Source: Chlorella sorokiniana
Taxonomy: Eukaryota; Chlorophyta; Trebouxiophyceae; Chlorellales; Chlorellaceae
NCBI GenBank assembly: GCA_025917655.1
Contig: CP084617.1
Span: 1,674,001-1,738,000, forward strand
DNA length: 64,000 nucleotides
Reading direction: 5' to 3'
The notes under the pieces are model-generated. The model saw only the letters and a program-made list of their open reading frames with translations, did no database searches and was not told the origin of the DNA. Of the stretch, positions 1-64,000 are shown piece by piece; positions within the stretch are counted from its first letter, which is position 1, and every line of letters begins with the position of its first letter. The position numbers and the translations under genes were made by a program.

Positions 1-330
1 GCAGTGGGGTGCTGTGAAATAAGGAGCAGCAGGCAGCGCTGCTCCGGCGGTTGGAGCCGGGTGGGCGAGCGGCACGTGCGGCTTCGGGGCTGCGGCTGTC
101 CACAGCTGAGCTCGCCACTGTTTGTGACGCTTGGGGAATCAACCACCTGTGGTCATTATATGCAGCAAGCCAAGCGCGTCAGTTTGTTGCAGCAGCGGGA
201 GCACACTGCTTTTGCATCGCTGCGCCTTGCATCGCTGCAGCGCTCACAGCGCGACACCAGGCCGCGCTCATGTCAGGTCGATCGTTGTGCGGGCCTGGTA
301 GTTTGCGATGTATGGGAGCCATGAGGCTCG
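1..330. other. 5' flank of the first gene; no firm gene
   Basis: Open frames here are short and overlapping. One stretch around 95-170 could be an upstream exon of the next gene, but I cannot tie it in with a good splice donor. I see nothing else I can support. Confidence 0.3.
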
Positions 331-3300
331 ATGGGGGCTGTCCAGCCTCCCTTGCCTCCTGCAGCACAACATGGTTGGCCGCAGCAGCAGCGGGGACTGC
401 CAGCAGACCCATACGCAGCGGCAAACAGCAATGGTAGAGTGACTGCGTCACACAGTGCTAGCTATGGCGCGCGCCAGTCACCGTCGGGCGCCTCCCAGCC
501 TCGCTCCGCCGCCAGGCAGCCCCTGCCCGCAGACCAGCACGCGCTTTTCTTGCAGACGGCTCACGGCAGGCGGGGAGGAGGCCAGCCAGCACCGCACAGC
601 CTGAAGGCTGAGCGCCGGGCGGCGGCAGCTGCGGCGGCGCCAGCCGTCTCCTCGCTGCCCGGCGCCGCTGCCGGGGACTACCTGCATGCGTACCCTGCCG
701 TCAAGAGCCTGCTGCAGAAGTTCAAGTGGGTGCTGCTTTGTGTGCCAGTTTTCACGTTGGGTGCTGCTTCCGCCGGTTCCGCGCTGGGCAGCAGGGTGTT
801 AGCAGCAGCGCTCCAGACACACGGCCGCTTCGTGCGTACTTCGTTGTGCACTGCGGCAGGGGCAGGCTTGCAGCCCAGCCAGCCTTTGTCTGGCAAACTC
901 CGACCGCTCCTCGCTTTCTTCCCGCAGGGAGCGGGGCCAGGAGCAGTTTCCCCTGGCGGTGCTGAACGAGTACGCCACGCGGCTGGCGCTGCAGGCGGGT
1001 GCTGCTGTTGCGCTGGGTGCTGCGCTGCGGTTGAAGGTTTTGACGTCGATTTGGTGTTGCAGGGGTTCTGGGGAAGTATTAGAGGGCCTGCACACGTGCC
1101 TGCAGCAGCCTGAATCATAGCTTGTCAGGCCGCCGCCCTGCCGCCGCTCCTTCGGCCGCCACCGCCCCATGCGCTGGAAAAAAACAGCAAAGCGCAGCGT
1201 TTCGCCGCCGCTGTCCCCTGCTGCAGGTGGATTTCAAGCTGGAGCAGGCCAGCCTGTCCGGGGGCTTCCGCGTTGACGTGCGGCTGGCCAGCAAGAAGGA
1301 CGGCGAGACGATCCAGGCGGCGGTGGGCCACGCGCGCAACAAGCAGGCGGGGAAGCAGGTGGCGGCGGCGGCGCTGCTGGAGGCGCTGCTGGCGGGGGGG
1401 AGGTGGACGAGGGGGCGCTGCTGGCGCCCGCGGCGGGCAAGGAGGAGGGCAGGAAGAAGAAGTGGCAGGTGGCTCAACGGCAAACAGTCTGGCTTTTTGT
1501 TGTTGGAAGCAGGAGGGGCAGGTGGCTCCCCTTGACTCAGCCGCGAGCGGCCTGCCTCTTCCGCCGTTGTTGTGTTCAACAAGAGGGTGGGGTTGGGGCG
1601 GGAGGCGGCGGCGGCTTGCAGCACGGCTGGCAGAACCCTCGCTTCGTTCGCCCCTTGGCCATGCCTGCGGCGTCTGCTGGCTGCCTGCCTGCCAGCCTGC
1701 CGCCTGCCCCGCCTGTGTGCTCCAGCGTTCGTGCCGCGCTTCCCCTCGGTGCAGGCGGTGCAGCGGCCAGGGCTGGGCGCCGAGGCAAAGCCGCCCGCCT
1801 CGGTCGGCTTCCGCCGCTCCAGCTACGGCGGCGGCTACGGGTGAGCTGCGCCCGCGCCCCTGTGCAGTTTGCAGAAGGGTTGCTCATCTGTCGCCGTCCC
1901 TCAGCTCTGCCCCGCCTCCTGCAACCAGTCACTGATGGAGGAAAGCAGTGGAGCCCCTGCTTCCCTCCATCACTGCGCCGCATGCCAGCTTGCCGGCACA
2001 GACGCAAGCAGCCGCACACAGCGTGCTCGCCTGTTCCTCCCCTTGCGCAGCGGCGGCGGCGGCGGCTACGGCAGCCGCGGCGGTTACGGCTCCTTTGGGC
2101 GCCCGGCCAGCGCCCCGGCGGCTTCGTGCGGGCGGTACCATGGTGCCAAAGGACGCTGGATTCGAGCTGGAGCCCACTCCCGGCTCTGCGGCGGCGCGGG
2201 TGGGCACCTGGCGGTTGCTGGCTGGGAGCTGCCGCCGCCGCCCTGCTGAACGCATCCTGCACGGGTGCACCTGCTCCCCCTCCTCTCTGTCTCTGTGACT
2301 GTCGCTGCGTTCCATTCAACAACGGCCAACTTATTTCGGTCGCCCCCCCCTCCTGCAGGGCCGGTTTGGGGCTGTGAGCGTGTCGCCCTTCCAGCGCAGC
2401 CGCCGCCCGCCGTCGCTCGAGGAGCAGCTGAGCAGCTTCCAGGCGGCCTCCCTGCCCAACGCCGGCAAGCAGTTTACGTCGTCAGGGGCGGTACGGGGCG
2501 GCTCGCGGCTTGGTACCGCCGCAGCATCGCCACCGCCCGCGGCAGCGACGATTCAAACGTCGCATGCGGAGCACGGCGCAGCGGCGGCGGCTCTACCCCG
2601 CGCAGCCAGCCCCCAGATGAGGGTGGCTGGGGCGGCGGCGGCAGCGCTCGGGGGCTTGGTCTGGGCGGCAGGGGGCCGCGGTCCCGCCGCCCCCAGCCTG
2701 CAGCAGCAGCAACACCCCAATGCGTACCCGCGGCCGCAGGACAGCCAGCAGCAGCAGGCGGCGCCGCTGCCTGCGCGTCAGCTGCAGCAGCAGGAGCCTC
2801 AGGCGCCTTGGCCGGCTCCAGCCGCCCGCCGCGGGCCCAGCCCTGGGCTGCCCGTCCGGCAAACGGATTCGGCGGGGAGGCTCCGAAGCCCAGCGTGGCC
2901 ACAGCGCTGAGCAAGGGAGCGACAGGTGGAGGAGCCGGGGCGCAGCGTCAGCAGAGAGCGGCGGCAGGAGAGGCAGCGGGAGGGGCGTGGCGGCAGCCGC
3001 AGCCGCAGCCGCAGCAGAGAGCGGCGGCGACGGCACCCCGCAGCCGCAGCCGCAGCCGCAGCCCGATTGGAGGCAGAGCGCGGCGTCGCAGCCGCAGCCG
3101 CAGCCGAGGGCAGGCTAGAGGGGTTTGGCGCAGCCGCAGCCGCAGCCTGAGGGCAAGGACAGCGCGGCATAGAAGCCGCAGCCGCAGCCGCGGGCAGAGG
3201 GACGAGCGGCGCAGCGCCCGCAGCCGCAGCCGCGGGCAGAGGGACGAGCGCCGTAGTACCCGCAGTCGCAGCCGGGGGCGGGGGTGCGTCGGGGGAGGCC

Positions 3301-3732
3301 AGCAGAGGCCGCAGCCGCAGCAGGAGCAGGGGAGAGCGGCGCAGGAGCAGCAGCCGGCACAGGGAGCGGACGGAGCGAGGCCGCTACTGCCGGAATGGCA
3401 GTCTCAGCCGCAGCCGCAGCCGCAGCAGGAGCCGCAGCAGGAGCAGGGGCAGGGGCAGGGGCAGGAGCATGGCAGAGAAGAGCCCAGGCTCTGGCTGGCG
3501 TCAGGACACGCGCAGCAGCCCGCCCTCTCTTGATGAGGATGGCGGCGCCCGCAAGCGCAAGCGGGACAGTACTGACGATGATGAGGGCGGCAGCACTCAG
3601 CGGCGGTGCCACACAGAGGAGCAGACAGAGGGATGGAAGGCAGCAGAGGCGCCAAAGGCGGACGTGGGCGCAGCTGCAGCGGCCGATGGGGGCCCGCTGG
3701 CGGCGAGAGCGGCGACGACCGATGGGAGTTGA
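331..3732 (+). CDS. dsRNA-binding domain protein with Gly/Tyr-rich middle and RS-rich C-terminus
   Basis: Probable nuclear RNA-binding protein; the role is inferred from domains. The first exon (331-725) encodes a Q/A/P-rich leader ending YPAVKSLLQKFK. The second (928-994) reads ERGQEQFPLAVLNEYATR, and the next, from 1227, continues VDFKLEQASLSGGFRVDVRL and then GHARNKQAGKQVAAAALLEAL-type helix. Together these form a good dsRBD (alpha-beta-beta-beta-alpha, with the KxxAKxxAA-like end). Later exons give GGYG repeats (1756-1840, from about 2053), an exon opening GRFGAVSVSPFQRSRR near 2359, long runs of SR dipeptides (2974-3465) and a charged tail ending at 3732. The intron 995-1226 has a GC donor (CAG|GCGGGT). 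The RS frame switches near 3036 and near 3290, and another switch lies at the G run 1394-1400. These fit missing homopolymer bases. The true start may lie upstream. A dsRBD joined to an RS domain could also be a splicing or RNA-export factor. Confidence 0.6.
2974..3465 (+). repeat. CGCAGC-type hexamer repeats encoding SR dipeptides
   Basis: Degenerate repeats of CGCAGC/AGCCGC encode Ser-Arg runs in the RS-rich tail of the dsRBD gene. The Ser-Arg reading moves from one frame to another within the repeat, so this tract is prone to length change or misassembly. Confidence 0.75.
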
Positions 3733-3925
3733 GCTAGGCAGTGCCGGCAATGATGTGATTATATTATTCCAGAACAACACTTGTGAGCAATCCTGCATAG
3801 TGACAAGCTACAACCAATGACTGAAAGCCTGCTGCGCCAAGTGCATGCAGCGCAACAGCGGGCACCCTACAAAACCCGGCCCTGTGTCAGCTCATACTTG
3901 TCGCTCGCTGCTCGGACATTGACAA

Positions 3926-6680
3926 ATGGCAGCGATCTTAATCACAGGGGGCACAGGTGGGTCAAGTAGGGCTTGGCTGTGCAGGCGTCGTGAGGGCGAC
4001 GCCTTTGGGGGCCAAGCGTTCTCGCTGACCATTAATCTGATTGATTCAGGCTATCTTGGACAACATTTGGTACAGCATTATGCCGACAGCGGCTGCCTGG
4101 TGAGCGAGGGAAGTGGACCCGCTGCACTCGCTGTGCGTTTGGGCGTTTCACGGCCGCATGACATGTATCATGAACTCAAAACAGCGATCAGGGGTAGCGA
4201 GCTCGTACCGACACCCTTCCTGTCTCCTCCACCTGCAGGTGGGATACACGCACTGGTCGAGCCCCGCTCACCGACATTGCGGCAAGGTCAAGGCGTACAA
4301 GGTGAAGACGGCAGCGATCGCCGGGCGGCTTTGCCTTGCAGCGGGGCGCGTCCGCTAGCGGCAGCCGCCGCCGCCAGCCCCGCAGCACAGCTCTTGTTGT
4401 TCCACTGCAGGTCAACCTTGCAACAGGGGAGGGCTTGGACGAGTGCCTGCGCGACCTGACCAGCGGCGGCCGCACGCAGCTGCTGGCGGTGATCAACACG
4501 GCGGCCATGTCGCAGCCAGCCGCCTGTGAGCGCGACGAAGCGGCGGCGGCGGCGGTCAACGTCCCCACCCAGCTGCTGGACGCACTGCAGCGGCACCGAC
4601 AGGAGCACGGCGCAGAGCCCATCCTCATCCACATATCCACAGACCAGGTGGGGGTATGGGATGTGCTGCGTGTGCGCGCAAGCTGTTTTTACTTTTTGGA
4701 ATGGTTGTGAAGAAGCATGAACTTTGGGATGTGGGCAGGGTGTGGCAACGTGCAAGGTAGAGTTGGCTTGATGATAAGCAAGGACAGGTGCAGGGATGGC
4801 CAAGCTGGGGTATGGGGGCAGCCGCAACCCAACATGCCACACCTGCACGTTTGGCGAGTCGTGGCTGGTGCGCTGTCCAGGCCCCCCTCGGGGGCAGCGC
4901 TGCCCCACAGTGGGATTTATATCAGCAAAGGATCCCCACCCCCGCTTCTACTCACCGCCCTCTCTTCTGCGTAACTGTGTGTGCTGATTCGGTAGCTCTA
5001 TGCTGCTTGTCTGAGGGCAGGTGTATGACGGCAGCCGGGCGCGGTGGCGCGAGGACGACTCGGCGGCGCCGCTCAACGCCTACGGCCGCACCAAGCTGGC
5101 TGGGGAGCGCGCGGTGGCGGCGCGCTGGCCCAACCACGCGATCCTGAGGAGCAGCATCATCTACGGACCCGAACCGCCGGTGCCCGTCTCCCGCCCCCTC
5201 TTTCTGCAGTTTGTCGACGCGCAGCTGGCGGCGGGGGTGAGGCCGAGCGGGCTTTGCTTCTTCTTTGTGCCTCCTCTGGCGCTGCTCCGGGCCCTGCCGC
5301 CGACCGTTGATCGGTGCCTGCCTTGCCGCGCGACGGCCGTTCTTGCTGCTGCAACCATCGCAGCAGGATGGGCGGTGCGGTCAGTCGTCCCCGCTGTCGC
5401 AGTCTCATCGCTGCCTGCTGCTGCTGCCTGCTGGCCTTGCCCGCCCGCCTACCCACCCACCCACCCCGCTGCACATGAGTAGGGCCGTGCATTGTGCTCC
5501 TGTTGAGTGTGCGTGCACACTAGCACTAGCCCATCGCGCTCCCTTGTGTGTCTCTGTGTGTGTGCATAGACCCACCCACCCACCACACTGCACATGGGTG
5601 GGCTCGCCCACTGTGCTCCTGTCTGTGTGTGTGTGTGTGGGCGCAGGAGCCCACCACCTTCTTCGACGACGAGTTCCGGTCGCCGGTGCGGGTGCGGGAC
5701 ATCCTGCGCGTGTGCCAGACGCTGATCCACCGCCAACAGGAGCTGGAGCACAGGTGAAGAGGGGGGGGGCAGCAGTGTGTGTGTGTTCTTGTGTGCGGTG
5801 GTGGTGGTGAGGAGGTGGGGGTGTTGGGGTTGGGGGAGGTATGCAAAACGCCGGGCGCGGGCAGGGAGGTGGGGGCGGCGGGGGAGGCGCTCGTGCGCGC
5901 TTGGGTGCGGTTGCATTTCAGGAGGGCAGCTGAGCGGTATACTCGATAGTGCTTCGGTGGGTTGGTGGCTGGCTGCCAGCCTTTCAGACAACGGGGCAGC
6001 GCTCCGATGCCTGCCTGAGCCGCCTTTTCCCAGTAATCGCTGGGGATGGCCGCTCGGCCGGGCCCCGCCCTTCCTCCGCTCCTGCCCTGCCCGTTCACCT
6101 CCCTGCCGTCCACCCTGTCTGCGCTGCTCACAATTAGCCAACCATTCTTGATGCCTGCACCTTGCCGGCGCGGGCCCTCCAACCAACCTACCAGTACCCC
6201 CTACCCACCACCTCCTCCACTCGTCACCTCCCTGGCCCCCAGGCTCTTCAACATGGGTGGCCCCGACCGCCTCAGCCGCGCTGACATGGCGGACGCGGTG
6301 GCGGCGGCCTGCGGCCACGACGCCCGCCTGATCGTGCGTGCCCCGCGGCGTCGGTGGATCGCGGGGCCCCTAGTCCCGCCGACATTTCCATGGACAGCGC
6401 GCGGCTGGAGGCGGCAGTGGGCATGGCGCTCACGCCGTTCAAGGTGAGAGCCGAGCTGCTGCGCGTGCGATCGCTGCACGTCCTTTGCGCGTGAGCAACG
6501 CTCGGCCGCCGCTTGCTGGCGCCCTGAGGGAGAGAGCGCAGGAGGGTCCGCCGCCGCAGCGTACTTTCCATCACCTGCACCGTCCTCGTCTCTTCTTTAT
6601 TGTGGGTGCAGACCGCCATCCAGCACATCTTGCGGGAACACCAGCACCACGCGCAGCCGCAGCAGGAAGCAGCACGCTGA
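3926..6680 (+). CDS. RmlD/MAT2B-like NAD(P)-dependent extended short-chain dehydrogenase
   Basis: Extended SDR of the family that holds dTDP-4-dehydrorhamnose reductase (RmlD) and the regulatory beta subunit of methionine adenosyltransferase (MAT2B). The start ATG at 3926 opens MAAILITGGTG, joined across the first intron to YLGQHLVQHY, giving the TGxxGxxG Rossmann motif. A later exon has ILIHISTDQ, then VYDGSRARWREDD and the YGRTK active-site motif (YxxxK), followed by RSSIIYGPE. The C-terminus has LFNMGGPDRLSR, then DISMDSARLE and LTPFK, matching the conserved end of MAT2B/RmlD proteins. The last exon ends at 6680. About eight exons. In the penultimate exon the frame changes at a C4 run (6341-6344); one extra C would give a continuous reading. 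Rhamnose synthesis and methionine-cycle regulation are both possible roles; the sequence alone does not decide. Confidence 0.8.
5448..5640 (+). repeat. Imperfect intronic tandem duplication with CACC and GT repeats
   Basis: Two similar segments, each holding CCCACCCACC, CTGCACATG and TGTGCTCCTGT followed by a GT-rich stretch, lie in an intron of the SDR gene just before the exon that starts at about 5645. They look like a local minisatellite duplication. Confidence 0.6.
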
Positions 6681-7707
6681 GCACGCTGCGCTGCGTTTTG
6701 CCGCTGAACCGGGCGCGCGGGCCCCGCCCTCTCCCTATGACTGTAATTGCCGCTGCCGGTGCGTTTTCCCGTAAAGTGCGGCCACCATTTGCAGGTCAGC
6801 TGTGGAGGGATTACCTCTGCCTGTTTGCCGCGGTTGGCGGCGCAAGCCTGGCCCGGGTGCTGACATCGAAGCAGCAGAGCCGCTGGGTAGCTGGCAGACA
6901 GGGCCCGGGCCACATACTGAAACTGACAGCACAGAAGCAGCGCATCGTTGCAAAGCTTCAAAGAAGCAGCTTGGGCACCACAGCTGCTGCCCAGCAGCGC
7001 CTGGGTTGGCGGGCGCGGCAGCACCTCTAACTTGCCGCAACTGCGGTATCTGCTGTAACAAGCCGGCCCTGGCAGGTATGTTACACAGGCGCACACCCGC
7101 GCCAGAGTGTGATGGCCCTCGTGACGCCAGAGGGCTTGCCAATGCAATGGCAGCGGGGCATCACCCGCTTGGTCCCTGCACTGAAGCCTCCCTTCTATGT
7201 GATTGAAATAAGGGACTGTAAATCAAGAAACCCTAGTACGGCCCGTTTCGAAACACGGGGTGACCTGTCCTTCAGCTTGTCGCCTGAACCCCATGCCAGC
7301 CAATGGCAACCAACTATTTTGCGTCCTACAGTTTGTCGTCGGCAGGTGAGTGCTGCTCCGGCTTCAGGTTGCTTGTGCCGCGTCCCGCCACCGGCACCAT
7401 CCAAGCCCGAGTCCCTCGCACCCGGCCCGCAACAGAACGCACACACTTGCCGACATATCTTGCGCATCTCTCCAGGCGTGCCGCGTCCCCCTTCGGTTGC
7501 CGCCCACCCACTGCCGCCTTGCTGCTGCTCCTGCCTGACTGCATGCATTTTGATTGCAGGCATTTTCCAGCGCCCTCCTCCTTCAGTGTCAGGCCCGCAC
7601 AGTGCACGGTCCCGACCTAAAGAAACGCCTCATCAACAGCGGGCGCCCATCGCTGCGCAAGCAGGCCCAAGCAACTCTACGGTCGGCGCCGCTGCTGCTG
7701 CCGCACG
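6681..7707. other. Intergenic region or 5' UTR; no gene supported
   Basis: About 1 kb between the SDR stop and the next start. Open frames exist on both strands but none shows a recognisable domain or a consistent exon chain. It probably holds the 3' end of the SDR transcript and the promoter and leader of the membrane-protein gene. Confidence 0.4.
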
Positions 7708-9831
7708 ATGTCGGATGGCGGCATGCGCCCCGTGAGGCCGTACCTCCCCTCCTGCGCGGGCTTCACTCAAGCCGACTTCACCAGCGGGTTTGCGGACCGC
7801 GGCGTGGGTTTCAACCTGTCCAACGCGGGAGACTATGTGTATGAGGTGGGCGTGGAACGGTGGGGGTGGTTTGTTTCGCGGCCGTGGCTCTGAAAGCGAC
7901 GCCATTGCGTGCCCTGTTGCACATGGGAGGGCTGCTTCAGCCACTGCCGATGGCGGCTGGGGTTGCATACGGGCGTGCAGCTGGCCTCGTCACTTCGCTT
8001 GGGCCGCAGTGCAGCTAGCTGGGTTGCTGCCCTGCTCAGCTGCGTGCGGCGGGCTGCCCCTCCATGCCCACCTTTCCCTCCTTCTCCTCAGGAAATTGTG
8101 CCATCCCTGATCCCGGGTCTGGTGGTCGGAGCCCTGGCACTCCTGGGCTTCATCTTCTTCGTAATCTGGCTCCTCGTCGGCTGCTGCGCCGCCTGCTGCT
8201 GCTGCTGCGCGGCGCGCGCAGGCGGCAGGCACTGGCAGAGGCGGCGGCCGCCAACGGCGCCACGCAGCAGTTCATCCCCTCGCAGGTGGGCGCCCCGCTG
8301 CGCTGCGCTGCGCTGTGCTGTGCTGGCAGCGGGCCGCCTGCCTGACTCTGCAGCCCGCGCCGTCTCTGCCTCCTTCACTTTGAGAAACCCAGCGCAGGGT
8401 GCGTGCTGGCTCTGCTGATGCACTGCTTGCCCGTCAAAGCTCCCACCGCTCACCCCCATTTCCCTTCACTCTGTCCCTGTCAGGATGGGGCTTCCAGCTC
8501 CTACCCCACTCCCGGCCCTGGATTGACGACGGCAGCCCCAACGATGTCCTCCAAGCAGAAGCTGTTCTGGGCCTTTACGTTTGCGCTGGGGCTGGCCCTG
8601 GTCGGTGTGTGTGGCTGGGGCCTGGCCTCCTCAATCGACCTGACAGACACCACGGTCAGGTGCGCGGTACATGGCAGTACACGGGCCGCCGCGCAGTCCT
8701 GCCTGGGCGAGGCTGCGGGACGGGTGGCCGCCAGCTTGCATGGGCTGCTGCAGCCCTAAGCACTCATCGGGCAAGGCCCGTAGCTGAGCTCTGCCCCCTG
8801 CCCGTCGCGCTTCCTTTCCATCCGCAGCAACTTTTGGAGCTTGGTGGACTTGGCGCAGATGCGGGTGGGAAGCTGCAGGGAAGCAGTCAGCCGCCATGGC
8901 GGCCGTCCAGGCCTTTGCACAAACCTGCGTAGGCATGTTGCTGTAGGGTTCATTTTCACAGTTTTTTTGTGGGTCAACACAATTTCAACAATCTGTCTGC
9001 CCGTCTGGCCGGCCGCGCAGGTGGAGCTCACAATCGAGTCGCTGCAGGATCTGCAGAACGGCACCGCCCGCCTCTCCGCCGCCTCCCAAACCCTCACCGG
9101 CAGCAGCGACGGTGCGGCTCGGTGGAGGGTGGGCTGTGTGCGGCGCCTTGCCATGCACTGCTTCCTGCTTGAGCCAGCTTGTTGTGGCTTGAGCCAGCTT
9201 GTTGTGCCGCTGCTTGATCGCAACCTTTGCTTCAACCCGATGCTCTCTCCCTGTCGGTTCCTGACTTTCCTGTGTCTGCTTCTGCCCGGCCTCTGCCCCC
9301 GGCAGCCGTCGCGCAAGCGCTGCAGGCGGCGGCGCAGTCCCAAGGCGTGACCCTGCCCGCCGCCACTGCGCAGCAGGTGAGGGGTGTATGCGGTGGGCAG
9401 GCCTGTGCCAGCCTTGCGCGGTGGAGCTGTGTATGTGTTCCTGTGAGTGTGTGTGGGAGGAGGGGGGGGGGGGGGGGGGGGGGGTGGGTTCGGGAGGGAG
9501 GCATGTATGCAAGGCGTGTGGAGGTGAAGCACCCTAGCCTTGGCCAGCTATGCGGCGCCTCTCCCCCGGCCGACGCCCTCCCACGGACCCCAACGGGGAG
9601 TGCAGTCCAGCACGGTCGCGCCACGCTGCCTCGTCGCATCGCTCCCTGGCCTGTTGCCGACTTGCCAACCTGGCTGCTGCCGCCCCCAGGTGGCTGGCGT
9701 GCTTGCGGACGTGCCGTCGGTGCTGGACCAGGGCGGCGCTTACATCGGGAACGCCATCGACTTCCTCACCTACTCAATCAACGACGTGAGCTGGAACGCG
9801 CGGGGGGCCTGTGGGGGGAGAGGGGGGCGGT

Positions 9832-9876
<45 letters not shown>

Positions 9877-12800
9877 GGGGGGGCGCGCTGCTGTGTGATT
9901 CCCCTCACCCTTCATGCCCTGCTCCCCGTGCTGCCCCCTGGGCTCCAACCACCCACACGTGTGCGCACCTGCATGCGAGTTGCTTGCGCACACGCACACA
10001 GCAACAAAGCCATTGACTTCGACTGAACATAATTATCACACAGATTGATTGATTGATTGATTTCTTATGCCTTCGAGACCATCCCTTCTGCGCAGACCAT
10101 CACGGACATTGAGGCCGACTTCAGGCCGCCCACCATGGCCCTGGAGGAGACCTGGCGCTTCATCCCGTTTGCGGGTGCGCCGAGAGACCGCGCTTGCTTG
10201 GCTTGCGGGGGACGGATGGGGTTGGGCGAGTGATGGCCACCTTGTCGGGTGCAGGCTGCATGTGGGAGGTGAAGCTGCGCGGCTGTAACGCTCGCTTGGC
10301 GGCGGCAGCCTCCTGGGCTGTGTCACCATCCCCTCCTCCCTCCCTCTCTTCCTGCATGAAACCCGCCATGCAGCATGAAACCCGCTCCTCCTTTTCTGCT
10401 GGTCTTATCACCCAACAACCCTTTTTCTTTGATGCACTCGTCCCTTTGCAGTGATTTTCGGGGTCACCATCATCGTCACCTTGCTGCTTCTGCCGCTGCT
10501 GGTGCGCATGCGGTGGCCCAAGACCGCGGCGCTGCTGGTGGCCCTGCTCTGGCTGGCCATCGCGCTGCTCATGCTGCTGGGCACGGGTGAGCGCAGCCGC
10601 CAGACAGCTTCTGCCTGGGTGCTGTGAGTCTGCCCCCGCGCAGCGGCTTGGGGGCAATGGTGGCCGCCACTTGCCTGCCCCGCTGCTTTTGCAACGCGGA
10701 ACCCGCCCGCTCAACCGTCCTTGTTCCAAAGCTGCTCTGAACTCGAACTGCACGCTCAAGAAAGTGGACCCTTCCATCCTTTTTGCCCCCTCCAAGCAAC
10801 TCACAAACACGCACACCTAACCCCACCCCCACCCCCACACTCACAACACGCACACACTTGGCCCCCCCCTCCTCCCCCTTCCTCGCCCCACCCACCCACC
10901 CACATAATCCCTCCCCGCGGCCCATCCCCCTAGGCCTGCTCAACGGCGTCTACGTCGCCTCCTCCGACGCCTGCCTGTACGCGGAGACCTTTGTGGTGGA
11001 CTACGTGTACCGCCGTACCGCGGGCACCGTGTGGGGGACACCATTGTGAGTGTGTGTGTGGGGGGGGCACTGAGGCAAGCGTGGCAGGGGGAGGGGTGGA
11101 GGCACTGATGCGGAGCTTGGCAGCGGGGAGGGGAGGGGCACCATTGCAAGCGTACGTAGAGTCTGGGCCAGGAGCCAGCGGCCGGTGCTGCTCAGCCTTC
11201 CCCACGCCCGCCCACCATCTCCACATCGCGGATCGCACCCACACGCTGCGCAGCATTGCACCACGTCTGCTTGCGGGACTGCTTCGTTGCCAGCAAAGCG
11301 CACCACAGCTGCCGTGATGCTGCCGTGCCGCCTCGCTGTCCCCCACCGTACCGCTGTGCCGCCCCTACCGTACCGCAGGCCCGCATGGTGCAGTACTACA
11401 TTGGGCTGAATGAGACGGTGCTGGGGCAGGATCTGCTGCCGGCCTCCGCCGCTGACAGCCCCGCGCTGCAGGCGCTGCAGGTGGGCCCTGCGGGCTGCCG
11501 CCTGCCCCCTTCGACCTCCTCCTCCAACCTTGTCCTCAAACCTTCTCCTTCAACCTTCTCCTCGCTGTGCTGGGCGCCACGCAGCCGCCCTCCAGCCTGC
11601 CTCGCACCCTGCTCGGCCCGCGCTCGCTGGCCGCGCCTTTGCCAGCCGGCCCTCGCTTTCAGGCTGCACCGCGGCGCCCCACTCGCTGCTCCTTTGCAGC
11701 GGCATGCCCTGCCCTGCCCCTCCTGCCCATACACCCCTGCTTGACTGCGCACTGGAGGCCACCCGTCCTCCGCATGCTCTGCTCATCTACCCTGCGCTTG
11801 CGCCGCTCAGCGCATGCCTACCCCGCCCTTCCATCCACCCGTGCCGATTGTTCAATTGAAGCTCCAACTACTTAAATGCCGCCCGTCGCGCAGGTCTACC
11901 TCCCTTCCAACGCCTCGCAAGCCCTGGGCAGCCTGGACGCCACTCTGAGGGGGCTGTCTGCCGCGGCGGATCAGCTGGAGGCTGTGACTACCGACCCAGC
12001 GGTGGGCGCCGTCAGCCTGGCCGTGTGTGTTCTGTGGGCCTTGCCGTGTGTCTTGTGCTGTACACTGTTGCCGCCGTCGCGCCTCCCTTTGTCGCGGTGT
12101 CGCGTTGCCAGCTCGCCTTGCCGCGCAGCACCTCATTCCCCCTGCCTTCCCCCTCCCCGGGCCCCCAAAATCCTCCACACACTCTCGTCCATGCACCGAC
12201 TTGCTTTCCCCTTCCCTCCGTCACCCCCCCCGCGCCTCCTCCCAGCTCCGAGCCGCCGTCGAGTCGGCGGCAGGCGCGCAAGTGGCCGACGCGCTCGGCC
12301 TCACCGGCGTGGCGGTCACCGCGCTTTCCAGCTCTCGTGCGTTGGGGACGCCCTTTGGCTGCGCCGCGCGCGGGGCCCCCTTTGCTGGCTTGCGCGCACC
12401 CAGCGCGCCCCATGCGTGGCTGCCGACTGCCCGCCACAACCAAAGCGCCCTACGTGTTGCTGCCGAGGCTTTCGGACGCAGCTTCCCACCGTGAATTTTC
12501 CCTGCAGCTCAGATTCCATCTTGTTCGCCTTGCTGGCCCCCCTTGCAGTCGGCAACCTGACGCGGCTGACCAACCGCTCCAACGTGGAATCCATCTACTT
12601 CGAGACCAAGGAGTACCTGTGAGTGGTACCGCCGTTGTACCTCCATTGTACTGCTGTACCGCTGTCGCGATTCTGGCTGCCGCTGCTGTCGTGCCGCCGC
12701 TGCTGCCCCGGAGGCCGCCTGCACTGCCCGGGCTTGCGTGTGCTGCGCGGGGGAGGAGGCTGGGGGAACCTGCCCTGCCCTGCCCTGCCCCCTCCGCCCC

Positions 12801-13605
12801 CGCCTCGGCTGCAGCTGGGTGCTGGCCGGACCGCAGCGCACCCCTGCGCACGCCGCCTCATCACACCACCGCATGTCCCCGCCGCCTTCCCGCAGCTGCT
12901 GCGACCTCCGCGGCACCTCCCGGGACATGTGGGTGGCCTGGACCGTGGCTGGCTGCCTTGGCTTCGCGCTGGCCGTGCTCGCCAGCGGGGTGTTGGTGCA
13001 CTCGGCCCGCACCAGGCGCAAGGTGGGCCCCGCCGCTGCCACCCCCACGCTGCCGCCCTGCTGCAACGGGCGGCGGTGCCGGCTGGAAGCACGCGGTACG
13101 GCTCGCGGGCGGCGGTACGGCTCGGGGCGGCGGTATGGGCGCCCTCGCAGCCGGGCGTCGGAGCGGCACGGGGATGGCTGCGCAAGCGGGCGAGCGGCCA
13201 TGTTGCGGAGGGGTGGTGGAGACGGCTCCGCTGGCCGCGCTTGCACTGGCAGCGTGAAGCCCCTGCCTGCCACCCTCCCCCCCCGCCCCGCTGCGCCGCT
13301 GTTCCGACCTACCTCCCGCCCCGCCAGCTGTCGCAGGCCATGAAGGCAGCGCCCACTGCTGCGCTGGGCGGCGGCGCGCTGTGGACCAAGGAGCGATCCA
13401 GCGGCTTCTCCCAGCCCAGCAAGGGCGGCGAGCTGCCGCCGCGCGCGAGCCATGGCGGCGGCGGCGCTGCAGCACCCGCGTGGCAGGCGCCGCCGCCGCA
13501 GCACCAGCTGTACGCGCGGCGGCGGCGCCGGACTCGGAGCTGGCACCGGTGCGGGACAGCAGCGGGAGGTACCTGGGTCCTGTGGGGGCGACTGCGCAGG
13601 TTTGA
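7708..13605 (+). CDS. Five-pass membrane protein, plant At2g12400 / tweety-like type
   Basis: Multi-exon membrane protein. The first exon (7708-7845) begins MSDGGMRPVRPYLPSCAGF. The second starts at 8092 with EIVPSLIPGLVVGALALLG, the first membrane segment, followed by a cysteine cluster (GCCAACCCCC) that may be palmitoylated. Further hydrophobic segments lie near 8556-8630, 10455-10510, 10530-10590 (LLVALLWLAIALLML) and 12930-13005 (VAWTVAGCLGFALAVLASG). Two large loops between segments 2/3 and 4/5 carry NxT/NxS sites such as NLTRLTNRSN. This five-segment, two-loop plan is that of prominin/tweety-like and plant At2g12400-type proteins. The last exon reads ALWTKERSSGFSQPS and later APVRDSSGRYLGPVGATAQV, ending at 13605; these two parts are in different frames, split at a GCG repeat near 13520. 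A similar shift lies near 8215. The family is inferred from topology, not from a search. Confidence 0.65.
9167..9206 (+). repeat. Perfect 20-bp tandem duplication in an intron
   Basis: The unit GCTTGAGCCAGCTTGTTGTG occurs twice back to back, inside an intron of the five-pass membrane-protein gene. Confidence 0.9.
9462..9484 (+). repeat. Poly-G run of 23 in an intron
   Basis: A 23-base uninterrupted G run preceded by GT repeats. Its length is likely to be variable and hard to sequence. It sits in an intron of the membrane-protein gene. Confidence 0.9.
9837..9873 (+). repeat. (TG)n microsatellite
   Basis: About 18 TG units shortly after an exon of the membrane-protein gene. TG-rich tracts just downstream of splice donors recur in this window (near 5625, 9440, 11045 and 36870). 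Confidence 0.9.
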
Positions 13606-13743
13606 GGGCCCACTCAGCCCGACAGACTCCTACGCACGGACGCCGCGGGGGCTATCCAAGCACACGCATTCGTGTGTTCCATCTTTTTCTCAAACTGAAA
13701 CAGAATGTGATCGCCAGGGGGCGCGATTTCGCATTGCTCAGGC
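13606..13743. other. Junction between membrane-protein gene and mTERF array
   Basis: 3' flank of the membrane-protein gene running into the first mTERF repeat unit; no gene of its own. Confidence 0.5.
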
Positions 13744-13853
13744 TGAGAGAGGAGCGGCCAGCTGAGAGTCAAGAGCGACGAGCTGGCGGCTGGTTGGTTT
13801 ACACGCATGGCACGACTCCAAGGGGCATCCATCCCGGCGCTGCTTACTTCAGC
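13744..13853 (+). promoter_or_regulatory. Conserved upstream block of mTERF copy A
   Basis: This block opens GAGAGAGGAG and carries GAGCTGGCGGC...GGTTGGTTT immediately upstream of the start codon. The same order of blocks precedes copies C, D and E, with copy A the most diverged. It is probably shared promoter or 5' UTR sequence, kept either because the units are recently duplicated or because it is functional. Confidence 0.5.
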
Positions 13854-15796
13854 ATGCGTGTATTCAATGCAGCGAGCCTTAGGCTGCGGCGGCTTTGTTC
13901 CACGAGTTTCAGCGATCACTTGGCGAAGGACGGCAGCGGCAGCATACAGTGCAACGCTGCTTCGGAACTAAACATCCACGCCGTCTCATTTAATCCGCGG
14001 GAGCCTCCCTGTTCGTCGAAAGGCGAGGTGAGGGCTTGCCGCTGGCGCCGCCGCCAGCCTCCAGTAAGCCACTGCCCAGAGTACACACCTGCTGGCCTTG
14101 CTTGGTGCTGTTGAGGCGCTTGATGGGTTTGTTGTGCCAGCCACAATGGCACGCAGCTCATTGGACGATATGGGTTGTTGCCAACCACCAGCTGGCGGCA
14201 GCTGCACCACCCTGCTGGGGTCGCTCAGCCTGCTGACCGTGCCAGCATCGCTTTGCGACAGCCCAGCAGCTGTTGGCAGGCCGCCAGCCTCAGCCACAAC
14301 GCGCATTCAGCTGACGATGCCGACAGTAGCAACATGTTTGAGACAGTGCTGACCCGGAAAGGCAAGCGGGTGCCCGTACCGCCTGACCTGGCAGGCACGC
14401 TTGCCCCGCTGGCTGCGCAGTGCGGCTTGAGCGGCAGGGAGGCGGAGGTGGCAAGAGGAGTGGTCGCCCTTGTCGAGAAGCGGCAGCAGGGCGCGCTGCA
14501 GCATAACGCAGCAGTGGCAGCCTACTTGACTGGCCTGGGCATTGAGCAGGTTCAGCTTGGCCGGCTGCTGCTGCGGTGCCCATACCTTTTCAGCTGGCCG
14601 GTGGAGCAGCGTGCTGGCGTGCTGTTTGGGCAGCTGATGGCGCTGGGGTTGACTGCGGCGCAGGCAGCCCGCTGCGTTGAGCAACAGCCTTTTGCAGCTG
14701 AAACACCCAGCTTTGAGCCAGCTATTGCGGTGCTGGCGCCGCTGCTGGCTGCCGGGTGCAGGGCCAGCGACGTCGGCAAGCCGGGGGAGCAGCTGCTGGG
14801 AGAGCTGCTTGTCAGGCAGCCAGCAGCAGTGCGGCTGCTTCAGTTTCGCGAAGATTTGCTGCAGCAGCGGTTAGAAAATCTTCTGCAGCTGGGCCTGACA
14901 GAGCGGCAGCTGGTGGCATGCTTGCAGCAATCATTGTCTTTGCTGTCATATCCTTCCAAGCGCCTGGCAGCTCGGGAAGCGTTGCTGCAGCAGGAGCTGG
15001 GTGCCGACCGCCAGCTGTGGCTCAAGCTGCTGCACAGCGCCCCTAAGGGGGCCACCGTGGCAGAAGACACGCTGCGGCAGCGGGCGCAGGCGCTTGTTGC
15101 GGTGCGTGCCTGCAGTGAGCGCCTTGGGTCCTTGCTGTTCCAACTCACACTTTACCTGAGCATCTGTTGCAGGAGTTTGGCAGGGAAGAAGCGCTGCGGA
15201 TGGTCAGCGCTGCACCTGGGTTGCTGGCTGTCCGCACCGCTGTGTGGCGGCGTGCTCTGGCGGTGTGGGGCCTGTGCGGCGTGGCAGACCCCCGGGCAGT
15301 GGCCGTCAATTGCGCTCAGACTGTCTATCAGGACTGGCTGCGCCCGTCCATCCAGGCCAACCTGCTGGCACTGCAGCGCTACCTGCCCTGGCAGCCATCA
15401 GCCGCCGAGGTGATTGAGCAGTTTGCCAGCTATGTCAGCACTTACGCGGTAAAGCGGCTGGCCGGACGGCTGCTGTTCCTGGAGCAGGCCGGCCTGCTGC
15501 CGCTGCTGGTGGCGGAGAAACGCATCGCGCTTCAGGAGTGGCGGCTGCAGCAGGGGCTGCCTGTCAACAAGAAGGCAGCAGGCGAGCCACTGTTCATCAG
15601 TGTCTGCGATGTGGGTCATTCAAGTGACGCTGCCTTTGAGCAGCAGCTGGAGCAGCTGGGCGTGGACAGCGGCAGTTGGGCTGCGTTCAGAGGGAGCTTG
15701 GAGCGTCTGCCTGCCTGGCAGCAGCTGATGGCGGCTGCGGCGGCGGAGGCGGCACGGCTGCAGGGGCTGCTGCCTCCAGATGTGTCTCCTGAGTGA
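13854..15796 (+). CDS. mTERF-like gene, copy A (intact)
   Basis: Three exons with matching phases: 13854-14027, 14157-15101 and 15173-15796, giving about 580 residues. Exon 1 begins MRVFNAASLRLRRLCSTSF, an Arg/Ser/Ala-rich stretch typical of an organelle-targeting peptide. Exon 2 carries mTERF-type helical repeats, for example GLGIEQVQLGRLLLRCPYLF followed by LMALGLTAAQAARCVEQQP, and LLQLGLTERQLVACLQQSLS. Exon 3 continues with EEALRMVSAAPGLLAV and VKRLAGRLLFLEQAGLLPLL. The pattern (leucine, glycine-leucine and a proline about every 30-35 residues) fits mitochondrial transcription termination factor proteins, which bind organellar nucleic acids. This is the only copy in the array that I read without a frame break. 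Target organelle and ligand are unknown. Confidence 0.8.
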
Positions 15797-16617
15797 GAGG
15801 GCGAGCCTGGCACACAGTCTGGATCGTGTGGCTTGATCTGCGAATGTTGCTGGACCCGCATAAACCGGTAAAGGCACGACAATGCTTGCGCGGCTATCGT
15901 CTGCTACTTTTGTTTTACCTGGCAGCTGCCGACTGCCTACTGCTCAGCTGCTTTCCGGTTACTGCTTGGGCGCAGTAGCCTTGCCCTTCCTCATTTTCAA
16001 CTCTCTCTTGAGCCGTTCACTGGTTCACATGCCTTGAGCAGTTGACCATAAGAAGGAGGCGCAGTGCCGCACAAAGCGCTGCACAGCGTGGCGAGACCGG
16101 CCAGGGAATGGCAGGCAGCGGGCAGGGCTGGTCGGTGCAGGATCGGCCGCAAGCCTTGGCAAGGAACAGCGCTGTGAACCTGGCGAGGCGCTGGCTGGTG
16201 GTTTTTGGTACCGCCTCAGACTGCGTCCAGCCCAGCTGGGTGCACCTGTGTCCTTGATTTGGAAAGCATGGCCGGGCTCCAAGCCCCGGTGCTGCTGCCG
16301 CACGATGCCGCTGCTGCCCCGCCTCCAGCCCCGCACGCTCCTGCCAGTCCGGACGGCTTGCTGCCGGCTGTTCCCTCGCCGCCGCCGCTACAAGGCTCCG
16401 ATAGAGCCACGGCCCGCTGCTTGGCACCCTGTGCGGCGGCGGCGTCTGCGGGGTGGTACCGCGCTGTCCTGATGGGAGTACTGCTGGCACCGCTGGGAGG
16501 CTGGGGGCCAGAGACGGCGCAGCAGTGGAGGCCCTGCTGCTGCCGCCGCTGCGGAGGCGCCCAGCACCAGCCCGCAGATCATCAGCAGGCCAGCGCCACC
16601 GCTGCTGCCGCCGCTAA
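15797..16617 (+). repeat. Duplicated 3' flank shared with copy E
   Basis: From the stop of copy A to about 16320 the DNA matches the sequence after copy E (26904-27240). Shared strings include TGTGGCTTGATCTGC-like, TGCTGGACCCGCAT and CTGCGTCCAGCCCAGC. No credible coding frame is present. The rest, up to 16617, leads into a relic of a type-2 copy. Confidence 0.6.
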
Positions 16618-17106
16618 CGGTGCATTGCTCGGTGGTGTGGCAGCGCAACCTGGGGGTGATGCGGCTGTGCGGCGTGGCCGACCCTCTTGCAGAGGCGGCT
16701 GCCCACGCCAACAGACTCCCATGCCACTGGCTCATAACACCCTGCGTGGCCAATCGGCTGGCAGTGCAGCGCTGCCTGGGGCTGTCGGCTGGTGCAGTGT
16801 AGGGCGGCATGCCCCATGCCTGGCTGGCCAGTCAGTGCAGCGGGTGGCGGGGCGGATGCTGTTCTTGAAGCACACTGGCGTGCCAGCCCGGGAGCTCAGC
16901 CGAGCATGCTTGCTGCTTTGACGGATGCAGCACTTGACAGCTGGCTGTTGAAGCGTGGCAGCGGGGGCCGGAGCGCGTTCAAGCAGGGCGAGCTGGAGGG
17001 ACTGCCCGCCTGGCGGCACCTGATGGCAGAAGCGAAACGGGAGGCGCAACAGATGTTGGCAGAGCTGCCATCAAAGCAGCGGGAGGCGTCGAGAAGGCGT
17101 AGAAAG
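16618..17106 (+). pseudogene. Relic of third exon of a type-2 (F-like) mTERF gene
   Basis: VWQRNLGVMRLCGVADPLAE, then AHANRLPCHW, CVANRLAVQRCLGLS and finally DSWLLKRGSGGRSAFKQGEL match the third exon of copy F (57902-58474) in order, but in different frames. No complete first or second exon accompanies it. It is a degraded fragment of a copy of the F type, lying between A and B. Confidence 0.65.
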
Positions 17107-17440
17107 CGGGCGGCACCAATCGCTGGCTGTGGAGACCGTCGTGTGCCGTTGTTCGCCACTGCCTTGTCTTTGGCCTTGCAAGGTGCATGTGGACCCACCA
17201 CACATCAAAGGTATCCACCAATCAGCTCACCCGCTTGAGCGATTGGTAGCGCAGGCAGGGGCAAGGCCACCAACACAGGAGCTGGGCCTGCTTTGCCCGC
17301 TCTGCCGCCACCGCTCCGCCCAGGCAGGGGGATGGTTGCCTCTCAGATCGGGTGTGGGCCGCGCCGCCGACACCGTCCTTTCACCGCTTTGTGGTTTTAT
17401 CCCTGTGCTTCTGAGCACCGGCGTTCACAAATACGCCCCG
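17107..17440. other. Spacer upstream of mTERF copy B
   Basis: No coding frame that I can support. It lacks the conserved upstream block of copies A, C, D and E, in line with the different first exon of copy B. Confidence 0.5.
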
Positions 17441-19348
17441 ATGGCAGCGCTCGCGGCTGGGGTGGGGCCAGCTTCGCCGCTCTTACGCCGCTTCAAGCAC
17501 GCCTCCCCGCGGCTGCTGGGGGTCACGAGCCGCCTGGCAGCGCGTCCAGTGGCAGGGTGAGGGTCGCCCGGCGACGCCGCCCGCCTCCGGCTTGCGCGCT
17601 CTCTGCTCCTGTTCTGCCCATCTTGCTGCAACCGCCAAGCGAGCAGCAATGTGCGGCAAGCACCGGCCACCATTTTGCATGATCAAGATGGAAATGCCCA
17701 TGGTTTGCTTGCGGCAGGCAGTTCTGTGGTCGCATCAAGCAGCGCCGAAGCGGCGACGCCAGCAGCGGCCTGTGTGGGCGCCCTGTTCAGCAGGCCATGC
17801 AGCAGCTGACAGCGAAGAGTGCGGGGCAGAGATGGTTGTCAGTCAGCGCGGCAAGCCGGTGGCTTTGTTGCCAGACCTTGCGTACAGGCTGGCGCCGCTG
17901 GCAGTGCAATGCGGCGTGAGCGGCAAGGAGGCCGATCTGGCGCGGGCTGTGGCCAAGCTCTATAGAATCCGTCAGCAGGGTGTGGTGCAGCATGGCGCAT
18001 CAGTGGCAGCGTACTTGACTGGCCTGGGCATTGAGCAGGTTCAGCTTGGCCAGCTGCTGCTGCGCTGCCCATACCTGTTCAGCTGGCCAGTGGAGCAGCG
18101 TGCTGGTGTGCTGTTTGGGCAGCTGACGGCGCTGGGGTTGACAGCAGCTCAGGCAGCGCGCTGCTTTGAGCAGCATCCGTTTGCAGCTTTCAGCCGGTCC
18201 TTTGAGCCAGCCATTGCACAGCTGGCGCCGCTGCTGGCTGCTGGGTGCAAGGCCAGCGACGTCGGCAAGACGGGGAGCAGCTGCTGGGAGAGCTGCTTGT
18301 CAGGCAGCCAGCAGCAGTGCATCTGCTTCCACTTCGCACAGAGACGCTGCAGCAGCGCATAGGCAGCCTGCTGCAGCAGGGCCTGACAGAATCCCAGCTG
18401 GTGGCGGCAGTGCAGCAAGCTTCTTCCCTGCTGGCATTCCCCCGAGCGCCTGGCAGCTCAGAAAGCGGTGCTGCAGCAGGAGCTGGGCGGTGACCGCCAG
18501 CTGTGGCTCAAGGTGCTGCACAGCGCCCCTAAGGGGGCCACCATGGCAGAAGACACACTGCGGCAGCGGGCGCAGACTCTAGTTGCGGTGCGTGCCTGCA
18601 TTGAGCGCCTTTGCTCCTCGCTGTTCTACTCACACTTTACCTGACCATCTGTTGCAGGAGTTTGGCAGGGAAGAAGGGCTGCGGATGGTCAGCGCTGCAC
18701 CTGGATTGCTGGCTATCCGCACCGCTGTGTGGCGGCGTGCTCTGGCGGTGTGGGGCCTGTGCGGCGTGGCAGACCCCCGGGCAGTGGCCGTCAATTGCGC
18801 TCAGACTGTCTATCAGGACTGGCTGCGCCCGTCCATCCAGGCCAACCTGCTGGCACTGCAGCGCTACCTGCCCTGGCAGCCATCAGCCGCCGAGGTGATT
18901 GAGCAGTTTGCCAGCTATGTCAGCACTTACGCAGTAAAGCGGCTGGCCGGGCGGCTGCTGTTCCTGGAGCAGGCCGGCCTGCTGCCGCTGCTGGTGGTGG
19001 ACAAACGCGTTGCACGGCAGGAGTGGCGGCAGCAGCAGGGGCTGCTTGTCAGCAAAAAGACAGCTGGCGAGCCACTGTTCGTCAGTGTTCTGCAATGTGG
19101 CTATTCTGAGCGATGCAGCCTTCGAACAGCAGGTACAGCAGCTGAGCGTGCGCAGCGGCAGCTGGGTGGCGTTCAGGGGCAGCTTGGAGCAGCTGTCTGC
19201 CTGGCAGCAGCTGATGGCGGCTGCGGAGGCGGAAACGGCACGGCTCCAGCGTCTGCTGCCTTTGGATCTGCAGCTAGCAACAAAGGAGGTTGCCCGGGGG
19301 AGAGATAAGCTGCCTGGGGCCGGGCCACGGCTTGACAGCGCTGAGTGA
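17441..19348 (+). CDS. mTERF-like gene, copy B (mosaic; apparent frame breaks)
   Basis: The likely first exon (17441-17556) reads MAALAAGVGPASPLLRRFKH and is related to exon 1 of copy F, not to that of A/C/D/E. The second exon, from about 17718, contains EMVVSQRGKPVALLPDL and GKEADLARAVAKL, again closest to F, then becomes array-like (GLGIEQVQLGQLLLRCPYLF). The third exon starts near 18659 and is almost identical to that of A over 216 bp (18717-18932). Frame breaks appear at a G4 run (18272-18275), a C5 run (18439-18443) and near 19087; the first two would vanish with one extra base. It ends at 19348. The copy is either a pseudogene or a gene broken only in the assembly. The exon 1/2 junction phase is unresolved. 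Confidence 0.55.
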
Positions 19349-19762
19349 CAGCTGGCTTTATAACTGTGCTTCATGTGACATTGCCACATCCAGTTTTGGG
19401 CAGGGCCAGAGCTGTGTATCCAGAGCCGGTTCAACCCCACTCAGCTGTCAAGTCGCAGCCATCTGAGTGCTGTCTGTCCCGCCTGAAGTGATCGGCAGGC
19501 GAGACACCCCCTGCTGCAACCGCCTTATCTACAACGGAGGCCATGCTCCACTTCGCACAGCTTAGCTGTCAGCTCGCGGCGGCCAGGACGCTGAATCGAT
19601 TCACAGACTAGTATCATTCCACCCTGACACAGCCTCCATCCCTCGAGCCTTGGCCAGCCCTGCAAGAGCTAGCTGCAGGCCTTGCAATATGAAGGATGAC
19701 CAGGAAAAGGCTTTCTCATTTTCAAGACATGCATCAAGCATGCAGCCGTGCCAGTTTGGGTG
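19349..19762. other. Inter-unit spacer of the mTERF array
   Basis: Shares CTGTCAAGTCGCAGCCATC and flanking sequence with the spacers after copies C and D, so the repeat unit includes 3' flanking DNA. No gene seen. Confidence 0.6.
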
Positions 19763-19876
19763 GAGAGAGGAGTGGCCACCATCGCGGCACACAAGGAGCG
19801 GCGAGCTGGCGGCAGGCTGGTTTGCACGGATGGCTGGGCTTCGAGGGCGCCGCGCTGAAGCACTGCTTGATTCATC
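19763..19876 (+). promoter_or_regulatory. Conserved upstream block of mTERF copy C
   Basis: GAGAGAGGAGTGGCCACC, then GAGCGGCGAGCTGGCGGC, then GATGGCTGGGCTTCGAGGG lie just before the start codon. The order and spacing are as in copies D and E. Confidence 0.55.
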
Positions 19877-21878
19877 ATGCGCGCACTGTGTGCAGCAAGC
19901 CGTAGGCTGCGGCGGTTGTGTTCCGCGAGTTTCAGCGATCAGCTGGCGAAGGACGGCAGCAGCAGCGTGCAGTGCAGCGCTGCTTTTGAAGTACACATCC
20001 GGACCGTGTCAGCCCCGCCCTGTGAGTCGTCTTGTTCCGCGGCAGGCGAGGTGAGGGCTTGCCGCTGCCGCCGCCGCAAGACCTCCAGCAAGCCACTGCC
20101 CAGACTACATGCCTGCTGGCCTAGCTTGGTGCTGTTGAGGCGCTTTATGTGTTTGTGTGTTGGCCACATTGCAGCTTCATGGACGATATGTGGTCTTGCC
20201 ACCTAACAGTCGGCGGCAGCTGCGCCAGCCCACGAGGTTGTTCAGCCCACCGACCGCGCCAGCAGCGCGTTGCGGCAGCCCAGCAGCTGTTGGCAGGCCG
20301 CCAGCCTCAGCCATAGCACTCAGTCAGTCAGTGATGCTAAATACGACACCATGTTTGAGACAGTGGTGACCCGGAAAGGCAAGCTGGCGGCCGTACCGCC
20401 TGACCTGGCAGGCACGCTTGCCCCGCTGGCTGCACAGTGCGGCTTGAGCGGCAGGGAGGCTGAGCTTGCTGGATTGGCGGCTGCGCTTGCCCAGAAGCGG
20501 CAGCAGGGTGTGCTGCAGCATGGCACATCCGTGGCAGCCTACTTGACTGGCCTGGGCATTGAGCAGGGGCAGCTTGGCCGGCTGCTGATGCGCTGCCCAT
20601 ACCTGTTCAGCTGGCCGGTGGAGCAGCGGGCTGGCGTGCTGTATGGGCAGCTGATGGCGCTGGGGCTGACAGCAGCTCAGGCAGGGCGCTGCTTCGAGCA
20701 GCATCATTTTGCAGCTTTGAGCCCCAGCTTTGCGCAAGCAATTGCCGTGCTAGCGCCGCTGCTGGCTGCTGGGTGCAAGGCCAGCGACATTGGCAAGACG
20801 GGGCTGCAGCTGCTGGGAGAGCTGCTTGTCAGGCAGCCAGCTGCAGTGAGGCTGCTTCAATTTCGCAGAGAGTTGCTGCAGCAGCGCATTGGCAGCCTGC
20901 TGCAGCAGGGCCTGACAGAGCGCCGGCTGGTGGCAGGCTTGCAGCAAACAATGTCCCTGCTGACGTTCCCGCCCGAGCGCCTGGCAGCTCAGGAAGCGGT
21001 GCTGCAGCAGGAGCTGGGTGCTGACCACCAGCTGTGGCTCAAGGTGCTGCACAGCGGCAGCAGGGCCATTGCGGCAGAAGACAGGCTGCGGCGGCGGGCG
21101 CAGGCGCTAGTTGCGGTGCGTACCTGCAACGAGTGCCTTCGCTGTTCTGACCCACACTGAACCTGAGCATCTGTGTGCAGGAATTTGGCAGGGAAGAAGC
21201 GCTGCGGATGGTCAGCGTTGCACCTGCATTGTTGACCACCCGCACGGCTGTGTGGCGGCGCGCTATGGCGGTATGGGGCCTGTGCGGCGTGGCAGACCCC
21301 GGGTGGTGGCCATCAATCACGCACTTGATCTCAGTATTGACTGGCTGCGCCCCTCTATCCAGGCCAACCTGCTGGCACTGCAGCGCTACCTGCCCTGGCA
21401 GCCATCAGCAGCCGAGGTGATTGAGCGCTTTGCCAGCTATGTCGGCGGCTTTGCAGCAGAGCGACTGGCCGGGCGGCTGCTGTTTCTGAAGCAGACCGGC
21501 TTGCTGCCGCTGCTGGTGGCAGACAAACGCATCGCGCTTCAGGAGTGGCGGCAGCAGCTGGGGCTGCCTGTGAACAAGAAGACAGCGGGCGAGCCACTGT
21601 TCATCAGTGTCGGCAATGTGGCTACTCTTAGCGACGCAGCCTTTGCGCAGCAGCTGCAGCAGCTGGGCGTGGACAACAGCATCTGGGCTGCATTCAGGGG
21701 CATCTTGGAGCAGCTGCCTGCTTGGCAGCAGCTGTTGGCGGCTGCGGAGGCGGAAGCGGCGCGGCTGCAGGGGCTGCTGCCTTTGGAGCTGCAGGTTTCG
21801 GAGGTTGCGGCGAAGCAGGTGCCCAGGAGGAGCTCTGAGCTGCTTGGGGCCGGGCCACGGCTCAACAGACCTGATTGA
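19877..21878 (+). CDS. mTERF-like gene, copy C (two apparent frame breaks)
   Basis: Exon 1 is 19877-20050 (58 codons, MRALCAASRRLRRLCSASFS, targeting-like). Exon 2 runs 20175-21115 and exon 3 21181-21878, with the splice phases of copy A. mTERF repeats include GLGIEQGQLGRLLMRCPYLF and LLQQGLTERRLVAGLQQ. The early part of exon 2 changes frame where a TT stands in place of the TTT of copy E (20238-20239). Exon 3 changes frame at a C4 run (21297-21300) where copies A, B and E have C5. Both would be cured by one extra base in the run, so assembly error is a serious alternative to pseudogenisation. The C-terminus ends LLGAGPRLNRPD. Confidence 0.65.
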
Positions 21879-22110
21879 AAGCTATTTTTGCTTCAAAACT
21901 CCTTTTGCAAATCGCCACACCCAGGTTTGGTCATGCTCAGAGCTGTACGGCAACACAGATCATCACCACAGGCACAGCTGTCAAGTCGCAGCCATCCGAG
22001 TGCTGTCCGTCTCGCCTGAAGCTGTCGGCAGGCTGTAAGCCAGCACTGTGCGACCTGAGCAGCAGTTTGGACGCAATTTCCCAAGAGTAGGCCTCCCCTC
22101 TTATCAACCC
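21879..22110. other. 3' flank of mTERF copy C
   Basis: Contains the spacer motif CTGTCAAGTCGCAGCCATC shared with the other units. No gene seen. Confidence 0.5.
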
Positions 22111-22230
22111 CCCCCGCCCCCACCACCATCCCACCACCACCCTCCGCCCCTCCCACCTCTCCCCCCATCCCACCCCTTCCATCCCTGCCAGCGCTCCCGC
22201 CGCCCCCTCCCAACCCTCCCAGCTCTCCCA
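22111..22230 (+). repeat. Polypyrimidine tract between copies C and D
   Basis: About 120 bases almost free of G on this strand (CCACCACC, CCTCCC and CCATCC runs). It occupies the place of the segment with AAGACATGC and CAAGCATGCAG found upstream of copies C and E, so it looks like a replacement or insertion specific to this spacer. Confidence 0.7.
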
Positions 22231-22321
22231 GTCTAGATAGCTGCAGGCCTTGTGCTTTGGGAAAATGTCCTGAAAGTGTTCTTCACTTGCATCAACTGCG
22301 GCGTCGTGCCAGTCTGGGCCC

Positions 22322-22435
22322 GAGAGAAGAGTGGCCACCATCGCGGCACGCTAGGAGCGGCGAGCTGGCGGCAGGTTGGTTTGCAAGGGTGGCTGGGCTT
22401 CGAGGGCGCCGCGCTCCGGCGCTGCTTACTTCAGC
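22322..22435 (+). promoter_or_regulatory. Conserved upstream block of mTERF copy D
   Basis: GAGAGAAGAGTGGCCACC, then GAGCGGCGAGCTGGCGGC and GTGGCTGGGCTTCGAGGG precede the start codon, closely matching copies C and E. Confidence 0.55.
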
Positions 22436-24423
22436 ATGCGTGTATTTAATGCAGCGATCCGTAGGCTGCGGCGGCTTTGTTCCACGAGTTTCAGCGTTCA
22501 GCTGGCGAAGGACGGCAGCAGCAGCATACAGTGCAGCGCTGCTTTTAAAGAACACATCCACACCGTGTCATTATTGCCCTGGGAGTCGTCCTGTTCCGCG
22601 GCAGGCGAGGTGAGGGGTGCCGGTGCCGCCGCTGCAAGCCTCCAGTAAACCACTGCACAGAATACACGCCTGCTGCCCTTGCTTGGTGACCTTTAGGCGG
22701 TTGATTTGCTTTGTGTGCAGTTCAGCGGACGATGTGGATTGTTGCCGATCAACAGCTGCCGGCAGCGCCAGCCTGCTGGGGCGGCTCAGCCTGCTGACCG
22801 TTCTGGCAGCGCTGGGCGCTACGCCGGCAGCTGGTGGCAGGTCGCCAGCCTCAGCCACAGCGCTCAGTCAGCTGACAATGCCGATGGCTGCAACACGTTG
22901 GAGACAGTGATGAACCGGCGTGACAAGCTGGCGACCGTACTGCCTGATCTTGCGAACATGCTGGCGCCGCTGGCTGCGCATTGCGGCTTGAGCGGCAGGG
23001 AGGCGGAGCTTGCTGGATCGGTGGCTGCGCTTGCCCAGAAGCGGCAGCAGGGCGCGCTGCAGCATGGCATATCGGTGGCAGCCTACTTGGCCGGCCTGGG
23101 CATTGAGCAGGGGCAGCTTGGCCGGCTGCTGATGCGCTGCCCATACCTGTTCAGCTGGCCGGTGGAGCAGCGTGCTGGCGTGCTGTTTGGGCAACTGACG
23201 GCGCTGGGGCTGACTGCGGCTGAGGCAGCTCGCTGCTTTGAGCAGCAGCCTCTAGCAGCTGAAAACCCCAGCTTTGAGCCAGCCATTGCAGTGCTGGCAT
23301 CGCTGCTGGCTGCTGGGTGCAGGGCAAGCGACGTCGACACGCGAGGGCAGCAGCTGCTGGGAGAGCTGCTTGTCAGGCGACCAGCAGCAGTGCTGCTGCA
23401 TCAGTATCGTGCAGAGTTGCTGCAGCAGCGCATAGGCAGTTTGGTGCAGCTGGGCCTGACAGAGCGGCAGCTGGTGGCATGCTTGCAGCAAGAGTTTTCC
23501 CTGCTGACAGTCCGTCCCGAGCGCCTGGCAGCTCAGGAAGCGGTGCTGCAGCAGGAGCTGGGTGCCAACCGGCAGCTGTGGCTTAAGGTGCTGCACAGCG
23601 CCACGCAGGGGGCCACCATGGCAGAAGACAAGCTGCGGCAGCGGGCACAGGCTCTAGTTGCGGTGCGTGCCTGCACTGAGCGCCTTGGCTCCCTGCTGTT
23701 CTGACCCACACTGAACCTGAGCATCTGTGTGCAGGAGTTTGGCAGGGAAGAGGCGCTGCGGATGGTCAGCACTGCACCCCAGTTGTTGGCCGTCCGCACG
23801 GCTGTGTGGCGGCGCGCTCTGGCGGTGTGGGGCCTGTGTGGCGTGGCAGACCCCGGGCGGTGGCCATCAATTGCGCTCGAACTGTTTACCATGACTGGCT
23901 GCGCCCGTCTGTCCAGGCCAACCTGCTGGCATTGCGGCACTACCTGCCCTGGCAGCCATCAGCAGCCGAAGTGATTGAGCGCTTTGCCAGCTATGTCAGC
24001 GGCTTTGCAGCAGAGCGGCTGGCCGGACGGCTGCTTTTGCTGGAGCAGGCCGGCTTGTTGCCGCTGCTGGTGGGGGACAAACGAAATGCGCTCCAGGATT
24101 GGCGGCTTGAGAAGAGGTTGCCTGTTAACAAGAAGACAGCAGGCGAGCCACTGTTCATCAGTGTCGCCAATGTGGCCGCTCTGAGCGACGCTGCCTTTAA
24201 GCAGCAGTTGCAGCAGCTGGGCGTGGACAACAGCAGCTGGGCTGCGTTCAGGGCCTGCTTGGAGCAACTATCTGCCTGGCAGCATCTGACGGCGGCTGCG
24301 GAGGCGGAGGCGGCGCGACTGCAGCGACTGTTGCCTCTGGAGCTGCAGATTGCAACGAAGCAGGTGCCCAGGAGGAGCTACAAGCTGCCGGGGTCCGGGC
24401 CAGGCTTGATGGCACTCAGTTAA
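22436..24423 (+). CDS. mTERF-like gene, copy D (one apparent frame break)
   Basis: Exon 1 is 22436-22609 (MRVFNAAIRRLRRLCSTSF). Exon 2 begins at 22721 in phase 0 and stays open to its donor near 23659. Exon 3 starts at 23735 and ends at 24423. Repeats include GLGIEQGQLGRLLMRCPYLF, LTALGLTAAEAARCFEQQP and LVQLGLTERQLVACLQQ. The only break is in exon 3 at a C4 run (23851-23854), the same site as in copy C; the downstream frame then runs to the end. With one extra C the gene would encode a protein of nearly 600 residues like copy A. Its C-terminus (GSGPGLMALS) is of the C/B type. Confidence 0.7.
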
Positions 24424-24856
24424 AGCTGGCTTTGATCCTGTGCTCCATGTGCAGGGTGCCACATCCAGTTTTGGGGAGGGTCAGAGCTGTATGGCAGCAC
24501 AGATCATCACCACAGACACAGCTGTCAAGTCGCAGCCATCCGAGTGCTGCCCCTGCTACGCCTGAAGCGGTCAGCAGGCCGTATAACCTGGCGGCATCCG
24601 CCTGCGCTGCAATGGAACGCATGCCCCCACTCCACACAGCCTAGCTGTCCGCGCTCGGTGGCCTTGACGCTGGACCGATTCACTGGCTCGTGTCATTCCA
24701 CCCTGACACAGCCTCCATCCCTCGAGCGCTTGCCCGCCTGTTTTTCTGTGGCAGCAACGAGCTAGCCGCAGGCCTTGCAATATGAAATTTAACCAGGAAA
24801 AGGTTTCCTCATTCGCAAGACATGCGTCAAGCATGCAGTCATGCCAGCCTGAGGCT
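24424..24856. other. Inter-unit spacer of the mTERF array
   Basis: Repeats the spacer found after copies B and C, including CACATCCAGTTTTGGG and CTGTCAAGTCGCAGCCATC, and the pre-unit segment with AAGACATGC and CAAGCATGCAG. No gene seen. Confidence 0.6.
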
Positions 24857-24970
24857 GAGAGAGGAGTGGCCACCTCCGCGGCACTCTAGGAGCGGCGAGC
24901 TGGCGGCAGGTTGGTTTGCACGGATGGCTGGGCTTTGAGGGCGCCGTGATCCGGCGCTGCTTCGTTGGTC
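24857..24970 (+). promoter_or_regulatory. Conserved upstream block of mTERF copy E
   Basis: GAGAGAGGAGTGGCCACC, GAGCGGCGAGCTGGCGGC and GATGGCTGGGCTTTGAGGG just before the start codon, as in copies C and D. Confidence 0.55.
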
Positions 24971-26903
24971 ATGCGTGTACTCATTGTAGCAAGCCGCAGG
25001 CTGCGGCGGTTGTGTTCCGCGAGTTTCAGCGATCAGGTGGCGAAGGACGGCAGCGGCAGCGTGCAGTGCAGCGCTGCTTTTGAAGTAAATATTCACACCG
25101 TGTCAGCCCCACCCTGGGAGCCGTCCTGTTTCGCGGCGGGCGAGGTGAATGACGCCGCCGCAAGCCCTCCAGCAAACCATTGCACAGACTGCGTGCATGC
25201 TGCCCTTGCTTGGTGCTGTTGAGGTGATTGATGTTTTGTGTGTGCCGGACACACATGCACGCAGCTCAATGGACGATATGTGGTCTCGCCAACGAACAGC
25301 TGGCAGCAGCTGCGCCAGCCTGCTGCGTTTGTTCAGCCCACCGACTGGGCAGGCTGCGCATTGCGACAGCCCAGCAGCTGTTGGCAGGCCGCCAGCCTCA
25401 GCCACAACGCGCATTCAGCTGACGATGCCGACAGTAGCAACATGTTTGAGACAGTGGTGACCCGGAAAGGCAAGCGGGTGCCCGGACCGCCTGACCTGGC
25501 AGGCACACTTGCCCCGCTGGCTGCGCAGTGCGGCTTGATCGGCAGGGTGGCGGAGTTGGCGAGAGCAGTGGCTACCCTTGTCGAGAAGCGGCAGCAGGGC
25601 ATCAAAGACCATGGCGCATCAGTGGCAGCCTGCTTGACTGGCCTGGGCGTTGAGCAGGGGCAGCTGGGCCGGCTGCTAATGCGCTGCCCATACCTGTTCA
25701 GCTGGCCGGCGGAGCAGCGTGCTGGCGTGCTGTTTGGGCAGCTGACGGCGCTGGGGCTGACGGCGGCTGAGGCAGCTCGCTGCTTCGAGCAGCATCCTTC
25801 AGCAGCTGGCAGTGCCAGTTTTGCGCCAGCTGTTGAGGTGCTGGCGCCACTTCTGGCTGCTGGGTGCAGGGCCAGCGACGTCGGCAAGCCTGGGGAGCAG
25901 CTGCTGGGAGAGCTGCTTGTCAGGCAGCCAGGTGTAGCGCATCTGTTACAATTACGCACCGAGACTCTGCAGCAGCGGTTAGCAAACCTGCTGCAGCTGG
26001 GCCTGACAGACCGCCAGCTGGTGACAGGCCTGCAGCAAACGACGTCCCTGCTTTCATATCCCCCGAGCGCCTGGTAGCTCAGGAAGCGTTGCTGCAGCAG
26101 GAGATGGGTGCCGACCGCCAGCTGTGGCTCAAGGTGCTGCACAGCGCCACGCAGGGGGCAATTGCAGCAGAAGACAAGCTGCGGCAGCGGGCACAGGCGC
26201 TAGTTGCGGTGCGTGCCTGCACTGAGCGCCTTGGCTCCCTGCTGTTCTGACCCACACTGAACCTGAGCATCTGTGTGCAGGAATTTGGCAGGGAAGAAGC
26301 GCTGCGGATGCTCGGCGCTGCACCTGGGTTGCTGACTGCCCGTACGGCTGTGTGGCGACGTGCTCTGGCGGTTTGGGGCCTGTGCGGCGTGGCAGACCCC
26401 CGGGCGGTGGCCATCAATTCTGCCCAAACTGCCTACCAGGATTGGCTGCGCCTGTCCATCCAGGCCAACCTGCTGGCACTGCGGCGCTACCTGCCCTGGC
26501 AGCCATCAGCAGCCGAGGTGATTGAGCGCTTTGCCAGCTATGTCAGCGGCTTTGCAGCAGAGCGGCTGGCAGGACGGCTGCTTTTGCTGGAGCAGGCCGG
26601 CTTGTTGCCGCTGCTGGTGGGGGACAAACGAATCGCGCTTCAGGATTGGCGGCTTGAGAAGAGGTTGCCTGTCAGCAAGAAGCCAGCAGGCGAGCCACTG
26701 TTCATCAGTGTCCGCGATGTGGCACTTTAAGCAATGCAGCCTTTGAACAGCAGGTGGAGCAGCTGGGCGTGCATAGCGGCAGCTGGGCTGTGTTCAAGGG
26801 CAGCTTGGAGCAGCTGCCAGCCTGGCAGCAGCTGATGGCCGCTGCAGAGGCGGAGGCGGTGCGGCTGCAGGTGCTGCTGCCTCCTCAAGCGTCTCTTGAG
26901 TGA
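24971..26903 (+). CDS. mTERF-like gene, copy E (two apparent frame breaks)
   Basis: Exon 1 is 24971-25144 (MRVLIVASRRLRRLCSASFS). Exon 2 begins at 25265 and exon 3 at 26281. The start of exon 2 is identical to that of copy A over 94 bp (25363-25456), while exon 3 resembles copy D (VGDKRIALQDWRLEKRLPV). The frame breaks at a C5 run (26060-26064), the same site as in B and F, and at a T3 run (26726-26728). Each would be cured by one more base. The reading after the second break ends VLLPPQASLE, like the end of copy A. mTERF repeats such as GLGVEQGQLGRLLMRCPYLF are intact. Confidence 0.65.
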
Positions 26904-27240
26904 GGGGTGAGCCTGACGCACAGTCTGAATTTGGTGGCTTGATCTGCCATTGCTGCTGGACCCGCATCAACCGGCAGCAAGGCACGATAATGCTTGTGCA
27001 GCCATCGCCTGTAACCTTCAACTGGCTGTTGCCCAGCTTCCGACCGGGTACTGCTCGGCTGCTTGCCAGCGCAACATTGACCGCAAGCCTCTTCAAGCAA
27101 CAGCGCTGGGAAACTGGCAAGGCGCTGGCTGGTGGGCATTTGTGCCGCCTCAGACTGCGTCCAGCCCAGCTGGGTGCACCTGCGTCCCGATGTGGAAAGC
27201 ATGGCCGGCCTCCAAGCCCACGTGCTGCTGCCGCGCGACA
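26904..27240 (+). repeat. Duplicated 3' flank, second copy
   Basis: Matches 15797-16320 after copy A, including CTGCGTCCAGCCCAGC and AAAGCATGGCCGG. Copies A and E therefore share their 3' flank as well as their C-terminal ends, unlike B, C and D. Confidence 0.6.
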
Positions 27241-27345
27241 GGTGGGTGTCTGGCAGGCAGGCAGCTTGTTCCTTGCTGTCCAGCATGCCTGATCTGCTAA
27301 CGGTGCATTATCTGCAGCTGCGACAAGGAGAGGCGCTGCCGCGGG
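27241..27345 (+). pseudogene. Short relic of a type-2 mTERF third exon
   Basis: VSGRQAACSLLSSMPDLLTV matches the start of exon 3 of copy F (VFGRQTACSLLSSRPNLLVV), including the splice-acceptor side. The match then fades. The string CTAACGGTGCATT is also found at the relic near 16614, so the two relics are related. Confidence 0.55.
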
Positions 27346-27881
27346 GCGGGGCCAGCCAGCTGGGAGCGCAGATGCTGTGTAGAAGCCGTGCGGAAGCTGT
27401 GCACCTGCCGCACCGCCATCCTCATCCCCACACCACCACCATCACCTCTTTGCTTGTTGCCTGCCAGGCTGACCATCACCTTGGCAGCCGATGGCGGAAG
27501 CGGAGCAGGAAGCGGCTGCGGGCTGAGCTGCGTGAACGGCCGCAGCGGCGGTGGCAATGATGACAGCGGCGGCTTGTACCACGCTGGCAGGCCTGGCTTA
27601 TTACTGGGCGGGCCTGACTTGTTTATGCTAGGGTTGAGCGGAGAGTGGATGCGAATGCAGGGATGCGTGCAAGAGAAGCCAACACAATAAAAACAGGAAT
27701 CGCATTCAGTGGTGTTCAGAGAGAGAGCCGAGAGGGAGCAAAGCTCGTGCCAGCCGTGAGCAAGAAGCCTGTGCTGCTTGAGCTGCGGCGCATCCACGGG
27801 CCCCGCTTCTGGCGGCCCCCGCCCGGTGCTGGCAGTACTGACTGGTCGCGGGCGCTGTCGTGGGCGCCACCCGTCGCCTTG
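27346..27881. other. Convergent intergenic region between the mTERF array and CDC6
   Basis: No gene supported. It probably includes the 3' UTR of CDC6 on the minus strand; AACACAATAAAAACAGG lies near 27680. Confidence 0.4.
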
Positions 27882-30800
27882 CTAAGGGGCGGAGGAGGCG
27901 ACGGCGCCGTCGCCCGCCCCCACCACCCCGCGCAGCACCGGCACGTCTGACAGCGCCAGCAGCACGTCTTCTTCGGGAACCTGCGGGCGTGTTTTGTTTT
28001 TTTTGGGGGGGGGAGGGGAGAGGGAAGGTGTAGTAAAGAGGCAGTTAAGCTTTATAGTTTTGTGCTGGTGCTTGCATGCGTGGTGGTGGGAGGTTGGTAG
28101 CACAGCCACCAGCGGCTTCCCCCTCCACTGACAAACCCCCTCCCCCAATCAACACCCGCAACCCTCCCAACTGCCCCCCCCTTCAGCCGCCGCCCGCACC
28201 CGCAGCGTGACGAGGCGGCCGGCGGCGCCGCGCGCTTCCGCCAGGCGCAGCAGCCCGCGGTCCTCCAGGGCCTCGCAGGCGGTACCGCACTCAATGTCGG
28301 TGTACGGCTCCAGGCCCACCTGGGGGGGAGGAGTGCAAGCGTGTGTGTGTGTGTTGGGTGCGGTGAGCGTTTGGGGGGGAGTGCAAGCATGTGTGTGTGA
28401 GTGTTGTTGGGTGCTGGGGTGGGAAGGGGGTGGGGTAAGGGGGTGGGGGGAGAGCGAGCATGTGTGCGTGTGAGTGTTGCTGGGTGCTGGGTGGGTGTGT
28501 GAGTGTGTGGAAGGAGGGCTGGGAGTGCGGGTGCAGGGGCGGGCAAGAAGCTGCGTGTGTGTTTGCACTTGAGGGTCGGCATGGTGCGCGGGTAGGTGGC
28601 CGAAGGAGGTGCGTGCGTGCATGTTGCCGTGTGGTACTGTGTGGTACTGTGTGGGCTGCAGCCACGCTGCCACATTGACGCACCGCCGCGAAAGCAGCAC
28701 ATGAGAAGTGTTGCATGCCACGCAGGCACTGGCAGGCGCGGCCGCCTTGCACACGAAGCGTGCCCCCACCGCACCTGGCGGCACAGCTGGGTGAAGGCCT
28801 CCTTGAGCTGGCCCAGGTGCACCTCTCGGCTGCGCTGCACGCTGCTGGCCCCGCTGCCGCCACTGAGCAGGCTGCCGCTGCGGCAGGGTGGTGGAAGGGG
28901 GAGGGATGTGTTTGTGTGGGGGAGGTGGACAGGCAGGGCAGGCAGTCGTTGGCAGCCCGAGGCAAACAGAGCAGTAGGCAGCTGGATAGAAGACCAGGCC
29001 GCAGCACAGGCAGTTTTCAAGCCGCAGGCTCAAGCGCATCAGCATGCCAGGCAGACCCCTTAAAGCAGCCTCAAATGCAACAACTGCTAGCAAGGCAGAC
29101 GGGCAGGCCCACCTCTTGCGGCTGGACGCAGCGCTGCCTGCGGGAGACATCAGGCCGGCGCGGCCACCAGGGGTGCCGCGGGAGCCGCCGGGGGTGGCGG
29201 CGGCGCTGCGCACCTTCATGCCGCGGTTGTTCAGCAGCTCGCCTGCAATGGGGGCAGCAGTGAGAGGGACAGAGAAAGAGAGAGAGGAATCTGAGAGAAA
29301 GATCGATGGGTGATTGATGCCCCCAGGCCAAACGCCGCAGGCAGGCGCAGCCCCGCGGCTTGCTTGTTCCTTTGCCCCGCAGCAGCTGCGGCACAGCCCC
29401 TGCTGCGGTACAGCAGTACGGTGACACGGCGCAGCGGTGCGCACCGCCCAGCTTGCCCAGCGTGCACAGCAGGAGCTTCTGTTGCGGCGGCAGCGCGGAT
29501 CGCGCGCACGTTGTCGTTCCCCAGCCCGATGCCGCCTGCGGTGTGGGTGGAAGGGGGTGTCAGGGTGGTCGATTGGGTAAGAAGAAGGAGCAAAAGGAGG
29601 GTGGGGCAGAGATGGGTGTTGGAAGAAGAAAGGCTGGCGGGGCTGCCAGCGAGACCAGCCCCGACACAGAGGCAGCAAGCGGCGGCAGAGCAGAGCGCCC
29701 GCGCCGCCCGCCCACCCACCCGTGATCGCCGCCAGCGTCGCCGCCATCTGCGGCAGCCCCACCAGCCAGCTGCGCTGCCGCTGCGCGCCGCCTCCCCCTC
29801 GCCGTCGCTGCCGCCGCGGCGGCAGGACGTCCCCCCAGCGCCGGCCCCAGCCCAGCGTCCGCCATGGCGGCGGCTTCCGCGGCATCCAGGTCAGCTTCCG
29901 CCGCCGCCGCGGTCGCCTCGCTGACCACAGCGGCCACAGCGCGCTCGCAGGCCGTCAGCGCGACGCGCATGTCGCCACTCGCGTTGGCCATCTGCGGCGG
30001 CGCCCAAGGGGAAGCATGGGCCGTTAACGCAGCACAGCGCAGCGCAAACAGCACCCAAGCCAGGCAACCCCTTACTGCCGCACCAGCGGCATGAATCAGC
30101 CGGCGCTGGCCCCGAGCGTCGGGCAAAGGCCGATTGACGGTGAGCACGCTCTTGCCGGCCAGCAACAACCCTTGTCTTTATGATCCACCCCCGCAAGCTT
30201 CCACCCACCCTCAAAGTTTCACCCACTCCTGCCCAGCCACCTGACACGGCTCCCCCCACACACACACAAACAGCACACACACGGCCCACACATTAATTAT
30301 TAACCCTCCAGCCCCCACCTTGCGGCTGCAGAGCTCGATGGCGGCTGGGGCGAAGACGCGGCCCGGCAGGCAGGCCAGGCGCTGGTGCAGCACCTGCACA
30401 GCGGGCGCAGCGGGCGCAGCGGGCAGGGTAACACCCTCAGCAGGCTCAGCAGGCCCAGCAGGGGGCAGGGCCGGGTGGCGTGGAGCCGCGCCTGTCGGCA
30501 GCGACGCGACTGCCATGCTGCTCATGCTGATCTTTTCACAACCCTCTCAACTTCCCCGGCTTGCCACCCCTCCCGACAAGGCCCCGCTGCCCCTCCTCCC
30601 CCTCTGCCCCCACTGATCGCCCACTGACAAAAGCCAGCGCCACGCAGCAACACAGCATGCTGGGGGCAGCCCAGGCAGCAGCAGCGGCGGCTTGCCTGCG
30701 AGAAGTGTTGCTTGGTGTAGGCGGGGAACTGTTCATGAGCGGGGTGCAGGTTGTGACGCTGCAGTTGGGGGGGGGGGGGAGGGACCCAGCAGGGTGGTTG

Positions 30801-33800
30801 CCAGACATCAGCACAGGTTTGTAGTTCGCAGGCAATGCGCCCTGCCGCTTTCACACACACGCCGCCAAGTGCACGCCACCAAGCCCACACGCAGCCAACA
30901 ACACACGCATGCGGGTGCTCAGCGCCGCACAGCGCGCTGCTGAGCTGCTGCACGGGCGGCAGCAGCAGCAGCAGCAGCAGTCGCACAGGGCATTCAACCC
31001 AACAACCCCATTGACCCACGTGCAGCGCGCCGCCGGGCGCAGCAGGCGCGGCACCAGGTCGATCGAGTTTGCGATGCCCAGCAGGAGGAGGCGGGAGGCG
31101 GGGGCGGCGGCCAGCACAAACAGGTGCTCCACCACCTCGGAGCCCTTGGGGCCTGCGGGGTGAGGGGGGCGAGGGGGCGCTCGGTTGGGTGCGGTTGGGA
31201 CACGTTCATACAGGTATGTGAACAGTTTTGTGGACCAACACCGATGCAAGGTGCATGTTTTGTAGTGGTATATCAGTAGTGGTTTGAGGGGAACACCGAT
31301 GTGAGGCGCATGGTTGAGTGGTGCGAAGGGGGGAGTAGGAGGAGGGTTGGGGTCTCGAGCGCGAGGCACGCAGCAAGCAACGCAGGCAGGCGGTACAGGC
31401 AGGCGGTACGCTCACCCGCCAGCAGCATGTCCAGCTCATCCAGCACCACCACCAGCATGCCACGCCGACCGGCGCCGGCACTGCCGGTACCAGCTTCCGG
31501 CTGGCTGCCGCGCGACTTCCTCTTGCCCCTCGCCTTGCCCTTGCCGCCCTTGCCGCCCTTGCCTTTGGCAGGGCCGGCAGCCGGAGTCGGTTCGCCGCCA
31601 ACCGCATCCACATCGGCGACAGGCGACAGGGCCAGGCGCCGCAGCAGCCGCAGCAGCGGTCGCCGCCGCCGGAGCGGCGGCGGGCTCGCTGCTTGCCCAC
31701 GCCCGGGCCGTCGCCGCCGCCCTCCGCGTTGCCGGCGGCGGCCTCAGAAGGGTACTGGATTGGGTCCAGGCCCGCCGCCATCGCCGCAGCTGCAGCAGCG
31801 AAGCAGCGGGACGGTGCACAGGGGGAGCAAGGTTGGGTCCTGGAAGGAAACGCAGTGGCCTGCAAGCAGCCTGTGTGGCGTGCAGCGAACCGAAACCGGA
31901 GCGAGCGAGGGAGCAGCAGCTGTGTGCGTCGCCGCGGTGGAACGGTGTCACACTGAGCCACGCAGACACATGTTGGCAGCGACATGCACAGAGGCACAGC
32001 CCAGGCTTGCCTGGGTGCGGCGCGCGGCAGGCCTGCTCAAAGCCCAGCAGAATGCGCTCGGCAACCTGCCCACCACGGGCGTCGGGGGAGGAGGCGGAGA
32101 CGGGAGTCAGAAAGCGGATGGACACGCGTGCGTGAGAGACATGCAGCGCGACTTGTCGAGAGCGGGCGGGGGCAATCAATCGGGCAAGCCTGCATGCTCG
32201 ACCAAGCAGGAAATGCCACATAACCAAGCTGAGAGGCAGGCTCACCTGCACGGGGCCCTTCAGGCTGGCACAGTTGATGGACAGCAGGGCGGGGGAGGGT
32301 CCAGCGAGGGCGCAGCCGTCGGCGGCGCGCCGGGCGGCGGCGGGCGGCGCCCTCGACCGGGCGGCGCGCGCCAGCACTGCCTCACCACCTCGTGCGCCGT
32401 CAGGGACTTGCCTGCGGTGGGCGGGCAGCACAGCAAGACAGTCAGAGAGGAAACAGGTGAGCAGAGCTTGCAAACGCGAGACCACGACGACAGGGATGGT
32501 CAAAGGTGCAAGCTGCGGCTGCTGCTGCTCAAAACACTAATCCCCCCGCCCTCCCCATACAGCCACAAACCACACCCATCCACACAGCAACACAACACTA
32601 CAAACACCGTTAACCAAACAAACAAGAGCCCACCGGTGCCGGGCAGGCCGGAAAGGTAGATGGATCCACCGCTGCCCGCCGCCAGCTGGCGCGCCAGCCA
32701 CCAGCCCACACGCTCCGCCTGAGCCTCTCGGCACAGCGGCACGCTGCCCTTGCAGTAGCTGCCCACGTGCAGCGCCGCCCGCACCGTGTTCACCTGCGCA
32801 GCAGCAACGGCGGCAGAGCAGACAAGGGGGATGGGGGCGTTGCGGCAAGCTGCCAGGGGCAGGGAGACGGGCGGGCGCGCCTTGGGCGCAAGCCAGCCTC
32901 TTGCTGCGCTGAGCAGTGGCCGCCGCTTGTGCCGCGCTGCGTCTTGCTGGCGTGACGCCGGGCAGGCTCGGCCGGCATGGATGCAGGAAGACGGCGGTTC
33001 GGTAGCAGGGCTGCACTGCCCCGTCAGGATGGGCTTGTGCAGTTCGCTGCTCCTTAGCAGTCTAATCGCAACAGCAGCCTGTACAACAGATGCAGCCTGC
33101 CCAGCAGCGCCCTCATGTGCACAGCTGCATGCCTGGCATGCGCCGCTGCCCTGCTGGCGCACCTTGTCTGGATCCAACGGATCCCACCAGGCATCCGCCG
33201 CCTCTGCCGCCGCACCGGGCGGCTTGGCGGCCGGGGTGGATGCGACAACCTCTGGAGGGCAGCCTGCAAGCGGACAAACAAGCAAGAAGTCAAGAGAAAA
33301 AAACAAGCGGACGAACAAGCGGGAAGTCAGGGAGCGACCGGCAGCGGGCGGCGGCGGCAGTGGGTTGGGCGGCACCCACCAGCGGCGGCGGAGTCTCCCG
33401 GGGACGCCTGCAGGCGCGGAGACTGGCGTCGGGCGAGGGCAGCGGCGCGGCCGCCGCTGCGGATGGGCCGGCGCCGCCGCCAGGCTCCTCCTGCTGCTGT
33501 CGCTGCCGTTTGGCCGGGGAGGTGCGGGGGCGGTTGGCGGCGGGGGTGGGGGTGCTGCCCACTCGCTCTGCTGCCGCCTCCGCCTGCTGAGCCTGCTGGG
33601 CCTCAGGCTGCGCTGCCGCCGTCGCCGGCCCCAGCGCCGCCGCGAGAGGCTGCTGCTGCTGCGCGCCGCCGGCTGGTCCACAGCGCCAGGCTCCGCCGCC
33701 GCCGCCACCGGCGCCGCCGGCGCGGGCTGGGCTGCGGGCGGCGCCGCTCCCAAGGCCGCCAGAGCTGGCAGGCCGCCGGCCGCAGTGGAGGCTGTGCGCT

Positions 33801-34624
33801 TGGCGCGCTTGGGCGGGGTGGGACTCTTCAGGATGCTGTCGTGGAGTGACTCAGAGGGCTGAGGGCCCACGGAAGTGAGGGACTGCTCCCATTGCGGCGC
33901 CGCTCGTACCGCCTCAGCCGGCTGGCCTTGTACCGCCTGCGGCGGCGCCCGCGGGGGCCGCGGCCTGCAGGGGGCTGGCTGGCGCAGCCTCTGCGCGCGG
34001 CTGCTGCTGCGTGGCAGCTGGGGCGGGGGCGGGGGCGGGCTCGCGGCGCTGCCGCTTGCTGGGGCTCGCACCTGCTGCCGCCGCCCGCTCGTCGGCAGGG
34101 GCTGGAGCCTGTGGCAGGTTCTCCTTGCCAGCAGGGCTGTGCACGGCAGCCGCCGCCCGCTTCCTGCCGCCCTTCTTGGCGGCGGTGGCCTGCTTGGCAG
34201 CGGCCGCCGCTGCGGGGGCAGCCTGCTCGGCTGTGGCAGCCTTTGGAGTGCCTGTCTGGACCTTCCTCCTCTGCGACCGAGCGGCTCGGTCTGCGGCTTG
34301 CACCGCAGCTTTCGCGCTGCCGGCCGCCGCTGCGTCGGCGGTGCCCGGCGCAGCTGACGCATTGCGTGCCGCCGGTGCCGACTTGCCGGCCGCTGCTGGA
34401 GTGCTCACGGTGGCGTTGCGCCGCCGCGTGCCGCTCCTGGCCATCTTGTAGACTGTGTGGATGTGTTGCGACAGCTGGGCGAAGCGTCCTGGGGTGGCCC
34501 CTGCCTGCGCGGCGGGCTCTGCTGGCGGCAGCTGTCGGGCCGGCCGTGGCGGCGAGAGCTCCTCCTCCTCCCCTGAGGAATCGCGGAGCAGTTCAACACA
34601 GACGCCTTTGGTGACGAGCGCCAT
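27882..34624 (-). CDS. CDC6: CDC6, replication-licensing AAA+ ATPase
   Basis: CDC6 loads the MCM helicase onto ORC-bound origins. Reading leftward from the ATG at 34624, the N-terminus is long, basic and disordered, with proline-directed sites (ATPGRF, SPSKR, KSPTPPKR) and a KEN box in HSPAGKENLPQ. WWDPLDPDKV then leads into VPLCREAQAERVGWW and IYLSGLPGTG, completed across an intron by KSLTAHEVVRQ (Walker A). LVVVLDELDMLL is Walker B (DELD), and LLLLGIANSIDLVPR holds sensor 1. FAPAAIELCSRKV and MANASGDMRVALTACERAV form the lid region. The winged-helix part has GLEPYTDIECGTACEALEDR, and the last exon VPEEDVLLALSDVPVLR matches the CDC6 C-terminus. Many exons; a frame or splice uncertainty remains near 33930. 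ORC1 is a relative, but the order and C-terminus favour CDC6. It is divergent with the SDF2-like gene. Confidence 0.85.
28320..28530 (+). repeat. Intronic GTGTGT/GGGTGCTGGG repeats
   Basis: Several imperfect copies of GTGCAAGC, GTGTGTGTG and GTTGGGTGC-type units lie in an intron of CDC6. They look like a decaying minisatellite. Confidence 0.6.
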
Positions 34625-35072
34625 GCGCGGGGCCCACCATGCGCCGCAGCAGGCGAGCTGTTCGCTTGAACCTACGGAATGGCAGCACGCGAGGAGCGGG
34701 GGTGCTTAAGCAGCAAGGCCAGTGTTTTGGTTTGCGGCAGTCTTCCGTAAGCAAATGCGGCTAATGCTAGCAGCGTGGAGGACAGGAAGACACTCAGCGG
34801 CGCTCCCGGTCGCCGCCCCGCTCACCCTCTGGCGTATTCGCTTCTCGCCCACGTATACATTGATATTGGCAATCGTGGTCCCCTCCCGACACGCATGGAT
34901 CGGTCGCTGGAAAGGCTATGAGTGAGAGCAGGGTTTGAAGGCGCAGCAGGAAAAGAAAGGGGCCCGAGAGGGCGATCGGACTCTTGCTCACGTTAGCCGC
35001 TGTATGTTACTCATTGATCATTTTATCCTGCAGACAGGGCAGCGATCAAGGCCGCACCGGACGCAGGGCGCC
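34625..35072. promoter_or_regulatory. Bidirectional promoter region, CDC6 / SDF2-like
   Basis: 448 bp between two divergent start codons, with lower GC than the flanks (for example ACGTATACATTGATATTGG near 34851). TTTTATCCTGCAG at about 35023-35035 resembles a splice acceptor, so the SDF2-like gene may have a 5' UTR intron. I found no clear E2F site, which would be expected for a CDC6 promoter. Confidence 0.5.
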
Positions 35073-37473
35073 ATGAAGCTCCAGCTACTTCTGCTTGTTG
35101 CGGCTCTGGCTGTCCCTTGCAGCCTTGCAGCACAAGAGGTAATCAAATGACGTCGTTAGGAATGGGCACGGCTGCTCTGCCTGCCTCACACACTCCCGCT
35201 GTGCAGTGCACTCCCCACGACGATCAAGGGCATGATTTCTGTCACAAAGAGTGCCACAGCGCTGATCGCAGCCGCACAGCCACACCCCAAGGGCGCGTTG
35301 CCGCCCCCGCCGCCGCTCCTGCTTGGCCGCTCCTGCACAGCGAGCTCAGCCGTTGTACCTTCCCCGTACCGCCCTGCAGGTCACCTGCGGCAGCGTCGTC
35401 AAGCTGCAGTCCTCCACGGGCCACCTGCTGCACTCGCCCGGCGGGGTCAACTACCCGTCTGGCGGGCGGCACTCTGGGCAGCAGAGCGTGACGGGCTTCC
35501 CGCGGCAGGACTCGGCAGAGAGCCTGTGGATCGTCACCGTGGCACAGGCAAGGGTGTCGCGCAGCCCTGCTGGCTGGGGAGCGCTGGGTGATGGGCGCTG
35601 TGCAGTTGCAGGCCGCGTGCGTTGTCCTCCACGAATAACACAGACCCGCAGGCTCCTTCCAGCAGAGCGCTGCCGCCTGCGGTGCGACGCGCTAGGCGCA
35701 GTGGCCCCGCCTGTCGGGCCTCTCGCTGGTCCCGCCACTCGCCCTGCCTTCCTGTGCTGCACCGCGCTTGCTGCGTCTCCGTGCATGTCGCTCCCCCATC
35801 CCTGGCCCGTTTTGCCATCATGCTGCCAGCGGAGCGCGGGCAGGGCACCCCATTCCCAACAGCCGGCCCCGCGCTGTATCGACTGTTCCAACGTCCCTCC
35901 TGCCTGTGCTGCTCCCCCGCTGCCGCCTCCCCCGTGCAGTGCCAGCAGGGCAGCAGCATCCCCAACGGCGCCGCCATCCGGCTGCAGCACATGGCCTCCC
36001 GCCGCTGGCTCCACTCCCACCTCTTCCAGTCGCCGCTCTCCAACAACCAAGAGGTATTGCTATACTACTTTTATCAAGCGGTCCACGTGCGGATGTTGAC
36101 AAGGAAACACATCCCTGCTGGTTCACTGCGGTTTCTGTGCGTGCGGCAGGCTGTGCCTCCGCGATTTCCCTGCTGGGTGCCTCACCGCTGCTGTTGGTTT
36201 GTTATGTTCTTTCCGACAGGTCTCTGCCTTTGGCGGCGACGGCGAGAGCGATACAGGTGGGCCCAGGTGGTCGATGGGGCAGGCGGCAGCGTGTCGGCGG
36301 GCTCAATGTGTGTTGCGCAGCACCCCAAGGCAGCACGTAAAGGCGGCCGACGTCCGTCATGCTGCTGCTTCAAGGGTGGCTGGCTGAGGCATGGCGCTTG
36401 CTGGGCCCCCCACCCTTTGCCCTCCCGTACCTGCGCTTCAGCACACTGCCACCGCCGCTGCGCTCCTCCCTGTTCCGTCAGACCCTTCTGTTCATGGTCA
36501 GGCTTGCCCTACCCCCTAGTTGTCCCAGCACCCTACCTTTGCAGCCCTGTGTACCTTTCCTATGCGTACCCACCCTCCCACACCTACACACTCGCCCTGC
36601 CCCCTGCCCCTCCAACACCTACACATCCGCCCTCCCACCCCACCCACACACACTTACACACACCACCCATCCACCCCCACACCACACACACCTACACACA
36701 CCACCCAGCCACCCCCTCCCACACCCACACCCACTTGCACACCGCCCCCCCCAGGCGACCTGTGGGAGGTGAGCTGGGATGGCGCAGCGGGGCAGCGCTG
36801 GACCGCCGACATGGCAGTGCGGCTGAGGCACGTGGACACGGGGGCCTACCTGGGCAACCACGCGGTGCAGGTGTGTGGGTGTGGGTGTGTGGGTGTGTGG
36901 GTGTGTGGGTGTGGTGGTGGTGTCAGTGGTTGGGGGGGGCCTGCTGCAGGGGTGTTGTTTGAGGGGCACCAGGCAAGGCATGCAATGGAGGTGGGCAGGG
37001 TGGGGGCTGAGGCGCGTTGCTAGGGTGTTGCTTGGGGGCGAGGCACCAGGCAGAGCGAGCGTTGCAGGTGGAAGGGCAGTCGCTGTTGGCGGCGGCAGCA
37101 GCGCGTGAGCTGACAGTGGATGGGGTTGCGCCGCGGGCCGCTGCCCGCCTGCCATGCCAGCGTGCAAACGTCCGCCGGCAGCCGCGGCCCCAGCCCCACC
37201 CCCTGCTGCCGGCCCAGCTCCTTTCCTCCCGCCCATCCCAGCGACTGGAAGGGCGGCCTCACTGCCCCAGCCCCACCCCCTGCTGCCCGCCCCTCTCCTT
37301 TCTTCCTGCCCACTTCCCCCCTCCCCCTCCCTCCTGGCCCCTTTCTTTCTTTTCTTCTGCAGTACTCGCGCCCCATCCCGGGGCACACCGAGGTCCACGC
37401 CTCCAAGAAGCGGCACAGCTGGACGGCGACGCAGGGCGTGTTTGCGGAGCCGCGGCAGGCGGACAGCGAATGA
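35073..37473 (+). CDS. SDF2: SDF2-like ER-lumen MIR-domain protein
   Basis: Stromal cell-derived factor 2 proteins are soluble ER proteins with MIR repeats that work with ER chaperones in glycoprotein quality control. Exon 1 (35073-35138) encodes a signal peptide, MKLQLLLLVAALAVPCSLAA. Exon 2 (from 35380) has VTCGSVVKLQSSTGHLLHS and SGQQSVTGFP, the hallmark start of SDF2. Later exons give AAIRLQHMASRRWLHSHLF, VSAFGGDGESDTGDLWEV, MAVRLRHVDTGAYLGNH and a C-terminus ending at 37473. About six exons, near the usual length of roughly 210 residues. No KDEL-type retention signal is present (ends RQADSE). The exon 2 donor is either GC (CAG|GCAAGG at 35548) or a GT six bases later; both keep the frame. 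Confidence 0.85.
36595..36745 (+). repeat. CACA/CCACC-rich intronic repeats
   Basis: Imperfect repeats of ACACACACCACCCA and ACACACCTACACA in the intron before the exon at about 36756 of the SDF2-like gene. Confidence 0.7.
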
Positions 37474-38055
37474 TGCGCAGCGCAGCGTGCCGGCAACGGC
37501 AGCGTCCGGCCGCTTGCAGCGCAGCTCAGCAGCAGGCGCGACGGAGCCGGCTGGCGTGCAGGCGGGGATCGGGCCCACGGCGCTGCCCGCAGCCGCCCTC
37601 GGCCTCGGCCACGCCGGGTCTGGTCTGTCAGGTGACAGCGCTGTAACATGGGCGCCTTGCCAACGACTGGGATTGAAAAGCGTGGCGGCTTGCGCGGGGC
37701 GGGAGGCGGAGTTGGCGGACGAGGGAGGAGCAGAGCAGGGGAGGAGCGCGGTGGACAGCAGGTGCATGCACCGGCGCAGCGGTGTCAAGGCGGCACGCAC
37801 CCAGAGAGGACGGCGAGCCAGGCAGGCAGGGGGCGAGGGGCATGTGCGCAGTGTTGGATTGCAGGGAGGAGGACCACATCCAACGGAGAGGGGGTGGGGC
37901 AGGGGCGCATGCAGGAGGGGGTCACGCCGCAACGAGCAGCAAACAGGGGAGCTCGCATATGGGGGATTCTTATTCAACTTAATCGAAGGAAAGGGACCAT
38001 GGCGACAAAGCATGGCGGACTGGTGTGTTGTATATGTTGTATTTGACGATGTGTG
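37474..38055. other. Convergent 3' region between SDF2-like and LRR kinase genes
   Basis: Lies between two facing stop codons and probably holds both 3' UTRs. The open frames crossing it lack any domain. Confidence 0.45.
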
Positions 38056-41000
38056 TTAAGAGGGGGCCCAACTTTGAAAAACGGCCCTCGGCATTGGAGG
38101 GGGAGCCTGCCCGGGCAGTGGAGCGGCGGATCCCCAACTAGTTCTGCCTACGTGCCGCCGCCCGCCCCCAAAGTTCCAAGCCGCCTGCACCGCCAGCAGC
38201 GCCGCGCGCGAGGGCGCCGCTGCCGGTGGGTCGGGGCCTGGTAGCTGCACAGCCGCAGCCGCCGCTGCTCCTGTCGGTGCCTGTGGCGGCAGGCTGGCCT
38301 TTGCGGCATCTGCCTGCAAAATCTGCAGCACTTGGGCAGCGGTGGGGCGCCGCTGGGGGTGGGGTTGATGCAGGCCTCAATCAGTTCCAAGACCTCCTGC
38401 AGGGGCGGAAAGAACAGATTGGGAAGGGAGGGTTACACACACTGCAGCGTCTTCACCACACCACACCATCCGCTTGCGCACGCATACACGCCCAGCCACA
38501 CATATTCACCCACAGAAACAGACACAGCCGCACATTAAAACCCCCACATCAGTGCCGCACCCACGGCAGCCCACTCGTCTGCACAGCCACCCACCTGGGA
38601 GCATTCCTCAGGTGCGCGGGGCAGGCGCCACTCGCCGCGCTTGGTGCCCACCTGTTGCGTGGTGAGCTCCACCAGCAGGATGCCCATGCTGCAGCAGGGG
38701 GCGGGCGTTGTGAGGCAGCATCGGCAAGCGAGCGGGAAGTTGCAGGCCAGGGAGGGCTGCAGGCACAGGCCAGCGTGCGTCCTGCCCCACCGGTCCCTCC
38801 CCTCCCTTGGACACCCACCCAGCCCAGCCACACCTGTAAATGTCGGCAGCCAGGGTGCACTTCATCCCCATCACCTGCTCGGGGGCTGCAAGAGGGGAGA
38901 GCGGGCGGGGGCCAAGGCAGCGGGCAGGCGTGGGGGCACAGCCGCGAGAGCCTGGGGAGGGTGACGAGGGAGACGTCGGGCAGCGCGCCTGCCCGTTACG
39001 CCCGCCGGCCAGCGCCCTCCCAAGCGGGCGTTCCGCTGGCGCCCGCTGAGCTCCCTGGCAACACAACAGCCGGCCCAGGCCGCCAAAACTTCGCCCCGCC
39101 CAACGCCGCCCAAAGCATTCCAATGCCTAGCGCCCCTGCCTCAGTCACATGTGCGTGCGGCATGCTGGATCCAGCTGCTCCCCCCCACTCAAAACACATG
39201 CACACACACGCACGGCAGGCACGGTCCTCATCTGCTCATCTGCCATGCCTCACCCTGCCCCACTTGGCCCCTCACAACACAACACAACACAACACAAAAC
39301 AACACGCACATGCACACACACACACACACAGTATGCGCAATCCCCTGGTCTGCCCTGCCTTACCCGCGTACAGCAGGGAGAGCCCCTCCGCGCTGCGGGC
39401 CGAGCTCAGCAGCACCTGGGACACGCCGAGGTCCGCCAGCGAGGCGCGTCCCTCCCTTGACAGCAGCACGTTGCTGCGACAGGGGTGACAAGCAGGAGCA
39501 CACGTTTGTTGGTACATGTGGTGCGAAATGAGTGGAAAGCGGGTGCCCGCTTATGTGTGCGTGTAGGGAGACAGAAGGAGCACGGGGGCAAGCGACTGAA
39601 GCCCGACGGCCATGCATAAAAACACACAAGGCAGCAGGGGTGCGGAGGAGACGGGGGGCACCCCCACCTGGCCTTCACGTCGGAGTGCATGATCTGGTGC
39701 TGGGTGTGCAGGTAGGCCAGCGCCTCGGCCACGTCAGCCGCCACCTGGCGCCCGCTGCGGCGGAGGGAAGAAAGGGAGGCAGGCAGGCAGCGCGGCGTGC
39801 AGCAGTGAGGGGACAGCGGCAGACGGGCGGGCACGATGACTAGATGAGTACATACATTCTCGGTGAATGGTGCATCTGATGTGCGCCAAGTGCGGCAAAG
39901 GAGCTCTGCGAAGAGCGGCACGGCTCCGCCACACACACAACACACGCATTAGAAGAAACTCACCCCGCCCGCCAGCGCAGCCGCTCCTTTGAGTGCGGGT
40001 CCCGCAGCGCCCCCAGCAGGCTCCCCCTCCATCAGCTCCATGGCTAGCATCAGCACGGCGCCCTGCGGTACAGTGCAGCACAGTGCGGTACAGTACAGAT
40101 CAGCATCACGTCATGGATGGTAAGCACTGCACATCCGGCCATCCGCGCATCAGCCGGGGCCAACTCGTCGCGGCCCACCCAACCCTTCTTTGCTCAGCAG
40201 CCGCGTCCGCTGCTCACAAGCCAACAGCAGTGCAAGAGAGAAGCAAGCCCCGCTGCGCCCCATCCCCGCTGACACACGCGCGCACACCACCACACAACAC
40301 ACTCTTGCAAACAAACCAACAACGTACTGCCGCATCAAACAACACGTTGTCGCATCAACACCCCCCAACAAACGAACACACACATACGCAAACACACCGT
40401 CGCCGCCTCCGCCCCCAGCCCACCTTGGTGGCCACGCCGTGGACGGGCACGATGCGGGGGTGGGTGCACTGGCGCAGCAGGGCCACCTCGCGCCACACCG
40501 CGCTCGAGTCGATGTCCGGCAGCAGCTCAAACACCTGCAGTACATGTGAGGCCGGGGCAGTACAAGGAGGAAGGGGTGAGCGAGTGGGTTGAGAAGAGCT
40601 TGCCAGGTAACGTATCCCTCGGGGTTTGGCTGCAGCCCTGCCGGGCGCCTCCCGGTTCCTTCCAGCACTTGAGGACGCGGCATGAGAGCGTGAAAGGTGG
40701 TGGGGCGTGAGAGGTGGTGGGCGACGGGCGCGTCGGCGGCACCGGCAGCGCACTGCCCTGCCTCACGCAGCTGGCTGATGCCCTGCTCCTTGCCCTTCCA
40801 GCCTATCAAGGCCCCCTTCCCTCCCCTGGCTTTGGCAATAGATGCAGCAGAGAGGAGGAGCCAGAAGATCAAAAGCCCGGCTGCCCCTGCCCCCGCCTGC
40901 GCACCTTGACCGCCACGGGGCGGCCGCCGAGGCGGGCTCGGTAGACGACGGCGAAGCCGCCCTCACCCAGCACCACCAGCTGCCCCTGGCCATCCTTCTC

Positions 41001-44000
41001 AAACTGCAGCCGGGGGCGGCGGGAAGGGGGAAAGAAAAGGGGGTTGGGTTGGGAAGCGGTGGCAGCGGCCGTGTCTGTGCCTGTTCCACCCCATTGAATC
41101 AAGTCGGTCCCGAAAAGCGGGCTGTGCACAGCCGGAATAACAGAGCTGGCTGGCTGGCAAGCAGCAGGCAAGCAAGGGGCAAGCGAGCAAGCACACAAGC
41201 AGCCAGCCAGCCAGCCAGCCAGACAGACAGACAGCTGGCTCAGCGGCCGCACCTCGAGCGACTTTGGGGAGAGCTGCAGGGCCAGCGGGTCCAGGCCCCA
41301 GCTGCGCTGCTGCCCCCGCGGCTTGGAGGGGTACGGGTCGGCGGCGGGTGGCCCCAGCGTGCCCAGCGCGCCGCTGGTCCCCGGAGACGGCGGCAGCACG
41401 GTGGACCCGCTGTGGGCGCCGCCGCCGCCCAGCAGCCCAGAGCCGGCTGGGGAGCCCGCGGACCAGCCGGCGGTGCTGCCGCTGGCGTCAGGGGCGTACC
41501 GCTGGAAGCCGGGCGGAAGCTGGGGTCCACCGCACGCTCCGCGGCCGCAGCCGCCCCCGACAGCGCCGCCTGCCGCGCCGCCAGCTCCGCCAGCGCTGCA
41601 GAGCAGCTGGCGAGGCTGCCGGAGGCCAGCTGCGCGGGGGTGGCGGCCCCGGACAGGCCCGCCGCCGCCGCCTCCACCTGATGCTCTATCTCGGCGGGCA
41701 GGTCGGCCATCGGGTGCAGCTCGATCTCGCCCACCTTCCCCCAGCTTCAGTCAGCGTCCTCGCCAGCAGCGCGGCGGTGCGGTCGCCCTTGGACCACCCC
41801 TGGCTGCGCAGCGACTCGATCGCGCAGTCGCCATCAGCATAGCCGTGCTCCGCGGCGGCGCTCAAGCCTGCACTGTCCTGCCGCCCCTGCTGCTGGTGCT
41901 GCTGCTGCCGCCGCTGCCCCTCCTGCTGCTGCTGCTGCTGCTGCTGCCGCCCATGCTGTTGCTGCTGCTGTTGCTGCTGCAAGGGTTGCTGCCAAGGCGA
42001 GCCATCGGCGCATGCTGCTGCTGCTGGACTGCCGGTAGAGGGTGGCCCCATCAGAGTGAGCCCTATCTCAGCGTCGGGGTCACCCCCCCCCGCCGCCGCC
42101 GCCGCCTCGGCCCAACAAGCGCTGTCGGTCGCCGTCGCTGCTACGACGCGGCTGCCGCGGCAGGCGGGACTGGTGGACATGGCGCCACAGCAGCGCCCCG
42201 CGACGCCGCTGGCCAGCATGGCTGCCGTCGCCGCCGCCGCCGTCGCCGCCACGATGCGCGCCGAGATCGTCACCCCGCCGCCGCTTGCCGCGCCCGCGTC
42301 CGGGGCTGCCGGCGGCCGCCTCCTGGAGCCGTCGGCGGGCAGGACACCGCTGCCGTCGCCGCCGCCGCTGATGGTACCGCTGGCAGTACCGGCAGCAGTA
42401 TCGGCAGCAGTACTGCCAGCGGGCACATCCAGCTGCACGTAGGTGTGGGACACGTCCCGGGTGGGGCAGGCGGGCAGGGCGGCCTCTATGGCGGTGCCGC
42501 GGATCCACCTGCAGGGAGCGGCGGCGGCGGCGGCAAGACGAAGGGCCCATATGCGTCAGGATGCCTCCCCTCTGTGTGGGCGGCAAGCCAGGCTGGCCCA
42601 GCAGCAGCGGCCGCAAGGCGCAGCAGCGCCCGAGGGCTCGTTCGGTACAGGCGGCACGCGGGCGTGGCATGTGCCGTCGGCGGCGCGGCGGCCGGGTGGG
42701 CTTGGGGGACGGCGGGCGGTTCAAGAGCGAGCAATGCATGGCGGCGGCGCGATCCCCGGCAACCGCGGCACGACCACAGCATGAGCACAGCGTGGCCGCA
42801 GCGCTCACAGCGTGCGCAGGGACAGCCGGAACGTCTCGCACCAGCCCCGGGGGATGCGCCCGCGCAGGCCGGTGCCCGCCAGCAGCCTGCACGCGGGGCA
42901 GGGGGTGGTGGGGGAGGGGGCTTCAGCTGGTTCTGAAGGCAGGCTATACAATCCTGGCTGCGCAGTGCTTGAAATGCAGAGAAGGCACCCTGTCGGCCCC
43001 GCTACGAAAACAAACGTCGCAGAGGCAGGAACACAGGCAAAGGGCGTCCCGGCTCACAGCGACTTGATGCGCGGCCAGGGCAGCGTCGGCGGCAGGCCCC
43101 CGCCCAGCCCGGGGTTGCCGCTCAGGCTCAGGCTGCGCAGGCTGGGCAGCGCTGCGGGGGCCAGCCAGGCGGGCGGGAAGGCGGGGCCGCTGAGCTGGTT
43201 GCGGGCCAGCGACAGGGTCTCCGCCTGCGTGAGGGGGGAGGGAGGCGAGGGAAGCGGGAGGGCGTAAGCGCAGGCGTCCGCCAGCGGGGGGTGACGCCGG
43301 CGCACTCGAGGGGAGGGGAAGAAGCGTGGGAGGCCAAGGAAGCAGCCGTCCCAGAGGGCAGCAGAGCCGTGCCCCCCCCACACACACACACTCCCTGCCA
43401 ATGCACACCTGCACGGCGGCCCACGCATCCGGCAGGCTCCCCGTGAAGTTGTTGCCATCCAGCTGCGAGAGGTTTGGGGACGAAGGGTGCAGGGCGTGGC
43501 AGTGGGGTGGGCGGCCCGGCACCCTTGGAACCTCCCACGCAGCACGGCAGGGTCGGGCGCTCACCGTGAGGCTGCGCAGCTGGCTGTGCACGGCGAAGAG
43601 CGGCGCGGGCAGGCTGCCGGTGAGCGCGTTGTCAGACAGGTCCCTGCATGGCCAACCCGCGAGGGAGGGGGAGCGGCGGTGGGTGGGGATCAAACGAGCA
43701 CGTGCAAATGCCAGCTCAGCTGCGGACGTGCATGTGCACCAAGACACCAGACAGGTGGGGCGCTGGGTTCCCCAGCGGCGGCGCTCCCAGCCGCGCCTAG
43801 GCTGGCCGCACGCGCACGTCGTCCCCTCTGCGCGGCACGCTCTGCGCAGCGCTGCGCGTGCAAGGCAACAGCGGCGGCGGCGGCGCTCACAGGAGTGCCA
43901 GCTGCGATAGCGTCCCCTTCTCGAGCCAGGCGGGGGCAGGGGCCCCGTAAGGGCCATGCCCCGCAGCGACAGGCGCGCCAGCAGCTGAAAGCCTGAGCCC

Positions 44001-45661
44001 CAGTCGTCCGGGAGGGTGGCGGGCGGGCCGCGGCGGCGCGTCGGCCGCCCTTCAGGCCAGTCGGCGCCCATGGCCGCGGCTGGGAGCTGCGACGGCGGCA
44101 CGCCGCCGCTGCCGGCACCAGCAGCGCTGGAGGCGGCCCCGGAGGCTGAGCTGGCGTTGCTGCTGGCGGCGGCGGCGGCGGCGGCGGACGCCGCCCAGTG
44201 GTAGTCCCACACGTGCAGAGCTGTCAAGCGCGGGAAGCCGCGGCTCCACAGCCGCGGCAGCCCCCCCGCCAGCCCGCGGCTAGCGTCAGCGACTGCAGCG
44301 CGGGCAGCACGCCGGGGAGGCCCAGCCGGGGGCAGGGTGGCCGCCGCCGCCAGACGCAGGTCCAAGGAGCGCAGGGCGGGCAGCGCCCGGGAGGAAAGTC
44401 CGGCAGAGGGGCTCCCAGCTCGGTGGCCCACAGTCGCAGGCTGCACAGCGCAGCCAAGCGCGGGAGGTGTGGGGTTGAGGGTGACGGCACTATGGGGGTG
44501 TGTAACGTGGAAAGCGAGCGTCTGGGGTGCTTTGGAAAGGGTACAACAGGGCAAGGGGGAGAACGGGGCCCAGCGGCAGAAGCGGCACCGCCGGGCGGCT
44601 GGCCAGCCCCAACCCCAACCGCACTTTCCACAGCCGCCCCCAGCAGCGGCGGGCGGCAGCGGCGACGCAGCGGGCGGGCAGCGGCGGCGGCGGCGCGGCA
44701 GCGGCGCACCGCTGGAGGCGGGGAAGGCGCCGGGGGAGAGCCACGCCCGGGGACGCCGCCCGTCAGCGGCACAAAGGGCTGAGCGAGCGCCAGCTCCTCC
44801 AGAAAATCCAGCCTGGCCAGGTCGGGGGCAGCGCCAGCGCCGCCACGCCGCCGCCGCCGCCCGCGGGGAGCGGCTCGAGATCGCCGGCAGGGAGCACGGG
44901 GGAGCCGCCGTTGGGGCGGGGCAGCCGCCCCACCAGCACGCTGCATGGAGGGGGGGGCAGGAGTGTCGAGTGTTTACCGCTGTCAATGCTGCAGTGTTGT
45001 GTGCCTGGCAGTGCGTAATCTTCTCTATTCTTGGGGCAGAGAGGCAGCCCAGGGCTGGGGGCTGCAAAAGTGTAAACTTGGCACAACCCTCCAGCTGCCC
45101 TGCCGTCTCCATCGCCGCTGCCACTCTGCAATGCAGCGGCCCGCCGCTGCTGCCACCGCGCTGCCATGCCGGGCAGCCTGCCCCAACCCCCTCTGCTCTG
45201 CTCCCCCACGGGCAGCCCTGCAGCCGCCGCCACACGCTCACAGCGAGGTCACTCGCTCGGCGGCGTTGCAGCGCACGTATGCCCAGCGGCAGTGGGTGGC
45301 ATTGTTGATGGGGTTCCAGCCTGGGCGGTACGCCACCCAATGCGGTACCGCGCTGTGCAGCAGGGCACGCAGCCGCAGCATGATCTCGCCCTCTGCAGGA
45401 TCCAGGCCAAAGGGAAGGGCACTGAGCAGGCGGCCGGGCGGCAGCAGCAGCCGTCGCCAGCGCCAAGCAGGGGCGGCAATACAAAGCCCCTGTTCGGTGT
45501 GAGCCCAACGATGCATGTGCACGCTCACCCTCGTGCGCCGTTGTGGCAGCTGCCACGGGCAGGGCGAGCAGCAGCAGCAGCGCCACCAGGCAGCGCAGCA
45601 GCCAGGGCGCTTGCCCGCCACATGGCGGCTGCTGCCTCCGCTCCGCAGGCTTGCGCCCCAT
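38056..45661 (-). CDS. Leucine-rich-repeat receptor-like kinase (TKL-type)
   Basis: Reading leftward: the ATG at 45661 and MGRKPAERRQQ are followed by a signal-like core, RCLVALLLLLALPVAAA. Next is an LRR N-terminal-cap-like region (GEIMLRLRALL and NPINNATHCRWAYVRCN). Plant-type LRRs follow: DLSDNALTGSLPAPLF, LDGNNFTGSLPDAW and LSLARNQLSGPAFPPAW. ISARIVAATAAAATAAMLAS is a likely membrane segment, and a Gln-rich juxtamembrane stretch comes after it. The kinase domain has LGEGGFAVVYRARLGGRPVA and VKV, MHSDVKASNVLL, ASLADLGVS, APEQVMGMK and MGILLVELTT, and ends at 38056. The catalytic-loop arginine is replaced (HSD for HRD) and DFG is DLG; the aspartates and VAVKV lysine remain, so activity is possible. 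The single-gene model is inferred from one consistent exon chain; a fusion of two adjacent genes is a lesser possibility. Confidence 0.7.
41885..41985 (-). repeat. CAG-type triplet repeat encoding polyglutamine
   Basis: CTG/GCTG repeats on the plus strand read as Gln runs on the minus strand, in the cytoplasmic stretch between the membrane segment and the kinase domain of the LRR kinase. Likely length-variable. Confidence 0.8.
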
Positions 45662-46875
45662 GAGGCGCTCAGCGCGCTACTCAGCCGCGGCTGCCTCCCA
45701 TGCAGGCATCATCCAGCCGGTGAGGCGCTGCGTAGCCAGCACTGCAAGGCGACTCCGCCTGCCCCGCTCCCAGCCTGGCCCTGAGCCGCTGCAAGAGCGC
45801 GGGACCGCCGCCACAACCCGGCTGGCTGCGCTCTGCACGCTGCAGTGCAGAAAGTGGCACGGTGGGGGCGTGGCGAGGCGCTGAGTCGTGTGCAAGGGCT
45901 GGGAGGGCTTTGCGACTCCTGCACAAGAAGCGGAGGCGCACGAGATGGGCGCCACACCAAGTGCAAACCAATGTATTCCTATTCTATCAAAACACAGGCG
46001 CCAGTGAGCTGCGTTGATGAAGCTGACAGTCAGTGGCTGGGCAAGCACACGCCACTTCGTACTTTGGCCCAAGGCTGTGGAAAACCGTCGAGGTGTTCGG
46101 CCACTGTTTCCACAGTCGATTGACATGTATATGCTAGTAAGGGGAGTGGAACGCACAATGGGGTAGGTGTGGGCAATCAGTAATGGACGGAAGGTTGGGG
46201 CTGCGGCGCTATGTAAACAGCGTGCGATGGGTAGTGTTTGCTGCAAGTGCGTTGTATTTGGGAACGAGCGCCGTGCAGCACTCACCCGGACAGCATTTGG
46301 CCGCCGCAGCCCTGAACGACGGCGTGGCCCCTCTTCGAGCGCCGTCACTGCTCTGCAGTGCAGCTCACCCAACAAACATGCCTGCTGCTTCCCACCTGCC
46401 CAGCAAGTCACATGCGCGTCGTGGGACCTCTGGCCGTTATTGCATGCGGCGACACAACAGAACGCACGACATGTGGGTGACATGTGGGTGGCGGCCGGGG
46501 GAAGCTCCGGGCGCATGAAGGGAGGATGAACTGGGAGTCAGTGAAACGCGCTAGTAGCAGCGGTTTGCCGCTGGCGAGCTATAAATGTGGGGGTCGAGTG
46601 GAGGCAGGGCGCAGTGCGGTGAGGGGCGGCATGCGAGATGCCGGGAGTGCGCAACAGCGTTTTGAGTTGTGTACAGGCCCGGGCGGGCGTATGTGCATGA
46701 GGCAAGGAGGAGGGCAGCGGGGTAGCTGCATGGTTTAAGGTTTGTGAAAGGGTCTGGTTAATGCGGATGAAGCTGTGAACAAGCCAGGGTGCGGTTTGGG
46801 GGACCGCCTGCAAGGAACCTGACGCTGGCAGGGCGCGAAGACGACTGAAAACTATGCCAGCAGTGGGACAGCTGG
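45662..46875. other. Upstream region of LRR kinase; no supported gene
   Basis: About 1.2 kb. The part from 45960 to 46760 has lower GC. A 279-codon minus-strand frame (45677-46516) and a plus-strand frame from 46183 are open but show no domain, and low codon bias fits chance. It probably contains promoter sequence of the LRR kinase gene. Confidence 0.4.
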
Positions 46876-47119
46876 TCAGAACTGGAAGAGAATGGTGCCG
46901 TCGGGCTGCTCGCCCTTGCAGTACCCGCAGCAGCTGGAAAGATCTCGGAAGAGGATCTCGCCTGTGGGCAGCTCCTCGCCGATCCATCGGTCGCCGGGAG
47001 CGGCGGCGGCGGGAGCGGACGGCGGCGCGACCGCCGGCTGCGGCTGGGGCAGTGCTGCCGCCGCGGCCGCCGCAGCCTCCGCGGCCTCCGCAGCGCGCAC
47101 GGCGGCTGCGATGTCGGCG
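46876..47119 (-). CDS. Last exon of a small unknown protein
   Basis: The minus-strand frame starts after a CCATGCAG acceptor. It is Ala/Glu-rich, then P/A-rich, and ends GDRWIGEELPTGEILFRDLS followed by SCCGYCKGEQPDGTILFQF. The ordered, cysteine-containing end does not look like a chance frame. Candidate upstream exons near 47410-47523 have a GTGAGT donor, but I cannot fix the junction. I do not recognise the family. Confidence 0.4.
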
Positions 47120-47959
47120 CTGCATGGAGGTGAAGAGAAGGAGCGCACAGTGGGCATGCGAGCGACAGAAGCATACGATGCAAGAACGAAAGGGCGGCAG
47201 CGCGGCTGCGGAGCCTCACATGGTGGCCGTTGGCAGTGTGGCGACCGTCAGCGGCTTCATGTCACGAGGCTTCACAGTGGCCTGCAAAGTGACTCATCCG
47301 GATGTCAGTCAAACGGCCAAGGATGCACAGAACCAAAGCCTGGTGGTGCCAGCGGCGGGGTTGCAAGGCGCGACACTGGCCGGGCGGGCCACACCTCCCT
47401 ACTCACCAGCTCGGGGCAGGCCGTCAGCTGGACCGCGGAGCGCGTCACGCTTGATCGCGTGGCACGGCGAGCAGCAAAAGCGCCGCGCAGGGGCTCCCTG
47501 CACAGGGTTTTGCCGGCGCGCATGTGTGAATCTGCCCGTGAATGACCGCCGCAAGGAGCAAGAGAAAGTAAAAGACGCAGAGAGCTTGTGGTAGGGCCAG
47601 AAAACAGAGGGACTGGGCGGCAAACAACTCTACCGCTGACCCTTCACTGTGTGGCTGAAGCGCGCCCATCACTCGTCCTGCCTCCCGTCATACCCAAGCC
47701 CCCTAAATCCGCTCATTGACGACGTTTTCATCACTTGAAGCAAGCATCAGCTCGTGCAAGCGACTGACCTCCAGGCCTGTGCGGCGGCGGCACCAGGGCA
47801 CTGCCACCTGCTGTTCACTAACCACACGAGCACGCTGCCTGCACTGTGATGCATCAGCCGTCTTGCACGCAGCTTAAACTGAAGACGAGCAAGGCAGCAT
47901 GGCGTGAGCTTCAAAGTGCCGCCTTTGGGCACCGGCCTAGCAGCGCCGCTTCCCGCTCG
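47120..47959. other. Spacer between two small minus-strand genes
   Basis: May hold upstream exon(s) of the preceding small gene (around 47410-47523) and a promoter. Nothing else supported. Confidence 0.35.
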
Positions 47960-48717
47960 TCACGCCCCCGGCAGGCCCGATGCTTCCAGCTCAGCCTCAG
48001 TGTCCGGTGAGGCCAGGCCGCTGGCCCCAGGCCGCGCACCGATGCGGCTGCTGCCTGCAGCGCAGGGACCGGATAGGCAGCTTGGTGTGGTTGCTGTGGT
48101 GCGCGGTGCACTCCCCCGCAGCTCTGCATGCTCCCCGCTTGTAAGCCAGGGGGCCAGGTGGCGGCGCTCGCCTGTGCCTGGGTGTGGCTTCTCAGCAGTG
48201 GCGGCTGTCGCCATGCGTGACTCTTGTGCGCTGCCTGAAGACAAGGCAATGGAAGCAGCGAGGCCGCAGCAAAAGTTGGAGGTGGGTGCCGGCTGCCAGT
48301 CAGGTGCAACAGGCGGCCACAGGCACGCCGCTCAGCCGCACTCTCGCCTCGCTCACCTGGCAGGGAGCTTGCGCCACGTCTCGCGGAGTCTGCGGCCTCT
48401 GCTGCAGCGCCGCCCGCAGCGCCTGTGCCGCCCAGGGTGGAGCCGCGCGCAGGGCTCGGCCCGCGCTCCGCCTCTGATGCCAGCATGTCGGGAGTGATGA
48501 TGCCCGCGGTCCTGCGCAACATGACGCGTCGCCAGCGCATTGACAGGGAAGTGGAGAGTTTGAGTTGCCAGTACCGACTTTGCGCTGCGCCGAGGGCAGC
48601 CCACCTGTCAGCCTGCCCCACAAGCAAGCCCGGCGCTTCGACGCTGCCGTGCGCCTGCAGCAGCATGTCTGCCGCCGCCGCCTCCGGCTCCCTTGGATCG
48701 TCGCCGCTGCAGCACAT
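47960..48717 (-). CDS. Unknown protein, three exons
   Basis: Three exons join in phase on the minus strand. The first begins at the ATG at 48717 (MCCSGDDPREPEAAAADMLL) and ends at a GTGGGC donor. The second opens TAGIITPDMLASEAERG and ends ASSLPG at a GTGAGC donor. The third opens SAQESRMATAATAEKPHPG and ends EAELEASGLPGA at 47960. The product is about 180 residues, acidic at the start, Ala/Ser-rich and probably largely disordered. No membrane segment, signal or known domain is visible. Consistent phases support a real gene; the function is unknown. It is divergent from the DHAR gene. Confidence 0.45.
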
Positions 48718-49277
48718 CAGTTCCAATTCGACAAAAGAATGGGATCGAGGCAGGTGTGAATTCGTGTTCAGTGCTCACAAGCAGACAAGGGCGCTGACCT
48801 GCCAAGTGGGGGAGGGGTGCCGCCATGCCGCCGCCGCTGCCGCTGGTTGCCACCGTCAAGTAGCTGTGCCACTGGGCTGACTGGATGCGGCCTTTGCCTG
48901 CTCTCTGATGCAGCTGCAGCCGTCTGAAAAATTTGAGGGACAGTCTGAGCATGCAGACACTCTACATTTACAGTTGCGCAGTCACCCCCTGGCCTAGTCA
49001 GCAGCCCCCTGCAGGTTCTTCAGTCCAAGAGCGCTGCTTACTTTTCACTGTCACCCTTATTCCTCCTGCACCTTTCCGTCTTGCTTGTCGTTTCTATCCG
49101 CTGATCAGGCACAAAGCACGGGGTCGACCGACAGCTATGGCCACAAGCGGCGGCTCCGAAGGCGCGCGGGGAGGCGGGCCGCCGCCCACACATGCCGCCG
49201 CAGTCTGACGCCGCACCTTGGCACGGAAGCTTTACTTGATCGCCCTGCCAGACTCGCTTGGTGCTACTGAACGTCAG
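48718..49277. promoter_or_regulatory. Divergent region before DHAR
   Basis: Lies between a minus-strand start and the first recognisable DHAR exon. CTACTGAACGTCAG ends at 49277 and has the look of a branch point and acceptor, so one more DHAR exon, perhaps a targeting peptide, probably lies here. I could not identify it. Confidence 0.4.
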
Positions 49278-51532
49278 AAGAGATTCCATTGCTTCCCAAA
49301 GCAGGCCCAGAGTTTGAGGTGCATGTGGCGGGTCATCCCAAGTCGGGCGGCGTCGAGGGCCGCGAGGGCCAGCTGGCTGCCTGTGAGCTGCCCGCCGCCG
49401 CCGTTGCTGCAGCTTGTCTGCTGGCTGGCACCCAGTGCACGCCGCCACGCTGGGCTCGCTTCAGTCGGGCACATCTGGCAGCCTCCTCCCAGCGCCGCAG
49501 GAGGGCTCCGCCCGAGCGGTGCAGCTGCTAGGCGCGCTGCCTTTCGACGGGGTGTGGGCGCCGCCCAGGCTCGCAGCAGTGCTGCCGAGTCAATATCAGC
49601 CCCCCTTTGCCGCTGCCTCTGCTGCCCGCAGGCCCTTTCTCCTTGCGTGTGCTGCTGCTGCTGGAGGAACGAGCGGTGCCCTACACCCCCAACTACGTTG
49701 ACCTCCAGCAGAAGCCGGCCTGGTGTGCGGCAGCAGACGGGGCAGGGTGGCTGGAAGGGAGCCGCTGCAGCTGGGGCAGCAGCCGCGGCTTGTGCCAAGG
49801 GCTGTGGCCTACTCACGTTACATTGGCAGCTCGGCAAGCAACTACGATGCATGAACGGGGCAGCAGGGGCTGGAAGGGAGTCGCTGCAGCTGCCCACGGG
49901 GCGTGCGGCCAGCGCGCAGCCTCAGTCTGCTGTGTCGCCCGGGCCTTGATGCGAGCCGTTGCTTGTGCCACTGTGGTTGGGCTGACCAAGTGCGCTGCCC
50001 GCCCGCGCTCACTTATCACAGTAACACCCCCACACGCACACGCGCACACACTCGCCCCAGTCAAAACATGCGCTGTTGGATCCTGCAGGGTGTCGGAGGT
50101 GGGCCCCGAGGGCAGCCTGCCCATCCTGAAAGACCTCGACAGCGGGCTGCTCCTGCCAGACTCCAGCGCCATCTCCGGTACGGTACCGCACGGCACCGCC
50201 GCCTGCAAACCAGCACAGCCCCGCTGGCACATCCACCCTCATCCTGCCGCGTCCGCATTGCTGCCTGCGTCAATGCATGCACAGGCATGCACAGCAAAGC
50301 AGCAGGACCTCTTGGCGGCCTGGCGCCCACCGCTGGCTCTGCGCTCACAGCAATGCCATTCACACGCCCCTCCCCGCCTTCTCTCGTTCCTCCCTGTGCC
50401 TGCAGAGTATCTGGAGGACAAGTATCGTGGGGCGGAGGGCAAGCGCCAGCTGGGCAAGCTGGCCGACTATCCCCAGCCGTGAGTCCCAGCTGGCTGCTGC
50501 CTGCTGGGAGGCACGGCTGGATAATGCACACGACAGCCGCTGCCCGACAGCGCCGGCTGCGGGAGTTGGCACAGCGCGGCTGCTGTTTGCTGCGCATGCC
50601 GCCGTTTGCCGCTGAAGCTGCTGCCGTTCACCCCGCCGCGGTTTGCCCCATGCATGCGCATCCCCACACCCACTCACCTGCACACACCCCTGCATGCATT
50701 ATTTGCAGCGCGGCGGCCATCTGGCCCAAGTTTATCGCCTTCCTGAAGGCGCAGGCGGGTGAGGAGGAAGAGGCGGCGCGCCAGGAGCTGGAGCAGCAGC
50801 TGCAGGCACGCTGGGGGGTCCCTGCTGCCAGGGGCCTGCCCCCTGCCAGCCCAAACTGGTCACTGTGCTGGCCGTCTGTCAAGCCGCGCCACATCACCAA
50901 CCCGTGCTGGCCTGCACCTTCGAAGTAATTAATGAATTAACTAATGAATTAGTTATTTTCAGGAGGCCGAGGCTGCGGTGCCCAACGAGAGGCCGTACAT
51001 GGGCGGCCAAGACGTGTGCTCTTGGGACCTGGCCCTCGCCCCCCGCCTCTTCCTCGCCCGCCAGGGCTGCAAGCTGCTGAAGGCGAGCGGGCGCTGGGGG
51101 TGGTAGTGGTGGTGGTGTGTGTGTGTGGGGTGGGGGGGGGGGGCGGGGGGGCATGACCCGGCAGCAGCTGTTGGGGGTCTGAGAGCCCTCTGCTGCCGCT
51201 GTTTGCTCCTGCTGTTGCATACACATGGGTGGGCGGGGTGTAGTGCGGCTTGACTCTGCAGCGGGTGTTGGGGGTCTGAGAGCACTCCTTCTACGGCTGC
51301 CGTGGTCGCGCTGCCGCCATACATAAACGTGCGTGGCTGCATGCAACACCCCAGATCACACCCGCACCCTGCACGCACCCTGCGTTGCGCCCCAGGGCTG
51401 GGACTGGGGGAGCAGTACGACAACCTGAAGGCGTACCTGCACCGCATGACGGGCCGCCCCTCCTGGCGCAACGCCGCCTCCTGGGACGACGACTGCATCG
51501 CCGCCGACCTGCGCCGCAAGATGCCGGCGTGA
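49278..51532 (+). CDS. DHAR: Glutathione-dependent dehydroascorbate reductase (GST fold)
   Basis: DHAR regenerates ascorbate from dehydroascorbate using glutathione. The first recognised exon (49278-49382) reads PEFEVHVAGHPKSGG and ends with one base of a codon. The next exon starts at 49632, so the split codon becomes TGC and gives the active-site motif CPFS, followed by LRVLLLLEERAVPYTPNYVD. Later exons read VGPEGSLPILKDLDSGLLL with PDSSAIS, EYLEDKYRG, AAAIWPKFIAFLKAQ, DLALAPRLFLARQGCKLLK and finally YLHRMTGRPSWRN, ending at 51532. This is the N-terminal thioredoxin-like domain plus helical domain of a plant-type DHAR. A 5' exon with the start codon is missing from my reading, so the compartment is unknown. 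One donor near 50806 (CAG|GCACGC) may be GC type. Confidence 0.8.
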
Positions 51533-51936
51533 TGTGTGGGTTGGAGGCGGCGGAGGGAGGAGCGGCAAGCAGAGGGGGCCCCGCCAGTCTTGGTAGATCG
51601 GCTCCGGTCCCGCGGTTGGGCACCAACTAGCCCTTCCTCACACGATCTATCAGAGAAGAGTCGAGATGGACGGTGTGCAATTTGTGTCCAAGTGTGCATT
51701 GTAAAAGCAGCCCTGCGCTTGCAGTGATGAATGAATGAGTGTGTCAAGTTCAGCTGCCGCTCTGGGCCATGCTGCCGCCGCTGCCAGCCTGGCGATGTTG
51801 GGACCGCGCAGCGGGACAACCCATGCTCAATTGGCAACAGCTTGCTTTACAAGCATTGCATTCAGCTCACCTGGCTCCACATCGCTGTGCTTTGGGCTGA
51901 GGTGCTGCCGCTGGGTGTGGTGGGCCGCTAAGGGCC
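51533..51936. other. DHAR 3' flank and uL14m promoter
   Basis: About 400 bp with no coding frame that I can support. Confidence 0.4.
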
Positions 51937-52941
51937 ATGCTTGTTGACGGATCTCGTTTAGTGGTCACCGATAACAGCGGTGCACGCGAGGTGGAGCTCA
52001 TCAAGTGCAAGGGCCGCTACGCGAGCATCGGAGACATTATCACCTGCTCCGTCAAGAAGGCAGTGCGCGGCAAAGTCCAGCAGGTACATGCAATCATCGA
52101 CAAGCCGCTGCAGGGCGACCCCTGTGTGCAGCCCAAGTTGCACTCTTGCCCGCCTGCCGCCGCCGCTTGGTCAGCTCCCCACATGCGTTCACCCTGCCAC
52201 TCCCCGTCCCCTCACAGGGCCAGGTGGTCAAGGCGGTAGTGGTTGAGACAAAGAAGGAGGTGCAGCGCAAGGACGGCAGGTGGGTGCTGCTGCAAGCCGC
52301 CGAATCTTGTGCCAACTCGGCCCGCAGCCCCACCCCGCGCCTCCCCAGCCCTCCGCCTCTCATCACGCGCTCATCGCGCGCTGCTGCGTGCGCTCTCTTT
52401 ACCCGCATCCTGATTGAGCACGTTATAAATATCACCCTCTAGTCTTCTTCAAGCCTCCCTATTACCCTCCCTGCAAGCTAGAAGCCGCGCTGCCTCGCCG
52501 CCCATCCGCTACAGCCGATGCCTGCCGCAACACAGGCTCTTGCCCCGCCTCCTCCAATCCCCCTCCCATCCCATCCCCCTGCAGCATCATCAAGTTTGAC
52601 AAGAACGCGTGCGTGCTGGTGAACCAGAAGGGCCTGCCCATCGGCACCCGCGTGCTTGGCTTTGTGACACACGAGCTGCGTGCTCGGCAGATGATGAAGG
52701 CGCGGCTGCCGCTGCTCACGCTCCTGCATCGGATTCCTGGCTGTGCGCATGTATTGCGGCTGGGGGCGGAGCACATGAGGGAGAGGTTGTCAAGGGGCTG
52801 GGCTTGGCAGAGCGCAGATGCGAGCGGGCAGGTGGAGGAGGCTGCGCTTGCGCACCTAGTCACCCTTACGCCTCACCGCCCCTGCTCGGCGGGCCTCCCA
52901 TGCTCTTGCAGGTGCTTTCCCTGGCAGCACGCGTGTTCTGA
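51937..52941 (+). CDS. MRPL14: Ribosomal protein uL14, probably mitochondrial
   Basis: Bacterial-type uL14, a large-subunit protein near the bL19/subunit interface. Four exons, 51937-52083, 52218-52279, 52585-52699 and 52912-52941, give 117 residues, close to the usual 120-123. Motifs are [70 protein letters not shown] and [18 protein letters not shown]. The last intron (52700-52911) has a GC donor (AAG|GCGCGG); the join gives [13 protein letters not shown], matching the family end. Plastid uL14 is normally plastid-encoded in green algae, so a nuclear intron-bearing bacterial-type gene is most likely mitochondrial. No long targeting extension is present. Confidence 0.85.
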
Positions 52942-53135
52942 GCAGCCAGGCAGCACCTTAGCGCCGTAAGCCACGCCCCTCTGCAGCAAGGCAGGCGGTC
53001 CCCGCCGCAGCAGTCAAGCGGACACAGCAAGCGGCGTCGCCAGCGCAGCACAGCAGCAGCGCAGCCAGCGCCAGCAAGCAGGCACACCGCCCTTTGCTTC
53101 GGGAAGGAAGCTGAGCGGAAGCTGAGCAGGAAGCC

Positions 53136-53395
53136 ATGGTGAAGGTGGGCGACCGTCTCTCGCTCCTGATCCTGGGCCTCTGCTGCGGCGGCACCTTCAT
53201 TGGTCTGGCCCTGACCAGCATCGCAAAGAAACAAGGCCAGACGGGGCCACCCCCAAGCCCGACTGGCCTTGGCTCAAAGACACCGAGGCCTCTTTCGAGC
53301 GGCGCCTGGGCCAGCTGGGCGAGGGCGCCACACCCGGTGGCAGCGACGGCGGCAGCAGCAGCGGAGGCGGCGGTGGCGACAAGGCTGAAAGCTGA
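53136..53395 (+). CDS. Small single-pass membrane protein, unknown
   Basis: The ATG at 53136 opens MVKVGDRLSLLILGLCCGGT and continues through a hydrophobic segment to SIAKKQGQ. After a C5 run (53250-53254) the likely reading moves one frame and gives KPDWPWLKDTEASFERRL, then a Gly/Ser-rich tail ending GDKAES at 53395. One extra C in the run would make the reading continuous. The product is about 87 residues with one N-terminal membrane segment. The size and layout resemble small organelle-membrane subunits, but I do not recognise the family. Confidence 0.5.
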
Positions 53396-53934
53396 CGGCA
53401 GCATGCGCACGCCAGCACGTATCTTCGTTGCGGCAGCCGCTCTTGCCGTCAGGCTCAGCGCACTGAGACTGGGAGGGCTTTTAGCTTGGGCATGCGTCAG
53501 GCCATCGCCAGCAGTGCAGTGCAACCCTATTTGATTGATTTTTCTTTGACCTCATAGTCAACATGAACAAACTTGCAGCATGCTTCCCGTGGTGACAAGC
53601 GCAGCCCTCTGCAAGCATGCGACATGCTCGGGCGCCTGTGACTGAGGTGGTGGTGGGCCGCACATTGTTATTACATGAGACGCGGTTTCGAACAAGCTGT
53701 CAAAGCAGGCAGTCCCTGCCTGCCATCACTGCACAGCTGCTGGCTGGCCTCTGATTGCAATCCCACCGCCAGCCGCTTGCCGCTGCCTCCCCATTGATGA
53801 TTGCTTTGCTGCCGCCCCGAGGCTTGCAGCGGCTTGCTGCTCAGCCAGCTGCTATTGACCGCTGTTGGTTGCCTCCTTTGCATGTTGCTTTCAGCTGCAC
53901 TACATTGCGATCCTGATGGTCACGGATACTTGAC
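53396..53934. other. Convergent intergenic region
   Basis: Between the small membrane protein and the coiled-coil gene on the other strand. No gene supported. Confidence 0.45.
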
Positions 53935-56502
53935 TCACCGCCCCTGCTTGGCCGCATCCGCAACCGCCAGGCCGCCCTTCTGTGGCTGGGCGCTGCCAGC
54001 GGTGCGCTTGCCAGCGCTCGCGGCCCGCTCGGCACCTGCCCGCCGCTGCAGCGCCGCCATCCTCTCCAGCGTGGCCTCGTGCGCCGCAAAGTCCTTCTTG
54101 TGCCGCCCCCGCTCCACCTCCCGGCTGGGCTTGATCTCCTGGAGGGCTTGGAGGGGGCAAGGCGACGACAAGCATGACCGGCAGCGGCAGGCTGGGAGGT
54201 ATGTGTGTGTGAATGGGGGGAGAGCACAGAGCACAAGTATCAGGGGTATGGGGATGGGGCGGCAAGCAAGCTGCAGTTTGAGTAGAGCAGATGAACCATG
54301 CAGGGGCACCCGCCGACCTGCAGGCGGCGGTAGATGGCCAGGTTCTGGGCCATGACGCGGGCCGCCTCCCCCGCCGCCGGCTCGCCCTGCTGGCCGCCAC
54401 GTTGGCTCGGAACTGGCGTGGGGGCGGGGGCACAGGGGTTGAGGGGAGAACAGGGGGAGGGATAGGAGGGCGGAGGGGCGCAGTCAATCGCAGCCAGGAG
54501 CCCCACAGCTGCCGGGTGAAGGCAGCTGTGGAAAGGCAAGGCACAGCGGCAGCACATGTGCCGCAACCAGGCCGCGGCCAGCTCGATAGAGTACTGCCGT
54601 GGCAGTACTGTCGCTTGAAGCCCGGACAGTGTGACGCCAGGCTCAGGCTTGCAGGCAGGGCCCAGCCCTCACCCGGTCCATCTTGGCCTGGCTCTTCTGC
54701 AGCGCGCGCGCCTTGCCAGCAATCTCGCTGCAGGGGGCAGCACGGGGGTAGGGGTTGGGGGGGTGAGAGCGCGCTGCATGGGGCACTGGCTGCGTGGGCC
54801 CCCTCCACCCGACGCGCGCAAGCTGCTGCAGGCGGAGCCCTTGCGTTGGGACGCTCTTGGCAGGGCTGCAGCAGCCAGCCGGTGCACTCGGGCCCCTGCA
54901 GGGGCGGCCCCTCCCGGGAGGGGTCCCTGGTCTGGCCTGCCCCCATATGGCGTTTGCAGTGCAGGAGGAGCGGTTCAGAGGTTCAGAGGAGCGCTCCTCC
55001 TGCGCTGCAAACGCCGTCTGGAGGGACACTGCTAGCAGTTTGGCCCGCCCCCTCACCCCAGGCGCCCCCTCCCCACCCCAGACCCCCTCCCCACCCCGGA
55101 CCCCCCTCCCCACCCCAGACCCCCTCCCCACCCCAGGCGCCCCCCTCACTCCAGGCGCTTCACCAGGGTGGCGTTGTCCTGCTGGATCTGCCGCAGCCGC
55201 ACCTGGAAGGGGGAAGGGAGACAGAGAGGCACAGGGCCGCGGGCGCCGGTTGGTTGAAGGTGTGCTCACGCCCGCCGAGCCCCCGCTGACACCTCTTGGG
55301 TGCCGCGGCATCGGCGGCCGCCAGCGTTGCAGCCAGCCCAGCTCTCAGCCCCAGCTGCCAGCGGCGCCTCTCCGCAGCACCCCCAGCAGGGCAACTGCCT
55401 GATGCCGACGTCACCCGCACCCGGCCATGACTGAAGTCGGAGCGGGGTGCGGCGCATGGCTGCATTGATGCGCGTGAGGGGGAAGAGTAAGGGGGCAGGA
55501 AAGGAGCATGTTGTAAGAACAGGCACGGTGTGACGCAAGGCGTGAAGGAAGCAGGATGGTCACGGCGGCACGAAGCTAGCCTTGTGCTGCTGCATTCTGC
55601 GACCTCATGCCGAGCCTGCCACATGCCCCACAGGGCGACCTGCAGTCGCAGGCAGCAGCTGCAGCACCCACCTGTCCCTGAAGGCACTTTGGCGGTGCGC
55701 TGAAGGTGAGGCGCAGCGAGGGGGCGGACGAGGCGGCGGCGGACGCTTTGGAGGCAGAGGCAGCGACAAGGGGCGGTGACTGCTCCGCAGCCTGTGCTCG
55801 GTTGAGGGGGGACGGGGGCAGTTGGTAAAGAAGCTATCAATGAGGTTGTATCAGGCAGCGACCGTCCGCTGGGAGGCAACCAGCGTGTGCACACCTGGCA
55901 GGTGCGGGCCTTGCTGCGGCTGGCCGCGCAGCCCTCGCCCTCAGCTGCGCCCGCGCCTGCGGGCAGCGCAGCGGCATCTGCAGGCCCCACGGCGGGCAGG
56001 CCAGCGGCGTCATGGTGAGGCTCGGCTGTGAGCTCCTCCTCGCCACCCCCCTCAAGCTGTCCTCTGCGAAGACAGCGGCTGCAGGGGCCGGCGGCAACGA
56101 GCTGCCCTCCCTCCGGCTCCCGCTTGCTGCCGGCGTTTCCGCAGCGCTGCAGCCTGAAGCTGCCTCTGCAGGGCCAGGGCCGTCCTCCTCTGCCGCTTTA
56201 TGCTCTGTCTGGCTGCACGATGGTCTGGCAAGGTCAGCCGCAGGCTGCTCGTTGCCAACGCCCAACCCGCTCAAGTCAGCGAGCTGGGGCGTCGTGCCAA
56301 CCGCCGCAGGGCTGGTGGCGTCTGGAGTCGCTGCCTCGCTGGCGCCATCCCGAGCGTCTTCCGGGTGCGCCCAAGGTGTGATCTCGCCGGCTTGGCCCTC
56401 CTCCAAGGCCGGCTCTACCTGTTCCTCGTCCTCGAGGCCCTCGACCGGGACCTTGGGGTCTGCTGCGACATCTGACATTGAATCAGGTACTGAAATTATC
56501 AT
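53935..56502 (-). CDS. Coiled-coil protein, possibly CFAP97/hemingway-like
   Basis: The minus-strand start at 56502 (MIISVPDSMSDVAADPKVP) leads a long acidic, disordered region. Later exons give ASASKASAAASSAPSLRLTF, then VRLRQIQQDNATLVKRL, EIAGKARALQKSQAKMDR, EAARVMAQNLAIYRRLQ and ALQEIKPSREVERGRHKKD with FAAHEATLERMAAL, ending at 53935. The donor after VKRL is GA|GTGAGG, and the next exon follows in phase. The RxxQIxxDNxxLLxRL pattern recalls the hemingway/CFAP97 motif of ciliary proteins, but the match is short and tentative. Alternatives are other small coiled-coil scaffold proteins. The intron near 55000 contains a strong hairpin and a minisatellite. Confidence 0.5.
54949..55015 (+). repeat. 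Near-perfect intronic hairpin, 24-bp arms
   Basis: Left arm 54949-54972 (GGCGTTTGCAGTGCAGGAGG then AGCG) pairs with right arm 54992-55015, with a single T-G mismatch that would be a G-U wobble in RNA. The loop is 19 nt and contains GTTCAGAG twice. A separate 16-bp perfect palindrome, CCCCTCCCGGGAGGGG, lies at 54908-54923. Confidence 0.85.
55055..55150 (+). repeat. CCCCTCCCCACCCCAGA minisatellite
   Basis: About five imperfect units of CCCCTCCCCACCCC(A/G)GA(C), in an intron of the coiled-coil gene. Confidence 0.85.
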
Positions 56503-57112
56503 GGCTAAAGCCAATTAAGGGCCTCGCGGCCCGTGAGCACCACTTCTTGCAACAATCCGGTGGGCTGACCCGAGTGAGTACAGAACGCACGGGGAACCAA
56601 AGGAAATGTGAAGCTGCTCCGTGAAACAACCGATGCGAGGCCTGCAAGGCCTCCTTTCGCCAACGCTGTCATCCAGCGCCCTTATTTTCTTCCGCACCCT
56701 GGGCCTTTGAGAGGCCTCCTTTCGCCTCCAAAATCATGTCTTCTTGTTCATCGTTCATGTATAAACATTAAACAAAGCGTACGCAGCATTGAAACGGGTA
56801 GCGAGGCCAGAGCCTGCTCTTGTTGTCCAAGCCGTCCTGTAAAGCGGTGTTGCCGATTCTACTAAGCAGAAGGCATCCAAAGCATCTGAAAGGCAAGCGA
56901 TATCACTGTCGTTTCGTTAGCAGTGCGGCAGTAGGTTCACAAGTGAAGGAGCCCCGCGCCCTAGCCCCTGCCTGTAGCAGCAGCACGATACCAAAAAGCT
57001 GGCGTGTCTCATACCTCGTGCGCCGCCTGCTGCTGCCCACAACCCACACTTCCCCTGCCGCCGCCGCTGCCGCCGCCTGTGCAGGCCCTTCTGCTGCTGT
57101 GCAGCTGCAGCC
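56503..57112. promoter_or_regulatory. Divergent promoter region
   Basis: 610 bp between a minus-strand and a plus-strand start, with a lower-GC part near 56740-56800 (ATGTATAAACATTAAAC). A pyrimidine-rich stretch ending CCTGTGCAG near 57083 may be a 5' UTR intron acceptor of the next gene. Confidence 0.45.
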
Positions 57113-57331
57113 ATGCCCACGCGGAGGGGCCCGCTGCTCAAGAAGCTGCGCTACTACCTGGCCCAGATGCCTCCGGAGAACCTGTTCCCGCACAAGAAGC
57201 TGAACGCGCAGACACGAGCGGTGCTGGACACTCGCGTGATGCGCGAGGGCCTGACCGAGCTGATCGAGGACGTGCAGCAGCGCATCCTGCGCTCGCACCT
57301 CGAGCAGCTGCGCCGCCGCGGGCAGATCTGA
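57113..57331 (+). CDS. Small basic protein of 72 residues, unknown
   Basis: A single exon from the ATG at 57113: MPTRRGPLLKKLRYYLAQMP, then PENLFPHKKLNAQTR, VLDTRVMREGLTELIEDVQQ and RSHLEQLRRRGQI. It is rich in Arg/Lys and Leu, predicted helical, without a membrane segment. The composition and the upstream splice-like CTGTGCAG suggest a real short gene. Size and charge would suit a mitochondrial ribosomal or assembly protein, but no family is recognised. Confidence 0.55.
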   Translation: MPTRRGPLLKKLRYYLAQMPPENLFPHKKLNAQTRAVLDTRVMREGLTELIEDVQQRILRSHLEQLRRRGQI

Positions 57332-57901
57332 AGCGCCCTGCAGCCGTCGCGGGTGCGGCCGCGGCCGGCCCCCAAGGGTTGCCGCCGGGGAGCGCTGCTG
57401 TGCACCATCGTGTCCTGCACTTCCGCCGCTCTCTCCTGCGCTTTTCTATTTCCCTCCCTTGCTCGACGCCCTTTGCGTCATTGCCGTTGCTTCCCAGTCC
57501 TCTCACTCCAATGCGGCTGCCCGTATATTGCGGCAGCCTGCATTGCAATCTCTGCTGCTCTGTATTGCAATCTGCTGCTCTTCTACAGTTTAACGCTCCA
57601 ACGTCATCATACATAAAACCGACAGAACGGCAAGGGGTCTGCGCAGGCTTTTGCAAGGCGGACGTTTAGGGCGTCCACGCTGCGTGCCCCGGGTTGGCGT
57701 CCAAACTTGCAACCTTGACGGCAGCTGATCCCACAGCTCTGCTTCCTACTCTGCAGCTGCCAACAGCAGCCAAGAGATGGATCGGTTTTTGGTCGGGGCA
57801 TTTACGATGCACTACAGCATCAGCGCTCAGGGCATAACATTGCACATCAATCGGCCGGTGGAGAGGAGGACCGAGCAACAGCCGTTCAGCAAGCTTAGAG
57901 G
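57332..57901. other. Convergent intergenic region
   Basis: 3' flank of the 72-residue protein and of mTERF copy F. No gene supported. Confidence 0.45.
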
Positions 57902-59739
57902 TTAATTCAGGGTGCGGCCAGGATCCTGCACGCTCTCGGCGCCCGCTGCTCCCACGTTCTGCTCTGGCGGCAGCTCAGCCAGTATCCGCTGCGCCTCATG
58001 TTCCGCTTCCACCATCAGCTGCTGCCAGGCGGGCAGTCGCTCCAGCTCACTCTGCTTGAATGCGCTCCAGCTCCTGCTGCCCCGCTTCAACAGCCAGCTG
58101 TCAAATGCTGCATCCTTCAAAGAAGCAACCGTGCTCAGGCTTAGCTCCCAGGCTGGCACGCCAATGTGCTCCAGGAACAGCAGCCGCCCCGCCACCCGCT
58201 GCAGCGAAGAGCCCGCCAGGTAGCGGGCATACTGCTCGTAAGCGGCGGCAGCTGATAGCCCCAGGCAGCGCTGCACCGCCAGGCGGTTTGCCACGCAGGA
58301 TGTTGCCAGCCAACGGTATGGAAGCCTGTTGGCGTGGGCCACCGCCGCTGCAAGAGGGTCGGCCACGCCGCACAGCCGCATCACCTCCAGGTTGCGCTGC
58401 CACACCGACGAATCCACCACAAGCAGGTTGGGCCTGCTGGACAGCAAAGAACAAGCTGTCTGCCTGCCAAACACCTGCATACACAGGCCACGGGATGGCT
58501 GTGTGATGCGCCCGATGAGCGGTGGGGATGTAGGGACCATAAAACCCTAGAATCCCCCAAATCAAACTTGCAGAGACGTGTACAGGGCAAACACATCCGG
58601 GCCTTGGCCACTCACTGCCACAAGCGCTTGTGCCCGCTGCCGCAGCGTGTCCTCTGCCACGACGGCGGCGTTCGCCCCACTGTGCAGCACCTTGAGCCAC
58701 AGCTGGCGGTCGGCACCCAGCTCCTGCTGCAGCACCGCCTCCTGAGCTGCCAGGCGCTCGGGGGAACGTCAGCAGGGAAATCGTTTGCTGAAGGCCTGTC
58801 ACCAGCTGCCGCTCTGTCAGGCCCAGCTGCAGCAGGTTGTCTAACCGCTGCTGCAGCGCCTCTGTGCTAGATTGCAGCAGCGTAACGGCCACTGGTCGCC
58901 TGACCAGCAGCTCTCGCAGCAGCTGCTTGCCAGTCTTGCCGACGTCGCTGGCCCTGCACCCACCAGCCAGCAGCGGCGCTAGCACCGCAATGGCTGGTTC
59001 AAAGCTGGCGCTGCAAGCTGCTTCCGGTTGGCACTCAAAGCAGCGTGCTGCCTCAGCCGCTGTCAGCCCCAGTGCCATCAGCTGCCCAAACAGCATCCCA
59101 GCACGGTGCTCCACCGGCCAGCTGAACAGCAGCGGGCACCGCATCAGCAGCCGGCCAAGCTGCCCCTGCTCAATACCCAGGCGATTCAAGTAGGCTGCCA
59201 CTGATTCGCCATGCTGCAGCACATCTTGCTGCGTGTTCTATCAAGCTTGGCCACAGCCCGCGCCAGATCAGCCTCCTCACCGCTCATGCCGCATTGCTCT
59301 GCCAGCGGCGCCAACTCAGCCGCCAAGCTTGCTGGCACCGCCACGTGCTGTCCCCGTCGGTTGACAACCATCTCAGGTTCAGTTTCCTCAGCCATGGCTG
59401 TAGCATGAGCTGCCACACTGCACCGCACGCCAGCCAGATGCCGCCGCCGCCGCTGACATGCTGCTTGCTGCCACCAGGCTTGCTGCAAGCCCTGGACCTT
59501 GGGAGACTGCAAGAGCAACATTACAGCATCTCGGCCCAGACGACCTTGACTGCGCTGCAAACTGGGAGGGTGCCAACGGCGCGCCACAGCCACGACGTCG
59601 TCCCGCCAAGCGGCGGTGGCGGAACCCCTCACCAGGCGATTTGCGCGCTGCAAGGCGGCTGACGATCTCCATGACCACTTATGCCTTGTAGTTGAAGCGG
59701 CTCATGGGCGGCGAAGCCTCCCAACCCCGCCGCGAGCAT
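57902..59739 (-). CDS. mTERF-like gene, copy F (type 2, inverted, apparent frame breaks)
   Basis: Three exons on the minus strand: a first exon around 59739-59633 related to that of copy B (shared SRLAAR before a GTGAGG donor), a second from about 59490 to 58616, and a third at 58474-57902. Exon 2 has EMVVNRRGQHVAVPASLA, then LGIEQGQLGRLLMRCPLLF and LLQLGLTERQLVTGLQQ. Exon 3 reads VFGRQTACSLLSSRPNLLVV, VWQRNLEVMRLCGVADPLAA and LLFLEHIGVPAWELS, and is open to its stop. Breaks lie at a C5 run (58764-58760 on this strand), at the site where B and E break, near 59235 and possibly in exon 1. Two relics in the array (16618-17106, 27241-27345) belong to the same type. It may be a decayed gene or an under-called whole one. 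Confidence 0.55.
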
Positions 59740-60372
59740 CCGTGCTGCCGGTTCCTGCGCTCCAGCACGAGCTCCAGGCGTTCTTTTATATGCGGGATGC
59801 GGTATGATTCGTGCAAGGTGCAACTCCAGCCGCACTCATCAGCCTGCCAGCGCATTGCGGCGCGCGCGCGGCGTGGCGGGCACCTCAGCTGTGATGCCAG
59901 GGCACTGCTCATCCTTGCTGCCTGGCCACAGGTCACGGGAGCCATTGGTTTGAAGCGTATTGTGCAGGTATTAAACTTGACCTTGCAAATTGCAAAGAGG
60001 AGTCCTGTGGTATGCTGGGCCGGGTTGTTTGTCCCTGCCCAGCGCGGGGTGCACATACAAACCGGGACAGCCACACCAACAAAAAGTTGAGGGAAAAGGG
60101 AGGGGAGGGGTTAAGAGACGCGGTACAGGGGTGCAGTCAGGGGTGAAGCAGGGTAGGTAATAGGGTTAGGGGAGGGTAAGGATAACAAATGCAAGGCCAA
60201 ACAGGGCTGTGTGCGTTCTTGGGTGGGCAGGGGGTTGGCGCACAGACCATTTGTGGTGGGTGATGGGGGCGGCGGAGGCCTGCGCCTGAAAAGGCGCTCG
60301 CCTCCCTGCCGCAGGGCAGACGGGGGCGCCCGAGAGCTCCTTGCTGATTGCCAGCGTGTCAAGGTGTTCCAC
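59740..60372. other. Spacer between copy F and kinase gene
   Basis: Upstream of copy F and downstream of the kinase stop. Open frames on both strands lack features. Likely promoter of F and 3' UTR of the kinase. Confidence 0.4.
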
Positions 60373-63300
60373 TCAATTATGCGCGCCACTTTCCAGCTGC
60401 TGCAGCATGTCCCGCAGGGCGGCCGCGATGCCCGCAAACGTGGGCCGCTCCCCGGGAGCCTCCACCCAGCAGCCCTGCATCAGCGCCGTATACGCCGCCA
60501 GCAGCGACGGCGGCAGCGCATCCCCAGGAAGCAGCTCGGGGGCGGCACCGGCAGGCGGGCCCCGGCAAGCACCATGCGCGCAAGCTGCCACGGGTTGGCG
60601 CTCTCCGCCAGCTGGTCGTGGCACCAGGGCAGGTGGAAGGTGAGCAGCTCCCACATGACCTGCGGTACAGGGCGGTACCAGCAACGGTTACACACTATGA
60701 TGTCGGAGCGGCAGCAGCTGAATTAAAGCACGCAGAGCGTGCCCGTGCCCCACAATCGACAGCGGAGATGGAGGCGCCGCCCTCTCCGGCTGAGTGCCCA
60801 ACTGCCTTCCATAAAGAGATGCATCAACAGGAGCACTCCTCCTCATATGCCTGCCCTGGCCACCTTATCCCAAACACAGTCCGACAGACACCCACACCGA
60901 GCTTCCTCCACCCCCACCACCCCTCACCACGCCAAAGGAGAAGACGTCGCTTGGGGGCCCGCCGCCTCTCCCTGGAGCACCTCGGGCGCCAGCCAGCGCG
61001 GGTTGGTCACCTGCAGGGGGAGGAGAGGGGGAAGAGAGGAAACACGCGTGAGCGAGGGAGTGTGTGCATGCACGTGCCAATGGAGAGAGAAAGTGAGCGA
61101 GCAGGCAAAGTGTTGCGGCGTGTTGGGTGAGTGAAAGCAGCCAGAGGGGTCACGACACGACGGGGGGTGCGTGCCGCGCCGACTACTCGCCTCCTGGCTC
61201 GCTGACGCGTCCTCCCCCAAAATCTTGCTCAAGTTGAAATCCGCCACCTGCCAGGGAAAGGCAGAGGGGGTGGAGGGGTGTTTAGGGAAGGCACGGGAAG
61301 GTGGGTGCAGGCATGCTTGTTGCTCAGCAACCAAGACCAAACGAGAGCATGCGCCTGCGGCAAAAGCGGTCCGCCCCGTTCCCCCTTACCTTGACATTCC
61401 AGTCCTTGTCCACCAGCAGGTTGGGGGACTTGAGGTCGCGGTGGACGATGGGCGGCTGGTACGAGTGCAGGTACAGCATGCCCTTGGCGGCGTCCAGGGC
61501 CTGCAGTGGTCATCAACAAGGCGGTACAGGCTGGGCGGCGGGGCGGTGCATGGTTGCGGGGACCTTGGCCAGGGGACAGGCATCCTTGCTGCAGCGGCTG
61601 CCCCGCTGCCGTGAACCGACAGGCAGCCCCCAGCGACGTCATGGCGCGCTCGCTTCCCGTCCCTTGCCCCCTCCCCCATGCTGCACACACCATGGCTAGG
61701 CGCCGCCGCCAGCTCAGCAACGCCGCCGCCTTGCTGGACCGCCGCGCCGCTCGCAGGCAGTCGGCCAGGGACCCGCGAGAGCAGTACTCTGTGACCAGGC
61801 AGGGCGGCGCCAGGCAGGTTCCCATCAGCTGCACGCAGTTGGGGTGGCGCAGCGAGAACATCAAGTCCGCCTCCTGTGGGGGGGGGGGGGGGGGGGGTGG
61901 GGGACTTGTGAGTGGATTGCTTGCGTGTGATATTAGTCTGCGTTGGCAGAGGAGCAAGAGGCGAGCCCCTCCCCACAAGCAAGCCCGCAGCAAAGACGTC
62001 CTGCCACGTAACGCCACTTCTACGTCCCTCAACCGCCAGACCACCACAGCTTCCGCTGCCGGCGCTGCCCGCTTCCCCTGCCCCCCCCGCCCCCCCCCCG
62101 GGGGCGGCAGCCACACCGCCACTGCCACATCCACCACCGCCGCCGCCGCACCTCCTGCAAGCGCGTGAGCACCGGTGAGGGCTGCGCCAGCGCCTCCGCC
62201 AGGGACCCCGTGTCCTGCAGCTGCGCCTGCGCCAGCAGCACCTTCACGGCCACGGGGTGGCGTGCCACTCGGCACGGTACACCTGCGGGACAGCATAGAG
62301 GGAGGGGACGCATGCGACGCGTCGGCCCTTGGGCACAGCCATACCGCCTCGTCCATTCAACAAAGGTCCCCTCCCAACCTGTGCCTGCGCCCTTGCCCCC
62401 TTTCCCAACAAGAAGTGAAGAAGTACGAAACAACTACAAGCGGCCTCACCCGTCCAAAGGCCCCCTCCCCAATCTTCTCCTCCAGCTCCAGCTGCTCAAA
62501 GGGGATGGCCCACAGCGCGCTCTCCTGGGAGGAAAGCGCGCGGCGCGGCGCCCGGCCCCGCAGCCAGCGAGCTCTGGCGGCTGAAGGGCGGCGTCTGGGC
62601 GGGGAGGCGCCGGAGCCTGGGCTGCTGCCGCCGTGCTGCTGCGGGAGGCGACGAAGGAGGAGGGGGAGGAAGAAGAGTTGAAGGAGAGGGCAGTGGTGTG
62701 CGCGCAATGCGGCTCCAGCAGCCAATGAAAAGGGCTGATAACAATTTGCTGCATCTTTGCTGCCCTGCGCCTGCTTAACAGCTCACCCGCGTGCGAATGT
62801 AGGACAGGAAGAGGTCGTCGCCCTCGGGATCGCCGGTGCTGCCGCCCGGCGCCTCCAGCGTGCCGGTGCTGCAGCAGCGGGAAGGGGGCGGCGGAGGGCT
62901 CCAGGTCAGCTGGAGTGGGGCAGGGTTCTGCGCCCGGCAGCCTGAAACCGTGCCGGAATACTCCGGCGGGTGGTACGCAAGGGTTGGAACGGCGGCCGCA
63001 AATGGCCCCAGGCCAGGGGGTGCGGGGAGGGGAGTCGCGGGTTCGCAACAGCAAGCGGCAAGTGAGACGATGCTACCAGAGACGCGGAGCGCAGGCGCCT
63101 GCGGCTGCTTCCCCTTGACGAAAAGCTGCAAACAGCCGCATGCGGCAAAGTGAGCGCGCCTGTTGAAGGGGTTGTCCCGCCCGCCAGGCAGCACGCTGTG
63201 CGCTGTGCCTGGTGTGCTGCCCGACACATCCGACCGCTGCCGCGCAATGCCTCCGGCCAGGGCGGAGCCGCCGCCGGCCTTGGCGCCCCTGCCGCCAACC

Positions 63301-64000
63301 AGCGGCGCGAGGCCGCCGGCTGCAAGCACGGCCGAATCGGCCGAGGCGGTGGCTGCTGCCTGGCTGGAGGCGTCGTCAGAGTCCAGGTGGATGACCACGG
63401 TATCGCAGGCGGTACCATCAGTACCACCGGTACCGCCGTCCTTGCTGTCCAGGGAGTGCGACTTGGGGGAGAGGCGCGGCGAGGGCAGAGCGCCCTTGGG
63501 CGCCGCCGCCACCTGCTGCGCGCGGCCGCGGCGGCGCCGCCACACCACGCACGCTGCCGCTGACGCGATGGCCGCCACTGCAGCCCCCGCCGCGATGCCC
63601 GCGATGGCGCCGGCGCTGAGCCCCGAACCCGAGGAGGAGGCTGCGGCGTCGGGCGGCGGGGCGGGGGTGGCGGGCGTGGAGGCTGCTGCCGAGGTGCGCA
63701 CGAGGGAGTAGAGTGCCTGGCCCGGCGAGTAGCTGCTGTCGCTGCCGACACCCAAGTCTGCGGCAGGAGGGGGGCAGTGTGTGGGTGTGTTCCTTTGCGT
63801 GGCGTCAGGGTGGTGGGGATGTACTGGGTGGAGGGCGGGATGTGTGGGTGCAGAGCATCAAGAGACGGGGCAGGGGCAAGGGAAGGCCATCCGTCGCCGG
63901 CGGCCGGAGCAGCGGCACGGCATGTCCCAGGTGCCTCCCCCGCATCTCGCAGCTTCCCCATGGCTTCCGGGCACCCACCCGGCAGCTGCTCCACGTCCAC
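60373..64000 (-). CDS. Membrane-anchored TKL (Raf-like) protein kinase, N-terminus beyond window
   Basis: Partial: the extracellular side runs off the right edge. Reading leftward, [20 protein letters not shown] is a membrane segment followed by VVWRRRRGR and a Ser-rich juxtamembrane part ([15 protein letters not shown]). The kinase domain has [82 protein letters not shown] and [17 protein letters not shown], and ends at 60373. This is the TKL/CTR1-like pattern. The DFG glycine is Asn (DFN). The intron after exon 61191-61247 has a GC donor (GAG|GCGAGT). The frame changes at short runs on the plus strand, G4 62254-62257 and G5 60953-60957; one more base at each would restore VAVKV and SDVFSFGVV. 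Confidence 0.75.
61878..61897 (+). repeat. Poly-G run of 20 in an intron
   Basis: Uninterrupted G20 in an intron of the TKL kinase gene, on the opposite strand to the gene. Confidence 0.9.

Follow-up and report, generated by a model that had tools for sequence, protein, structure and literature searches.

A subtelomeric array of mTERF-like genes in Chlorella sorokiniana whose copies differ most at a few recurring repeat positions

The window analyzed here is a 64,000-nucleotide stretch of the Chlorella sorokiniana genome (positions 1,674,001 to 1,738,000 of contig CP084617.1, called C12 below). It carries five mTERF-like gene copies, A to E, head to tail on the forward strand; this arrangement, proposed in the initial annotation, was upheld by the alignment of all five copies and by a direct-repeat search, in which repeat families D1 and D2 each comprised five 300-nt blocks of 84-95% identity at spacings of 3485-3489, 2522-2528, 2544-2554 and 2547. 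The remaining direct-repeat blocks were weaker (60-99% identity), and the spacings of 2559 and 2535 that had been given for C, D and E are exact in repeat family D8. Homology in the multiple alignment begins with exon 1 (A, C, D and E) or exon 2 (B) and continues to the 3' end. Over the repeat part, the five copies share 76-82% protein identity, that is, they differ by 18-24%, and 82-86% DNA identity.

Copy A was modeled as three exons encoding 580 residues, with two phase-0 introns that have GT...AG borders. Its exon 1 (13854..14027, +) encodes a basic, arginine-rich N-terminus and has homologous exons in C, D, E, c1, c2 and c7-c13, exon 2 (14157..15101, +) encodes mTERF repeats, and exon 3, including the stop codon (15173..15796, +), follows an intron found at the same place in other copies; both intron sites recur in the copies with a conserved exon 1 and the second intron in all others. 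Copy B (17766..19270, +) comprises a family-homologous exon 2, which ends at 18587 and whose start is approximate, and an exon 3 that begins at 18658; three frame breaks interrupt it in the assembly. Copy C (19877..21782, +; exons 19877-20050, 20175-21115 and 21181 onward) shows one break past residue 120 and another model break near residue 78, copy D (22436..24336, +; exons 22436-22609, 22721-23662 and 23735 onward) one frame break, and copy E (24971..26900, +; exons 24971-25144, 25265-26208 and 26281 onward) two, one of which is contradicted by JGI protein P0002. A sixth copy, c21 (57962..59410), lies on the reverse strand; JGI protein P0083 contradicts each of its two frame breaks.

The starts first assigned to A (13854), C (19877), D (22436) and E (24971) coincide with the conserved exon 1, but that of B at 17441 does not, as the first exon there is non-homologous to the other copies and family homology starts at exon 2. 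This different first exon of B (17441-17556) is also basic and alanine-rich and has the donor GTGAGG. One of two reported relics is coding (16634..17079, +) and represents a last exon of a second sub-type found in c21-c23, with 84% DNA identity to 57959-58406 and, across 62 residues, 58% amino acid identity to the exon of c22. The other had been reported without a position; if it is the candidate segment 26904..27238 (+), it is not mTERF coding and instead copies the 3' flank of A (15794-15956 and 16147-16305), which is also common to the flank of c14. The 5' and 3' flanks, described before as part of the repeated unit, are common to some copies (families D8, D17, D19 and D20).

When copy A was used as query against the 38.8-Mb genome of 15 contigs, at least 85 matching places were found among the best candidates, all of them on C12 between 1486678 and 1761175, and a diverged copy gave at least 64 among the best candidates scored, in the same region only. 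When the matches were chained, 23 copies resulted, forming eight groups and occupying both strands; the window holds six (A-E and the one at 57962-59410), and 17 lie outside it. These 17 and c21 are all additional to the five described before, and the count of 23 stops short of 18 kb inside the cluster (1738001-1756000) and of 30 kb towards the telomere. Telomere repeats (TTTAGGG) terminate contig C12 at 1793675, which places the cluster about 32-307 kb from the chromosome end. The local burst that had been proposed from five copies was therefore real and understated, with 23 copies that fall into a species-specific clade (see below). The first Pfam search of the genome detected a single PF02536 gene, on contig C2 (the C2 gene below), and missed the array itself; other mTERF genes may thus have escaped it too, and screens by domain may find too few members of this family.

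The assignment to the mTERF family, whose known proteins occur in mitochondria and chloroplasts, was at first made from motif patterns and was borne out for copy A by a PF02536 match with an E-value of 1.9e-9 and 37.3 bits (cut-off 23.1). The scan covered A and the exon-2 frames of C, D and E, of which D (32.6 bits) and E (26.1 bits) scored above and C (19.8 bits) below the cut-off. PF02536 was the sole Pfam match of copy A at E-values up to 10, with no OPR repeats or RAP domain, and a profile match to human MTERF3 was obtained with an E-value of 3.1e-7. Predicted models of a C. vulgaris homologue and of copy A exon 2 form a superhelix of helix-helix-short-helix repeats, as expected for the family, and are closest to MTERF1 on DNA (score 19.8, and 14.5 for copy A exon 2). 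TAL-effector folds also matched (Z to 9.5), which we attribute to general repeat likeness. Human MTERF1 (PDB 3mva, 5crk, 5crj and others) is encoded by one gene, shares 14% identity and has a more basic groove; the repeat region of copy A is barely basic, with 44 K+R and 40 D+E. From the fold and the offset pattern described below, nucleic-acid binding by the array proteins is putative. The basic, arginine-rich N-terminus, present in 13 of the 20 main copies, is suggestive and, together with the family assignment, predicts import into an organelle.

Homologues were counted in related algae, giving at least 34 in C. vulgaris, six in Micractinium and at least one each in C. sorokiniana, C. ohadii and C. 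variabilis, all as lower bounds from about 8000 candidates scored per search. The C. vulgaris proteins (31 plus three added later) are each listed on a contig of 2,150,204 bp, and one carries a locus number, 006885, that lies apart from the rest; the first 31 (D9Q98_0102xx-0103xx) show 50-59% identity to copy A, and four of the 34 lack a Pfam label. A tree built from 71 proteins places the 23 own copies (support 100/99), the 31 of C. vulgaris (100/99) and the six of Micractinium (100/100) each on one side of a branch; 11 rows belong to no group, among them four JGI rows that nest with the own copies and one that nests with those of C. vulgaris.

Exchange between copies was evident among the 20 main copies (the diverged c21-c23 being set aside in this and in the variability and selection tests), where the observed run statistic was reached in 0 of 300 permutations, and a stretch of 108 consecutive polymorphic sites is identical between A and B. 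Also, c21 combines an exon 2 of the main type with an exon 3 of the second sub-type, to which the relic at 16634-17079 belongs, so that its main exons come from different sub-types, pointing to exon shuffling or conversion. The median pairwise dN/dS was 0.47 for the exon 2 core, 0.45 for exon 3 and 0.70 for exon 1, the latter from the 13 copies other than c3-c6, c14, c15 and B, whose first exons are poorly modeled.

In order to locate the differences between copies within the repeat, seven repeats were aligned on their conserved proline (P148, 184, 226, 264, 300, 334 and 367 of P0003), although hardly any, or none, of the own copies have a proline at two of these register positions. Column variability over 300 repeat columns was correlated between the 20 own and 31 C. 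vulgaris copies (Spearman 0.53; the three later-found homologues were not part of the offset tests). The most variable offsets after the repeat proline were +4, +1 and +5 in the own copies and +1, -3 and +4 in C. vulgaris. Random registers reached the profile maximum in 7 and 12 of 5000 cases, respectively, and the profile variance in 0 and 2 of 5000. Offsets +1, +4 and +5 were among the five most variable of 29 offsets in all five paralogue sets (own A-E with c14 and c15, own c1-c13, two C. vulgaris clades and six Micractinium copies), where the two own and two C. vulgaris sets re-use the same data. These three offsets were chosen after the profiles had been seen, the control and the Micractinium set being examined later. 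In the window tried first, offsets +4 to +8, the excess was modest (8 and 12 of 299 shifts; 22 and 36 of 5000 random blocks). High divergence is not confined to +1/+4/+5, which account for 4 of the 10 repeat sites with most second-position divergence.

The C2 gene, the sole other PF02536 gene detected, served as control and showed the inverse of the array pattern. The comparison used the first 35 of 51 relatives (median pairwise identity 0.55), with one row each for C. vulgaris, C. ohadii and Micractinium and mostly no species name for the others, orthology being taken from the search and not from a tree. In the control, +1, +4 and +5 ranked 29, 25 and 30 of 33 in variability, versus 2, 1 and 3 in the own array and 1, 3 and 6 in C. 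vulgaris, and the array-control contrast at this triple was the highest of all 3654 triples. Profiles of array and control showed no correlation (-0.22 and -0.20), and those of own and C. vulgaris copies were correlated (0.76). The control is a single gene compared from species to species, whereas the array copies are paralogues within a species.

When profiles were compared against the MTERF1 sequence alone, the probability was 4% and no alignment was usable; the proline register inside MTERF1 itself was therefore used. Arginines R169 (+5), R202 (+1) and R350 (+1), and also R251 (+9), are residues that we take to contact DNA in MTERF1. Four residues are substituted in MTERF1-DNA complexes according to the titles of PDB entries; F243 is at P+1 and F322 at P+4, and R162 (P-2) and Y288 (P+11) fall outside the leading offsets of the array.

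As assembled, an open frame is found only in A among A-E, B to E being broken; elsewhere in the cluster, c7 and c12 are also without a break. Across the 23 assembled copies, 31 breaks lie at residue 120 or beyond, no in-frame stop occurs at residue 126 or beyond along the aligned frame, and c3, c5 and c14 carry one stop each upstream of residue 126, in a part that is poorly modeled. Homopolymers of four bases or more lie within 9 nt of 22 of the 31 breaks, compared to 11.6% of random places. In C12:1480001-1738000, a region that includes the window, G and C runs of length 5 are still about half as numerous as those of length 4, and runs of length 6 are about an eighth as numerous as those of length 5; this pile-up at length 5 and drop at 6 looks like shortening of runs in the assembly. 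Frameshift or pseudogene calls at G/C runs in this region are unsafe in this assembly. When 14 JGI proteins, five of which cover no break, were compared, all 12 testable sites (11 of the 31 breaks and one further upstream; in c1, c2, c5, c9, c11, c15, c21, c22 and E) were continuous with 100% identity on both sides, over 25 residues per side as a rule and 13-15 at four places (13-25 overall); predicted proteins favor open frames and lean this test to continuity, but none agreed with a break. On account of the run association and the JGI continuity, most breaks were treated as sequence errors, which they probably are; for one of the two breaks in E the JGI protein shows this directly, and we infer the same for B, C and D.

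These observations bear on two less favorable readings of the locus. If the tandem array were decaying, most copies would be pseudogenes and their variability neutral drift, as the 31 breaks, the early stops in three poorly modeled copies and a fast evolution (median dN/dS 0.45-0.47) might indicate. Against this stand the frames free of stops from residue 126 onward, the location of breaks near base runs together with the G/C pile-up, and the absence of all testable breaks from JGI proteins; moreover, neutral drift should not single out identical offsets within the repeat across five sets of paralogues, and we consider decay improbable. That the array is an assembly artefact is hardly credible: the assembly does contain many short indel errors, but A-E differ in protein by 18-24%, 13 of the 23 copies have a JGI protein that is identical or shows one difference over the compared part, the JGI contigs, at most 109 kb long, are taken as separate assemblies, and C. 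vulgaris and Micractinium possess copies of their own.

Tests for selection at the offsets differed by method. NG86 omega did not differ between the P+4..+8 class (0.46) and the rest (0.49), and pN/pS at -3, +1, +4 and +5 amounted to 0.84-0.93, compared to 0.50-0.58 elsewhere, remaining below 1 because synonymous divergence is raised there too. Divergence at second positions versus fourfold sites was 0.390 versus 0.363 at +1/+4/+5 and 0.130 versus 0.201 elsewhere; for the 40 closest pairs, the values were 0.314 versus 0.210 and 0.099 versus 0.146, respectively. The fourfold background was exceeded by 15 of 21 codons at +1/+4/+5 and by 59 of 279 others. Raised synonymous divergence at these offsets would be expected if conversion homogenizes only the remainder of the gene. 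As far as sequence comparison goes, the data suggest diversifying selection at +1/+4/+5 and do not prove it. Alternatively, the variation could reflect relaxed constraint on an exposed surface and no selection for new specificity, in line with an NG86 omega not above 1 and with the raised fourfold divergence (0.363 versus 0.201). We think this unlikely, although it is the most serious of the alternatives, since the same offsets are strongly conserved in the control mTERF gene, whose own most variable offsets (-11, -10 and -12) are not those of the array, and since replacement exceeds synonymous change at +1/+4/+5 in close pairs. Protein binding by the variable face, with the organelle ribosome or an rRNA methyltransferase as examples of partners and with MTERF4 and mTERF-fold proteins of the mitoribosome as precedents, is quite unlikely: MTERF1 on DNA is the higher-scoring fold match, although fold likeness does not decide function, residues at +1/+4/+5 are rarely acidic (2% in own and 4% in C. 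vulgaris copies), and F243 and F322 of MTERF1 sit at two such offsets.

The reading that we favor, with moderate confidence as a whole, is that of a species-specific subtelomeric array of mTERF-repeat genes growing by tandem duplication, gene conversion and exon shuffling. Its genes would each encode a superhelix of helix-helix-short-helix repeats whose scaffold is kept, the predicted proteins would be imported into an organelle, and their short-helix face would meet DNA or RNA. Changes at +1, +4 and +5 are proposed to alter what the copies bind, which would make the array a store of different binding specificities, comparable to the RFL-PPR/RFL-mTERF clusters of cereals and the NCL-OPR genes of Chlamydomonas. 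Differences between copies are greatest where contact of mTERF proteins with DNA or RNA is expected, suggesting a toolkit that changes fast to meet new targets. The rapid adaptation to targets proposed initially gains indirect support from the offset pattern, and the organelle location of such targets, like their change, stays conjectural. To our knowledge, how mTERF proteins choose their targets is unsolved, and the portions of the literature examined contain no mTERF base code. Variation of the same few positions on a constant scaffold, in separate clades of three algae, indicates positions to test. More tentatively, and as a possibility that we would not call probable, +1/+4/+5 may constitute an mTERF specificity code resembling the PPR code, with algae of the Chlorella group keeping fast-renewed subtelomeric readers to counter changing transcripts of the organelles or selfish sequences in them. 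If so, the array would be a natural data set for reading that code. The favored reading, if true, would imply a restorer-type system of organelle-nucleus diversification in unicellular algae, which lack pollen sterility.

The notion that mTERF genes are usually dispersed does not always hold, since tandem clusters are described, in the text available, for Arabidopsis, maize and cereals (PMC3981765; PMC10226603). The Arabidopsis cluster comprises nine genes on chromosome 1, and there is one in maize; both resemble the present array in tandem mTERF duplication but have fewer copies, and the accessible part of that report contains no offset analysis of them (PMC3981765). Cereal RFL-mTERF genes form an expanded, clustered clade with restorer-like evolution (Walkowiak 2020, PMC7759465; PMC10226603), their role against mitochondrial sterility genes still being described as to be elucidated (PMC10226603), and no repeat-offset pattern appears in the available portions of either source. 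Both these and the present genes are clustered expansions, with species-specific clustering confirmed here, but the former belong to land plants with cytoplasmic male sterility and the latter to one subtelomeric region of a unicellular alga, with three-exon genes, and no cereal names were among the matches listed in our protein searches. In Chlamydomonas reinhardtii, which has NCL (NCC-like) OPR genes, ncc mutants gained new chloroplast RNA targets, according to the sections seen of PMC8635915. The NCL and array genes are both nuclear families of paralogous helical-repeat factors; however, the former are OPR-RAP proteins with tested function, and the latter are mTERF proteins known from sequence and models. 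We therefore claim analogy to RFL-mTERF and NCL-OPR families, not membership. The C. vulgaris homologues show the same leading offsets in a separate clade. A 2026 survey of helical-repeat organelle factors names mTERF proteins among candidates, has C. vulgaris outside its set and, in the part available, reports no such mTERF array (PMC13126933), and literature searches did not find the array of this genome.

No Rfam or tRNA matches were obtained within the window. Nine other stop-to-stop open reading frames there (11860-45676; 448-910 amino acids) had no Pfam match at E 0.01 and may be chance frames in G+C-rich DNA. Two public annotations deserve mention. C. vulgaris D9Q98_010314 (P0010) is annotated with mTERF and with protein-kinase pieces at both ends, and is probably a gene-model fusion of neighbors. 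C. sorokiniana P0044, which belongs to the family but has no Pfam label, carries the public name '16S rRNA methyltransferase G', which is likely a misannotation.
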